Shown one piece after another: positions 1 through 50,305 of a stretch of DNA of 50,305 nucleotides (position 1 is the stretch's first letter; each line of letters opens with the position of its first letter). A program made the position numbers and the translations under genes. Origin of the DNA: Bacteroidota bacterium (GTDB taxonomy: Bacteria; Bacteroidota; Ignavibacteria; Kapaibacteriales; UBA2268); assembly GCA_021780815.1 (NCBI GenBank), contig JAJXYC010000004.1, positions 1 through 50,305 of the forward strand. Reading direction: 5' to 3'. The notes under the pieces are model-generated. The model did no database searches, was not told where the DNA came from, and worked only from the letters and a program-made list of their open reading frames with translations.

Positions 1-3
1 TCA

Positions 4-869
4 GGCTATAAAGCCAAAATAATTTCTACTATTGTAGATTCCGCCTCTGTAACTACTATAATTTATTAGGCTATAAAGCCAAAATAATTTCTACTATTGT
101 AGATTTATTATTTTTATTGTTATTTAATTTGGCTATAAAGCCAAAATAATTTCTACTATTGTAGATTTGATTTTTTCTTCGTCATTCCATTCAGGCTATA
201 AAGCCAAAATAATTTCTACTATTGTAGATAGCGCTGTGGCTAATGCTGGGAATCGCAAGGGCTATAAAGCCAAAATAATTTCTACTATTGTAGATTTGTT
301 GAGGCACGTTGGCATATTAAGGGGGCTATAAAGCCGAAATAATTTCTACTATTGTAGATGCATCAATTACCCCCCCTGAAAAGCTAGGCTATAAAGCCGA
401 AATAATTTCTACTATTGTAGATTGCCGTTGGGTCAATTTGTGTTTTCATGGCTATAAAGCCGAAATAATTTCTACTATTGTAGATTTGGCAGTTAATGTT
501 TCTATGTTTACGGGGCTATAAAGCCGAAATAATTTCTACTATTGTAGATTTTCGTAATTTTGTATTGTCAAAATTGAGGCTATAAAGCCGAAAATAATTT
601 CTACTATTGTAGATAATTATAATTAACAGACAAATTAATGATGCTATAAAGCCGAAATAATTTCTACTATTGTAGATGTTTGGATGGTTGAAGCCATCAC
701 GGTCAGGCTATAAAGCCGAAATAATTTCTACTATTGTAGATGTTATCGCACTGGCAATCCCCTCTAGGAGGCTATAAAGCCGAAATAATTTCTACTATTG
801 TAGATTAATACCTGTTCTTCTTGCTGAATTGAAGGCTATAAAGCCGAAATAATTTCTACTATTGTAGAT
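4..869 (+). CRISPR. Type V-A (Cas12a-type) CRISPR array, trailer end, 14 repeats
   Basis: Fourteen 36-nt repeats begin at 4, 69, 131, 194, 260, 324, 387, 450, 514, 578, 642, 706, 770 and 834, separated by 13 spacers of 26-30 nt. The 5' part GGCTATAAAGCC folds on itself (GGCT/AGCC). The 3' part AATTTCTACTATTGTAGAT is the Cas12a crRNA handle (stem TCTAC/GTAGA), which places guides immediately 3' of each repeat and sets transcription left to right. Repeats 1-5 have A at position 13 and repeats 6-14 have G. Repeat 10 has one extra A (37 nt) and repeat 11 starts with T instead of G. The array begins at the window edge, so the leader and any cas12a/cas4/cas1/cas2 genes must lie to the left; no cas gene is present in the window. 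Type V-A assignment rests on the repeat alone. Confidence 0.96.
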
Positions 870-906
870 AAAAAAAGTGTCCAACAAAATTAAATTGTTG
901 GACACT
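870..906 (-). terminator. Intrinsic terminator of the nifJ / DHOD-like operon
   Basis: A perfect 12-bp stem (876-887 with 895-906, 7-nt loop) is followed on the minus strand by seven T (complement of 870-876). It ends minus-strand transcription exactly at the last CRISPR repeat. Read on the plus strand there is no T-tract after the stem, so it is not a canonical terminator for the crRNA precursor. Confidence 0.85.
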
Positions 907-946
907 GAAAATTACTAAACAGAAGTGTTATTAACACAACATTGTT

Positions 947-1945
947 TTAGAAATGCAATTTATACGAAGTTAATGCTTTCATATATTGTGCACGTTCAAA
1001 AGCACTTGGATTAGGGATATTCTTTTGACAAGCAATTCCCACAACATCAGCAACATTATTGAACCCTTTTTCTTCCATAATTTGGACAAATTCACGCATC
1101 ATAATAGTTAAGTAATCCAAGCCATTACGAGCAATAGAAGCAAAAATTTGAGTAGCATTTGCTCCCGCCAAAATCATTTTGAAAGCGTCTTGTCCAGTAA
1201 TGATACCACCTGTTGCCGCCAAATTTGCTTTAATTTTATTTTTCAAGATAGCAATCCATCGCAATTCAATACGACTAATAGCGGAGTTGCTTAATTCAAT
1301 TTTAGGTTCAACTTCATAAGTATTAATATTAATATCTGGTTGATAGAATCGATTAAATAATACAAATCCATCAGCACCGACCTCGTCAAATCTTTTTACC
1401 ATATTAGCAAAGTTTGTAAAATAAGGGCTCAACTTAACAGCCACAGGAATATTAACAATAGACTTAACTTCCTGTAAAATTTTGAGATAAGCATCTTCAA
1501 TATCACTTGCAGTTAAATTAAAATCAGCAGGTATATTATAAATATTAAGTTCGAGAGCATCAGCACCAGCTTCTTGCATATTTTTTGCATATTTAGTCCA
1601 ACCACCAATAGTAGAACCATTTAAAGAAGCAATAACTGGAACTTTAATATTATTTTTAACTTTATGTATATGTTCCAAATATTCTTCAGGACCAAGTTTA
1701 TATTCATCGTAATTAGGGAAATACGAAGTAGCTTCGGCAAAGCTTTCAGTCCCATGAGTAAGATGATAATCTAATTCAAATTGTTCATCAACTAATTGTT
1801 CTTCGAATAAAGAATGCAAAACAACAGCACCGATACCAAGTTCTTCTAACCTTTTTAAATTGTTAATATTCTCATCAATAGGTGATGCAGAAAGTATAAA
1901 AGGCGATTGTATTTTTAAGCCAAGATATTCAGTTTTTAAATTCAT
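947..1945 (-). CDS. Dihydroorotate dehydrogenase-like FMN-barrel protein
   Basis: The 332-residue protein has the TIM-barrel layout of class 1 dihydroorotate dehydrogenases: an N-terminal substrate loop, VPVIASLNG, GADALELN, VAVKLSPY, GADGFVLFNR, and the FMN-phosphate strands AATGGI and GANATQIF. Class 1 enzymes carry a catalytic Cys in an N-x-SCPN loop after the ELN strand; here that place reads LNIYNIP (about residue 134), so the Cys is missing and pyrimidine synthesis is unlikely. The gene lies 36 bp downstream of nifJ, and a similar association of a DHOD-like protein with pyruvate:ferredoxin oxidoreductase is known in other anaerobes, so a redox role beside NifJ is inferred. The start has a strong SD, AAGGAG, 8 nt upstream. 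Confidence 0.88.
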   Translation of the reverse strand: MNLKTEYLGLKIQSPFILSASPIDENINNLKRLEELGIGAVVLHSLFEEQLVDEQFELDYHLTHGTESFAEATSYFPNYDEYKLGPEEYLEHIHKVKNNIKVPVIASLNGSTIGGWTKYAKNMQEAGADALELNIYNIPADFNLTASDIEDAYLKILQEVKSIVNIPVAVKLSPYFTNFANMVKRFDEVGADGFVLFNRFYQPDININTYEVEPKIELSNSAISRIELRWIAILKNKIKANLAATGGIITGQDAFKMILAGANATQIFASIARNGLDYLTIMMREFVQIMEEKGFNNVADVVGIACQKNIPNPSAFERAQYMKALTSYKLHF

Positions 1946-1981
1946 ATATATTTCTCCTTGATTTATTTAATTAAATAAAAA

Positions 1982-4900
1982 TTAAAAGTTTTCTCTTGCC
2001 GCAAGATAAGAGAAGTATTTATAACGTTCTTCGGTAACATCTTGTGCTTTTTTGTACAATTCTTTGTAAGCAGTAGGATTAATTTTACTTAACATTTTAA
2101 AACGAATTTCCATATCCATATATTGAGCAACTGGAATTTTAGGAGCTTTACTATCGAGGACAAAAGGATTTTTCTCGGCAGCAGCAAGAGTTGGATTATA
2201 TCTATAGAGTATCCAAAGACCACTATCAACAAGTGCTTTTTGGTTTTTCAAAGGATTAGACATATCAATACCGTGAGCAATACAATGACTATAAGCAATA
2301 ATAATAGAAGGGCCGTCATAAGCTTCAGCTTCAACAAAAGCTTTCAAAGTTTGTGCATCATTTGAACCAACAGCTACGGAAGCAACATAAACATTACCGT
2401 AACTCATAGCCATAAGCCCTAAATCTTTTTTACGAGTTTGTTTTCCACCAGCAGCAAATTTAGAAATTGAGCCAATTGGAGATGATTTAGACATTTGACC
2501 ACCAGTATTTGAATAAACTTCTGTATCAAGGACTAAAATATTAACATTTTTTCCAGAAGCTAAAACGTGGTCTAATCCACCGTAGCCAATATCGTAAGCC
2601 CAACCATCACCACCAATAATCCAAACTGATTTTTTAACTAAATAGTCGGCTAAATCAATCATTCTTTTTGCATCAAGCGAAGATACTCCTTTAAGTTTTT
2701 CTTTTAATTTAACAACTCTATCTCTTTGTGCATCTATTTCTTCTTCATTGTTTTGTGTTGCATCTAAAATTTCATTAACCAAATCAACACCAATTTGATA
2801 TTGTAATCGATTTAATAAATCTTTTGCAATTTCAGTTTGTTTATCAACGGCTAATCTCATACCTAACCCAAATTCAGCATTGTCTTCGAACAAAGAGTTG
2901 TTCCAAGCTGGACCACGTCCATTTTTATCTACCGCCCAAGGAGTAGTAGGTAAATTCCCACCATAAATTGAAGAACAACCTGTTGCATTTGCAACGAGTG
3001 TTCTATCGCCAAATAATTGAGAAACCAACTTAACATAAGGTGTTTCGCCACATCCAGCACAAGCACCAGAAAATTCAAATAAAGGTCTTTGAATTTGTTG
3101 TTGTCTAATATTTGTAATTTTAATTTGCTTTCTATCTTTATCAGGAACATTTAAGAAGAATTCCCAATTTTCATTTTCTTTTGCTCTTAATGGTGGTTGT
3201 GGTTGCATATCCAAAGCTTTGTGAGAAGGATTTTTCTTATCCACAACAGGGCATGCTTCAACGCATACTCCGCAACCAGTACAATCTTCCGGTGCAATTT
3301 GAATTGTATATTCTTCACCTTTGTATTCAATATCTCTTGTTGGAACATGCTTGAAAGTTTCAGGCACATTTACTAAAAATTCAGGTGAATATGATTTAAT
3401 TCTAATTGAAGCATGGGGACAAACTAAAGTACATTTACCGCATTGAATACATAATTGTTCATCCCAAACAGGAATAGTTAAAGCAATATTTCTTTTTTCA
3501 TATTGAGTAGTAGCAGTAGGCCAAGTTCCATCAACAGGAAAAACAGAAGTTGGTAAATCATCTCCATATAAGCCAAGAATAGCACCTTCAACTTTTGCAA
3601 CAAATTCAGGAGTATTGGGTGCCATAGGAGGCAAAGTTTCCCAACTGGCAGTAACATTACTGGGTACTGGAACTTCAAACAAATTTGCAAGAGTACTATC
3701 AACAGCATCTAAATTCATTTGAACAATTTTATCGCCTTTTTTACCATAAGTTTTTATAATGGATTTTTTAATTTCTGCAATAGCTTGTTCCTTTGGCAAA
3801 ACACCAGATATAGCAAAAAAGCAAGTTTGCATAACGGTATTAATACGACGACCCATTCCGCTCTTTTCTGCAACTGTTTGTGCATCAATTGCATATACTT
3901 TAATTTTTCTTTCGATGATTTGTTTTTGTTGAGACTTCGGCAAACTATTCCAAACTTCATTTACAGGAACTGGAGTATTTAATAAGAAAACACCCCCTTC
4001 AACTAAATTTTTCACAACATCATATTTTTCTAAAAATACTGTTTGATGGCATGCTACAAAGTTAGCGTGTGTAACTTGATATGGTGTTCTTAAAATTTCA
4101 GGACCAAATCTTAAGTGCGAAATAGTTATTGAACCTGATTTTTTTGAATCGTAAACAAAGTAACCTTGACAATAATTATCAGTGTTCTCACCGATAATTT
4201 TAATTGAGTTCTTGTTTGCACCAACTGTCCCATCTGAACCTAATCCCCAGAATAAAGCACGAACAACTTTTTCTGATTCTATATTGAATTTGGCATCATA
4301 ATCCAAACTTGAATTTAAAATATCATCTTTAATACCAATAACAAAGTTAGATTTTGGTCGAGGTAATTTCAAATTATCAAAAACTCCTTTAATCATAGCA
4401 GGAGTAAATTCTTTTGAAGATAAACCATAACGACCGCCAACAACATAAGGTACTTTGTCAAATTTAGAAGTGCCATTTTGAACAGATTTAAAGATAGCAT
4501 CAACTACATCTAAATAAAGTGGTTCACCAGTTGCACCTGGTTCTTTAGTTCTATCTAATACAGCGATTGCTTTAACAGACTTAGGCAATTCATTTAAGAA
4601 ATGTTCTATGCTAAATGGTCTGTAAAGATGTACTTTCAATACGCCAACTTTTTCTCCGAAATTTTTAGTTAAATACTCAACAGTAGCGTGAGTTGCATCA
4701 GCACCAGAAGCCATAATTACAATAACGTATTCAGCATCAGGTGCACCAACATATTCAAAAAGTTTATATTGTCTGCCTGTTAATTTAGCAAATTTGTCCA
4801 TTTCTTCTTGTACAATTTTGGGGCAAGCATTATAAAATGTATTGATTGTTTCTCTATTTTGGAAGAATACATCAGGGTTCTGTGCAGTTCCTCTCAAAAC

Positions 4901-5542
4901 AGGGTGTTCTGGATTTAATGCTCTTTTTCTATGTTCCGATACCAAATCGTCATTAATCATTTCTTTAATAATTTCATCAGCAAGCACTTCAATTTTTTGA
5001 ACTTCGTGTGATGTTCTAAATCCATCAAAGAAATGCAAAAAAGGAATTCTTGAACGTAAAGTAGAAGCCCAAGCTATAGTTTCCATATCCATAACTTCTT
5101 GTACACTACCGGCGGCGAGCATTGCAAAACCTGTTTGTCTTGCCGCATTAATATCACTATGGTCACCAAATATTGAAAGTGCATGTGTTGCAATTGTTCT
5201 TGCTGAAATATTAAAGACAGCAGGGGTCAATTCGCCGGCAATTTTATACATATTTGGAATTTTAAGTAATAATCCTTGTGATGCTGTAAATGTTGTTGTT
5301 AAAGCACCAGCTTGTAATGAACCATGGACAGCACCTGCCGCACCACCTTCACTTTGCATCTCATATACCGTCGGAACTGTTCCCCATAAATTCTTAATCC
5401 CTTTTGATGCCCATTCATCTGCATATTCGCCCATATTTGATGAAGGAGTTATTGGGTAAATTGCTATTACTTCGCTACAACGATAAGCCACATACGCCGC
5501 AGCTTCGTTTCCATCAACTGTTATATACTTTTTTTCTGCCAT
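1982..5542 (-). CDS. nifJ: Pyruvate:ferredoxin (flavodoxin) oxidoreductase
   Basis: This is a full-length 1186-residue single-chain PFOR, which oxidatively decarboxylates pyruvate to acetyl-CoA and CO2 and reduces ferredoxin. In order it shows the domain I pyrimidine-binding motif YPITPSSNMGE (about residue 30), the EGGAAGAVHGSLQAGALTTT segment, the gamma-type domain (about 430-620), two ferredoxin clusters CIQCGKCTLVCP (about 699) and CTGCGVCVEACP (about 754), the proximal cluster motif GACAGCGETPY (about 827), and the TPP/Mg site GDGWAYDIGYGG (about 982) with SNTGGQ. All cluster cysteines are present. It is the first gene of a two-gene operon with the DHOD-like flavoprotein. A weak SD, AAAGG, lies 9 nt before the ATG. 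It indicates anaerobic carbon metabolism or reductive acetyl-CoA carboxylation. Confidence 0.98.
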   Translation of the reverse strand: MAEKKYITVDGNEAAAYVAYRCSEVIAIYPITPSSNMGEYADEWASKGIKNLWGTVPTVYEMQSEGGAAGAVHGSLQAGALTTTFTASQGLLLKIPNMYKIAGELTPAVFNISARTIATHALSIFGDHSDINAARQTGFAMLAAGSVQEVMDMETIAWASTLRSRIPFLHFFDGFRTSHEVQKIEVLADEIIKEMINDDLVSEHRKRALNPEHPVLRGTAQNPDVFFQNRETINTFYNACPKIVQEEMDKFAKLTGRQYKLFEYVGAPDAEYVIVIMASGADATHATVEYLTKNFGEKVGVLKVHLYRPFSIEHFLNELPKSVKAIAVLDRTKEPGATGEPLYLDVVDAIFKSVQNGTSKFDKVPYVVGGRYGLSSKEFTPAMIKGVFDNLKLPRPKSNFVIGIKDDILNSSLDYDAKFNIESEKVVRALFWGLGSDGTVGANKNSIKIIGENTDNYCQGYFVYDSKKSGSITISHLRFGPEILRTPYQVTHANFVACHQTVFLEKYDVVKNLVEGGVFLLNTPVPVNEVWNSLPKSQQKQIIERKIKVYAIDAQTVAEKSGMGRRINTVMQTCFFAISGVLPKEQAIAEIKKSIIKTYGKKGDKIVQMNLDAVDSTLANLFEVPVPSNVTASWETLPPMAPNTPEFVAKVEGAILGLYGDDLPTSVFPVDGTWPTATTQYEKRNIALTIPVWDEQLCIQCGKCTLVCPHASIRIKSYSPEFLVNVPETFKHVPTRDIEYKGEEYTIQIAPEDCTGCGVCVEACPVVDKKNPSHKALDMQPQPPLRAKENENWEFFLNVPDKDRKQIKITNIRQQQIQRPLFEFSGACAGCGETPYVKLVSQLFGDRTLVANATGCSSIYGGNLPTTPWAVDKNGRGPAWNNSLFEDNAEFGLGMRLAVDKQTEIAKDLLNRLQYQIGVDLVNEILDATQNNEEEIDAQRDRVVKLKEKLKGVSSLDAKRMIDLADYLVKKSVWIIGGDGWAYDIGYGGLDHVLASGKNVNILVLDTEVYSNTGGQMSKSSPIGSISKFAAGGKQTRKKDLGLMAMSYGNVYVASVAVGSNDAQTLKAFVEAEAYDGPSIIIAYSHCIAHGIDMSNPLKNQKALVDSGLWILYRYNPTLAAAEKNPFVLDSKAPKIPVAQYMDMEIRFKMLSKINPTAYKELYKKAQDVTEERYKYFSYLAARENF

Positions 5543-5797
5543 TTTAAAATACCTTTATTTGTATAATTAATGTTTTTACTTTGCTTTTTTATTTAATATT
5601 TATTAATTTTTGAATTTTCATACAAATCTTGCAAATTAATATCTTCAAAATTAAGAAATTTATAAGGATTAATGTATTGAAACAAACATTAATTATTTTT
5701 AATTTTTTGTGTGTCTTATAAGTTTAAATTTACTGAATTATCTCTTATTTTATTTTGATTAATGAATTGTAAAAAATGAAAACTTTGCACATAAAAA
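5543..5797. promoter_or_regulatory. Upstream region of nifJ with one -7-like box
   Basis: This AT-rich stretch separates nifJ from the terminator of the next gene. On the minus strand TAATTTTG at 5653-5646 matches the Bacteroidota -7 consensus TAnnTTTG and would start transcription about 100 nt before the nifJ ATG. No TTG was found 17-23 nt upstream of it, so it is only a candidate. No small gene is apparent. Confidence 0.3.
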
Positions 5798-5827
5798 AAG
5801 GTTGCCTTTTAACAACAACCTCTTTTT
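5794..5827 (-). terminator. Intrinsic terminator of the Asp-box/FN3 gene
   Basis: The stem AGGTTG (5799-5804) pairs with CAACCT (5816-5821). On the minus strand it is followed by a T-run (complement of 5793-5799); on the plus strand by CTTTTT. It lies 33 bp beyond the stop codon of the 5854-10401 gene. Confidence 0.65.
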
Positions 5828-5853
5828 ATTAATTTAATCCGTTATTTGATTAA

Positions 5854-8800
5854 TTATTTTTTGATAAATTTAAACACTGTTTGTTCTTGTCCATTAGATA
5901 CTTTGAGAAAATATGTTCCAGCAGACAAATTACTTAAATCAACCGTTTGCTTTGAACTTAAATCCTCATTTTGTTGTGAATAAACATTTTTGCCATCGAG
6001 ACTACTGATTTCAACGTTTAAAGGCATATCTTCTTGAGTTATAGCATAGAAATTCAAAATGTTTGCAATAGGATTAGGAAAAGCAATAATCGCAATATTT
6101 CCTTGCGGGCTTAATGCAACGTTGTCTTCATTAATTAAATCTTTATGGTTTGTAACAATAACAGCTAATTTTTTCGTAGCAGAACAACTATTCAAATCTG
6201 TTGCAGTTAAGAAATAATTATTCAATCCAAGAGGAGGAGTTACAACAACATTACTTAAAGTATTACCTTGATTATCCTTCCAAGTTCTTGTATAAGGTGG
6301 TGTTCCGCCAGAAATTGAAGTAACCTGATTATCTAAATTGATTGATTGACCTACGACAATAACTTTAAACAAAGGCATAATAATCAAAGGACCGTTGCTA
6401 ATTGAAACTTTAACAGTTCCATATTTTTGAATACCTGATACATTATCTTTCACAGTTACTGAAAAAGCGGCAAAAGTATTTGGATTAAAATAAGTTGGAT
6501 TACCTGTGTTTGCATTATGCAATAAATTAGATGGAGACCAAGTATATGTAAAATTACCTGAACCACCAGTAGCAGTAATTATATTACCCTCTTCATCTTT
6601 TGTTCCAATTTCAACATCATTCCCTTTGCAAGTAATTTTATCGCTCAAATTCAAAGTAAACATACTATTAATTGTAGTAAAGTCCCAAACATCAGACCAT
6701 TCGCCTGCATTTGATGGATGCACTCCACGGACCTTCCAAAAATATTGTTTTTGTAGTGCTAATCCTGTTAAGTTATAATTAGTTGCAGTTATTCCAGTTT
6801 GATTTTTAACAATATTTGTAAAATTATTATCGGTAGCAACAAGCAAATTATAAGTTGTCGCATTTGTCGCAGATTGCCAAGTCAATGCTGTATTAGTTGG
6901 CATATTTACGGAATTATCTGCTGGTGAAGTTAAAACCACTTTTGTAGGAATTAAAACTTCAATTTGGAAATTCCAAGTAGCAGACCATGGACCAACACCT
7001 CCGGTATTTTCACCTAATACTCGCCAATAATAAGTGCCATTTGATAAATCACTTAATGGATTTGTTAATGTTGTTAAATCAGTCAAATTATACAAAATAT
7101 TAGTAAAATTAGCATCAGTTGCAACTTGCAAACGATATTTATCTGCTCCTACAACTGAATTCCATTCTAAAGTTACATCTTTGGAATATATTTTAGAAGC
7201 ACTTAATGGTAATTTTAAAGTAACTATCGCTGGAACTTGTTGAATTGTAGTAAAGTCCCAGACATCTGACCAAGGTCCATCGCCTGCAACATTTGTTCCA
7301 CACACTCTCCAATAATATTTAGTATTATTTGTAAGTGAAGAATAAACAAATGTTGTTGTAGCTATTCCTGTCTTATTGTAAATCAAATTTGTAAAGTTGA
7401 TGTCTGTAGCTATCTGCAATTTATATGTTGTGGAATTTGATTCACTTTGCCAAGTTACATTATCATTAATTGCAATATTTATTGAATTGCTTATAGGAGT
7501 GGACAATACAACTTTTGTTGGTAAATTGGAAATTGTAGTAAAGTTCCAAACATCTGACCAAGATCCATCACCATCAGCATTTGTTCCACATACTCTCCAA
7601 TAATATTTAGTATTATTTGTAAGTGAAGAATAAGTAAATGTTGTTGTGGCTATTCCTGTTTCATTGTAAATCAAATTGGTAAAATTAGCATCTGTTGCTA
7701 TCTGTAATTTATATGTTGTTGATTTAGGGTCGCTTTGCCAAGTTACATTGCCATTGATTGTAATATTTGTTGAATTGTTTGAAGGAGTTAATAATGCTAT
7801 TTGATTTGGTAAATCAGGAGCAGTAGTAAAAATATAAGTTGGAGTTGCATTATTTGACCAAAGACCATAAGCATTATCATCAATCGCACGTACTTTCCAA
7901 TAGTATGTTTTATTTGAAGCTAATTTTTCATAATCAGCAACTGTATAAGAATTAGAAACAACATCTGTTCTGTGAACAATAGGGTTGTCAAATTGGTTAT
8001 TATCGGCAATCATAATTTCATACTTATCAGATAAATCTATTGCTTGCCAAGTTAAAGTTGGAGTTTGTGAAACATAAGTCGCATTATTTAATGGAGTAGA
8101 AAGCAAAACTGCATTACCACTAAAAATAGATGTTTCCCATATTCCACGGCCATAAGTAGCTATTTTCATTTTAGCAAAAGATGGCTGGTAATCAATTTCA
8201 CTTACAACTACATTTGGCAAATTAGTATTAAAATCTTTCCAAGTAGTTTGTCCTGGGTCTAAATAATAAACACCAATATCGGTACCGACATATAATCGCG
8301 ATGTATTTTTTTGATACATTACAGTATTAGCAGGCAAGTTTGGAAGATTATAAGAGAGATTATTCCAAGTAGAACCGCCATCAGTTGAATAGAATACCTT
8401 GTTTCCACTGCTATAACCAGAAAAAGCACCATAAATAGTTAAAGGAGTTGTATTTTTAATAGCTAAGTAAGTTAAATACAAACCGCTTGGCAATGTTTTA
8501 GTATTCCAAGTAGAACCGCCATCAGTACTCATCATTAAGTCAGTGCCATGACTTGCATAAATAAAAGTACCATTATCAGGGTCAACGTCCAAAACATTCA
8601 AAGTAGAAGAAGAAGAGAAGTTAGAAATTTTAGACCAAGTTGCTCCTCTATCAGTCGTTTTATAAATATTTCTATATCCGACAAAAATAGTTTGCGGATT
8701 TGTTGGATGTTGTACATAAGGAGTTACCCAAGAACCTGCTTCGTTTGAAAAACTTGCGGGAGAAACCCAATCATAGAAATTATTACCACCATCAGTTGAA

Positions 8801-10401
8801 CGTAATATTTCACCATAATATAACTCACCATATTGATAAGTTGTTGTAGTATTATCTACGAAACATTCCATTCCATCGCCACCTATAACATCTTGCCAAG
8901 TGGAACTAACGTAATTTTTTGTACCGTTATCTTGTGCCCCTGCAATCCAAACATCTTGATTTGTTTGAGAAGCACCTATCCTATAAAATTGAGTAATAGT
9001 AAGTCCTGACCCAATCCAATTCCAATTAGTTCCCCCATCAGTAGTATTATAAACACCACCATCGCATCCATTGTATAAACGATTTGTACCTGGTGCGAAC
9101 CATAAATTATGTTGGTCAGCATGAACTGCTGGAACACCATCACCCCACCAATGTGCATTTATAGACCAATTGACTCCTCCATTTGTTGATTTCCATATAT
9201 TTACACCACCAGTATAAATTATATTTGCATTTGATTGGTCAACTGCTATACATAAATCATACCAACCTTGTCCACCAGAGTCTCCGCCGTCAGAATTCCA
9301 ACCTAACAGATTTGGTGTTGTTGCTTGTGTTGTCCAAGAATCTCCGCTATCTGTTGAACGATATAATCCCAAAAATCCTGAGCTTGAATTTGACATCAAA
9401 GCATATACATAATTTGAATTTGCTGGCGAAACACCTAATGCAACTCTTTGAGCAGATGAAGGCAAACCACTTGTTAACTGACTCCAATTTGCACCCGCAT
9501 CTGTTGAACGATAAATATATACTCCCGAAGCATAAATGATAGAGGAATTGCCTGGTTTTAGTTCCATATCTTTAACTGACATAGAACTAAAGATTTGTGT
9601 CCAATTTGCACCTGCATCTGTTGTTTTATAAATTCCAGATGATCCACCTGCATATAAAATATTAGAATTTGATGGGTCCATTAAAAGTCGGCTAATAGTA
9701 CGTGCTTGTGATTGTGTCCAATTCAAACCAGTAGTATTCCACGTATTTCCTCCATCAGTAGATTTCATAACTCCTATACTATATGCATCACCAGCATCGC
9801 CATCACCTGTGGCAATATAAACAATATTTGAATTATTTTTATCAACAATAACATCAGTAACTCCAATACTTCCTAATTCGTCAGTAGTTGTAGACCAAGT
9901 TGTTCCGTCATTTGTTGATTTCCATAATCCACCACTTGCGGCACCAATATATATAGTACTGGAATTATTTGGGTCTTCTTGCACGGCATTTATTCTTCCT
10001 AATCCAGCATATCCACCAGGAGAAGTTGATGGACCCAAAGATGTCCAATTTGCTGCGGATTGAATTTTATTTTTATTTTTATCTACTCCGTTCACTCTTT
10101 GAAATGACTTTAACTCATTATAAGTTTGGTCGGCTGCAGGGAAGTTCCCACTTGGATATACTCTTTGAGCCCAAAACCATTCCCAACGTTTAAATTGTTT
10201 CCAACCTAAACCTTTTTTAGTCGTATCTTTACCTGAAACATATTCATAGAATGATTTCTGAATATCGTAGAAATTATAATTATCTTTGATTTGAGGTGGA
10301 TTTTCCTTTTTTAAATTATCCATCCAAGGTTGTGAAAATACTTTATTTGTTAGCAAAAAAATAAATAGAAAAGTTAAAAAGTAGATTACTTTTCGGTTCA
10401 T
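5854..10401 (-). CDS. Secreted Asp-box propeller / FN3 protein with T9SS sorting domain
   Basis: This is a 1515-residue exported multidomain protein. A signal peptide ending near FSQ precedes a long region (about 100-760) of sialidase/sortilin-type Asp-box repeats, for example KSTDGGNTWN, RSTDAGANWS and STDGGSTWN, which form beta-propellers. Five FN3 domains follow (about 764-1245, each with a YYWRV motif), then Ig/SprB-like sandwich repeats (about 1246-1420), then a type A T9SS sorting domain with AFPNPIANIL and LSAGTYFLKV. It is therefore expected outside the outer membrane. Two FN3 units are near-duplicates. An ATG at 10413 is possible, but GGAG at 10411-10408 sits 6 nt before the ATG at 10401, which leads straight into the signal peptide, so 10401 is chosen. 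Its substrate cannot be read from sequence. Confidence 0.92.
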   Translation of the reverse strand: MNRKVIYFLTFLFIFLLTNKVFSQPWMDNLKKENPPQIKDNYNFYDIQKSFYEYVSGKDTTKKGLGWKQFKRWEWFWAQRVYPSGNFPAADQTYNELKSFQRVNGVDKNKNKIQSAANWTSLGPSTSPGGYAGLGRINAVQEDPNNSSTIYIGAASGGLWKSTNDGTTWSTTTDELGSIGVTDVIVDKNNSNIVYIATGDGDAGDAYSIGVMKSTDGGNTWNTTGLNWTQSQARTISRLLMDPSNSNILYAGGSSGIYKTTDAGANWTQIFSSMSVKDMELKPGNSSIIYASGVYIYRSTDAGANWSQLTSGLPSSAQRVALGVSPANSNYVYALMSNSSSGFLGLYRSTDSGDSWTTQATTPNLLGWNSDGGDSGGQGWYDLCIAVDQSNANIIYTGGVNIWKSTNGGVNWSINAHWWGDGVPAVHADQHNLWFAPGTNRLYNGCDGGVYNTTDGGTNWNWIGSGLTITQFYRIGASQTNQDVWIAGAQDNGTKNYVSSTWQDVIGGDGMECFVDNTTTTYQYGELYYGEILRSTDGGNNFYDWVSPASFSNEAGSWVTPYVQHPTNPQTIFVGYRNIYKTTDRGATWSKISNFSSSSTLNVLDVDPDNGTFIYASHGTDLMMSTDGGSTWNTKTLPSGLYLTYLAIKNTTPLTIYGAFSGYSSGNKVFYSTDGGSTWNNLSYNLPNLPANTVMYQKNTSRLYVGTDIGVYYLDPGQTTWKDFNTNLPNVVVSEIDYQPSFAKMKIATYGRGIWETSIFSGNAVLLSTPLNNATYVSQTPTLTWQAIDLSDKYEIMIADNNQFDNPIVHRTDVVSNSYTVADYEKLASNKTYYWKVRAIDDNAYGLWSNNATPTYIFTTAPDLPNQIALLTPSNNSTNITINGNVTWQSDPKSTTYKLQIATDANFTNLIYNETGIATTTFTYSSLTNNTKYYWRVCGTNADGDGSWSDVWNFTTISNLPTKVVLSTPISNSINIAINDNVTWQSESNSTTYKLQIATDINFTNLIYNKTGIATTTFVYSSLTNNTKYYWRVCGTNVAGDGPWSDVWDFTTIQQVPAIVTLKLPLSASKIYSKDVTLEWNSVVGADKYRLQVATDANFTNILYNLTDLTTLTNPLSDLSNGTYYWRVLGENTGGVGPWSATWNFQIEVLIPTKVVLTSPADNSVNMPTNTALTWQSATNATTYNLLVATDNNFTNIVKNQTGITATNYNLTGLALQKQYFWKVRGVHPSNAGEWSDVWDFTTINSMFTLNLSDKITCKGNDVEIGTKDEEGNIITATGGSGNFTYTWSPSNLLHNANTGNPTYFNPNTFAAFSVTVKDNVSGIQKYGTVKVSISNGPLIIMPLFKVIVVGQSINLDNQVTSISGGTPPYTRTWKDNQGNTLSNVVVTPPLGLNNYFLTATDLNSCSATKKLAVIVTNHKDLINEDNVALSPQGNIAIIAFPNPIANILNFYAITQEDMPLNVEISSLDGKNVYSQQNEDLSSKQTVDLSNLSAGTYFLKVSNGQEQTVFKFIKK
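7244..7819 (-). repeat. Tandem duplication of a 288-bp FN3-domain unit
   Basis: Two adjacent in-frame units, 7244-7531 and 7532-7819, each encode 96 residues and remain very similar at DNA level, with long identical stretches (for example around 7297-7345 and 7586-7635). They encode neighbouring FN3 domains. Flanking FN3 units have the same fold but much less DNA similarity, so this copy arose recently. Confidence 0.85.
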
Positions 10402-10425
10402 CGCAAACTCCATTTTATAAAAAGA

Positions 10426-10462
10426 AGCAAATTAAAAAGAATTTTCTAATTTGCTCTTTTTT
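10426..10462. terminator. Hairpin with T-tracts on both sides, in the leader of the Asp-box/FN3 gene
   Basis: AGCAAATTA (10426-10434) pairs with TAATTTGCT (10447-10455). TTTTTT follows on the plus strand (10457-10462) and TCTTTTT on the minus strand. It ends only 25 nt before the ATG at 10401, so it is either a second terminator behind iorB or an attenuator-like element in the leader of the downstream gene. Confidence 0.5.
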
Positions 10463-10468
10463 ATAACA

Positions 10469-10506
10469 AAAATCCCTAATATGATGATTTTTTTTTCATA
10501 TTAGGG
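10469..10506 (-). terminator. Intrinsic terminator of the iorB transcript
   Basis: A perfect 11-bp stem, CCCTAATATGA (10474-10484) with TCATATTAGGG (10496-10506), is followed on the minus strand by ATTTTTG. It lies 28 bp beyond the iorB stop and closes the nusA-to-iorB run. Confidence 0.75.
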
Positions 10507-10534
10507 TTTATAAATTCAGAACAAAGAAAACAAA

Positions 10535-11146
10535 TTACATATTAAAATGAAAAATTTCTTTTCCACGAGCAAGAGCTTTCAAATTCATATCTATAATTTT
10601 ATCTCCTTTGCGACCGAATAAAGTTTTAATAGCATTTTCAAACATTTCAAATTGAATACCCAAAAATTCAGAAGCGGCACCTAACAAAACCATATTAGCG
10701 GCTTTGACAGAACCGATTTTCCGAGCTTCACTATCTGCATCGAATAAAATACTATTTTTAAAGGATTTAATCTCATTATGAACTTGTACTAAATCAGGAT
10801 AATTAGTGATATTATTATATGGTACACTATTAGTAATAATCCAGCCGTCGGGTGCAAGATAATTAACATAACGTAAAGCTTCCAAAGGTTCAACTGATAT
10901 AATCAAATCTGCATTGCCAATTGGGATTAAATCGGATTGAATAGGATAATTAGCAATACGGAAATGAGATTGAACTTCGCCGCCTCTTTGGCTCATACCA
11001 TGTACTTCGCTTTGTTTAAAGAAAAGTTTAGATTCCAAAGTAGCGTAACCGATAGCAGAAGCAATAGAAACAATACCTTGCCCACCAACTCCTGCAATAA
11101 TAATATCTTTTTTAAAATTATTTTTATTTATAGTTTCATTAGTCAT
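10535..11146 (-). CDS. iorB: Indolepyruvate oxidoreductase subunit beta
   Basis: The 203-residue protein belongs to the gamma/beta-type subunit family of 2-oxoacid:ferredoxin oxidoreductases. It starts with the glycine-rich motif IIAGVGGQGI (about residue 15-24) and carries EVHGMSQRGGEVQSH. With IorA it would oxidise aryl-pyruvates from aromatic amino acids to aryl-acetyl-CoA while reducing ferredoxin. The frame is open farther upstream to 11314, but that part overlaps iorA and encodes an unrelated leucine-rich shadow. The ATG at 11146 has GAGG 5 nt before it and follows the iorA TGA by 7 nt, giving the usual IorB length and implying translational coupling. A terminator follows. Confidence 0.93.
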   Translation of the reverse strand: MTNETINKNNFKKDIIIAGVGGQGIVSIASAIGYATLESKLFFKQSEVHGMSQRGGEVQSHFRIANYPIQSDLIPIGNADLIISVEPLEALRYVNYLAPDGWIITNSVPYNNITNYPDLVQVHNEIKSFKNSILFDADSEARKIGSVKAANMVLLGAASEFLGIQFEMFENAIKTLFGRKGDKIIDMNLKALARGKEIFHFNM

Positions 11147-11153
11147 ATCTTCC

Positions 11154-12773
11154 TCAAATATTTTTAGAAACAGCAATTGATTGGAGTTCTTTCTTAATTT
11201 GGTCAATAGCAACAATACATTCTCTACGAGCAATAACAACACTAACACCTTCGTAAGATAATTCCTTTTTGAAAATCTCAACATTTTCGGAATGGAATTT
11301 TTTTCTTGGGTCAATTATATGTAAATGGTCAGGGTCAAGACCAGTCCCTAAAACAACGCTTTCTAATCTACCTAAAGCAAGTGATTTTTGTCCACCAGTC
11401 ATTGCAGTAGTTTCATTATCTAAAATAATTATAGTAATAGGAGTATTATATGTAACACAGTCAATCAATCCAGTAATTCCAGAATGAATAAAGGTAGAAT
11501 CACCAATAACAGAAACAACAGGTCTCAGTCCAGCATCAGAAGCACCTTTTGCCATAGTAATAGAAGCACCCATATCGACACAAGAATTAATTGTATTAAA
11601 AGGTGGTAAAGCTCCCAAAGTATAACAACCAATATCAGACATTACTCGCCCTTGCGTAAATTCACTTAAGGCATCATTCAAAGCATTGTAAGTATCAATA
11701 TGAGGGCAACCAGCGCAAAGTTGCGGTGGACGATTAACTAAAAATTCTGGGACGGTATTCATTTTAACTTCTGGGAATTTTAAAGCTTTTGCTACTAAAT
11801 TAGGGTTTAATTCACCAGCACGAGGGACAGTAGCATCAAATTTACCATGTACATTTTTGCCAATTCCAAGAAAACCTAAAAGTTGCTCTTCTATTAAAGG
11901 ATATCCTTCTTCTAATATAAGAACTTCATCAACTTCATTAACAAAATTGCGGATTAATTCATTAGGAATTGGGTATTGACCAATTTTTAAAATAGGGAAA
12001 GGTAAGTTTTTATGTTGAAAATTTTCCATTAAATAATTAAAAGCAATTCCACTTACAATAATTCCTAATGATTTATCCACTCCTTGAATAAGACGATTAA
12101 AACCAGAGTGTAAAGATTCTTGGAGGAAGTTCACTTGATTATCAAGTAAAATTTTGTAACGTTTTTTAGCTAGTGCTGGCAGAAGCACAAAACGTTGTAA
12201 ATCGTCAGGTAATTTTAAAGTATTTTGAGCCGTAGAATCTTTTAAAGTAACTCCTGAACGTGAATGTGCAAGCCTTGTTGTAATTCTTAATAGAACAGGG
12301 GTTTGGAATTTTTCGGATAAATTAAAAGCATAATGAACCATATCATAAGCTTCTTGTTGGTCATGAGGTTCAAGAACAGGAATTTGGGCAAATTTCCCAA
12401 AATACCTTGAATCTTGTTCATTTTGTGAAGAATGCATTGAAGGGTCATCAGCCGAAACAACAACTAATCCTCCGTTTGCTCCTGTAATAGCAGAATTCAT
12501 AAAAGGGTCAGCTGCAACATTTAACCCAACATGTTTCATACACGTCATAGACCTTTTTCCTGTGTAAGATACGCCAATTGCTGCTTCCATTGCAGTTTTT
12601 TCATTTGCACACCATTGAGCAATAATTTGATGTTCTCTAAATTGCTTTGATTTTTGGACATATTCGGTTATTTCAGTTGAAGGAGTACCCGGATAAGCAT
12701 AAATAGAAGTAATACCAGCATCTATAGCAGCTTGTGCTATTGCTTCATCTCCTAATAAAGGTAACTTTCTCAT
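11154..12773 (-). CDS. iorA: Indolepyruvate oxidoreductase subunit alpha, lacking the ferredoxin domain
   Basis: The 539-residue protein is the TPP-dependent subunit. It shows the pyrimidine-domain motif YAYPGTPSTEITEY (about residue 24), CAGCPHIDTYNALNDA (about 354), and the TPP/Mg motif GDSTFIHSGITGLID (about 424) followed by NETTAMTGGQ. Well-studied IorA proteins end with a domain holding two [4Fe-4S] clusters (C-x2-C-x2-C-x3-CP twice); this protein stops about 35 residues after VVIARREC and has no such motif. Neither other frame of the overlap with iorB holds cysteine clusters, so it is not a simple frameshift. It lies 7 bp after ribF and 7 bp before iorB, in one operon. No clear SD precedes the ATG. 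Confidence 0.92.
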   Translation of the reverse strand: MRKLPLLGDEAIAQAAIDAGITSIYAYPGTPSTEITEYVQKSKQFREHQIIAQWCANEKTAMEAAIGVSYTGKRSMTCMKHVGLNVAADPFMNSAITGANGGLVVVSADDPSMHSSQNEQDSRYFGKFAQIPVLEPHDQQEAYDMVHYAFNLSEKFQTPVLLRITTRLAHSRSGVTLKDSTAQNTLKLPDDLQRFVLLPALAKKRYKILLDNQVNFLQESLHSGFNRLIQGVDKSLGIIVSGIAFNYLMENFQHKNLPFPILKIGQYPIPNELIRNFVNEVDEVLILEEGYPLIEEQLLGFLGIGKNVHGKFDATVPRAGELNPNLVAKALKFPEVKMNTVPEFLVNRPPQLCAGCPHIDTYNALNDALSEFTQGRVMSDIGCYTLGALPPFNTINSCVDMGASITMAKGASDAGLRPVVSVIGDSTFIHSGITGLIDCVTYNTPITIIILDNETTAMTGGQKSLALGRLESVVLGTGLDPDHLHIIDPRKKFHSENVEIFKKELSYEGVSVVIARRECIVAIDQIKKELQSIAVSKNI

Positions 12774-12780
12774 TTGTAAT

Positions 12781-13740
12781 TTAATAGTTTAAAGTGGATA
12801 ATCTAATGTTTTTAAGATATTTTTTTGTGAATTTTTCATCTTTTTTTATTTGTTCAACTAATTCGTCAGTATTATCAAATTTCTTTTCATTACGTATATA
12901 ATCAACAAGATTGACTTCAAGTTCTTGATTATATAAATCATCATTAAAATCTAAATAATAAACTTCTAATGTAGGCTTAGTGTCATTTGTGAGAGTAGGT
13001 CTTACCCCAATATTTGCAATGCCCCAATATTTAGTCCCGTCAATAAAAGAATAAACAATATACACACCATTGGCAGGTAATAACTTATGAATATTGCCCG
13101 TTTTTATATTTGCCGTAGGATAACCTAATTGCATTCCCATACCTCTACCATATTGAACAACCCCACGGACAAAATATTCAAAACCAAGCATAGAATTTGC
13201 TTCTTGTATTTTACCTTCCTTTAAAGAACTGCGAATCAAAGTGCTAGAAACAATTTTATCTTGGAAATAAAATGGCTCAACTCGCTCAACAGCAAAATCA
13301 TTAACGTCACCAAATTGTTTTAATAAATCGTAATTTCCCTTCCTGTTTTTCCCAAAGCTATGATCATAGCCAATTAAAACCTTGCTCACACCAATTTTTG
13401 TAATCAACACATCTTCAATAAATTTTTCTGGTTCAATTTTAGAAAATTCATTAGAAAAATCAATAACTAAAACGTTTTCAATTCCTAATTCATCAAATAA
13501 TTCCAATCGCTCTTTTATAGTTGTTAAAAGTTTGATTTCAGGTTTACCCTGTCTTTGTATAATAATTTGTGGATGTGGTTCAAAAGTAATAACAAAATTT
13601 CGATATCCGTTTGATTTGGTTTCTTCAATTAATTTATTTAAAATAAGTTTATGCCCAAGATGGACACCATCAAAAGTACCGATAGTTACAATTGTGTTTT
13701 TTTGAAAAGAAACTTCTTCTAAGTTATGAAAAATGTTCAT
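12781..13740 (-). CDS. ribF: Bifunctional riboflavin kinase / FMN adenylyltransferase
   Basis: This 319-residue enzyme converts riboflavin to FMN and then FAD. The N-terminal FAD synthetase domain has TIGTFDGVHLGHK (about residue 20-32, with the HxGH nucleotide site), IGYDHSFGKNRKG and SSTLIRSSLKEG. The C-terminal riboflavin kinase domain has GYPTANI and LPANGVYIV. The length is typical of RibF. It follows truB after 93 bp without a visible terminator, a common order (truB-ribF), and immediately precedes iorA. No SD is visible. In this window it would supply FAD for the acyl-CoA dehydrogenase and FMN for the DHOD-like protein. Confidence 0.97.
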   Translation of the reverse strand: MNIFHNLEEVSFQKNTIVTIGTFDGVHLGHKLILNKLIEETKSNGYRNFVITFEPHPQIIIQRQGKPEIKLLTTIKERLELFDELGIENVLVIDFSNEFSKIEPEKFIEDVLITKIGVSKVLIGYDHSFGKNRKGNYDLLKQFGDVNDFAVERVEPFYFQDKIVSSTLIRSSLKEGKIQEANSMLGFEYFVRGVVQYGRGMGMQLGYPTANIKTGNIHKLLPANGVYIVYSFIDGTKYWGIANIGVRPTLTNDTKPTLEVYYLDFNDDLYNQELEVNLVDYIRNEKKFDNTDELVEQIKKDEKFTKKYLKNIRLSTLNY

Positions 13741-13833
13741 AAAGAATTGATAATATTTTATTTGTAAAATTACTACAAAAAATCCTAATTTTCAATAATT
13801 TAGAATAATATTTTTAGAAAAATTACAATATGT

Positions 13834-14550
13834 TTAAATTAAATTTTGAATATTTTGAATATCTTCAACATTAATTGCATTTTCCAAAAAAAATTCCCCG
13901 ATTCTTGTTCTTTGCAAACTATAAAGATAACTTGGATAACCTAATTCTTTGCCAAAATCATAAGCAAAAGAACGGACATAGAAACCTTTACTTACATCAA
14001 TTTTAAATTTAATAAATGGACAATCAATTTCTAATATTTCGAAATTGGATATTTGAACTTTCCTTGGTTCCAATTGAATATTTTCTTTTTTTCTTGCTAA
14101 TTTGTAAGCCCGTTTCCCTTCAAATTTTAATGCAGAGAACACAGGTGGAAATTGTAATATATCTCCTTTAAACGTATCCAGCAAAGAGTAAATCTTATTT
14201 TCATCTAAAAAAGTAATATTTACTTTATCAGTTTCCTGAGTTTCACGGTCATAAGAAGGAGTGGTAGCACCAATTTTAATTCTTCCAATATATTGTTTGT
14301 CTGCATTTTGCAAATCGTTCAATAATTTTGTTGCCTTCCCAATAGCAATAAGCATTAAACCACTCGCTAATGGGTCTAACGTCCCTGAATGACCAACTTT
14401 TTTAATAGCAAGCAAATGTTTAATTTTACGAACAATATCAAATGAAGTCCAACCCTCATCTTTATTAACTAAAATTATTCCACCTTTAATTTCCGCTTGC
14501 GCTTTCCAGTCAGAAAAATTTTGGAGAGTGCTTTTTTGAAGTAAATTCAT
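13834..14550 (-). CDS. truB: tRNA pseudouridine-55 synthase
   Basis: The 238-residue enzyme makes pseudouridine 55 in the T-loop of most tRNAs. The motifs GIILVNKDEGWTSFDIV (about residue 24), KVGHSGTLDPLASGLM with the catalytic Asp in GTLDP, and KQYIGRIKIGATTPSYD are all present, as is FPPVFSALKFEGKRAYKLAR. It is slightly short for the family, ending after the catalytic domain with only a small C-terminal extension and no clear full PUA domain. It starts 14 bp after the rbfA stop in the nusA-infB-rbfA-truB order. No SD is visible upstream of the ATG. Confidence 0.97.
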   Translation of the reverse strand: MNLLQKSTLQNFSDWKAQAEIKGGIILVNKDEGWTSFDIVRKIKHLLAIKKVGHSGTLDPLASGLMLIAIGKATKLLNDLQNADKQYIGRIKIGATTPSYDRETQETDKVNITFLDENKIYSLLDTFKGDILQFPPVFSALKFEGKRAYKLARKKENIQLEPRKVQISNFEILEIDCPFIKFKIDVSKGFYVRSFAYDFGKELGYPSYLYSLQRTRIGEFFLENAINVEDIQNIQNLI

Positions 14551-14564
14551 TAAATTGCAAATAA

Positions 14565-14906
14565 TTAGGATTTCGTTTTATTAATTAAATTTTGAATATT
14601 TTCAATTTCATCTAACGTATCATCTAAAAAGAATTTAACATCCGGTATATTTCGAATTTTAAGTTTTACAGCAATTTCAGAACGATAAAAAGATTTATTT
14701 TCATTTAAATATTCAATAATTTCTAAAGGAGTAACTTTTGTGCCAAAAACACTAATATAAATTTTAGCAACAGAAAAATCACGAGAAACAACAACCGACG
14801 TAATACTAATTAAACCACCACCAATTTCCGTTCCCAATAAAGAAATAGAATTTGCTAAAATTTTACGAATTTCTTTAGCGACTCTTTCAGTTCTAAAAGT
14901 TTGCAT
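14565..14906 (-). CDS. rbfA: 30S ribosome-binding factor A
   Basis: The 113-residue protein matches RbfA, a KH-like factor that binds 16S rRNA during 30S maturation and cold adaptation. Recognisable features are the N-terminal TERVAKEIRKILANSI helix, the SITSVVVSRDFSVAKIYISVFG core, and the C-terminal LKIRNIPDVKFFLDDTLDE strand. Size and position between infB (10 bp upstream) and truB (14 bp downstream) fit the family exactly. There is no SD, so translation probably depends on coupling to infB or on an A/T-rich leader. Confidence 0.95.
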   Translation of the reverse strand: MQTFRTERVAKEIRKILANSISLLGTEIGGGLISITSVVVSRDFSVAKIYISVFGTKVTPLEIIEYLNENKSFYRSEIAVKLKIRNIPDVKFFLDDTLDEIENIQNLINKTKS

Positions 14907-14916
14907 AATAAAAAAA

Positions 14917-17900
14917 TTATTTTAATTTACGTTTAATCTCATTAATTTTAAATGCTTCAATAATATCTCCAATTTCTAAACTATTAAAATTGGAAACCAT
15001 AATACCACATTCGTAACCTGTATCGACTTCACGAGCATCATCTTTTTCACGTTTAAGTGAGGATATGTTACCAGTATGCAGAATTAGACCATCTCTCAAT
15101 ACTTTAACTTTATCATTTTTGGAAATTTTACCATTAACAACATAGCAACCTGCAATAGTTCCCATTCTTGAAATTTTAAACAATTGACGAACTTCAACGA
15201 TAGCAGTTGTTTCTTCTTGGTATTCAGGAGTCAAAAGACCTTCCAAAGCCAAGAAAATTTCATTAATACAATCGTAAATAATATTATAAAGTCTAATATC
15301 AACTTTTTCAGCATCAGCTAATTTTCTTGCATTGGCATCAACACTTACATTAAATCCAATAATTACAGCTTCCGAAGCCGCAGCTAAAATTACATCAGTT
15401 TCAAGTATAGAACCAACTCCTTTATGGATAATTTGTACTCTAACTTCATCATTGCTAAGTTTTTCGAGAGAATCTTTCAAAGCTTCAACTGAACCAGAAA
15501 CATCGCCTTTTAAGATAAGTTTTAATTCTTTAACATTTCCTTGTTGAATTCGTTGAGAAATATCATCTAAAGAAATTCTACGGATTTGTCGCATTTCCTG
15601 CTCTCTTTTAAGTCTGGATCTTTCTTGTGCAATATTACGAGCTTCTATATCACTATTAGCAACAAAGAACGAATCCCCCGCTTCTGGTAAATTAGCAAAC
15701 CCTACAATTAACACTGGCGTTGAAGGAGTTGCAATATCTACTTTATTATCACGTTCATCAAGCATTTTACGAACTTTCCCATGAGCAGTTCCTGCAACAA
15801 AAGGTTCACCAACACGAAGACTACCTTTTTGAACAATAATAGTAGCAACAGGTCCATAACCTTTCTTAATTACAGTTTCAATTACTGTCCCTGATGCTTT
15901 GCGGTCAGGATTAGCCTTTAAATCAAGTAGCTCAGATTCAATTAAAATTTTATCTAAAAGTATATCTACATTTTGCCCATATTTTGCAGAAATTTCCACA
16001 CTTTGGTTTTTACCGCCCCAATCTTCCACTAAAATACCATAGTCTGTCAATTGTTGCTTAATTCTATCAGGATTAGCATCTGGTTTATCAATCTTATTAA
16101 TTGCAACAATCAAAGGCACACCAGCTGCTTTCGCATGGCTTATAGCTTCAATTGTCTGTGGCATCACACTATCGTCAGCTGCAACAACTAAAACAACAAT
16201 ATCAGTAACTTGTGCACCACGAGCTCTCATCGCTGTGAATGCCGCATGTCCCGGTGTATCAAGAAATGTTATTAAACGACCTTCTTTAGTTTCAACTTGG
16301 TATGCTCCTATATGTTGCGTTATTCCACCTGCTTCACCTGCAACAACATTAGCACTACGTATATAATCTAACAATGATGTTTTACCATGGTCAACATGTC
16401 CCATTATAGTTACTATTGGTGGACGCAACTCTAAATTTTCTTCTAATTCTTCTTCTTCTAGATTTAAATTCTGGGTTGATTGTTCATCAACAAAATCAAC
16501 TTTGTAACCAAAATCTTCAGCAATTAAGATAATTGTATCTTTGTCTAACCTTTGATTTATTGTTACCATTAAACCTAAAGTAATACATTTAGCAATAATT
16601 TGGTTAGCATTTACACCCATAAATCTTGCAAGTTCAGCAGTTGTAACATATTCTGTCAATTCAAGAATATTCGCTCTTTCTTGAAATTCCTTTTGTCTAA
16701 TTTCAGCTTTTTCTTCTCTTTCTAACTTCCTTTTTTGCTTAATTTTAGCTCTTGATTGACCTTTTTGAGCAACTTCAATCCCTGCCATTGTTTCTTTAAC
16801 AGCTTTATCTACTTCTGCATCTGTAATTTGTTCTCTAATAGCTTTTTTATGCTTCTTTGCAAATTTTTCTTCTTTATGTTTAACTTTATCTTTTACTTTA
16901 ACTTTTCCAGGTACTTTGTTAGCTAACTCTTCATCTAACAATCCTTTTACTTTAATGATTTTATCTTTTTCTCTTACAAAAGGTTTAATTGGTGAAGAAG
17001 GCAAGGGGTTAGGTTGAACAACTGGTCTTCTATCTTCACGTGGCTTACTAAAATCACGATCTGTTCTTTTAATATCTTTACGCTTATCGTCTTGATTATC
17101 TCTTGGACGAAAATTTCTATCGTTCTGGTTGCGATTTTTGTTTTTGTCATAAGAGGGTCCTTTACTCCTATCGTCTCGTTTACTTTTATTCAAATCAATC
17201 TTACCAACAATTGTTAGCCCTTTTAATTTTGGAGCTTCGCCAGGAACAACTTCTACAACTTTATGCCTTTTCTTTTTGTGCCTTTCATTAGGTTCCCTAT
17301 TATCTAATTGTCTATTATCTTGATAATTTCTTCTATCTTCGTCTTTTCTTGGTTGGTCCGTTCTTCTGTCAAATTTTGCTTGTTTATCGTAAGGCTTTTG
17401 TTGCTTATCTGATGCTATTTTCGGCGTAGTTGTTGTATTTTCTCTATATTTTGCCTCAGGTACTTGTTGTTTTGAATCTTTTGGAATTTCCCTTGTAGTT
17501 TGCTCCACTTTATCAGAAACAATTACTTCTGATTTCTCTGTTTTTTCTATTGTAGATTCTTGTTCTTTATTCTCTGATTTGTTCTCAACTTTATTCTCCA
17601 TTTTATTGGCAATATCCGGTTTTCCCTCTAAAATTTCTGTTTTTTGTTGAACTGGTTCAGGGATAAAATCTACTTTGCTCTCAGTAATTATTTCTTGTTT
17701 ATCAACAGTTTCTTTTTGAGAGAAAGATGGAGTTTTTGCTTCTGCTACTGGTAATGATTCTTTAGCAAGGATTTTAGTTTCTTTCAAAATAGGCTTTTCA
17801 GATTCTTTTACCTCAACCTCTTTTTCAGGTTCTTTTTCAGGTTCTTTTTCAATTTTTGATTCAGTAGTGTGAATTATATGGTGTTTTTCCAATTTCTCTC

Positions 17901-18093
17901 TTTGCTTCTCTGCCGCAATTTTCTCTCGTTTGAACTTCTCATAAACAAGTTCAACCATTTCAGGAGTTAAAGTTGCAGTAGGTTTATTTTGAATATCAAA
18001 ACCTTTATTTTGCAGAAACTCCACAATTGCATCACGACCAATATTTATTTCAGATGCAATTTTAAATATTTTTATTTTTTCCCCAACAGCCAT
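14917..18093 (-). CDS. infB: Translation initiation factor IF-2
   Basis: This 1058-residue GTPase recruits initiator tRNA to the 30S subunit. An N-terminal IF2_N module (about 1-55) is followed by a long, highly charged Lys/Glu/Arg/Asp-rich linker (about 90-470, with [10 protein letters not shown] and many DRRN-type runs), a second IF2_N module (about 490-545), and the G domain: G1 GHVDHGKTS (about 559), G3 DTPGHAAF, G4 NKID, and SAKYGQNVD. Domains II-IV follow, with the fMet-tRNA-binding C-terminus intact. The extended linker is usual for Bacteroidota. It is 50 bp downstream of nusA in the same operon. Confidence 0.98.
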
Positions 18094-18143
18094 ATAATTA
18101 CTTTTTAACCTAATATTATTATTTATTTCAAAAAATTTTAAAA

Positions 18144-19475
18144 TTATCTATTATTTATAATTTCAAAATTTTCTAAGTTTTCAATATACAAATCATCTTC
18201 TGGTTCATCAAATTCTGAAAGTAAAATTTGACGAATTTCTTTAATAAATTCTTTATTTAGACCATCAATATCTAATAATTTTGATGGTTCGGCATCTAAA
18301 AATTCCCGAGCAGTCTTAATATCATTATTAATCAATTTATTAATAATTTCATTACCAATTTCTTCGTTAAATTCTGATATTTCAATATCTTCAATACCTT
18401 CTTTAATTAAAGTTAAAGAAAAACCAGTAAGCATAGACGCTAATCTAATATTTTGTCCGTTAGATCCAATAGCAAGAGGAACTTGCTCTTCTGAAACAAT
18501 TACGTTCGCAGATTTAGTTTCATAAGATATTTGAATTTCTTTGATTTGAGCAGGTAATAAAGATCTTTGAATAAAAACTTCAGGCTCGTCTGAATATTCA
18601 ATTAAATCAATATTTTCATTATTAAGTTCACGAACAATTGAATGAATACGCACACCTTTCATTCCCACACAAGCACCAACTGGGTCTACCCTATCATCAA
18701 ATGATTGCACAGCAACTTTGGAGCGTCTCCCTGGGTCTCTTGCAACTGCTTTAATTTGAATCAAACCATCATATATTTCAGGAATTTCTATTTCAAATAA
18801 CCTTTCAAGAAATTGCTCATTAGCTCTTGAAAGAATTATTTCAGGCAATCCCGCAGGTCCATTTTTCTTCACCGCTTTAATAACGGATTTAATGTTTTGA
18901 TTCTTTTTGTATCTCATTGATTCAGTGGGGATTTGCTCTTCTCTTGGCAAATGCATCTCTATTTTGTTATGCATAATTAATAAATCATTACGGCGAACCT
19001 GGTATATTTCACCAATAATGATTTCACCAATTTTCTCAACATATTCGTTGTAAATATTGTTTTTTTCAATTTCTTTTATTTTTTGAGTTAATGATTGAGT
19101 TGCCAAATTGATTAATCTTCTACCAAAACTTTCACCAATACTTTCGAGTGAAATTTCAATAACAAAATCATCACCAATTGAATACTCTTCATCGCCTGTT
19201 GTATTAGCTTCTTCAAGAGAAATTTCAGTAATAGGATTTTCTACCTCTTCAACTACCGTTTTCATAAGATAAATTTCCAAATCACCTTTTTCCATATTTA
19301 CAACAATGTCAAAAACAGCTTCGTTTCCATATTTTTTTCTTACTAACAAAGATAGTGTATCTTCCAAAATTCCTTGCAGTAAGTCTCTATCAATACCTTT
19401 GTATTTAGCCATTTCGGCAAAGGCTTCAATTATACTCTGTTTGTCAACAGAAGACTTTTTTCTTAATCTTGACAT
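18144..19475 (-). CDS. nusA: Transcription termination/antitermination protein NusA
   Basis: The 443-residue RNA-polymerase elongation factor has the NusA N-terminal domain (about 1-130), an S1 domain (about 140-205, GEIIIGEIYQVRRNDLLI), and KH domains with RDPGRRSKVAVQS, DPVGACVGMKGVRI and the second-KH motif AIGSNGQNIRLAS. A short helical and acidic tail (about 370-443) replaces the two acidic repeats of Enterobacteria. It is the first gene of the translation cluster. The usual upstream neighbour rimP is absent, because a divergent acyl-CoA dehydrogenase starts 131 bp away. The leader contains a terminator-like hairpin 23 nt before the ATG, so autoregulation is possible. GAGG lies only 1 nt from the ATG; GGA farther up may serve as SD. 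Confidence 0.97.
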   Translation of the reverse strand: MSRLRKKSSVDKQSIIEAFAEMAKYKGIDRDLLQGILEDTLSLLVRKKYGNEAVFDIVVNMEKGDLEIYLMKTVVEEVENPITEISLEEANTTGDEEYSIGDDFVIEISLESIGESFGRRLINLATQSLTQKIKEIEKNNIYNEYVEKIGEIIIGEIYQVRRNDLLIMHNKIEMHLPREEQIPTESMRYKKNQNIKSVIKAVKKNGPAGLPEIILSRANEQFLERLFEIEIPEIYDGLIQIKAVARDPGRRSKVAVQSFDDRVDPVGACVGMKGVRIHSIVRELNNENIDLIEYSDEPEVFIQRSLLPAQIKEIQISYETKSANVIVSEEQVPLAIGSNGQNIRLASMLTGFSLTLIKEGIEDIEISEFNEEIGNEIINKLINNDIKTAREFLDAEPSKLLDIDGLNKEFIKEIRQILLSEFDEPEDDLYIENLENFEIINNR

Positions 19476-19497
19476 ACCTCAATTCCATTAACTTACA

Positions 19498-19536
19498 AAA
19501 AAAAGGGCTTCCGCCCGTTCCTTTTTCACAAAATTA
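19498..19536 (-). promoter_or_regulatory. nusA leader: -7 box and attenuator-like hairpin
   Basis: On the minus strand TAATTTTG (19536-19529) matches TAnnTTTG. It is followed by a GC-rich hairpin, GGGC-GGAA-GCCC (19516-19505, a GNRA-like tetraloop), and seven T (19504-19498), ending 23 nt before the nusA ATG. No minus-strand gene lies upstream that needs a terminator, so the hairpin is probably in the nusA leader. No TTG lies 17-23 nt upstream of the -7 box, so the promoter call is weaker than the hairpin. Confidence 0.5.
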
Positions 19537-19606
19537 AAACATTTTCGTCAATAATAATATTTTTTTTAATTATTTTTTTTAATTTTAATAAAATTAGAGG
19601 ATTTTT

Positions 19607-20770
19607 ATGAGTTTTCAAATGCCAGATTATTACAATATCCAAGATTTGATGAGTGATGAGGAAAAGATGATACAAAATTCGGTCCGTTCTTTTGTTGAAG
19701 AAGAAGTACTGCCGATTATTGAAAAACATTATGAAGGAGGAACATTCCCTTTTGATTTAATAAAAAAAATGGCTGATCTAGGTTTATTTGGGGTTACCAT
19801 ACCACAAAAATATGGTGGTGCAGAAGCTTCACATACTATTTATGGTCTTGCTATGCAGGAGTTAGAGCGTGGCGATTCGGGTATCCGCTCTTTTGCTTCT
19901 GTTCAAAACTCATTAGTGATGTTCCCAATATATGAATATGGTAGTGAGAAACTCAAACAAAAGTGGTTACCTAAATTAGCGACTGGCGATGCTATTGGCT
20001 GCTTTGGATTAACCGAACCAGATTTTGGCTCAAATCCCAGTGGAATGGTTACACATGCAAAAAAAATTGAAGGAGGATATTTGCTAAATGGTGCAAAGAT
20101 GTGGATTACAAACGGCACTATTGCTGATATTGCTGTTGTATGGGCTAAACTTGATGGTGTAGTAAATGGTTTTATTGTTGAAAAGGATATGAAAGGCTTC
20201 ACCGCACCTGAAATGAAACATAAACATTCGTTAAGAGCTTCAATAACAAGCGAATTAATTTTTCAAGATGTTGAAATTCCGGAAGAAAATAAATTAAATA
20301 TTAAAGGATTAAAAGGACCTTTAAGTTGTTTGACTAAAGCAAGATATGGCATAGCATGGGGCGCAATTGGGGCGGCTTCCGCTGTTTATGATTCAGCATT
20401 AAATTATGCTAAATCACGCATTCAATTTGCCAAACCTATTGCTTCGTTTCAATTAATACAAGAAAAACTGGTTTGGATGTTGAATGAAATTACAAAAGGT
20501 CAATTAATTAATTACCATCTTGGGCGATTGATGGACAATGGAAAGGCACGCCCTCAACAAGTTTCACTTGCAAAAAGAAATAATGTAGAAATTGCTTTGC
20601 AATCAGCGAAACTTGCTCGTGAAATTCACGGCGCTAATGGTATAATTAATGAATACAATGTCATGAGGCATCTTGCAAATCTTGAATCAGTAATAACTTA
20701 CGAAGGAACTCATATTATTCATACTTTAATCTTAGGGGAGGACATAACAGGTATTTCTGCTTTTATGTAA
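19607..20770 (+). CDS. gcdH: Acyl-CoA dehydrogenase, glutaryl-CoA dehydrogenase type
   Basis: This 387-residue FAD enzyme belongs to the acyl-CoA dehydrogenase family and is closest by motif to glutaryl-CoA dehydrogenase, which oxidises and decarboxylates glutaryl-CoA to crotonyl-CoA. Supporting features are IGCFGLTEPDFGSNPSGM (FAD and substrate loop), ARYGIAWGAIGAA, FQLIQEKLVWMLNEIT, and the catalytic-base region TYEGTHIIHTLILG with Glu366. Arg94 in GIRSFASVQ sits where human GCDH uses Arg94 to hold the substrate carboxylate, which favours the glutaryl assignment over other acyl-CoA dehydrogenases. A good SD, AGAGGA, lies 5 nt upstream of the ATG. It is a single gene, divergent from nusA and convergent with dedA. 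Decarboxylating and non-decarboxylating forms cannot be separated by eye. Confidence 0.9.
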   Translation: MSFQMPDYYNIQDLMSDEEKMIQNSVRSFVEEEVLPIIEKHYEGGTFPFDLIKKMADLGLFGVTIPQKYGGAEASHTIYGLAMQELERGDSGIRSFASVQNSLVMFPIYEYGSEKLKQKWLPKLATGDAIGCFGLTEPDFGSNPSGMVTHAKKIEGGYLLNGAKMWITNGTIADIAVVWAKLDGVVNGFIVEKDMKGFTAPEMKHKHSLRASITSELIFQDVEIPEENKLNIKGLKGPLSCLTKARYGIAWGAIGAASAVYDSALNYAKSRIQFAKPIASFQLIQEKLVWMLNEITKGQLINYHLGRLMDNGKARPQQVSLAKRNNVEIALQSAKLAREIHGANGIINEYNVMRHLANLESVITYEGTHIIHTLILGEDITGISAFM

Positions 20771-20821
20771 TACTCATAGCACATTTATTTTAGAATTTTA
20801 TTTTATAAAGTTGTAATGAAA

Positions 20822-21472
20822 TTAAGAGTTTACTTTAACATTAAAGAATTTATTTTTTACAAAAGCTATAAAAGCGGGAAGCACAGAAATAAAAATAATT
20901 GCAAAAATAACTATCGAAAAATTACTTTTTACAAAAGGAATATTTCCGAAGAAAAAGCCACCATAAATAAAAGCGGCACACCACAAAGTAGCGCCAATGA
21001 TATTATACAAAATAAACTTTGAATAAGTCATAGTCCCGATTCCAGCAACAAAAGGAGCAAAAGTCCTTATAATAGGCATAAACCGAGCAATAATAATAGT
21101 TTTCCCGCCGTGTTTTTCGTAAAATTTATGAGTTTTTTCTAAATGTTCTTTTTTTAAGAATTTAATTTTTTTATCAAAAACTTTTGGTCCTAAGTAATTC
21201 CCAATAAAATAATTTACAGTATCGCCTAAAATAGCTGCTAATGTAAGTATAACAAATAACAAATGAACATTAAAAGAACCAGCAGCAGCAAAAGTTCCAG
21301 CGGCAAATAAAAGAGAATCGCCCGGCAAAAATGGAGTAAATACAAAACCTGTTTCTGCAAAAATTACAAAAAATAGAAAAAAATAGGTAAGTGTTCCATA
21401 TTGCCCAATAATTCCTTGGAGTTGAACATCGAGGTGTAGAAAAATATCTATTAATTTATGTATCAATTCCAA
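20822..21472 (-). CDS. DedA-family (SNARE-associated) membrane protein
   Basis: The 216-residue inner-membrane protein of the DedA/VTT family shows the signature [20 protein letters not shown], then [17 protein letters not shown], and the conserved [24 protein letters not shown] re-entrant region with Arg, followed by two C-terminal helices. Family members act as lipid scramblases or transporters, for example of undecaprenyl-phosphate or phosphatidylethanolamine. An upstream ATG at 21553 lies inside the tRNA-Leu gene and is rejected. The TTG at 21472 has SD GAAAGG 6 nt before it and gives the normal family length. It lies directly downstream of two tRNA genes and converges on gcdH with 51 bp between the stops. 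Confidence 0.9.
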
Positions 21473-21511
21473 AAGAAACCTTTCAAAATTAAAAATTTTA
21501 TAAAAAAAAAG

Positions 21512-21596
21512 TGCAGAAAGAGAGACTCGAACTCTCACGGCTTTAAGGGCCACTGGATTTTGAGTCCAGCGCGTCTACCAATTCCGCCATTTCTGC
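21512..21596 (-). tRNA. tRNA-Leu (anticodon CAA)
   Basis: An 85-nt class II tRNA. The acceptor stem GCAGAAA/TTTCTGC, the D-arm with GGTAGACGC, the anticodon stem CTGGA/TCCAG with loop CTCAAAA (anticodon CAA), a short variable arm, and the T-arm GAGAG-TTCGAGT-CTCTC can all be drawn. The discriminator base is A. CCA is not encoded, because the next bases are C then T, followed by a run of nine T that may end the transcript. It reads UUG. Confidence 0.96.
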
Positions 21597-21609
21597 ATCT
21601 TGATTGATG

Positions 21610-21684
21610 TGGGCAAGGAGGGAGTCGAACCCCCGACCCTCTGCTTGTAAGGCAGATGCTCTAGACCAACTGAGCTACTTGCCC
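21610..21684 (-). tRNA. tRNA-Val (anticodon UAC)
   Basis: A 75-nt tRNA with acceptor stem GGGCAAG/CTTGCCC, D-arm AGCTCAGTTGGTCTAGAGC, anticodon stem TCTGC/GCAGA with loop CTTACAA (anticodon TAC) and T-arm GGGGG-TTCGACT-CCCTC. The discriminator is A and CCA is not encoded. It lies 13 bp upstream of tRNA-Leu on the same strand, so both probably share a transcript from the promoter at 21698-21728. Confidence 0.96.
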
Positions 21685-21697
21685 AAAATTAAGAATA

Positions 21698-21728
21698 CAA
21701 AATTACGAACTTTTTTGAAATAAACAAG
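21698..21728 (-). promoter_or_regulatory. Bacteroidota-type promoter of the tRNA-Val/tRNA-Leu pair
   Basis: On the minus strand CTTG (21728-21725), 19 nt, then TAATTTTG (21705-21698) matches the known Bacteroidota consensus TTG-N17-23-TAnnTTTG. The mature tRNA-Val 5' end is at 21684, leaving a leader of about 7 nt. Confidence 0.75.
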
Positions 21729-21849
21729 TTTTTTTTTAATTTTTTTTATTCTATATTTAATTATATTGTCTAAATATTTTGCACTTTAATTTAAATAAAG
21801 ATACTTGCTTTAATTTTATATTACTACTAAAATTTAAATTTATTAATTT

Positions 21850-22215
21850 TTATTCAAAATATTTATTTACTTCCGCCAATAGTATTTTCTCATTAAATGG
21901 CTTCAATAAATATGAATTAGCTCCTGCTTCCGTAGCTTCTTGGATGTTCTTTTCATTAGACAAAGCAGTTAATATGATGATAGGAGTATGAGAATAAACT
22001 ATATTTTCTCTAATTGTTTTAATTAAATTAATTCCATCTATAATGGGTAAATTTAAATCAGTGATAATCATATCAATATCAGCATTTGCTATTTTTTCTA
22101 ATGCTTCCATTCCATCAAAAGCCGGAACGACATTGTATCCAGCCATCTTTAATGAAAGTGAAACAAATTTAATTATAGATGAGGAGGTATCCACCACTAA
22201 TACTACTTTCGCCAT
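21850..22215 (-). CDS. CheY-like single-domain response regulator
   Basis: This 121-residue protein is a receiver domain only. The phosphoacceptor is Asp53 (ITDLNLP), the switch Thr is Thr83 (IIILTALS) and the conserved Lys is Lys105 (LLKPF). Of the usual acidic pair that binds Mg, Asp9 is present and the second position is Thr10 (VVDTSS). With no output domain it must act by protein contact. It is the last gene of a run with the sigma-54 regulator, HEAT protein and CheR methyltransferase. A good SD, AGAGGAA, precedes the ATG. No CheA, receptor or flagellar gene is in the window, so the role (taxis, surface motility or other control) is open. Confidence 0.93.
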   Translation of the reverse strand: MAKVVLVVDTSSSIIKFVSLSLKMAGYNVVPAFDGMEALEKIANADIDMIITDLNLPIIDGINLIKTIRENIVYSHTPIIILTALSNEKNIQEATEAGANSYLLKPFNEKILLAEVNKYFE

Positions 22216-22251
22216 TTTATTCCTCTTTTATTTTTTTCTATAATTGATTTA

Positions 22252-23172
22252 TTATTTTTTATAAGCAAGAGATTTAGGCAAATGGACTAACGAAAAGGCT
22301 TTTGAAATCCCATGCAAAGATTCTGAATAACCAACAAAAAGGTAACCACCAGTATTTAATATATCATATAAACTTGAAACAACTTTTTGTTTTGATTCGA
22401 TATCAAAATAAATTAGTACATTTGCACAAATAATTAAATCTACACCTTGCAACAATTTTAAAGCATTGGAATCAATTAAGTTAATATTATTAAACTTCAC
22501 CAATTTTTTAACTTCATCATTAACCACATAAGTTGTTCCCGAAATTTTAAAATATTTTGAAAGAATATGTGGTGGAGTATTTTTAATAGCATAATCTTTA
22601 TAAAATCCTAACTTGGCTTGCTCAATTACATCCGTATTAATATCAGAAGCAAGTATTTGGAAAGTTACATCGGGGAACTGAGGTTTAATATATTCCAAAA
22701 TAATAATAGCTAAAGTATAGGCTTCTTCACCAGTAGAACAAGCGGCACTCCAAATACGAACGGTTTTTTTCCCTTCCTTTTTAGTTTTAATAATGTTCGG
22801 TAAAATTATATTTTGTATAGCATCAAATTGTGGTTGAGAACGGAAAAAGAAAGTCTCATTGATAGTTACTAAATCTAAAAAAGTCGTAAGTTCTTCGGCA
22901 TTTTCATCATTTTTAATATAGTTTAAATATTCTTCAAAGCTTGTGATTTGCAATTCTTCAAGTCTTTGATTTATACGTCCTTCCAATAGACTAATTTTAG
23001 GCTCATTAAAATACATACCTGTTAATTGATAAATAAAATCCCTTAATTCCAAAAAGGTTTCTTGCGATAATTTAATCCCTTGTCCATTTGGAGTTGCAGT
23101 ATAACTTCCCGCATGACTTTCTGGGTTATCCGTTTTTTTAGGTGTAAAATTAAACTTAAAAAGTGATGCCAT
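22252..23172 (-). CDS. cheR: CheR-family protein-glutamate methyltransferase
   Basis: The 306-residue protein has a CheR N-terminal helical domain (about 35-105, DFIYQLTGMYFNEPK and GRINQRLEEL) and a SAM-dependent methyltransferase domain: TINETFFFR, RIWSAACSTGEEAYTLAI (motif I), ILASDINTDVIEQAK, and CANVLIYFD followed by GGYLFVGYSES. Such enzymes methylate glutamates on chemoreceptors using S-adenosylmethionine. It lies 36 bp upstream of the CheY-like gene and 20 bp downstream of the HEAT gene. SD AAGGGG is 8 nt before the ATG. The first 30 residues are a disordered extension. No receptor substrate is encoded nearby. Confidence 0.95.
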   Translation of the reverse strand: MASLFKFNFTPKKTDNPESHAGSYTATPNGQGIKLSQETFLELRDFIYQLTGMYFNEPKISLLEGRINQRLEELQITSFEEYLNYIKNDENAEELTTFLDLVTINETFFFRSQPQFDAIQNIILPNIIKTKKEGKKTVRIWSAACSTGEEAYTLAIIILEYIKPQFPDVTFQILASDINTDVIEQAKLGFYKDYAIKNTPPHILSKYFKISGTTYVVNDEVKKLVKFNNINLIDSNALKLLQGVDLIICANVLIYFDIESKQKVVSSLYDILNTGGYLFVGYSESLHGISKAFSLVHLPKSLAYKK

Positions 23173-23192
23173 TTGTTGAACCCCTTTTCTTT

Positions 23193-24512
23193 TTAGAGAT
23201 TAATATCAAATTTTGTGAATATATTATTTAAAAACTCTCGCTCGTCAATATCAGATATTTCGTAAAACTTTTTAAGTTGGTTTTCTGCATAATCAAAGGA
23301 TATTTCAAAACAGTACTGTATTACAGAAGCCCAATAAACAGGCTTTTGAGCAATAGTGTTTTTAATTATACTTTTAATTAAAGTTTGAGAATTTTCAATT
23401 GGTGCTTCAGGAGCAATAACTGTAATGTAACTTAGAAAATCCAAATTTTCGGAATCAGTTAAATCAAACTTTAAGAAAAATTGTTTAATAAATTCTTCAA
23501 TTGTCTCTTGCGGAGAATTAATTATAAGTACCCTCAAAATATATTGTTGAATATTATGGTCATTGCGGAAAACTACACTCAGAACAAATCGGGCATCTTC
23601 TTTTCTGAAAATATTTCCCAGTGCTATTAAACCAGCACCATAGACATCAGGATTATTATCTAATAGTGCGAGATGCGCTATATATCTTAAATGGTCTGGC
23701 AATTCTAAATGATAATCTAATCTATTAGCAATAGCATATATTGTTTTTAAAAAGATTATTTTTAATTCATCATTAACAGATTCTATCATATTTAAAATCG
23801 TATAGCAAATAGATAAATCATTTCCACAACTTGCAAGAGAATCAATTGCCGCTAATTTCAAGAAAAAATCTTTTTCATTATGTATAATATTAAATAAAAA
23901 TTCTTCTGATCTTTTGCTGCCAATTTGACCAATAGTATTGATTATATGCGGTCTAAGAGCAACATCATATTCATAAATATTATTTAATTTTGCCACTATC
24001 TCATTTGCTAAATCTTCTTTAACTGGATTATTCTCAGCAATATTACCTATTGCATCAACAACAGCAATCCTTACATTAACATTAGTATGAGAAAGTTTAT
24101 CAGCTAGAATATCCAGATATTCATTACCTGCAATTTTACCAAATATCTGTATTGCAAATTCAACATTATCAGGATTAATACCATAAAAAAGTTGAATTAA
24201 CGGATTTAAATCCTTTGGTCTTATCTTAAAAATTATTTCAGCTGCTAAATTTTTAATTTTCAAGTCGTTTATGTAAAAATAAGGAATTAGGAAAGCAGAA
24301 GTTATATCATTCCAAGGTTCTTTTGTTAATTTAGAAAGTCCTGTACTTATAACATCTTGAACACCTTTGTCGTTGTCTATCAATGATTTAGTCAGTGCTT
24401 CGATAATATACTCCGATGGCTCACAACTATTTAACAAGAACTCTGCTGCCATTTTTCGTTCAGAGGATACTAAATTATTTTTTAACAACACCAGTGCATC
24501 TTCGCAGTTCAT
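23193..24512 (-). CDS. HEAT-repeat protein of a signalling operon
   Basis: This protein of about 439 residues consists of helical pairs typical of HEAT repeats, for example NVNVRIAVVDAIGNIAENNP, LRPHIINTIGQIGSKRSEEF and FFLKLAAIDSLASCG, so it is probably an alpha-solenoid scaffold. There is no signal peptide or membrane segment, and it is expected to be cytoplasmic. The frame extends to a TTG at 24521, but the ATG at 24512 is the better start; neither has a clear SD. It sits between the sigma-54 regulator and cheR, which suggests a binding platform for one of these signalling proteins. HEAT solenoids are known next to chemotaxis-like and cyclic-nucleotide systems, but the partner is not known here. 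Confidence 0.82.
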   Translation of the reverse strand: MNCEDALVLLKNNLVSSERKMAAEFLLNSCEPSEYIIEALTKSLIDNDKGVQDVISTGLSKLTKEPWNDITSAFLIPYFYINDLKIKNLAAEIIFKIRPKDLNPLIQLFYGINPDNVEFAIQIFGKIAGNEYLDILADKLSHTNVNVRIAVVDAIGNIAENNPVKEDLANEIVAKLNNIYEYDVALRPHIINTIGQIGSKRSEEFLFNIIHNEKDFFLKLAAIDSLASCGNDLSICYTILNMIESVNDELKIIFLKTIYAIANRLDYHLELPDHLRYIAHLALLDNNPDVYGAGLIALGNIFRKEDARFVLSVVFRNDHNIQQYILRVLIINSPQETIEEFIKQFFLKFDLTDSENLDFLSYITVIAPEAPIENSQTLIKSIIKNTIAQKPVYWASVIQYCFEISFDYAENQLKKFYEISDIDEREFLNNIFTKFDINL

Positions 24513-24570
24513 TTTAATCAATCAATTGTAAAACAAATTACTATAAATTACCTCAAAAATAACATACAGA

Positions 24571-25998
24571 TTATTTAGAGTTTGTTTCAGAATTTATATT
24601 AATTCCAAGTTGCTCTATTCTATATCTTAATTTTGCCCGAGAAATTCCGAGAACTTTTGCGGCTTTAATTTGATTTCCGTTGGTACTTTTCAAAATTTGA
24701 ATAATCAAATCTTTTGTAACATCATTATATTTAGCACCTGTTGTAGAAATCTTTAAAAAATGTTTGCCAGGCTCAAGATAAATTTCACTTGGCGCATTCT
24801 TGTTAGTATGAATTGTTGAAAAACCTTTCAAAAAGGATAATGAATCAACATCAAGGATTTCTTTTTGTTCAAGAAGAATAATTCTTTCGATAGCATTGCG
24901 TAACTCACGTATATTCCCTTTCCAAGGATAGCTCATAATTAAATTTACAGCATCTTGCGTGAAACCTTTAATATTTTTAGAAAATTTCTTATTGAATTCT
25001 TTTATTAAAGAAGTAGCAATTAATAAGATATCTTCACCACGTTCCCGAAGAGGAGGAAGTATAATTTTAGCAACATTTAACCTGTAATACAAGTCTTCAC
25101 GGAACTTCCCTTCTTCAACAAGTTTTTCCAATTCTTTGTTAGATGAAGCAATAACACGAACATCAACAGAAACTTCTTTTGTCCCGCCCAATCGGTAGAA
25201 TCTCCTTTCTTGTAGAACACGTAAAAGTTTCACTTGCAAATCCATACTTAATTCGCTAATTTCATCAAGCAAAATTGTTCCGTGCTGAGCTTGCTCAAAT
25301 TTACCGGGTCTCATTTTTTCAGTTGCCCCTGTAAAAGCCCCTTTTTCATAACCAAAAAACTCATTTTCAGCAAGTTCTCGAGGAATAGCACCACAATTCA
25401 CACTGACAAAAGGACCTGATGCTCGTGGCGAATTTTCATGGACATAGCGTGCCATTAATTCTTTCCCTGTTCCTGTTTCTCCATAAATTAGAACTGTTGT
25501 ATCATCGGTTTTCCCAACAAGTTTTCCTAATTCAAGGGCTTGTTGTATACCGGAACTATTTCCTAAAATTTCACTGGGCTGTTCTTTTTTAATTTGCTCG
25601 CTTAGTAAATCAACTCGTCTCCGTAAATCAAAATTTTTCAGTGACCTTTCTATAGTAACTTCAAGCTGCTCTAAATCTAATGGTTTTACTATAAAATCAT
25701 CTGCACCAAGTTTCATTGCTCTAACTGCCATCTTTATATCTGAAAATGCAGTCATTATTATCACTGGCATTGTGTAACCTTGTTTTCGCAGCTGCTCAAG
25801 AATATCTAAACCATTCGCATAACCTAGAAATATGTCAAGTAAAAGCAAATCCGGAGCTATCTTATGTAATTGATTTACTCCTTCATTCGGGTCTGTAAAT
25901 GTCTCTACCCGGGAATATTTGCTCATTAATATTTCTTTTATGGTCTCATTAACTAATGGATCATCCTCAATTACTACAATTGTATAATTTTTTGCCAC
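24571..25998 (-). CDS. NtrC-family sigma-54-dependent response regulator
   Basis: The 475-residue protein has three domains. The receiver (about 1-120) has acidic residues Glu11, Asp12 and Asp13, phosphoacceptor Asp55 (LLLLDIFLG) and KPL. The AAA+ domain (about 145-385) has Walker A GETGTGKE (about 172), the sigma-54 contact loop GAFTGA (about 217), Walker B ILLDEISEL and RVIASSNKELE. The C-terminal Fis-type helix-turn-helix (about 430-465) contains NQIKAAKVLGISRAKLRYRI. It would activate sigma-54 promoters when phosphorylated. No cognate histidine kinase is adjacent. The start is GTG with SD GAGGAAAG immediately upstream. It heads the operon that continues with the HEAT protein, CheR and the CheY-like protein. 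Confidence 0.96.
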   Translation of the reverse strand: MAKNYTIVVIEDDPLVNETIKEILMSKYSRVETFTDPNEGVNQLHKIAPDLLLLDIFLGYANGLDILEQLRKQGYTMPVIIMTAFSDIKMAVRAMKLGADDFIVKPLDLEQLEVTIERSLKNFDLRRRVDLLSEQIKKEQPSEILGNSSGIQQALELGKLVGKTDDTTVLIYGETGTGKELMARYVHENSPRASGPFVSVNCGAIPRELAENEFFGYEKGAFTGATEKMRPGKFEQAQHGTILLDEISELSMDLQVKLLRVLQERRFYRLGGTKEVSVDVRVIASSNKELEKLVEEGKFREDLYYRLNVAKIILPPLRERGEDILLIATSLIKEFNKKFSKNIKGFTQDAVNLIMSYPWKGNIRELRNAIERIILLEQKEILDVDSLSFLKGFSTIHTNKNAPSEIYLEPGKHFLKISTTGAKYNDVTKDLIIQILKSTNGNQIKAAKVLGISRAKLRYRIEQLGININSETNSK

Positions 25999-26193
25999 CT
26001 TTCCTCAATAATTTTTTTTATTTGAAAAACTTAAACTATTATTCAGAAATTTTATGTTTAATATTATGCAAAATACTTATTTATTTGTTAATATCAAAAA
26101 ATAATTTTATTTTTTTTAATATTTTTTAGTTTTTTAACGTTTTAATTTAAAAGTTTGTGTTTTTTTATTAAAGTCTTAAACTTCTAAACAATT

Positions 26194-26227
26194 TTTGTAA
26201 TTAATTGTAAAAGTCTTTTTAATTTTG
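26194..26227 (+). promoter_or_regulatory. Candidate promoter of the FKBP lipoprotein gene
   Basis: TTTG (26194-26197), 22 nt, then TAATTTTG (26220-26227) fits TTG-N17-23-TAnnTTTG. Transcription would start about 45 nt before the ATG at 26281. The rest of the 282-bp gap back to the sigma-54 regulator is A/T-rich, with no gene seen. Confidence 0.55.
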
Positions 26228-26280
26228 TAAAATAAAAATGTAAATACATATTATTTTTAAATTTTATTTAAAGGATTTTA

Positions 26281-27075
26281 ATGAAAATAAAAATTTTGTT
26301 TATTGGATTAATATCGTTACTTGTAGTATCTTGTAACAATAATAGTTCCAAAGGACCAGAGAAACTATCTTCTGCCTCCGGAGAAAAATTTGCCAATTTT
26401 AACGACTCTTTGAGTTATGTTTTAGGATTACAATTGGGAATGAATTCAAAAACTGATACTTTAAAAATTAATTTTGATTTATATCAAAAAGGTTACAAAG
26501 ATGGGTACGATAGTTTGGCAAAAGCTTTCCCAGATAGCGTAATTGGTATGATTTTCAATAAATTGCAAAGCAAACTTCAATTGCGTCAAATGAAAGCACA
26601 AGCAGATCAACAAAAGAAATTACAAGAAAAAGCACAAGCTTTATCGCAAGTAAATTCAACTTTTCTTGAAACTAACAAGAAAAAACCCGGTGTAAAAGTT
26701 ACAAAAAGCGGATTACAATATGAAGTTATACATCAAGGAACAGGGGCAACTCCATCTCCAAATGATTTATTACACGTTAAATTTACTGCTTCTTTTGCAA
26801 ATGGAGAAGTTTTTGATAGCACAGCAAAAGTAAGACCAATTGATTTCCCTGCTCGGGGGTTATTCAAAGGTTGGGAAGAAGCAGTTCAATATATGAAAGT
26901 TGGTGGTAAATATCGTTTTGTATTCCCTCCAGAATTAGCTTTTGGCGATAAAGGAACTGGACCAATTCCTCCTAATACGGTTATAATTTTTGATATTGAA
27001 TTATTAGGTTCAAAACCTATGCCCGCACCTCCCGGAGGTATGCAAGTTCAACCACAACCACAACCAAGAAAATAA
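26281..27075 (+). CDS. FKBP-type peptidyl-prolyl isomerase lipoprotein
   Basis: This 264-residue lipoprotein isomerase has a signal peptide with lipobox LVVSC, giving lipidation at Cys18. A helical FKBP N-terminal dimerisation domain (about 40-140, with ADQQKKLQEKAQAL) is followed by an FKBP catalytic domain (about 145-250: HVKFTASFANGEVFDST, PARGLFKGWEEAVQYM, GGKYRFVFPPELAFGD, IPPNTVIIFDIELL). The tail is Pro/Gln-rich. It resembles FkpA and Mip foldases that assist folding of exported proteins, which fits the many large secreted proteins here. SD AAAGGA lies 5 nt before the ATG. It is monocistronic between its own promoter and a shared terminator. Confidence 0.95.
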   Translation: MKIKILFIGLISLLVVSCNNNSSKGPEKLSSASGEKFANFNDSLSYVLGLQLGMNSKTDTLKINFDLYQKGYKDGYDSLAKAFPDSVIGMIFNKLQSKLQLRQMKAQADQQKKLQEKAQALSQVNSTFLETNKKKPGVKVTKSGLQYEVIHQGTGATPSPNDLLHVKFTASFANGEVFDSTAKVRPIDFPARGLFKGWEEAVQYMKVGGKYRFVFPPELAFGDKGTGPIPPNTVIIFDIELLGSKPMPAPPGGMQVQPQPQPRK

Positions 27076-27098
27076 TTTTTTTTATCTCGTAAATTAAT

Positions 27099-27136
27099 AA
27101 AAAGAGACTGTCCCAAAAAAACAGTCTCTTTTTTTT
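27099..27136. terminator. Bidirectional terminator between the FKBP gene and the small exported protein gene
   Basis: An 11-bp perfect stem, AAAGAGACTGT (27101-27111) with ACAGTCTCTTT (27121-27131), is followed by T8 on the plus strand; A-runs on the left give T on the minus strand. It serves both convergent genes. Confidence 0.88.
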
Positions 27137-27161
27137 ACTATTTTTATTTTACAAAAAACAT

Positions 27162-27494
27162 CTATTTTTTTCGCCCTGTGCGAAATTTATTGCCAGTTCC
27201 ACTTCCACTACCATCTTTCAATCGTTGCTGAATTTTTTTGGCTGTTCCGTCACAATTTGGATTGCCATAATGGATTCCTGCCCCTGATTGTAGAGTATTT
27301 GATTGAACCGATGTTTTTGTAGAAGCGTTAATTCCTGTGCCTGCCTTGCTACCTTTGTATTGATTCATATTGTAACTTGGGTTATCAATATGTAAACGAG
27401 CACCATTTGCATTTCCTGTTGTAGGATTTTGTGCGTAAGCCATACTTCCAAAGCTGATGGCGATAGCTGCTGCGAGAATTATGTTTTTTTTCAT
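27162..27494 (-). CDS. Small exported basic protein of unknown function
   Basis: The 110-residue product starts with a classical signal peptide (MKKNIILAAAIAISFGSMAYAQ, cleavage after AYA or AQ). The mature part of about 88 residues is rich in Gly, Asn, Ser, Thr and Lys, with a very basic C-terminus (GNKFRTGRKK), a single Cys, and no hydrophobic core. I recognise no family. It may be intrinsically disordered, periplasmic or secreted. The ATG has a strong SD, AGGAG, 6 nt upstream, and an inverted repeat (27529-27548) lies just upstream. It converges on the FKBP gene. Confidence 0.8.
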   Translation of the reverse strand: MKKNIILAAAIAISFGSMAYAQNPTTGNANGARLHIDNPSYNMNQYKGSKAGTGINASTKTSVQSNTLQSGAGIHYGNPNCDGTAKKIQQRLKDGSGSGTGNKFRTGRKK

Positions 27495-27528
27495 TTTATA
27501 CTCCTAAAAAAAATACATATACAATATG

Positions 27529-27548
27529 ATAATTGTATTGCAAAAGGT
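27529..27548. repeat. Inverted repeat upstream of the small exported protein gene
   Basis: ATACAAT (27529-27535) and ATTGTAT (27542-27548) are perfect inverted arms around 6 nt, 35 bp before the ATG at 27494. It could be an operator or a 5' UTR hairpin. A second small hairpin, CATAAC/GTTATG, lies at 27560-27576. Confidence 0.4.
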
Positions 27549-27674
27549 ATGCCAACAATCATAACTTGTTGTTATGTAAATAGATCGATAAGCCGTCAGT
27601 ATCCCAAAAATCTTTTTATGAACAATATTGTCGGAATTTTACAGCAAATAGCGACAATTATTTCCTGTTGTTCA

Positions 27675-28184
27675 TTAAAATAAATAACTTTTCCAATTAT
27701 CATGATTTTCTGGCATATTAGCTTTAATAAATAAAATAGAATGAGGTTTTTTTGGTTTGGATAATAGCACCATACCTGCTTCTTCTGGCGTTCTATTGCC
27801 TTTTTTATTGTTGCATTCAATACAAGATGCAACAAGATTTTCCCATTCATCTTTGCCACCACGAGATTTCGGTAAAATATGATCAATTGTTAATATTTTA
27901 TGATTTTTACCACAATATTGGCACCGCATTCCATCTCGTCGTATTATATTTTTCTTAGATAATTCAATATTCCTATTAGGCAAATTGGAAAAGTAAAGCA
28001 ATCTAATTATACTTGGTACAGGAAATAATTGAGAAATTGTTGTTACAAACTTGTTCTCCTCATTTTCAACTACTTCTGCTTTATTTAAATATATTAAAAT
28101 AATTGCTTTTTTAGCTGGAATTATTGCTATAGGAAAATAACTTTTATTTAACACTAAAACTTTATTACCTACTGCAGATGGCAC
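27675..28184 (-). CDS. HNH endonuclease family protein
   Basis: The 169-residue protein resembles the stand-alone HNH nucleases common in Bacteroidota: an N-terminal KVLVLNKSYFPIAIIPAKKA domain and a C-terminal HNH/zinc module RCQYCGKNHKILTIDHILP, then GGKDEWENLVASCIECNNKKGNRTPEEAGM. Two CxxC pairs (CQYC and CIEC) bind zinc; DH, N and the NNKKGN segment form the HNH site. The start is GTG at 28184 with no convincing SD. The frame stays open about 80 bp farther upstream but has no ATG or GTG start with an SD. The target is not known, and nothing ties it to the CRISPR array 27 kb away. Confidence 0.88.
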   Translation of the reverse strand: MPSAVGNKVLVLNKSYFPIAIIPAKKAIILIYLNKAEVVENEENKFVTTISQLFPVPSIIRLLYFSNLPNRNIELSKKNIIRRDGMRCQYCGKNHKILTIDHILPKSRGGKDEWENLVASCIECNNKKGNRTPEEAGMVLLSKPKKPHSILFIKANMPENHDNWKSYLF

Positions 28185-28476
28185 TTGTTCATCTAAATTT
28201 CTTTTATTAGCAATATGAGTTGAATAATCAAAGCTGAAGACGTATCTCCTGAAATAACAAAGATTAATTTATAAATTTAAACGTAAAATTAAAAAAAATA
28301 TTACTTTATTTAATCTATAAAAAATATAATTACTATAAATTTTATTATTACTTAATTTTATCCGATATACACATACAAAGGAAACACAATATTGATTCGT
28401 CATTACGAACAATATTAATAAACAGACAACATTAAATTTTGTATATCTGTGTTATGTAAAGTAAAAAGAGGACAAG

Positions 28477-29670
28477 ATGAAAATATTAGAAAATATCCGT
28501 GTTCTGGATTTAACAAATGTTCTTTCAGGCCCATTTGCAACTTTACATCTGGCTTTATTAGGCGCAGAAGTAATAAAAATTGAAAACCCCAAAGAAGGTG
28601 ATTTAGCTCGCAAACTCGGAGCAAATACTAATTATAACAAGAAATTATTAGGGACAAGTTTTCTTGCACAAAATGCAAACAAAAAATCATTGACATTGAA
28701 TTTAAAAGAAAATGAAGCAAAAGAAATTTTCAAGAAATTGATTAAAACAAGCGATATTGTGGTTGAAAATTTCAGACCTGGCGTAATGGAAAGATTAGGC
28801 ATAGGCTATAAAGTTTTATCAGAAATTAATCCAAAAATAATTTATTGTGCTATATCAGGATTTGGTCAAGAGGGACCAGATGCAGATAAACCAGCTTATG
28901 ACCAAATAATTCAAGGTTTAAGTGGAGTGATGGCAATAAATGGCAACGAAGTTTTAAATCCACTTCGCACAGGTTTCCCTGTATGTGATACTGTGGGCGG
29001 TTTAAATGCGGCATTCGCCATTATGTCCGCATTATATGCTAGAGAAAAAGCAGGAACTGGTCAATTTATTGATGTTGCTATGATTGATTCCATTATGCCT
29101 ATGATGGGCTGGGTTGTTTCTAACTTACTCCTTGCTAACCAACAGCCACAATTGCTCGGGAATGATAATTTTACTGCCGCACCATCAGGTGTTTTTAAAA
29201 CAAATGATGGACAAATTAATATTGCGGCAAACAAACAAGAACAATGGGAAATACTTTGTGATTTAATTGGGTTACCTGAACTGAAAGAAGACAAGCGTTT
29301 TAAAGAACGTGATACTCGCAAAAATAATAGAAAAGCATTAACACCAATTTTAGAAGAAAAACTAAAACAAAATAATACAAAATTTTGGATTGAAATATTA
29401 AATAAAAATGGCATTCCATCAGGCGAAATCCTGTCTCTTGAAGAAGCATTAAATCAAGAGCAAATTAAATATCGAGATACTTTTACAAATATCGAAGTAG
29501 AAGGTATAGGAAAAGTACCCCTTTTTAATTTAACTGCTAAATTTTCTAATGCAACAGGAAAAGTTGATGCACCACCACCACTTTTAGGGCAACACACAAA
29601 TAAATTGCTTACAGAACTTGGTTATTTGCCTCAACAAATTAAAGATTTTAAACAACGTGGTATTATATAA
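28477..29670 (+). CDS. CaiB/BaiF-type (class III) CoA-transferase
   Basis: This 397-residue enzyme transfers CoA between an acyl-CoA and a free acid. Features of the family are RVLDLTNVLSGPFATLHLALLGAEVIKIE at the N-terminus, VVENFRPGVMERLGIGY, YCAISGFGQEGP, the catalytic Asp142 in PAYDQIIQG, and the C-terminal PPPLLGQHT. The length equals formyl-CoA and succinyl-CoA:glutarate transferases. A role in activating a dicarboxylic acid such as glutarate would fit the glutaryl-CoA dehydrogenase 8 kb away, but that link is inference. SD GAGG lies 5 nt before the ATG. The metallophosphoesterase gene follows after 18 bp. Confidence 0.93.
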   Translation: MKILENIRVLDLTNVLSGPFATLHLALLGAEVIKIENPKEGDLARKLGANTNYNKKLLGTSFLAQNANKKSLTLNLKENEAKEIFKKLIKTSDIVVENFRPGVMERLGIGYKVLSEINPKIIYCAISGFGQEGPDADKPAYDQIIQGLSGVMAINGNEVLNPLRTGFPVCDTVGGLNAAFAIMSALYAREKAGTGQFIDVAMIDSIMPMMGWVVSNLLLANQQPQLLGNDNFTAAPSGVFKTNDGQINIAANKQEQWEILCDLIGLPELKEDKRFKERDTRKNNRKALTPILEEKLKQNNTKFWIEILNKNGIPSGEILSLEEALNQEQIKYRDTFTNIEVEGIGKVPLFNLTAKFSNATGKVDAPPPLLGQHTNKLLTELGYLPQQIKDFKQRGII

Positions 29671-29688
29671 TTAATCCTAAAAAGCCAA

Positions 29689-30846
29689 ATGAAAACAAGT
29701 AATTTTATTTTATTTTTAAGTATAATATTATCTATTTATACTATTGGTAATTATTATATTTTCCGCCGCAGTTTGCAAGCTTTGCCTGAAAATTTTGCTG
29801 TTAAAGTCGCTTTCATACTATTATTCGTACTATTTTATGTTTCATATTTTGGGGCAAGGTTTTTAGAAAGCTCAATCCCTCAATCAATTTTTACTTTTTT
29901 CATTTGGCTTGGCTCAATTTGGTTAGCGGCACTTCTTTATTTTCTTTTATTTGTATTATTATTTGATTTTTCTCGTTTAGTAAATCACTTTTTTGCAATT
30001 TATCCTCACTTTATAACGGAAAATTGGCAAAGAGCAAAACTTTTTGCTTTAATTGTTTCAACATTTTCTGTTTTCATTATTTTATTGATTGGATTTATCA
30101 ATAATGCAAACCCATCTGTAAAATATATGACTTTGGAAATACCAAAGAAAGATTCTCAACTTTCACACTTAAAGATAGCACTTGCTTCCGATATTCATTT
30201 AGGAGTAACGATTACAAAAGCAAAAATAGATAAATTAATAGAATTAATCAACAAAGAAAAACCTGATATAATTTTGTTCGCAGGCGACATTTTAGACGAA
30301 GACCCAAAATTTATTATTCAAAACAAATTAGGACAACCTTTGAAACATCTCTCGGCTAAATATGGAGTATGGGCAATAATGGGAAATCATGAATATATTG
30401 GTGGGGCATCAAAAGCTGAAGAATATATAAAATCTTTAAACATAACATTATTGAAAGATTCCACTGCAATTATTGATAATGCTTTTAATTTGATAGGTCG
30501 TGATGATTTATCTAGCAATCATTGGAATGCACATAAAAGGAAGGATTTAAGTTTGCTATTAGACAAGGCTAATCCTAATTTGCCAACTATTATGATGGAC
30601 CATCAACCTTTTCATTTGGAAGATGTGGCAAAATATCCGATAGATTTACAACTTTCAGGTCATACACACCATGGGCAATTGTTCCCATTTAATTTTATTA
30701 CGTCTGCAATCTATGAAGTAAGTTATGGATACAAAAAAATTAATAATACAAATTTCTTTGTTTCATCAGGTTATGGGCTTTGGGGACCACCAATAAGAAC
30801 CATAAACCGTCCTGAAATTATTGTAATTAATATTAATTTTAAATAA
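29689..30846 (+). CDS. Membrane-anchored metallophosphoesterase
   Basis: The 385-residue protein has four predicted membrane helices in its first 150 residues, then a calcineurin-like metallophosphoesterase domain. All metal ligands are visible: DIHLG (Asp and His), FAGDILDE (Asp), MGNHEY (Asn and His), MDHQPFH (His) and SGHTHHGQL (His, His). Proteins of this YkuE/YaeI-like layout hydrolyse phosphoesters of lipids or nucleotides at the membrane. It follows the CoA-transferase closely, without its own SD. Its stop codon is separated by one base from the stop of the convergent arylsulfotransferase-like gene. Confidence 0.93.
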   Translation: MKTSNFILFLSIILSIYTIGNYYIFRRSLQALPENFAVKVAFILLFVLFYVSYFGARFLESSIPQSIFTFFIWLGSIWLAALLYFLLFVLLFDFSRLVNHFFAIYPHFITENWQRAKLFALIVSTFSVFIILLIGFINNANPSVKYMTLEIPKKDSQLSHLKIALASDIHLGVTITKAKIDKLIELINKEKPDIILFAGDILDEDPKFIIQNKLGQPLKHLSAKYGVWAIMGNHEYIGGASKAEEYIKSLNITLLKDSTAIIDNAFNLIGRDDLSSNHWNAHKRKDLSLLLDKANPNLPTIMMDHQPFHLEDVAKYPIDLQLSGHTHHGQLFPFNFITSAIYEVSYGYKKINNTNFFVSSGYGLWGPPIRTINRPEIIVININFK

Positions 30847-30847
30847 T

Positions 30848-33800
30848 TTACATTTTAATTAACATTTTCTGTAAGTTCCCTATTTTGAAAAAATATGTTC
30901 CCACTGGTAAATTTTTGAAATCAATATTCATTTGATTGTTAGCGAGCAAGCCTGCATATACTAAATTACCTAAAATGTTATAAATTTCTATTTTCTGTCC
31001 AATCAATTCATCTGGAACAATAACTGTTGCAAAATCTTGGATTGGATTAGGATTGACTTCAAATATATTATTTGGAACACTTCCAACACTTGCTAAATCA
31101 CTTACAGAAAATGGAACGGGATTACTCCAATCACTTAAATTCCACATATTATATGAGCGAACTCGGCAATAGTATTGTGTATCCTTTTCTAAACTGTATC
31201 CATAATATTCATAGTAAATAGAATCTTTATCTACTACTAAATTATTGAAGTAAGGGTCAGTTGCAATTTGTAATTGATAAATAGTAAGGCTGTCCTGCTT
31301 ATTCCACTTAATATTACCGGTTAAACTAATAATTTTATTTTCACTTGGATATACAATTTGTGGCGACTTCATTTCAGTTAAGAACCAATTACGATAAGAC
31401 CATGAACTTTCAGCTTGGTCGTTTTTTGCAGAAACACGCCAATAATAGAATTGATTATAATTATAACCTTGGTAATCTAAAGTTGTATCTTTAATATTTC
31501 CGATTCTTTGAATTTCATTAAAAAAGTAATAATCACTGCTAATTGAGATAGTGTAAGAAGAAGCCTGCGGAATAGATGACCAAACTAATTTTCCCGAAAT
31601 TGGTACTGGTTTATCTTTATATGTTGGACCTAATATAGCAGGTCTTGGAAGAGAATCGAGAATAACCGTAGTAAAATGAAAAACAAAAGACCAATTACTT
31701 GGCAATGAATTTTTTTCATACCTAACTCGCCAATAATATTTTGTGTTCATTTTTAAATTATTGTAAGTAAAAGCACTTGTATCAATATTTGAAACATCAT
31801 AAATATTATTGACAAAAGACGAATCTACTGAAATTTGTAAATCGTATGTATCTACATTTGCAATATTCAGCCAATTCAACACTCCATTTATAGGTGTATT
31901 TAAATTATCATTTCCCGGATAAAACAACATTACAGGCATACCATCAAAAACAACATAAAATATATTAGCATCAGACCAATCGCTTGTATCAGTTCCCCGT
32001 ATAGCACAAACTCGCCAAAAATATGGTGTAAATGGTTTACATTTGGCATAATTAAAATCTTTATAATCTGATAACAATGTATCTATAACAAAAGAACTAA
32101 AATTATAATCTTTGGCAATTTGAAGTTTATATTGTTCTGCTTTATCCACTTGACTCCAAGAAAAGTCTATGTTATTTATATTCCAACTAAATTGAGCAGG
32201 ATTAACCAAGATTGGCTTTGTTAATACTTTTGTATTGACCGTAGTAAAATACCACGTATTAGACCAATCGCTGAATCTTTCTCCTAAAAATACTTTTACT
32301 CGCCAATAATATTTTGTACCAGATTCCAAATTATCATTATTGTAAGAATTGCCTGAAATTTTATTAGTATCGACAACTAATTCGGTAAAGTTACTGTTTT
32401 TTGAAATTTGCAAGGCATAATAATCTGCATTTCCTGGGCTTTCCCAATTAAAAGTAATTGTTAAAGGAATATTAATTGTTTGAGTTTGTGGATACACTAA
32501 TTTTACTTTATTAAGTAAAGTGCTAAATTCCCATATATCCGACCAATTACTTGTATCATTGCCCCGAACAGCACACACACTCCAATAATATTTTGTATCT
32601 AATTGCAGTGGTGTATATGTTAAAGAATCATTGTTTGTAGATGATAAATATATCTGTTGAAGTAAATCTTTGTCTGTTCCTATTTTAATAACATAATTTG
32701 TTGCTCCTTTAACATTTTGCCAACTAAAAGTTACACTATTTCCTATATTAATAGTATCCTGATTAGGTGCAGTTAATTTAGGTGCGGCAATTATAGTTGT
32801 AAAAGAATTAGCATCAGACCAATCGCTCGAATCCAATGAACAAATTGCTTTCACACGCCAATAATAAGTAGTAAAGTTTTGGAGATGGTCAGGCGATATT
32901 TGATTTAGGATTGTTTTACTATTTTCAAAAGCCAAGTTTTTAAAGTTAGCATCAAAAGCCGTTTGTATCCAATAAAATTGTGCACCTTTCACTTTATCCC
33001 ATTTTAAAATATCATTGACAGAAATAGCCCCTCTGAAATTTTCTGGATAAATCAGCGTCGGTTTTGCTAAAACAACCATAAAGGAATATACATCAGACCA
33101 ACTTGAAGTATCTTTGTCGTTTAAAGCTCTTACTCTCCAGTAATAAGTAGTACCATTCAACAAGTTGTTCAAAGATTGTGTATTACTCATTGATAAATAA
33201 TCAGCGATAGGATTTGTAAATGTGTTTAATGTGTCTATTTGAATATCATATTTTAAAGCACCTTGAACGGGTAACCAACTTAATGTATCAGAAGTATTAA
33301 AAGCAGTATTATTTAATGGTAATGAAAGCTTAGGGACATCTAAGATATCAGAACATAAAATAAATTCTCCCCCGCCTGTAAAGTTCGCAGTAATTTCGCT
33401 TGTTGTACTATTAAAAGTTGTATTTAATTTGTTAAAATATCCATAATTCTCCTTATCTCGCTTGTATATCGTAATTTTGTTAGGATTGTCAAGACTATCT
33501 ACCGAATTAGCTCTTATCTTGATTGTCCCCGCAAAATTTGTAATACCATTAGAACTAATAACCCATCTTTTATTAATAATATGCGAAAAACTTGAATCTG
33601 TAAAATTGCAAGTATATGGTTGATAGCTATGTTTTTCAACCCAAATGTTTCCTGAACCCGATACTGAAGATAAATTAAGTGTAACTCCCGTAGTATATTT
33701 AGAATTATCAAATATATAACTTCCGGTGGAACTCACCGATTTGATAACAGCATTCATTTTTGTTACATATCTGTATGCACGATAAGACATATTAGATAGG

Positions 33801-34825
33801 AACTCCAAATCAAATGCTTTTGAACCATTAGGTCTTACTTCGGTTACATAACCATTTCCCCAATCTATCAAAGTATTTCCTGTTGGCAGCCGATAAGCAC
33901 TTCCCATCGCTGATGAAAATTGGTCTGGGCTATAACGATATTCCCAAATTTTTGTAACAGTCTTATTCACAAAGTCTATTTGATATTCTACTGCTCTTGA
34001 ATATTGTACCGGCTTTTCTACTCCATTATCAAAAAGTAACAATGTCCCAGAATTTGTAAGATTAGCACAATGTTGGTGCGAAAAACCGAAGAACCCATTT
34101 TCATCTGTGTCATTAGTAAAAGTAAATTCATTATGTTTACTGGCACTTCCGCCAATTGTCCACATAAATTGCCCTGTTGCTTTATTAATTTTTGCAACTT
34201 CATCAAAATGCCTAATCGAAATAATAATATTGCCGTCGTTATCTTCAAACATTGAATTAATATGGGTTAAATCAATATTTTGCTGGGTTAAATCAATTGA
34301 CGCTGTTACATCAGTTGGAGAAACGTGGTTAATAGCATGCCATTCCCAAATTACCCCATTTGTTGATTTATTAATTTCAACAAGGACTTCTGTTGTTACT
34401 TGTGCATTTGTCTTGCCACCATTCACATATTTGCTCATATCTATTGTCGTATGTTCGTTACATAAAAGCAGATAATCACCATTTGAAAGTAAAATAACAT
34501 CATGAATATCAGGCATATAATTTGTTGGATTTTCAATACTATCAACTAATTGAAAATCTTGATTATAAAGATAATATTTGGCTAATGAAAACCGTATCCA
34601 ATAGCCATTATCTAACAATTTACAATAGTCCAAATCCCAAGGACCTTGTGTAAATAGTTGATGACCATAATTATCTAATAAAAAGAAGTCTGATGTTCCT
34701 GAACCATCTAACCTCAAATAACCAGGCGATGGGTTATCTAATACTTTGATATTCAAATCAAATTGAGCATAAAGACCAATATTTATAGATAATAAAGTTA
34801 GTAAAACAACAAATATAGTTTTCAT
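30848..34825 (-). CDS. Arylsulfotransferase-like secreted protein with eight FN3 domains and T9SS signal
   Basis: This is a 1325-residue exported protein. After a signal peptide (cleavage near LYAQ), residues of about 35-340 form an arylsulfotransferase (ASST)-type beta-propeller: HDVILLSNGDYLLL, WEWHAINH, HINSMFEDNDGNIIIS, MWTIGG, FSHQHCANL, LLFDNG, YSRAVEYQID and GNTLIDWGNGYVTEV. ASST enzymes move sulfate between phenols through catalytic histidines. Eight FN3 domains (about 493-1245, each with YYWRV or a variant) follow, then a type A T9SS domain (VNPNPIQDF, LPVGTYFFKIG). An ATG at 34861 is possible, but the ATG at 34825 opens directly into the signal peptide. It lies 39 bp after its paralogue. 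Activity is not proven. Confidence 0.88.
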   Translation of the reverse strand: MKTIFVVLLTLLSINIGLYAQFDLNIKVLDNPSPGYLRLDGSGTSDFFLLDNYGHQLFTQGPWDLDYCKLLDNGYWIRFSLAKYYLYNQDFQLVDSIENPTNYMPDIHDVILLSNGDYLLLCNEHTTIDMSKYVNGGKTNAQVTTEVLVEINKSTNGVIWEWHAINHVSPTDVTASIDLTQQNIDLTHINSMFEDNDGNIIISIRHFDEVAKINKATGQFMWTIGGSASKHNEFTFTNDTDENGFFGFSHQHCANLTNSGTLLLFDNGVEKPVQYSRAVEYQIDFVNKTVTKIWEYRYSPDQFSSAMGSAYRLPTGNTLIDWGNGYVTEVRPNGSKAFDLEFLSNMSYRAYRYVTKMNAVIKSVSSTGSYIFDNSKYTTGVTLNLSSVSGSGNIWVEKHSYQPYTCNFTDSSFSHIINKRWVISSNGITNFAGTIKIRANSVDSLDNPNKITIYKRDKENYGYFNKLNTTFNSTTSEITANFTGGGEFILCSDILDVPKLSLPLNNTAFNTSDTLSWLPVQGALKYDIQIDTLNTFTNPIADYLSMSNTQSLNNLLNGTTYYWRVRALNDKDTSSWSDVYSFMVVLAKPTLIYPENFRGAISVNDILKWDKVKGAQFYWIQTAFDANFKNLAFENSKTILNQISPDHLQNFTTYYWRVKAICSLDSSDWSDANSFTTIIAAPKLTAPNQDTINIGNSVTFSWQNVKGATNYVIKIGTDKDLLQQIYLSSTNNDSLTYTPLQLDTKYYWSVCAVRGNDTSNWSDIWEFSTLLNKVKLVYPQTQTINIPLTITFNWESPGNADYYALQISKNSNFTELVVDTNKISGNSYNNDNLESGTKYYWRVKVFLGERFSDWSNTWYFTTVNTKVLTKPILVNPAQFSWNINNIDFSWSQVDKAEQYKLQIAKDYNFSSFVIDTLLSDYKDFNYAKCKPFTPYFWRVCAIRGTDTSDWSDANIFYVVFDGMPVMLFYPGNDNLNTPINGVLNWLNIANVDTYDLQISVDSSFVNNIYDVSNIDTSAFTYNNLKMNTKYYWRVRYEKNSLPSNWSFVFHFTTVILDSLPRPAILGPTYKDKPVPISGKLVWSSIPQASSYTISISSDYYFFNEIQRIGNIKDTTLDYQGYNYNQFYYWRVSAKNDQAESSWSYRNWFLTEMKSPQIVYPSENKIISLTGNIKWNKQDSLTIYQLQIATDPYFNNLVVDKDSIYYEYYGYSLEKDTQYYCRVRSYNMWNLSDWSNPVPFSVSDLASVGSVPNNIFEVNPNPIQDFATVIVPDELIGQKIEIYNILGNLVYAGLLANNQMNIDFKNLPVGTYFFKIGNLQKMLIKM

Positions 34826-34864
34826 AATTGCACCAACAAATTTATAACATCTTATATTCATATT

Positions 34865-37348
34865 TTATTCTATAATCACTAATTTACCAAAAGCAGTGTT
34901 TTCCCCTTCAGAAATTTTATAATAATAAACTCCCGGTTGATAATTAGAGTTATTCCAATTATATTTATAATTACCTGCTTCTAAGTTTGTTACAAACAGC
35001 TGTCCAAGAAAATTACCTAACAAATCAAATAATTCAAGAGTTACTTTACCTGATTCATGAATACTAAAATCAAAAACAGTAGCATTGTTCATCGGATTTG
35101 GATAATTTGAAATTTCAATTGCATTTGACATAATTAAATTCTCTTTAACATTGTTTCCAGTAGTAATAGTAAAAGGTAATTCGCTAATTGTTTGCTCTTC
35201 TGAATTTTTTATACTTTCTATTTTTATTTTGTAGTCGTTCCCATCAGGCACAGAAACTGGTATTGTCCATCTAAAAGCATTAGTAAAGCTAAAAAGAGAA
35301 TCTGCAATAGTCAAAAGTTCAGCATCATTTTTCAATAAAGTAATCTTTACAGAATCCGTAACATTTGTATTCCAACGAATAATATAACTTGAATCACGAG
35401 TAATAATTTCAGAATTTGTAGGCTTTAATATTTTCACAAAAGGTTCGGCAAAAGAAAAAGTTCTTACAACACTCCAAGGACTTTCAAGACTTTGGTATTT
35501 TGTTTTTACTCTCCAATAAAGTTGCTGAGATGGCTCAAATGTTGTAATAAATTTTGTATTCTCTGCGATGGTTGTATCCATTATAATATTTTGGAAATCT
35601 TTATTAGTTGCAACTTGTAATTCCGATTGATTATATCGTCCTGTTGGACTCCAATTAAATATCACATTTGCAGAATTTACATAGACTTGATTATCCCAAG
35701 GATAAAGAAGCGAAGGGGCAAAAATTTCGGTCGGATTGCGATAAAGACCAATAATATATTCACCTGTATCACTGACTTGCGCAGCGATTGTATTTTGAGT
35801 TGCATTAAAATTACTTGTTAAGGGAATAAACGTACCTGTCCCTTCGGTCGGGCGATAAAATACTTCCATTTCGTTCGACAACATTAATTTTGGTAACAGA
35901 TTACAATCAAAGCGAATTTCACCACTATATGATTTAATTTCTTGTGAAGTAATTACAAAGCGACAAGGCAATACCACAGGTGCTTCGCCATCAAATAATG
36001 GATTGATAGGAGCACAGTCATATTTTTTTATATTCATCATATTGTAGATAAAAGCATCAAGCTGTTTAAAATAAATTTCAGCACCAGAGTTTGATTTTTT
36101 ATCTTTGAAAGAATAGGTATTTCCCTCCAAAATTTCATATTGGTCAACATTTGCAACTGGTTGGCAAGCAGGTAAATTGTATTTTAAAGCCCTATAGGAA
36201 TACGCATCTGATGGTATTGACATTTCAAACATCATTTCATTTTTGTAATTAACTTCTGTCAATGTTTTATATAAACCTTTAAAAATTAATCCCCAATCAA
36301 TTAAAGTATTTCCATTACTTAATCTTTGAACTGAACCCATAGCATAAGCAGAAATATCAGGATTATGTCTATATTCCCAAACAAGCGAAGCTTGCTTTTT
36401 ATCTTCATCAATTGAATATTCAACAGCACGAGAATACCAATCTTTTTTAGCAACACCGTTATCTAAAAACAATAAATTACCATTTGATAATTTTTTTACA
36501 TCATGTTGCATTGAGAAATAAATTGGAGCATATTCTTGATGTTCATTAGAAAAAGTAAAATCACTATGTGGACCACCCAATCTCCAAAGAATTTTGCCCG
36601 ATACCATGTCAATTTTTGCAATTGCATTAATAGTTGGGAACGAAGCAATTAAGTTACCATCTGTATCAATAAACAACGAATTGCCATGAACATGTTCAAA
36701 GGTCGTTTTTAATGGATTATCTATTGTCTCTAATAGTGGTATATAATCCAAACTCCGCCATTGAAACAAGCATTTTTTATTGTGGTCAAGTTCTTGAATC
36801 ACAGTACCAATTACAAAAGCATTTGGGTCGCCACCTTTTATTACTTGGCTCATATCAATAGGATTTTTCTCATAAGCAAGCATTAAATAATTACCATTAG
36901 GCAACATCACAAATTCATGGACATCTGCTAAATATCCATTTTTCATTTGCACTGTATCAATTGGAGTATAATTTGAATCTAATACAATTTCTTGAACCAT
37001 AACATTTTGAACTGTAAGCGGACCCGCTTGGTATTTATCACCAAGCATTATTGGACTACCATACGAAAACAATCCATTTGGTTGCATCTTAAAATCAATT
37101 GCTCCTAATGGCTTTTTATCGTAATAAACTACATTTCCTACGCTGTCTATTATGAAATTGTAATTTACCGTTTTGTTCATAAAACTAATACTATTCATAA
37201 AAATAAAGCCTGGTGCAGGTTGAACCAATGAATCTATTGTGATTTTTGGAAAATCTGCCGGTAAGTCTTGAGATTCTATTTTTTGTATCCCTAATAAATT
37301 TATAATTATTAGACCAAAAATAAGAGAAATAAGTTTAATTGCTTGCAT
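34865..37348 (-). CDS. Arylsulfotransferase-like secreted protein with T9SS signal (paralogue)
   Basis: The 827-residue exported protein has a signal peptide, then an ASST-type propeller (about 100-395) with HEFVMLPNGNYLMLA, FEHVHGNSLFIDTDGNLIAS, ILWRLGGPHSDFTF, FSMQHDVKKLSNGNLLFLDNG, WYSRAVEYSI and GNTLIDWGLIF. These are the same motifs as the next gene, so the two are tandem paralogues. A middle sandwich region, about one FN3 domain (YWRVKT) and a type A T9SS domain (NYPNPMNNATVF, YQPGVYYYKIS) follow. SD AGAGGA sits 5 nt before the ATG. It is the first gene of the pair, transcribed away from the 592-bp intergenic region. Confidence 0.88.
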   Translation of the reverse strand: MQAIKLISLIFGLIIINLLGIQKIESQDLPADFPKITIDSLVQPAPGFIFMNSISFMNKTVNYNFIIDSVGNVVYYDKKPLGAIDFKMQPNGLFSYGSPIMLGDKYQAGPLTVQNVMVQEIVLDSNYTPIDTVQMKNGYLADVHEFVMLPNGNYLMLAYEKNPIDMSQVIKGGDPNAFVIGTVIQELDHNKKCLFQWRSLDYIPLLETIDNPLKTTFEHVHGNSLFIDTDGNLIASFPTINAIAKIDMVSGKILWRLGGPHSDFTFSNEHQEYAPIYFSMQHDVKKLSNGNLLFLDNGVAKKDWYSRAVEYSIDEDKKQASLVWEYRHNPDISAYAMGSVQRLSNGNTLIDWGLIFKGLYKTLTEVNYKNEMMFEMSIPSDAYSYRALKYNLPACQPVANVDQYEILEGNTYSFKDKKSNSGAEIYFKQLDAFIYNMMNIKKYDCAPINPLFDGEAPVVLPCRFVITSQEIKSYSGEIRFDCNLLPKLMLSNEMEVFYRPTEGTGTFIPLTSNFNATQNTIAAQVSDTGEYIIGLYRNPTEIFAPSLLYPWDNQVYVNSANVIFNWSPTGRYNQSELQVATNKDFQNIIMDTTIAENTKFITTFEPSQQLYWRVKTKYQSLESPWSVVRTFSFAEPFVKILKPTNSEIITRDSSYIIRWNTNVTDSVKITLLKNDAELLTIADSLFSFTNAFRWTIPVSVPDGNDYKIKIESIKNSEEQTISELPFTITTGNNVKENLIMSNAIEISNYPNPMNNATVFDFSIHESGKVTLELFDLLGNFLGQLFVTNLEAGNYKYNWNNSNYQPGVYYYKISEGENTAFGKLVIIE

Positions 37349-37542
37349 AAATATCCTCTTTTAATTTAATTTTTCAACATTTATTTACTCTATTTATTCA
37401 TTTATTACAAATCAATATCCTGCATATACTCTTAAAACAATTTAAAAGGACAAATGTTACAAAATTATTGAAACAAAAATTTTTTATATTATTCATCCAT
37501 ATTACATATAAAACAGGTATTTATGTGATTATACCTAAAATT

Positions 37543-37563
37543 ATGTAGCAATATCTACTACAT
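37543..37563. repeat. Direct repeat copy 1 with internal inverted repeat
   Basis: The 21-nt element matches 37740-37760 at 18 of 21 positions; the core TAGCAATAtCTACTAC is shared at 15 of 16. This copy is also an inverted repeat, ATGTAG-N9-CTACAT. A looser third copy (TAGCAATAGCCTACGA, 37985-38000) lies just inside the next gene. A regulator-binding site is possible. Confidence 0.5.
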
Positions 37564-37739
37564 CAATATTTTTATTATATTCTTTAATTACTTGCAAACA
37601 AAATATATGACAAAATAAATATCAACGAAATATTTTATATTATATGGATTTACACACTTAATTAGTATTAATTAATATATAAAAATATTATCTTTGATAC
37701 TTAGAACAAGCACAGAAATATCAGATATTCTCTACAAGC

Positions 37740-37760
37740 ATATAGCAATACCTACTACTT
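37740..37760. repeat. Direct repeat copy 2
   Basis: Second copy of the 21-nt element, with core TAGCAATAcCTACTAC at 37743-37758, 197 bp from copy 1. The outer inverted arms are not conserved here, which favours a direct-repeat binding site over a hairpin. Confidence 0.5.
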
Positions 37761-37940
37761 AAAAAAAAATTAAAAATGTAGTAATAACTATGACAACATA
37801 TTTAATTTCCCTAAAAATTAATCGTATATTTTAATAAAAAATTATTTTTTATTAATAATACACGCTATTTAAAAAATATTTATTAAATTTGAACAGTTAA
37901 GAATTATTTATCAAAAAATGAAAATAATCTTTACAAGATA

Positions 37941-39596
37941 TTGAAAATAAATTATATTAAATACATAATAATTTTCATAATAAGTAGCAATAGCCTACGA
38001 TGTCAAAGCATTGAAAACATTTCAATTGTGCGACCATTTTCTGCAACAGGGTCAATAGGATTAAATTTAAATTCATACTCATCATCAGGAATAGAAGCAC
38101 GTTCTAGACCTTTCGATTATAGTTTATTAGGTAATTTAAATATAGCAATATATGGAATAAGTATTCCTTTGTCAGCTGTTTATAGCGAACAAGATAGAAG
38201 TTACACACAACCGTTCAATCATTACGGAATATCACCTTCGTACAAATGGATTACTTTGCATCTTGGCTGGCGTAATATTAACTTTTCACCTTATACCCTT
38301 TCCGGTCAAACTTTTCTTGGCGGTGGATTAGAAATAACACCAGGCATTCTTCGTTTTGCAATAATTTACGGCAGGTTTAGTAAAGCGGCAAATGGAGATA
38401 GTGCCAGCAATTTACTGTATCCTCCTACTTATGAAAGGCTTGGCTATTCATTTAAATTAGGACTTGGGAGCAGATCCACTTATGTAGATTTTATTTTGCT
38501 CCGTGCCTGGGATAAATTAAATTCGCTTGATTCGGTATACCAAAATACAACTAAACCGCAAGAGAACCTTGTTTTCGGAATTGCTTCCAAAATTCAATTG
38601 CTTAAAGAACTACGCTTTGAATTAGATGCTTCCGCAAGTTTATATACAATTGATATTCGCAGTAATGTCCTACTTGATAGTGCGAATACAAAAATATTAA
38701 CTAACTTTAGTTCTATTTTCAATTTAAAATTATCTACTCAACTTACTACTGCTTTGCAATCTGCTTTAGTTTATAGCGGTAAGCTATTCTCTGCAAAAAT
38801 ATCTTACAAAAGAATAGAACCAGATTACAAATCTATGGGAATATATTATACTGAATCAGACGTAGAAAATTATACAGCAAGCTTTGTTCTACCACTTTTT
38901 AAAAGGCAATTTAAATTAGGTGGCAGTATAGGCTTTCAAAAAGACAATTTAATGAACACAAAACTTAATACCTCTAATCGTGTTATTGGTTCAGCAAATA
39001 TCTCATATAATACCTCAAATTATGGAGCAGATTTTTCTTTTGCAAGTTATGGAATTACTCAAACTCCTGGAATTAATCCAGTGATTGATTCATTAAAAAT
39101 TGCTAAAGTAAACCAAAACTTCAATTTAACTCTTCGGTACACATTTTCCAATAATTCGCAAATTGAAAATATTATCTTGAACTCGTCTTACCAGTCGTTG
39201 ACAGATTTAAATACAATTACTCAAAATAATTCCAATAATTTAAGTGTTAATGGTACTTTTCAACTTTCTAATACTCAAACAGGAATAAATTATGGTATTA
39301 CTTTGAACGCTGTTAATGCCACATTTAGCAATTATTCAAATACTTTTTTGGGACCAATTTTGAATTTTTCATTACCCATTAACAAAATTAATATTAGCAC
39401 TTCATTGGGATACCAGTATTCTTGGATAAATTCCCAAAGTAGTGGCGGAGTAATAACAACGGGTTTGTCTGTAATTTATCAAATTGGGCAACACCAAAAT
39501 ATAAAATGCGATGGGAATTTAATTATTTCTAATACTAATAACTCAAATAATTTCAATGAATTAAGATTATCTTTAGGATATATATATAATTTTTAA
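37941..39596 (+). CDS. Predicted outer-membrane beta-barrel protein
   Basis: The 551-residue product has a signal peptide (Lys-rich start, IIIFIISSN core, cleavage near RCQS) and then alternating hydrophobic and polar stretches rich in Tyr, Ser, Asn and Leu, ending in LSLGYIYNF. A C-terminal Phe after amphipathic strands is typical of outer-membrane barrels. I recognise no named family; it is longer than PorP/SprF proteins. The start is TTG at 37941. An ATG at 37918 opens only an 8-codon frame, whose TGA overlaps the TTG. It is the first gene of a cassette with a 2427-residue exported protein (28 bp downstream) and an FN3 protein, and may anchor or export one of them. Confidence 0.8.
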   Translation: MKINYIKYIIIFIISSNSLRCQSIENISIVRPFSATGSIGLNLNSYSSSGIEARSRPFDYSLLGNLNIAIYGISIPLSAVYSEQDRSYTQPFNHYGISPSYKWITLHLGWRNINFSPYTLSGQTFLGGGLEITPGILRFAIIYGRFSKAANGDSASNLLYPPTYERLGYSFKLGLGSRSTYVDFILLRAWDKLNSLDSVYQNTTKPQENLVFGIASKIQLLKELRFELDASASLYTIDIRSNVLLDSANTKILTNFSSIFNLKLSTQLTTALQSALVYSGKLFSAKISYKRIEPDYKSMGIYYTESDVENYTASFVLPLFKRQFKLGGSIGFQKDNLMNTKLNTSNRVIGSANISYNTSNYGADFSFASYGITQTPGINPVIDSLKIAKVNQNFNLTLRYTFSNNSQIENIILNSSYQSLTDLNTITQNNSNNLSVNGTFQLSNTQTGINYGITLNAVNATFSNYSNTFLGPILNFSLPINKINISTSLGYQYSWINSQSSGGVITTGLSVIYQIGQHQNIKCDGNLIISNTNNSNNFNELRLSLGYIYNF

Positions 39597-39624
39597 ATTA
39601 CAGGATAAATAAACGGAGGAAAAT

Positions 39625-42600
39625 ATGAAATCTAATTTTACATTTGTTGTTATATTGATTTTTTATATTCCTTATATACTTTTGGCTCAAACAAATATTG
39701 ATATAATAACTCAAATCAATAAGCCATATTCACCTTATTATTCTGATTATTTTGATGGAAACAATAATACAATGTTAATAATACGGAATAATGACCAAAC
39801 AACACATAAAATTAAATTAGTTGGTACAATTAATGGGGATAATGGCATTAGTATTTCTACTAAAAAGGATTTTACACCTGTAAGTCCATTAATATTATTG
39901 CCAAATCAAGTACTTACATTAACGGGGCAAAATTTAAGAAATTATTTAGGAATGGAAGATATTAATGTAATAGGAATTGACAAAAGTATTTTATTGAGAA
40001 GTTCAGCACTTCCAGAAGGCAATTATGATATTTGCTTCCAAGCATTAGATTATGACACAAGCGAACCACTTTCCTTGCCTTCACCTTCTGGGTGTGGGAC
40101 TGCTGAAATTATATTTCCAGATGCTCCGCAATTAATTTTACCAAATAACGAAGATTCCGTTATTACCCAAAATGGTATTTTGCCTGTAAACTTTACTTGG
40201 ATTCCTCCAATTCCTACTCCTCTTGGAATTAAATATATTTTACAAATTGCAGAATATTTTAATCCAAGTTTAGACCCTAATTCTTTGCTCGATGCCACTA
40301 CTAAATATTATTACGAAAAAGAACTACAAACTACAACCTTTATCACATTACCCAACGATCCCCCTCTGTTAGATAATAGAACATATTGTTGGCGTGTTAT
40401 TGCTTTTGACCCTTTTGGTAAAACTCAATTTAAAAATAATGGAAAAAGCATTGCTTTTATTTTTACTGTTAAGAAAAATGAAGAATTTGCTAATTTAGAT
40501 ACTTCTTCAAATACAACCAACACAGAAAACAATAATAATAACAATAACTCAAATTATGTCTCTGGTAACTTAAAAATTCAAATACCAAATTGCGATAAAG
40601 CACAAGATTATCCTGATCCAAATAAATTTATGAATTTAAATAAACTTAATAATACAAGTAACGAAAGTTCCCATTACCAAGATTTATTAAATAAATATGG
40701 GAAGGATGTCCCAATTGTTGAGGTGAATAACAAACGTGATTTTTATGTTGTTTGGTCAATAATTCCACCCGAAACATTTCAAAATAGAAATATTAATTAC
40801 AAATTAAATTTCACCAACCAACAAAATTTAACTGTCGCCTCTTTTAATAAAGTATCACAATACACCGATATTTCACAAGCTTTTGCTTACTTTATATTAG
40901 ATAAACAATCTGCTCATCAATATTTTCAACATAATTTCAAATATACTTGCTCCATAGAAGCATACGATTCCGTAAATATTAAAATTGCTGTTTCGCCTCC
41001 TTGCACTTTTAGATATATCGAAACAGCAGATACTTTAAAAAGTTCCAATTTACAAACTTATACAATCAAAGGGACTATAAAATATATCTTTCAAGGATAT
41101 GATTATGAGCATTATCCAAGCAATTTAAATTCTATAAAACTAAAAAAAATGCTTTTAATTAAAGATTCTTATGGAAATATATTAGGTAAAGGAATTCAAC
41201 CAACTGATTTTCAAAATTTAACTAATATTACACCGAATTCAATTTTATTTAACACCTCTGATGATGGTAGTTTCAACGTTCAATTAAATTCAACACAAGA
41301 TGCTGGATTTTTAGGTAACGTAACCAATTATATTTATAAAGATTTAGCAAACAATACCACAAAATCAATTTCAGGACAGCTTTTTGAATATTACACAATT
41401 GATTTGACAAGTCCATATTTCATTAATCCTACAACAGAAATCAATTTAAATTCCAATAATATTGATCTTGGTGAAATAATAACAAATGTTATTAGCTATC
41501 AATTAACAATTAATATTCAGAAGAAATTCAAAAACGGGAATTTTGTAAACTTATCCCCCGAAGGGATAAAAGTAACTATTTACCGAATGCAAAGCGTAAC
41601 AGGAGTTCCATATTATGAAGGCGAAGTAAATATAAATAGTCAAAAAGTCCAATCATATCAAATTAAGCAAGTTGCAACAGGTAAAGTTCAGCAAGTAATA
41701 GGTCCAGATGGTAAGATACACACTGTTGCCTTAATTGACAAATTAATTTGCAATCAAATTTCTGGTGATAATTATATGATTGATGTAATACAGGAAGTTG
41801 TTGAAAACGGACAAAAGAAAACTTATATTAGTGATTATTGGTTAACATCTTTTGCTTTTAAGCCAAATTTGTGGAACTATATATCTCATATACTAAATAA
41901 TAATTATAATTTTAATACTTCAATCACAGCAACAATTATATCCCAAGATCCGCCAACTGCAACAATCAAAGGGCAATTAGTCTCAACAGACCCTAATAAT
42001 CCAAATTCAACGATTTCACCAATGAAATACAAAAAAGTTGGATTAATGGTTACATATTTAATCCAAAATACAAATGGTAATATAACAACAGTTTTAGACT
42101 CTGCCCACGTTGTTGATGCCATAGCAAAACATAATAATGATGCAATTGGTGGAATGAACACAGGTCAATATGCTGATACACTTGGTAATGCTTTGCGTAA
42201 TCCTTTTAATGATGGGAATACTATCATTGCAACTACTTATACTGATGGATTGGGCAATTTCTCTTTTGATAATTTTGCACATTTAGACTCATTGGGTTAT
42301 TGGAATAGTTCTGGACATTTCGGTAAAGGGTCGGGTGAATTTTGTAATATCGCACATTTTAATGGAAAAGTTATTCGTACTTTGCGATTAGTTCTTGTTG
42401 GCAACGAGCAACAATATTATTATAATCCCTCAACAAATATCAATGTTCAACCTCTCGATTCTACTTATATTGGGGTGTTGAAAGCTTTTACCCGCAGTTA
42501 TTCTTTGACAGTCGTGCCAAGGAAAAACCCAAATAATCAAGAACAATACGAGCCGTCAGGAGTTATTTATGGAAGTAAAGTAAAAGTTAGTCGCTTCGAT

Positions 42601-45600
42601 TTAATCCCTTACAAAGAAGATTATGTAACTACATCTAACGGCACTACTTTTTTTGGATTATTCTTGCATAATTACCAAATCAATTGGGATGATTACAAAA
42701 TTGAAGTTTCAACAAGCGATACAACTGGCGATAATGCTTACTATACAAAGCAATTAAATTTCCCTCGTGATTATGATGATTGGAAACAAGATACAATTTA
42801 TACAAACAATAAACAAAGATGGACCGATTACGGGAAAAAAGGGAATTATGCAGCGGCATCCCAATCGCAAGTAATCTGTCAAAATTATGAAACAAAAAAT
42901 TTAAATGATTTTAAAAGACTATTTTTTGCTGATGATTACGTACGGCTTTTTACTGATGATTATGTATTAATCCGGGATACAATCAATATATATCTTGACC
43001 CAAAGCAAGGTATAATTTCAGGAAGAATATTAGATGCCACTAATCCTATGCGTAGCGTTAAAAGTGGAGTTGTTGTTTTATATACTGGCGACAATGATAA
43101 TATCAATAATATGCAACCTTACAATTCAGGAGGCTTGTTGAGTGGATTAAGATATATTTCAGAAGAAAATCAACACGGATATTTTGTCTTTAAAGATTTA
43201 CCAAATAACCCGAATAAAAAATATAGGCTAAAAATCGTTTGCCCGGGCTATTCGCTATACCAAACTAAAACAGGAAAAGATTCCACTACACAAAATTTAA
43301 CAGGTGATTATATTCCACCCTTTAATAATTCAGGAATTACTGTAAAAATTGGACAACACTGGTTCTTTCCTCAAATTTTAATGATGCCAAAAGGAACTAT
43401 AAAAGGCTATGTTGTTAATGAACAGGAACAATCTGTTGAAGCATATATTCGCACTACAACAAGTAAAATGTGTAAAACCTCTTGGGTTTATTCCATCGAT
43501 AATAGTGCCGCAAAACAAACATTTGCAATTAAATCACCAACTTTATCAATTGATACATTATTTATCATACCATTAGATTTAAAATATTTTGCTGACACTA
43601 TATTAATTCCAAAAATTAGCGACGACACACCTATTTACAACGTTGGAAAAGTAATCGTTAAAGAAAGAAAACATAGAATTCGTTTCCATATACTTGATAA
43701 TATTACAAAACAATCAATTCCAAATCTTACAATTGAACTACTGGATTTAAAAACTTATACGGGAAATTCACCTTTGGCTACAACTTTCGTTTTTAAAAAT
43801 GCTTCTTTACAAAATTTCTGGTTAAAAATTACTCCTGATTCCTCTTCTGATTATATCCCTTTATCTCTTGAATTTACAAATGCAGAAACTAAAGATTATA
43901 TTGATTATACAATTTTTATGAAAAAGGGATTTGCCATCGCAGGTAAAGTTACAAATAACGGGCATCCTGTTTCTAATGCTATGATTTATGTGGTCAATGG
44001 AAATTCAATGAAAAAAACTTTTTCTGATGCACAAGGGAATTATACTTTAAAAGGAATTCAAACAAGTTCACACTATCAAAAAAACAGTTTACCTTTTGCT
44101 GATATTTATTGTGTTCCACCTTCCGACGATAATAGTGTATCTTTAATAGGCACTAAAATCAGAGTCAATTTTTCTCAACAAAAAGAGACTGTAAATTTTG
44201 ACTTAAAAAGCTTAGATAATGTAAATTTAAGCCAATTTTATGGATTTAAATCAAAAATAACTAAATTGGTCGAGCTCGGGAACAGTAAGTACAAAATTTC
44301 TGGAACACTTGACTTAACACAATCTAATAGCGATTTTAAACTAATTGATAATAATCAAAACATCACTTTCACAGATATTCTAGTTCAACCTAGTAATCAA
44401 TACAAAGATAAAAACAAAAAATCGTATTTAGAAAATATAGCCGCTGGTGGTTCTATTTTAAATTATATTCCACTTGATTTACCTTCATTGAAAATAAAAT
44501 TTATTGGTGAAAATGCAAATAGCACAAGCAACAACAATACTATTAACATATTGCTTTCTCCAATAAATTGGGGAAGCGGTAATTCTTTCATTCAACTTTA
44601 CAAAGAAAATCCTATTTCTGGTCATATTCAATCAAATGCAAGAATAGTAGATAACTCCTTTAATTTTCCCGGCAGTTATTTTCGTTTTGAAGATAATCAA
44701 TTTTACTTAGCTAAAGAAAATAATGGAGGATTTTCACGAATAATACAATCTTTTTCTTCTTCCGATAGCACAAATAATACCAATATAAATCAAAATCAAT
44801 TTTTCAAAAAAAGCCCTATAATGTTTCATTTATGCGATGAAACTGGTAATTCGTTGCAATTTAAATTCCTTGAATTTTCGGCTCAATCAGAAGTAAAGAA
44901 TAATGAATTATTGCAAAATGGCAGTATTAATATTTCACCTTTTGTCTCAACAAATATTAGGTTAGACCCTCAAAACTCGCAAGTAACACCAATTAGTTTC
45001 CAAATTCCTAAAATTGTAATTTTACCTGACAGTATGTACACAACCACAAAAATTAGCAAAATAGAAGTCCAACTTGAACAATGGCAATTAATTGCAAATA
45101 ATTGTGAAGTTAATTCTGATATAGGAGGATTGCAAACTAATGATGCCATAATAAAAACGGGTTCTTTTGATATTCCAGTGAAAGATTTTAATTTAAGAGC
45201 AGATTTCTTATATTTAAATAAATTAGAATTAACCAATATAAAACTTGGTAATGGTAAAAATTTAGAGTTAAAAATCAACAATCCACAATTTGGAATCGAC
45301 CCATATTGTGGGTTAGATTTAAAGCCGCACTTTAAATTATCACTAATTGGCAATCCAGCCGCTCAAGTTGCAGGACTACCTGGTTTCGGTAATAATCCTT
45401 TACAATTTCAAGCGATAAGTTTGCTTAGTAACGGTGAAAAAATCATTAGTTTTGCTCCAAATTCCGAAAAGATTGCACTATTTAATGTTGCAAACTTTAA
45501 ACCTTTGACAATTAGTAACTATGATGATGCTTTTTTCCTTGATGGACTTCTTGATTTAGATATTCCTCGTCTCCAAAATGGGTTAAGTTGCCGTTTAAAA

Positions 45601-46908
45601 TTTTTTAAACTAAATAATAAAGATACTGTAACAGTAATGCCCGGTGATATTACTTTTGAAGGTCCTGGATATGTGCAGTTCTTATCAAAGATGAACACTG
45701 ATAAGCAAATATTCACTAACAATCAATTAAAATTTTATGGAAAAGTCTGGGAAGATGGGAAATTAAATTCAATTGATGTTGTACTAATAAAAAATTTAGT
45801 TTCATCACAATGGGTTCATCAAAATTATATCTTTATAGTCAAAAATCCAGAAAAAAATATACAGTATTTCCCATCGGAAGCAGTCCCTATGGATACAAGG
45901 TATTTGATTGATTCGGCGAGAATGGAAGTTAAAGCAAACGATTGGGGAATATTAAAATTAAAACTTGACCCAACAAGTGCAATGGCGGCAAAAGGATATG
46001 GGAGTGAACCTTTAAGACTTGCTATATATGGAGAAATTAAAACTGATCCCGAATCGCCAAATAAAATTGCTGTATCAAACATACAAACTCCTTTTGGTGA
46101 TTTTTCTCTTTCATTTGATTTCGCAAACTTACGGCTTATTGGCTCTTTAAATATTCCTCCGACACAAGTTGGTACAATGAATATGACAGGTGCCGCAGAA
46201 ATGTGTATTGATAAAAGCGGTTTTTATATGGTTGCAACTGGTAAAGGTGTTGTAGATGCAGTTGGTGCTTTTGCTATTGGAATATTAATTGGCAATTATG
46301 CAGGTGGAAATTCAAATGGTTATAAAGATGGATTACCCGAATCAGCGTATAATTTAGTAACGGCAAATTCTATCGGCAAAGGATTACCTTGTGAATTTGA
46401 AGGCAAATCAACTTTTAGCGGCTTTTTTGTTACAGGGAGATATTCATTACCAATTGTAACTTATAACAAATCATTCGATTTAGTTATTGTATCAGCACAT
46501 GTACAAACCGAAGCTGGATTTGAAGCTTCTGCTTGGGCAAGCTTCAATAGCCCTATTGGGCTGGGATTATCTGCTATTGCTTATGCTTATGCTGAATTGG
46601 GTATAAATTCTATTGCTTGTACAGATTTAGAAGCAAAAGCACAATTAGTTTTCAAAGGGCAAGTTTCTTGGATGCAAGGACAAAGTTTTACTTTACAATC
46701 AAGCGCAAGTTTAAATATTTACGGCCTTTTAGAACAAAAAATCCCTACTCCTTTCGGCTGTGGAGCTACTATTTTTAAATTAGGAAGTGATACAGACCCA
46801 CTCATAAGTTTTATATCTTTTATATCTATTAATAAAAATACTGGTGTTAAATTTTATTTTGGCGAGGGAGATGCAGCTAATGCTTGCTCCAGCACATTAA
46901 CTAAATAG
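39625..46908 (+). CDS. Giant exported multidomain protein (2427 residues)
   Basis: A signal peptide (VVILIFYIPYILLAQ) is followed by an FN3-like domain (about 165-290, YCWRVIAFDP), an Asn-rich linker (about 294-312), and several carboxypeptidase-regulatory/Cna-B-like sandwiches whose first strands are IKGTIKY (about 478), IKGQLVS (about 779), ISGRILD (about 1128), IKGYVVN (about 1258) and IAGKVTNNGHPVSNAMIYV (about 1440, with YTLKGI). The last 450 residues are Ala/Gly/Ser-rich and look like beta structure. No T9SS sorting domain of the type A pattern is seen at the C-terminus. SD GGAGG is 5 nt before the ATG. Co-transcribed with the barrel upstream and the FN3 protein 9 bp downstream. A surface structure or adhesin is inferred; no enzyme motif was found. 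Confidence 0.85.
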   Translation: MKSNFTFVVILIFYIPYILLAQTNIDIITQINKPYSPYYSDYFDGNNNTMLIIRNNDQTTHKIKLVGTINGDNGISISTKKDFTPVSPLILLPNQVLTLTGQNLRNYLGMEDINVIGIDKSILLRSSALPEGNYDICFQALDYDTSEPLSLPSPSGCGTAEIIFPDAPQLILPNNEDSVITQNGILPVNFTWIPPIPTPLGIKYILQIAEYFNPSLDPNSLLDATTKYYYEKELQTTTFITLPNDPPLLDNRTYCWRVIAFDPFGKTQFKNNGKSIAFIFTVKKNEEFANLDTSSNTTNTENNNNNNNSNYVSGNLKIQIPNCDKAQDYPDPNKFMNLNKLNNTSNESSHYQDLLNKYGKDVPIVEVNNKRDFYVVWSIIPPETFQNRNINYKLNFTNQQNLTVASFNKVSQYTDISQAFAYFILDKQSAHQYFQHNFKYTCSIEAYDSVNIKIAVSPPCTFRYIETADTLKSSNLQTYTIKGTIKYIFQGYDYEHYPSNLNSIKLKKMLLIKDSYGNILGKGIQPTDFQNLTNITPNSILFNTSDDGSFNVQLNSTQDAGFLGNVTNYIYKDLANNTTKSISGQLFEYYTIDLTSPYFINPTTEINLNSNNIDLGEIITNVISYQLTINIQKKFKNGNFVNLSPEGIKVTIYRMQSVTGVPYYEGEVNINSQKVQSYQIKQVATGKVQQVIGPDGKIHTVALIDKLICNQISGDNYMIDVIQEVVENGQKKTYISDYWLTSFAFKPNLWNYISHILNNNYNFNTSITATIISQDPPTATIKGQLVSTDPNNPNSTISPMKYKKVGLMVTYLIQNTNGNITTVLDSAHVVDAIAKHNNDAIGGMNTGQYADTLGNALRNPFNDGNTIIATTYTDGLGNFSFDNFAHLDSLGYWNSSGHFGKGSGEFCNIAHFNGKVIRTLRLVLVGNEQQYYYNPSTNINVQPLDSTYIGVLKAFTRSYSLTVVPRKNPNNQEQYEPSGVIYGSKVKVSRFDLIPYKEDYVTTSNGTTFFGLFLHNYQINWDDYKIEVSTSDTTGDNAYYTKQLNFPRDYDDWKQDTIYTNNKQRWTDYGKKGNYAAASQSQVICQNYETKNLNDFKRLFFADDYVRLFTDDYVLIRDTINIYLDPKQGIISGRILDATNPMRSVKSGVVVLYTGDNDNINNMQPYNSGGLLSGLRYISEENQHGYFVFKDLPNNPNKKYRLKIVCPGYSLYQTKTGKDSTTQNLTGDYIPPFNNSGITVKIGQHWFFPQILMMPKGTIKGYVVNEQEQSVEAYIRTTTSKMCKTSWVYSIDNSAAKQTFAIKSPTLSIDTLFIIPLDLKYFADTILIPKISDDTPIYNVGKVIVKERKHRIRFHILDNITKQSIPNLTIELLDLKTYTGNSPLATTFVFKNASLQNFWLKITPDSSSDYIPLSLEFTNAETKDYIDYTIFMKKGFAIAGKVTNNGHPVSNAMIYVVNGNSMKKTFSDAQGNYTLKGIQTSSHYQKNSLPFADIYCVPPSDDNSVSLIGTKIRVNFSQQKETVNFDLKSLDNVNLSQFYGFKSKITKLVELGNSKYKISGTLDLTQSNSDFKLIDNNQNITFTDILVQPSNQYKDKNKKSYLENIAAGGSILNYIPLDLPSLKIKFIGENANSTSNNNTINILLSPINWGSGNSFIQLYKENPISGHIQSNARIVDNSFNFPGSYFRFEDNQFYLAKENNGGFSRIIQSFSSSDSTNNTNINQNQFFKKSPIMFHLCDETGNSLQFKFLEFSAQSEVKNNELLQNGSINISPFVSTNIRLDPQNSQVTPISFQIPKIVILPDSMYTTTKISKIEVQLEQWQLIANNCEVNSDIGGLQTNDAIIKTGSFDIPVKDFNLRADFLYLNKLELTNIKLGNGKNLELKINNPQFGIDPYCGLDLKPHFKLSLIGNPAAQVAGLPGFGNNPLQFQAISLLSNGEKIISFAPNSEKIALFNVANFKPLTISNYDDAFFLDGLLDLDIPRLQNGLSCRLKFFKLNNKDTVTVMPGDITFEGPGYVQFLSKMNTDKQIFTNNQLKFYGKVWEDGKLNSIDVVLIKNLVSSQWVHQNYIFIVKNPEKNIQYFPSEAVPMDTRYLIDSARMEVKANDWGILKLKLDPTSAMAAKGYGSEPLRLAIYGEIKTDPESPNKIAVSNIQTPFGDFSLSFDFANLRLIGSLNIPPTQVGTMNMTGAAEMCIDKSGFYMVATGKGVVDAVGAFAIGILIGNYAGGNSNGYKDGLPESAYNLVTANSIGKGLPCEFEGKSTFSGFFVTGRYSLPIVTYNKSFDLVIVSAHVQTEAGFEASAWASFNSPIGLGLSAIAYAYAELGINSIACTDLEAKAQLVFKGQVSWMQGQSFTLQSSASLNIYGLLEQKIPTPFGCGATIFKLGSDTDPLISFISFISINKNTGVKFYFGEGDAANACSSTLTK

Positions 46909-46917
46909 GAGACTAAT

Positions 46918-48903
46918 ATGAAATTGCTTTTATATCCTCTAATTTTATTATTTTCCAATATTTTGGTTGCACAAAACATTCAACCAATACTAAACTTTGC
47001 CCCTAATGGCTTTTTTATTGAAATTACTAAACAAATCCCTCAAAATGGCTATTATCAAATCCTAAGAAAAGAAAATTCTGCTGCTGATTTCCAAAAAATT
47101 GCAGTAATTGCTTCACCAGGCAATTTCGAAGATTTTTACAATAGTTTATTTTTATCTAATGCAAAAAATCCAATCTATGATTTACCTACAAATTACTTTT
47201 TAACTAAAATTTGGAGCATTATAATTAAAACTCATAACCTTGATTCAATCCCAATTTATGGGGCAATGCCATATTTTCAAGAAGCTCTCGGAACAGGATA
47301 TTACGATAATACTCTTACCATTAACCATTTATATACATACAAAATCCAATTTTATGCCAATAATCAATTAATTTCTGAAACAACTACTGAACCGCTTATT
47401 TTTAAAAAGAGCACTGCGGCTTGTAAAATTCATTCTGCTTCTGCCATTGCTAATGAAAACTATATCAAATTAAACTTTGCAAGTTCAAAAAACAATAAAC
47501 CATTCAAAGTAAAAGCGTTTAGAAATATTTATTTACAAACTGATTTTATTGAAATTCTGCCTGATATTATTTATAATAATTCAACCGATTCAGTGTTTGC
47601 TCGAATTTTAGATACAAGCGTTGTTAAAGGCATAATATACGATTATTTTGTTCTGCCTTTGGATGAATTTGGAAATGAAGGTCCAAATTCCGATACAATA
47701 CGAGTAATTAATTCTTTTGATAAATCAGAAAGTTTTATTCAAACAATTAGAACAAAAAGTATTGATAGCATTAATGCAATTCAAATTAGCTGGACTTGTC
47801 CAATTCCCAAATACTTGCGTAGCATTAATATTTACAGAAGTGAAAATTATGATGGGCAATATAAATCAATTGGTAGTGCTATCCCCGGTGATACTTTGTT
47901 TATAGATAATCAAATTAACCCAATACAAACTTATTTTTATTACTTGATGATTAATGATGTTTTTGGGCAAAGTGTTCGTAGTGCAAGAACAACTGGAATG
48001 CTTAATGCAAACAAAAAAGCAATTTCTCCTTTGAATTTAAAGGTAATTCCCGAAAATGGATTTGTAACTTTAACTTGGAAAAGACCTTCTGCTGATACAA
48101 GAGGTTATTATATATTCCGTTCTACTAATTTACCAAATGATACTTTAACTCAAATTTCCGATATTATTTTAAATAATGACTTAAACGTTAAATTTATTGA
48201 TTCTTTGAAAGAAATCACTTCGCAAGTATTAAGTTATGCTGTCAAATCATTAAACACAAGTTATGATATTAGCAATCTATCTGAAATTGTATATGTCGAT
48301 AATCCTCAAAATATAAACTTACCTACACCAATGAACCTATCAGCAAAATTCCAAGATGGTAATGCACTTTTAATTTGGGATATCAACAATATAGAAAACA
48401 TAGACATCTTCGGTTATCGTATTTTTCGAAAATTACTAAAAAAAGACGGAAGCGATTCTACTGATTTCATAGAAATTAAACGTCCTAACACCGAACAATC
48501 ATTAAATTATTTTACGGATTCATCTTGCATAAATGGCAATATTTACCTTTATTCTGTTCAAGCCATTTCTGTAAATAATTCTCAAAGTCATCTTTCTGCA
48601 CCAGCCCAAGTTTACATCCCAAAGTTTAAACCACTTTCTATTTCATCTTGTCAAATTACTAAAGAGCAAGAGGGATTTTATTTGCAATGGGAGCCAACTT
48701 TACAAAATGGTATTAAGTCATATAAAATCTATAGAATAGAAAATAATGACAAATACGTTTCTATTGCTGAAATTAACTCAAAACAGACAAATTATTTTGA
48801 TAAATACAAAAGCAATGCTCCAATTGTTTTTTATACGATTACTTGCATAAATAATCAAAATATTGAAAGTGATATTACCGAATGGTTTAAAGTTGAGCAA
48901 TAA
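46918..48903 (+). CDS. Exported FN3-repeat protein, third gene of the cassette
   Basis: The 661-residue protein has a signal peptide (LILLFSNILVAQ) and a mostly beta structure. An N-terminal region of about 250 residues without a recognised family is followed by about four FN3 domains (about 277-365, 370-460, 468-570 and 572-661), with typical strands such as IQISWTCP, VTLTWKRP, NALLIWDI and FYLQWEP, each paired with an IYRSE- or IFRS-like strand. There is no T9SS sorting domain. The ATG has SD AGGAG 6 nt upstream and starts 9 bp after the stop of the giant gene, so the two are surely co-transcribed. It is probably a periplasmic or surface partner of the giant protein. Confidence 0.85.
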   Translation: MKLLLYPLILLFSNILVAQNIQPILNFAPNGFFIEITKQIPQNGYYQILRKENSAADFQKIAVIASPGNFEDFYNSLFLSNAKNPIYDLPTNYFLTKIWSIIIKTHNLDSIPIYGAMPYFQEALGTGYYDNTLTINHLYTYKIQFYANNQLISETTTEPLIFKKSTAACKIHSASAIANENYIKLNFASSKNNKPFKVKAFRNIYLQTDFIEILPDIIYNNSTDSVFARILDTSVVKGIIYDYFVLPLDEFGNEGPNSDTIRVINSFDKSESFIQTIRTKSIDSINAIQISWTCPIPKYLRSINIYRSENYDGQYKSIGSAIPGDTLFIDNQINPIQTYFYYLMINDVFGQSVRSARTTGMLNANKKAISPLNLKVIPENGFVTLTWKRPSADTRGYYIFRSTNLPNDTLTQISDIILNNDLNVKFIDSLKEITSQVLSYAVKSLNTSYDISNLSEIVYVDNPQNINLPTPMNLSAKFQDGNALLIWDINNIENIDIFGYRIFRKLLKKDGSDSTDFIEIKRPNTEQSLNYFTDSSCINGNIYLYSVQAISVNNSQSHLSAPAQVYIPKFKPLSISSCQITKEQEGFYLQWEPTLQNGIKSYKIYRIENNDKYVSIAEINSKQTNYFDKYKSNAPIVFYTITCINNQNIESDITEWFKVEQ

Positions 48904-48948
48904 TTCGTGATTATTGTTCTTTTTCCCTTTATATTTCCTTTTATTTCC

Positions 48949-50274
48949 CTACATCTTTACAAATTTTATTGGCTTTTCATTTCCAATTTTCAGAAAATAA
49001 ATTCCCGTGGAAAGTGTGCTTATATTTATCCGGTAACTTTGATCTGTCGGATAAATTTCTTCTGCTTTTACACGATACCCGTACACATCAAAGATTTCAA
49101 CGGAAACTCCTACTTGTCCCATTAGAAAAGGAGAATTGAAAATGATATAATCCGTTGCGGGATTTGGGAAAATTTTGTATTTTTCTGTGAAAAATGGGTC
49201 AGAAACGGAAACAATGTTGTTGTCGAGAAGCCAAATCTGACTATTTTCTAACGATGTAACTATTAACGAGTTATTGTTGTTAAAATTAATAAAATATGGT
49301 CCACCACAACCATAATAGACATGTTCTTCTTTAAAATTTGGATATATACATTTTTTAATTCCAAAAGTATGTAAAACAAATGTATAATAAATATTTTTCA
49401 TATCACTTGACCACCCAAAATTATCTATTCCTGCATAATCACTTTCCCATACCACCGAATAATCCGTTGTAGAGTAAAGCGTAAGTTTGCCATCGTGCTG
49501 ATAACCTAATACACTGCCGTCGGGGGAGTATTTGAGCTTTGCATGATTATAATCTGTTATATTTCCTACAACAAACTCTTTAATTTTATTATTTTTTTTA
49601 ATATTCCAAATTTCTATTTTGACTGTATCAAATTGCCATTCACCATTTTTGTAAATCAGCCCAGATGCTAAATATGCAACATTTTCTCCGTTTGGATTTA
49701 TACTATTTGCTAAAACTCTGTATCGTGTATTTGTGTTTGATTTTACTCCAAGTATCTTTGAATCTGTTGGTTCAAAAATTACAATATTACTGTCAAAGTC
49801 CATAGTATATTGAGTTGAACGAACAATCCCGTGCCAAGTTGTTCCTACGCTTATATTATATTTGTCATTAATATTAACATCCCAATAATCTACTTTAGGC
49901 CACTGATATAACGAAATATTATTTGATGAAAAATCTGATAACTTCTTAAATGTGTTTGCATCATACTTATCACCATTGTAATTCCAGAAAAATTGACCGT
50001 CTTCTGAAAATTGGCGTATTCCTCCGATTGTGTCAATTGTATCAATGACATTTCCTTGTAAATCGTATTTAAATACGGAATAAGGTGCTTTGTTGTCTTC
50101 GTTATAACAACCAGTTGCGTAAATATATTGGTCATCTGGACTAAACACTGCATTTGACAATCGCAATGGCCACACATTTTTTGTCCAAAGAGTATCCTTT
50201 CCCTGCGAAAACGCTTGCTGTCCGCTGACGAACAAAAATATTGTGAATATAAGAAGTATAATTGATTTTTTCAT
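48949..50274 (-). CDS. Secreted beta-propeller protein with T9SS sorting domain
   Basis: The 441-residue protein has a signal peptide (cleavage near AFSQG), about 340 residues of WD40/propeller-like repeats (LSNAVFSPDDQYIYATG, KLKYSPDGSVLGYQHDG, GWSSDMKNIYYTF), and a complete type A T9SS domain (IFPNPATDYIIF, STLSTGIYFLKIG, FVKM at the end). It would be exported across the outer membrane. Its role is unknown; the propeller suggests protein binding. It converges on the FN3 gene with 45 bp between stops and no clear hairpin. No SD is seen before the ATG, and its promoter lies in the last 31 bases or beyond the window. Confidence 0.87.
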   Translation of the reverse strand: MKKSIILLIFTIFLFVSGQQAFSQGKDTLWTKNVWPLRLSNAVFSPDDQYIYATGCYNEDNKAPYSVFKYDLQGNVIDTIDTIGGIRQFSEDGQFFWNYNGDKYDANTFKKLSDFSSNNISLYQWPKVDYWDVNINDKYNISVGTTWHGIVRSTQYTMDFDSNIVIFEPTDSKILGVKSNTNTRYRVLANSINPNGENVAYLASGLIYKNGEWQFDTVKIEIWNIKKNNKIKEFVVGNITDYNHAKLKYSPDGSVLGYQHDGKLTLYSTTDYSVVWESDYAGIDNFGWSSDMKNIYYTFVLHTFGIKKCIYPNFKEEHVYYGCGGPYFINFNNNNSLIVTSLENSQIWLLDNNIVSVSDPFFTEKYKIFPNPATDYIIFNSPFLMGQVGVSVEIFDVYGYRVKAEEIYPTDQSYRINISTLSTGIYFLKIGNEKPIKFVKM

Positions 50275-50305
50275 AACTGTTGCTTTTTTTAGTTTTTGAA
50301 TAACA

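What the first reader, a model, noticed from the sequence alone, without database searches (positions are those of the whole stretch)
4..869. Cas12a-type CRISPR array cut by the window edge; effector genes expected just to the left
The repeat ends in the Cas12a crRNA handle AATTTCTACTATTGTAGAT, and its 5' part is a separate small hairpin (GGCT-ATAA-AGCC). The array runs to base 4, so leader and cas12a/cas4/cas1/cas2 are outside. A type V-A system in this lineage is a possible source of a divergent Cas12a, with the handle loop TATT.
Basis: partly seen in the sequence, partly recalled or inferred. Interest (0 to 1): 0.72.

Follow-up and report, generated by a model that had tools for sequence, protein, structure and literature searches.

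The report
CRISPR array with swapped second nuclease
The repeats are the far end of a 132-repeat CRISPR array whose genes lie on another contig: an ordinary Cas12a DNA cutter and, beside it, a probable RNA-triggered nuclease related to the tRNA-cutting Cas12a3 but lacking the domain that loads tRNA in the studied member, in a gene slot that bacteria appear to have exchanged repeatedly.

Summary
Window 4-869 holds 14 copies of a 36-nt type V-A repeat. The window is a whole contig; its first 66 nt equal the end of contig C15 of the same genome, which carries 119 repeats (one shared) and, behind the leader, cas2, cas1, cas4, a second effector and cas12a. The break is an assembly artefact at a duplicated spacer block; joined, the array has 132 repeats.

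The Cas12a is ordinary. Its best relatives are Cas12a3 nucleases (RNA-triggered tRNA-tail cutters). RuvC triad and zinc ribbon are intact, but the tRNA-loading domain (tRLD) of Ba1Cas12a3 is absent. Five such tRLD-less proteins form one side of a fully supported split. One is probably Sm3Cas12a3, reported to cut tRNA tails, so the tRLD may not be universal.

The second-effector gene also has its own history: here it is 74% identical to a Smithella protein, while Cas12a and Cas1 group with loci carrying other effectors. Two Smithellaceae loci with 93% identical cas12a DNA have 40% identical second effectors. I read this as repeated exchange of one gene slot. Activity is inferred; no protospacer was found.

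The parts
4..869 (+). Distal (3') end of the type V-A CRISPR array: 14 repeats of 36 nt, 13 spacers; the remaining 118 repeats are on contig C15
1..66 (+). Exact overlap with the end of contig C15 (reverse strand), inside a repeat-spacer unit; the spacer at 40-68 also occurs further up the array, which explains the assembly break
324..869 (+). Nine terminal repeats with the variant GCCGAAA instead of GCCAAAA (oldest end of the array)
876..906 (-). Perfect 12-bp hairpin followed by a T run on the - strand: terminator-like for the convergent dihydroorotate dehydrogenase-like gene (947-1945), placed so that it would stop antisense transcripts before the array (function inferred)
   Evidence: gene:

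Best explanation
The array serves a type V-A locus with two effectors that probably share its crRNAs: order cas12a - second effector - cas4 - cas1 - cas2 - leader - 132 repeats. Cas12a would cut matching DNA (established for the family). The second effector is a nuclease on the Cas12a3 branch that lacks the tRNA-loading domain. Most likely it is activated when its crRNA pairs with phage RNA next to a permissive flank and then cuts RNA in trans with its RuvC site, stopping growth of the infected cell: a back-up if Cas12a fails. Shown here by sequence: the locus, intact catalytic residues, the missing tRLD, and the separate history of this gene. Inferred: shared crRNAs, RNA triggering, RNA cutting, growth arrest. 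tRNA tails are the first candidate substrate (about even odds), because a probable tRLD-less relative, Sm3Cas12a3, cuts them. The second-effector slot is exchanged between loci, most simply by recombination with one edge at the cas12a/effector junction and the other near the end of the effector gene (inside its last ~60 codons in the two cases where an edge can be seen).
For: Contig join and array. Locus genes. Second effector hits Cas12a3 only, over its full length (21we E 1e-143, Ba1Cas12a3 E 2e-129). Triad D695/E916/D1046 = Ba1 D712/E1032/D1137; zinc-ribbon cysteines kept; Ba1 R902, Y922, N924 have no counterpart. The segment holding the tRLD is 51 aa here and 130-146 aa in tRLD-bearing proteins. 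AlphaFold model of residues 655-1061 (pTM 0.79) aligns 365 residues to Ba1Cas12a3 679-1152 (Z 29.4, rmsd 3.3), leaving about 109 chain residues unmatched, the size of the tRLD. tRLD-less/tRLD-bearing split 100/100 with insert columns removed. Exchange: effector groups with Smithella SCADC (100/100), but Cas1 and Cas12a group with L034/L040 (AU rejects grouping with Smithella: p 0.0016 and 2e-8), and the effector data reject grouping with L034/L040 (p 3e-5). L029 vs L051: 93.5% DNA identity through cas12a, lost at the effector start codon, regained ~60 codons before its stop. RNA triggering and tRNA cutting in the clade: PMC12851939.
Against: No activity was or could be tested. No protospacer was found, so neither RNA targeting nor a flank preference can be read from spacers. 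Removing the tRLD from Ba1Cas12a3 strongly reduced its activity (PMC12851939), so a natural tRLD-less form may have another substrate. That L051 is Sm3Cas12a3 is circumstantial. L051 also has a 148-aa REC2 loop that this protein lacks, so even Sm3's behaviour may not carry over. The direction and number of exchanges are not resolved with this few loci.
Confidence: 0.72

Rival explanations
1. The tRLD-less branch is what PMC12851939 calls Cas12a4: an RNA-triggered RNase that also cuts its target and other RNA broadly, without tRNA-tail preference.
For: Cas12a4 is described as a separate clade with RuvC, zinc ribbon and RNA-only cutting; no Cas12a4 sequence is held here, so it could not be compared. 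The protein lacks both tRNA-contacting features described for Ba1Cas12a3.
Against: The branch very probably contains Sm3Cas12a3, which that paper files as Cas12a3 and shows cutting tRNA tails: G218:C184 has 23 spacers, tandem type V genes at ORFs 54/55 and a 2.7-Mb genome, against 23 spacers, genes 53:54 and 2.75 Mb published for Smithella M82_1.
Confidence: 0.2
2. It is a Cas12a2: RNA-triggered, shredding DNA and RNA alike.
For: Same architecture outside the tRLD, including zinc ribbon and a short insertion segment; Cas12a2 is the second-best structural match (Z 23.7); cas12a2 also occurs in tandem with cas12a (PMC9811890).
Against: 57 bits to SuCas12a2 against 593-663 bits to Cas12a3 for the same profile. 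Of the clamp residues needed for cutting duplex DNA, Y1069 and Y1080 align with K922 and I934.
Confidence: 0.06
3. The second effector is a DNA-targeting variant: a review lists SmCms1 from Smithella sp. as a genome editor with a TTN PAM, possibly the 74% identical L029 protein.
For: PMC7642200 reports SmCms1 as a small type V-A nuclease used in rice; the identity with L029 is a guess from the organism name.
Against: SuCms1 in the same list comes from Sulfuricurvum sp. PC08-66, the organism of SuCas12a2, which needs RNA as trigger. The Nuc domain of Cas12a is replaced by a zinc ribbon.
Confidence: 0.04
4. The tree conflict comes from exchange of cas12a and the cas4-cas1-cas2 block around a resident effector, not from movement of the effector.
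For: Tree conflict alone does not say which part moved; few loci are available.
Against: It needs parallel changes on both sides of the effector with matching partners (L034/L040 for Cas12a and for Cas1). In L029/L051 the flanks on both sides are near-identical and only the effector differs, and both effectors are richer in A+T than their flanks.
Confidence: 0.15

Closest known systems
Cas12a3 (Ba1Cas12a3 and BaCas12a3; PMC12851939, PDB 9hlx/9hm4-6, 21we/21wj)
   Same: Full-length homology (37-40% identity), RuvC triad, zinc ribbon, same crRNA handle type, position between cas12a and cas4 in several loci
   Different: No tRNA-loading domain; T-arm-contacting REC2 loop not conserved; 1061 aa against 1137-1210 aa
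Second effector of Smithella sp. SCADC (L029, possibly SmCms1) and of G218:C184 (L051, probably Sm3Cas12a3)
   Same: Both lack the tRLD; L029 is 74% identical over the full length; both sit directly behind cas12a
   Different: L051 has a 148-aa REC2 loop against 47 aa here; flanking Cas12a, Cas4, Cas1 and Cas2 belong to another lineage
Cas12a2 (SuCas12a2, PDB 8d49-8d4b; PMC9849127, PMC9811890)
   Same: Overall architecture, zinc ribbon, tandem arrangement with cas12a
   Different: Very weak sequence similarity (57 bits), two aromatic-clamp positions not conserved
Cas12a (ReChb, PDB 8qwd; TIGR04330)
   Same: The first effector of this locus is an ordinary member
   Different: The second effector has no Pfam Cas12a domain hit, Nuc included

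Membership tests
Type V-A CRISPR-Cas locus | Cas12a equivalog with cas4, cas1, cas2 and an array with the Cas12a handle | tested here: met
Cas12a3 branch (second effector) | Closest relatives in sequence are Cas12a3, over the full length | tested here: met
   E 1e-143 and 2e-129, no other PDB hit at E up to 1; profile 593-663 bits
Cas12a3 branch (second effector) | RuvC catalytic triad and zinc ribbon intact | tested here: met
   D695, E916, D1046; C998, C1001, C1025, C1028
Cas12a3 branch (second effector) | tRNA-loading domain with R902, Y922, N924 (numbering of Ba1Cas12a3) | tested here: not met
   Segment 51 aa instead of 130-146; the three residues unaligned; model leaves ~109 chain residues unmatched. 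Hence not filed as a tRLD-type Cas12a3
Cas12a3 branch (second effector) | REC2 loop contacting the tRNA T-arm (R251, N253, K256, K257) | tested here: inconclusive
   Three of four unaligned, but the loop is also variable among tRLD-bearing proteins
Cas12a3 branch (second effector) | RNA-triggered cutting of tRNA tails, target spared | not testable with these tools
   needs biochemistry
Cas12a4 | Grouping with ApCas12a4 | not tested
Cas12a2 | Aromatic clamp Y1069 and Y1080 (SuCas12a2) | tested here: not met
   align with K922 and I934, read by hand from the profile alignment; Y465 and F1092 not judged (for the residues)
Cas12a (second effector) | Nuc domain and REC1/REC2/PI Pfam domains | tested here: not met
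   only a sub-threshold TNB zinc-ribbon hit

The most novel reading that the evidence does not exclude
The tRLD-less proteins are a separate functional type (an RNA-triggered nuclease with a substrate other than tRNA tails, or with another way of gripping tRNA), and type V-A loci treat the gene between cas12a and cas4 as an exchangeable effector slot, letting hosts change how the cell is shut down while keeping Cas12a, the adaptation genes and the spacer memory.
Probability: 0.4. Interest if true: 0.78.

Novelty: new variant of a known kind. Interest (0 to 1): 0.6.

Why it matters
The 2026 description of Cas12a3 explains tRNA-tail cutting by the tRLD. A branch without it, probably including the already tested Sm3Cas12a3, makes that explanation directly testable: either other parts of the protein select tRNA, or these enzymes cut something else. 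At 1061 aa this is also the shortest member of the family found here. Exchange of the second effector alone, next to an unchanged Cas12a and array, would show how a CRISPR locus can change its response without losing its memory.

Tried and rejected
Divergent Cas12a: rejected. Relatives of the second effector in phages, plasmids and viral contigs: none. Close relatives of the genome: none of 197 others carry it at any convincing score; further searches of 395 genomes each of the own phylum and of the Smithella phylum gave only the known loci plus two marginal zinc-ribbon hits. Campylobacterales hits to PADLOC PDLC01235 proved to be Cas12a where read (G293, G305, G522, G644), not Cas12a2. Protospacers: blastn of the C15 part of the array (118 of 131 spacers) against phages and plasmids gave no significant hit; four exact scans of viral contigs with recurring spacers gave none; no self-match with up to 3 mismatches in the own-genome stretches in hand (window outside the array and C15:7641-32000). 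The best phage hit (MT835469, E 0.06) is eight repeat pieces on one AT-rich spot, taken as chance. Whole-protein AlphaFold model too poor in the RuvC part (pLDDT 64), so that part was folded alone.

Full report
Observation. The window starts inside a CRISPR array: 14 repeats of 36 nt at 4-869, ending in AATTTCTACTATTGTAGAT. Each repeat folds into a 5' hairpin (GGCT-ATAA-AGCC) and the handle stem, both in the minimum-energy structure.

The join. The window is the entire contig C20 of its genome (2.63 Mb, 20 contigs). The same repeat occurs 119 times on the reverse strand of contig C15 from its first bases. The last 66 nt of C15 (reversed) equal the first 66 nt of the window exactly. Two neighbouring spacers (113-114) recur at 117-118, right at the join, which explains why the assembly broke there. 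Joined, the array has 132 repeats and 131 spacers (128 different) over 8.4 kb. The last nine repeats carry the variant GCCGAAA. The adjacency is an inference from the overlap and orientation, not from reads.

The locus. On C15, transcribed towards the array: cas12a (16582-12809, 1257 aa), a 1061-aa gene (12802-9617), cas4 (9614-9048), cas1 (9061-8090), cas2 (8082-7807), a leader of about 175 nt, then the array. Pfam, NCBIfam and PADLOC name cas12a, cas4, cas1 and cas2 without doubt. The Cas12a is an ordinary member close to the solved ReChb.

The second effector. The 1061-aa protein has no Pfam domain above threshold and no NCBIfam family; PADLOC puts it under special Cas12a models. Against all solved structures only two sequences match, both Cas12a3, over the full length. 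The catalytic triad and the zinc ribbon are intact. The alignment skips the part of Ba1Cas12a3 (about 855-960) that PMC12851939 named the tRNA-loading domain, with its residues R902, Y922 and N924. AlphaFold of residues 655-1061 (pLDDT 74, pTM 0.79) shows a RuvC lobe that superposes on Ba1Cas12a3 (365 residues, rmsd 3.3, Z 29.4), better than on Cas12a2 (Z 23.7) or Cas12a (Z below 18), with about 109 chain residues of Ba1Cas12a3 unmatched and three short strands in the model at that place.

Relatives. One scan of species genomes gave 12 loci. L035 is Ba1Cas12a3 itself and L038 the 21we protein (100% over the compared parts). The closest is Smithella sp. SCADC (L029, 74%, 1064 aa). A Smithellaceae genome adds L051. 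The insertion segment is 51-59 aa in this protein, L029, L030 and L051, 78 in L039, 87 in L040 and 130-146 in the others. With the insert columns removed, the five short ones are one side of a 100/100 branch. Most of these effectors sit right behind a cas12a (L029, L030, L039, L051, L034, L035, L037, L040; L033 with a gap); the genomes of L031, L036, L038 and L032 gave no PF18516 Cas12a hit.

Probable identity of L051. PMC12851939 tested Sm3Cas12a3 from Smithella sp. M82 and found tRNA-tail cutting, with sites shifted upstream and a strict need for the cytosines. The published M82_1 genome has 2.75 Mb, one type V gene pair at positions 53:54 of scaffold 536 and 23 spacers there. The G218 contig has 23 spacers, the pair at ORFs 54/55 (ORFs of 60 aa or more) and a 2.7-Mb genome. 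So L051 is very probably Sm3Cas12a3, and it lacks the tRLD. In the passages of the main text that I read, the tRLD is described from Ba1Cas12a3 only, and its absence elsewhere is not mentioned. L051 has a 148-aa stretch at the REC2 loop that contacts the T-arm in Ba1Cas12a3, against 46-81 aa in all others; this protein and L029 lack both features, so tRNA preference cannot be assumed for them.

Exchange of the second effector. Three comparisons disagree with common descent of the whole locus. (1) This genome: the effector is closest to Smithella SCADC, but Cas4, Cas1 and Cas2 are 64-68% identical to those of L034/L040 where present (tRLD-bearing or intermediate effectors) and 39-46% to Smithella; Cas1 and Cas12a trees place it with L034/L040, AU tests reject grouping with Smithella, and the effector tree rejects grouping with L034/L040. 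(2) L029 and L051: 93.5% DNA identity through cas12a, lost at the effector's start and back at 83-92% from about 60 codons before its stop and through cas4; the effectors are 40% identical, and being sisters is rejected (p 0.0028). (3) L030: Cas12a groups with L035 and L033 (tRLD-bearing effectors), effector with this protein. In the comparison of this locus with L029, similarity starts 157 bp before the end of cas12a and stops about 183 bp before the effector's stop codon, the same right edge as in (2). Recombination through the conserved cas12a end and the conserved zinc-ribbon/RuvC-III end is the simplest reading. The groupings were chosen after seeing identities, so the AU values are descriptive, and the Cas12a tree was a quick one with long branches elsewhere.

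How it would work. By analogy with tandem Cas12a/Cas12a2 systems, which share one array (PMC9811890), both effectors would draw crRNAs from this array. Cas12a cuts DNA; the second effector would respond to phage RNA and cut RNA in trans. The absent tRLD leaves the substrate open. None of this was tested.

What was not found. No protospacers, no phage-borne relatives, no other carrier among sampled close relatives.

Noticed in passing
L051:9662-13312 (G218:C184), REC2 region: 148-aa stretch at the place of the T-arm-contacting loop of Ba1Cas12a3 (46-81 aa in all other relatives); a possible alternative tRNA grip in the probable Sm3Cas12a3.
   Followed up: partly
L030:11606-11608: Second effector of Bacteroidetes SZAS-28 has one in-frame TGA; broken gene or sequencing error.
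   Followed up: no
L051:13870-14091: cas1 of this Smithellaceae locus is only a 74-aa fragment followed closely by cas2; the adaptation module looks broken.
   Followed up: partly
L040:3943-7368: Campylobacteraceae effector has an intermediate insertion segment (87 aa) and branches first among the tRLD-bearing proteins; possibly an early or reduced tRLD.
   Followed up: no
window 4-869 and arrays of L029, L031, L051: The 5' hairpin of the repeat is kept with paired changes between loci (GGCT/AGCC here, GTCT/AGAC in L031 and L051, GTCC/GGAC in L029), although this part precedes the crRNA handle.
   Followed up: partly
window spacers and L022:1-7631: Recurring or nearly identical spacers (46/54, 113-114/117-118, 16/89, 98/112, 99/123), suggesting internal duplication and repeated acquisition from related invaders.
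   Followed up: partly
window 21512-21684 (-): Two tRNA genes 13 bases apart.
   Followed up: no
window 5854-10413 (-), 48949-50274 (-): Proteins with Por secretion (type IX) sorting tails, in keeping with a Bacteroidota genome.
   Followed up: no
L031:13493-15435, L038:13286-15291, L030:13325-16342: Gaps of about 2-3 kb between the second effector and cas4, possibly holding an extra gene; not read.
   Followed up: no
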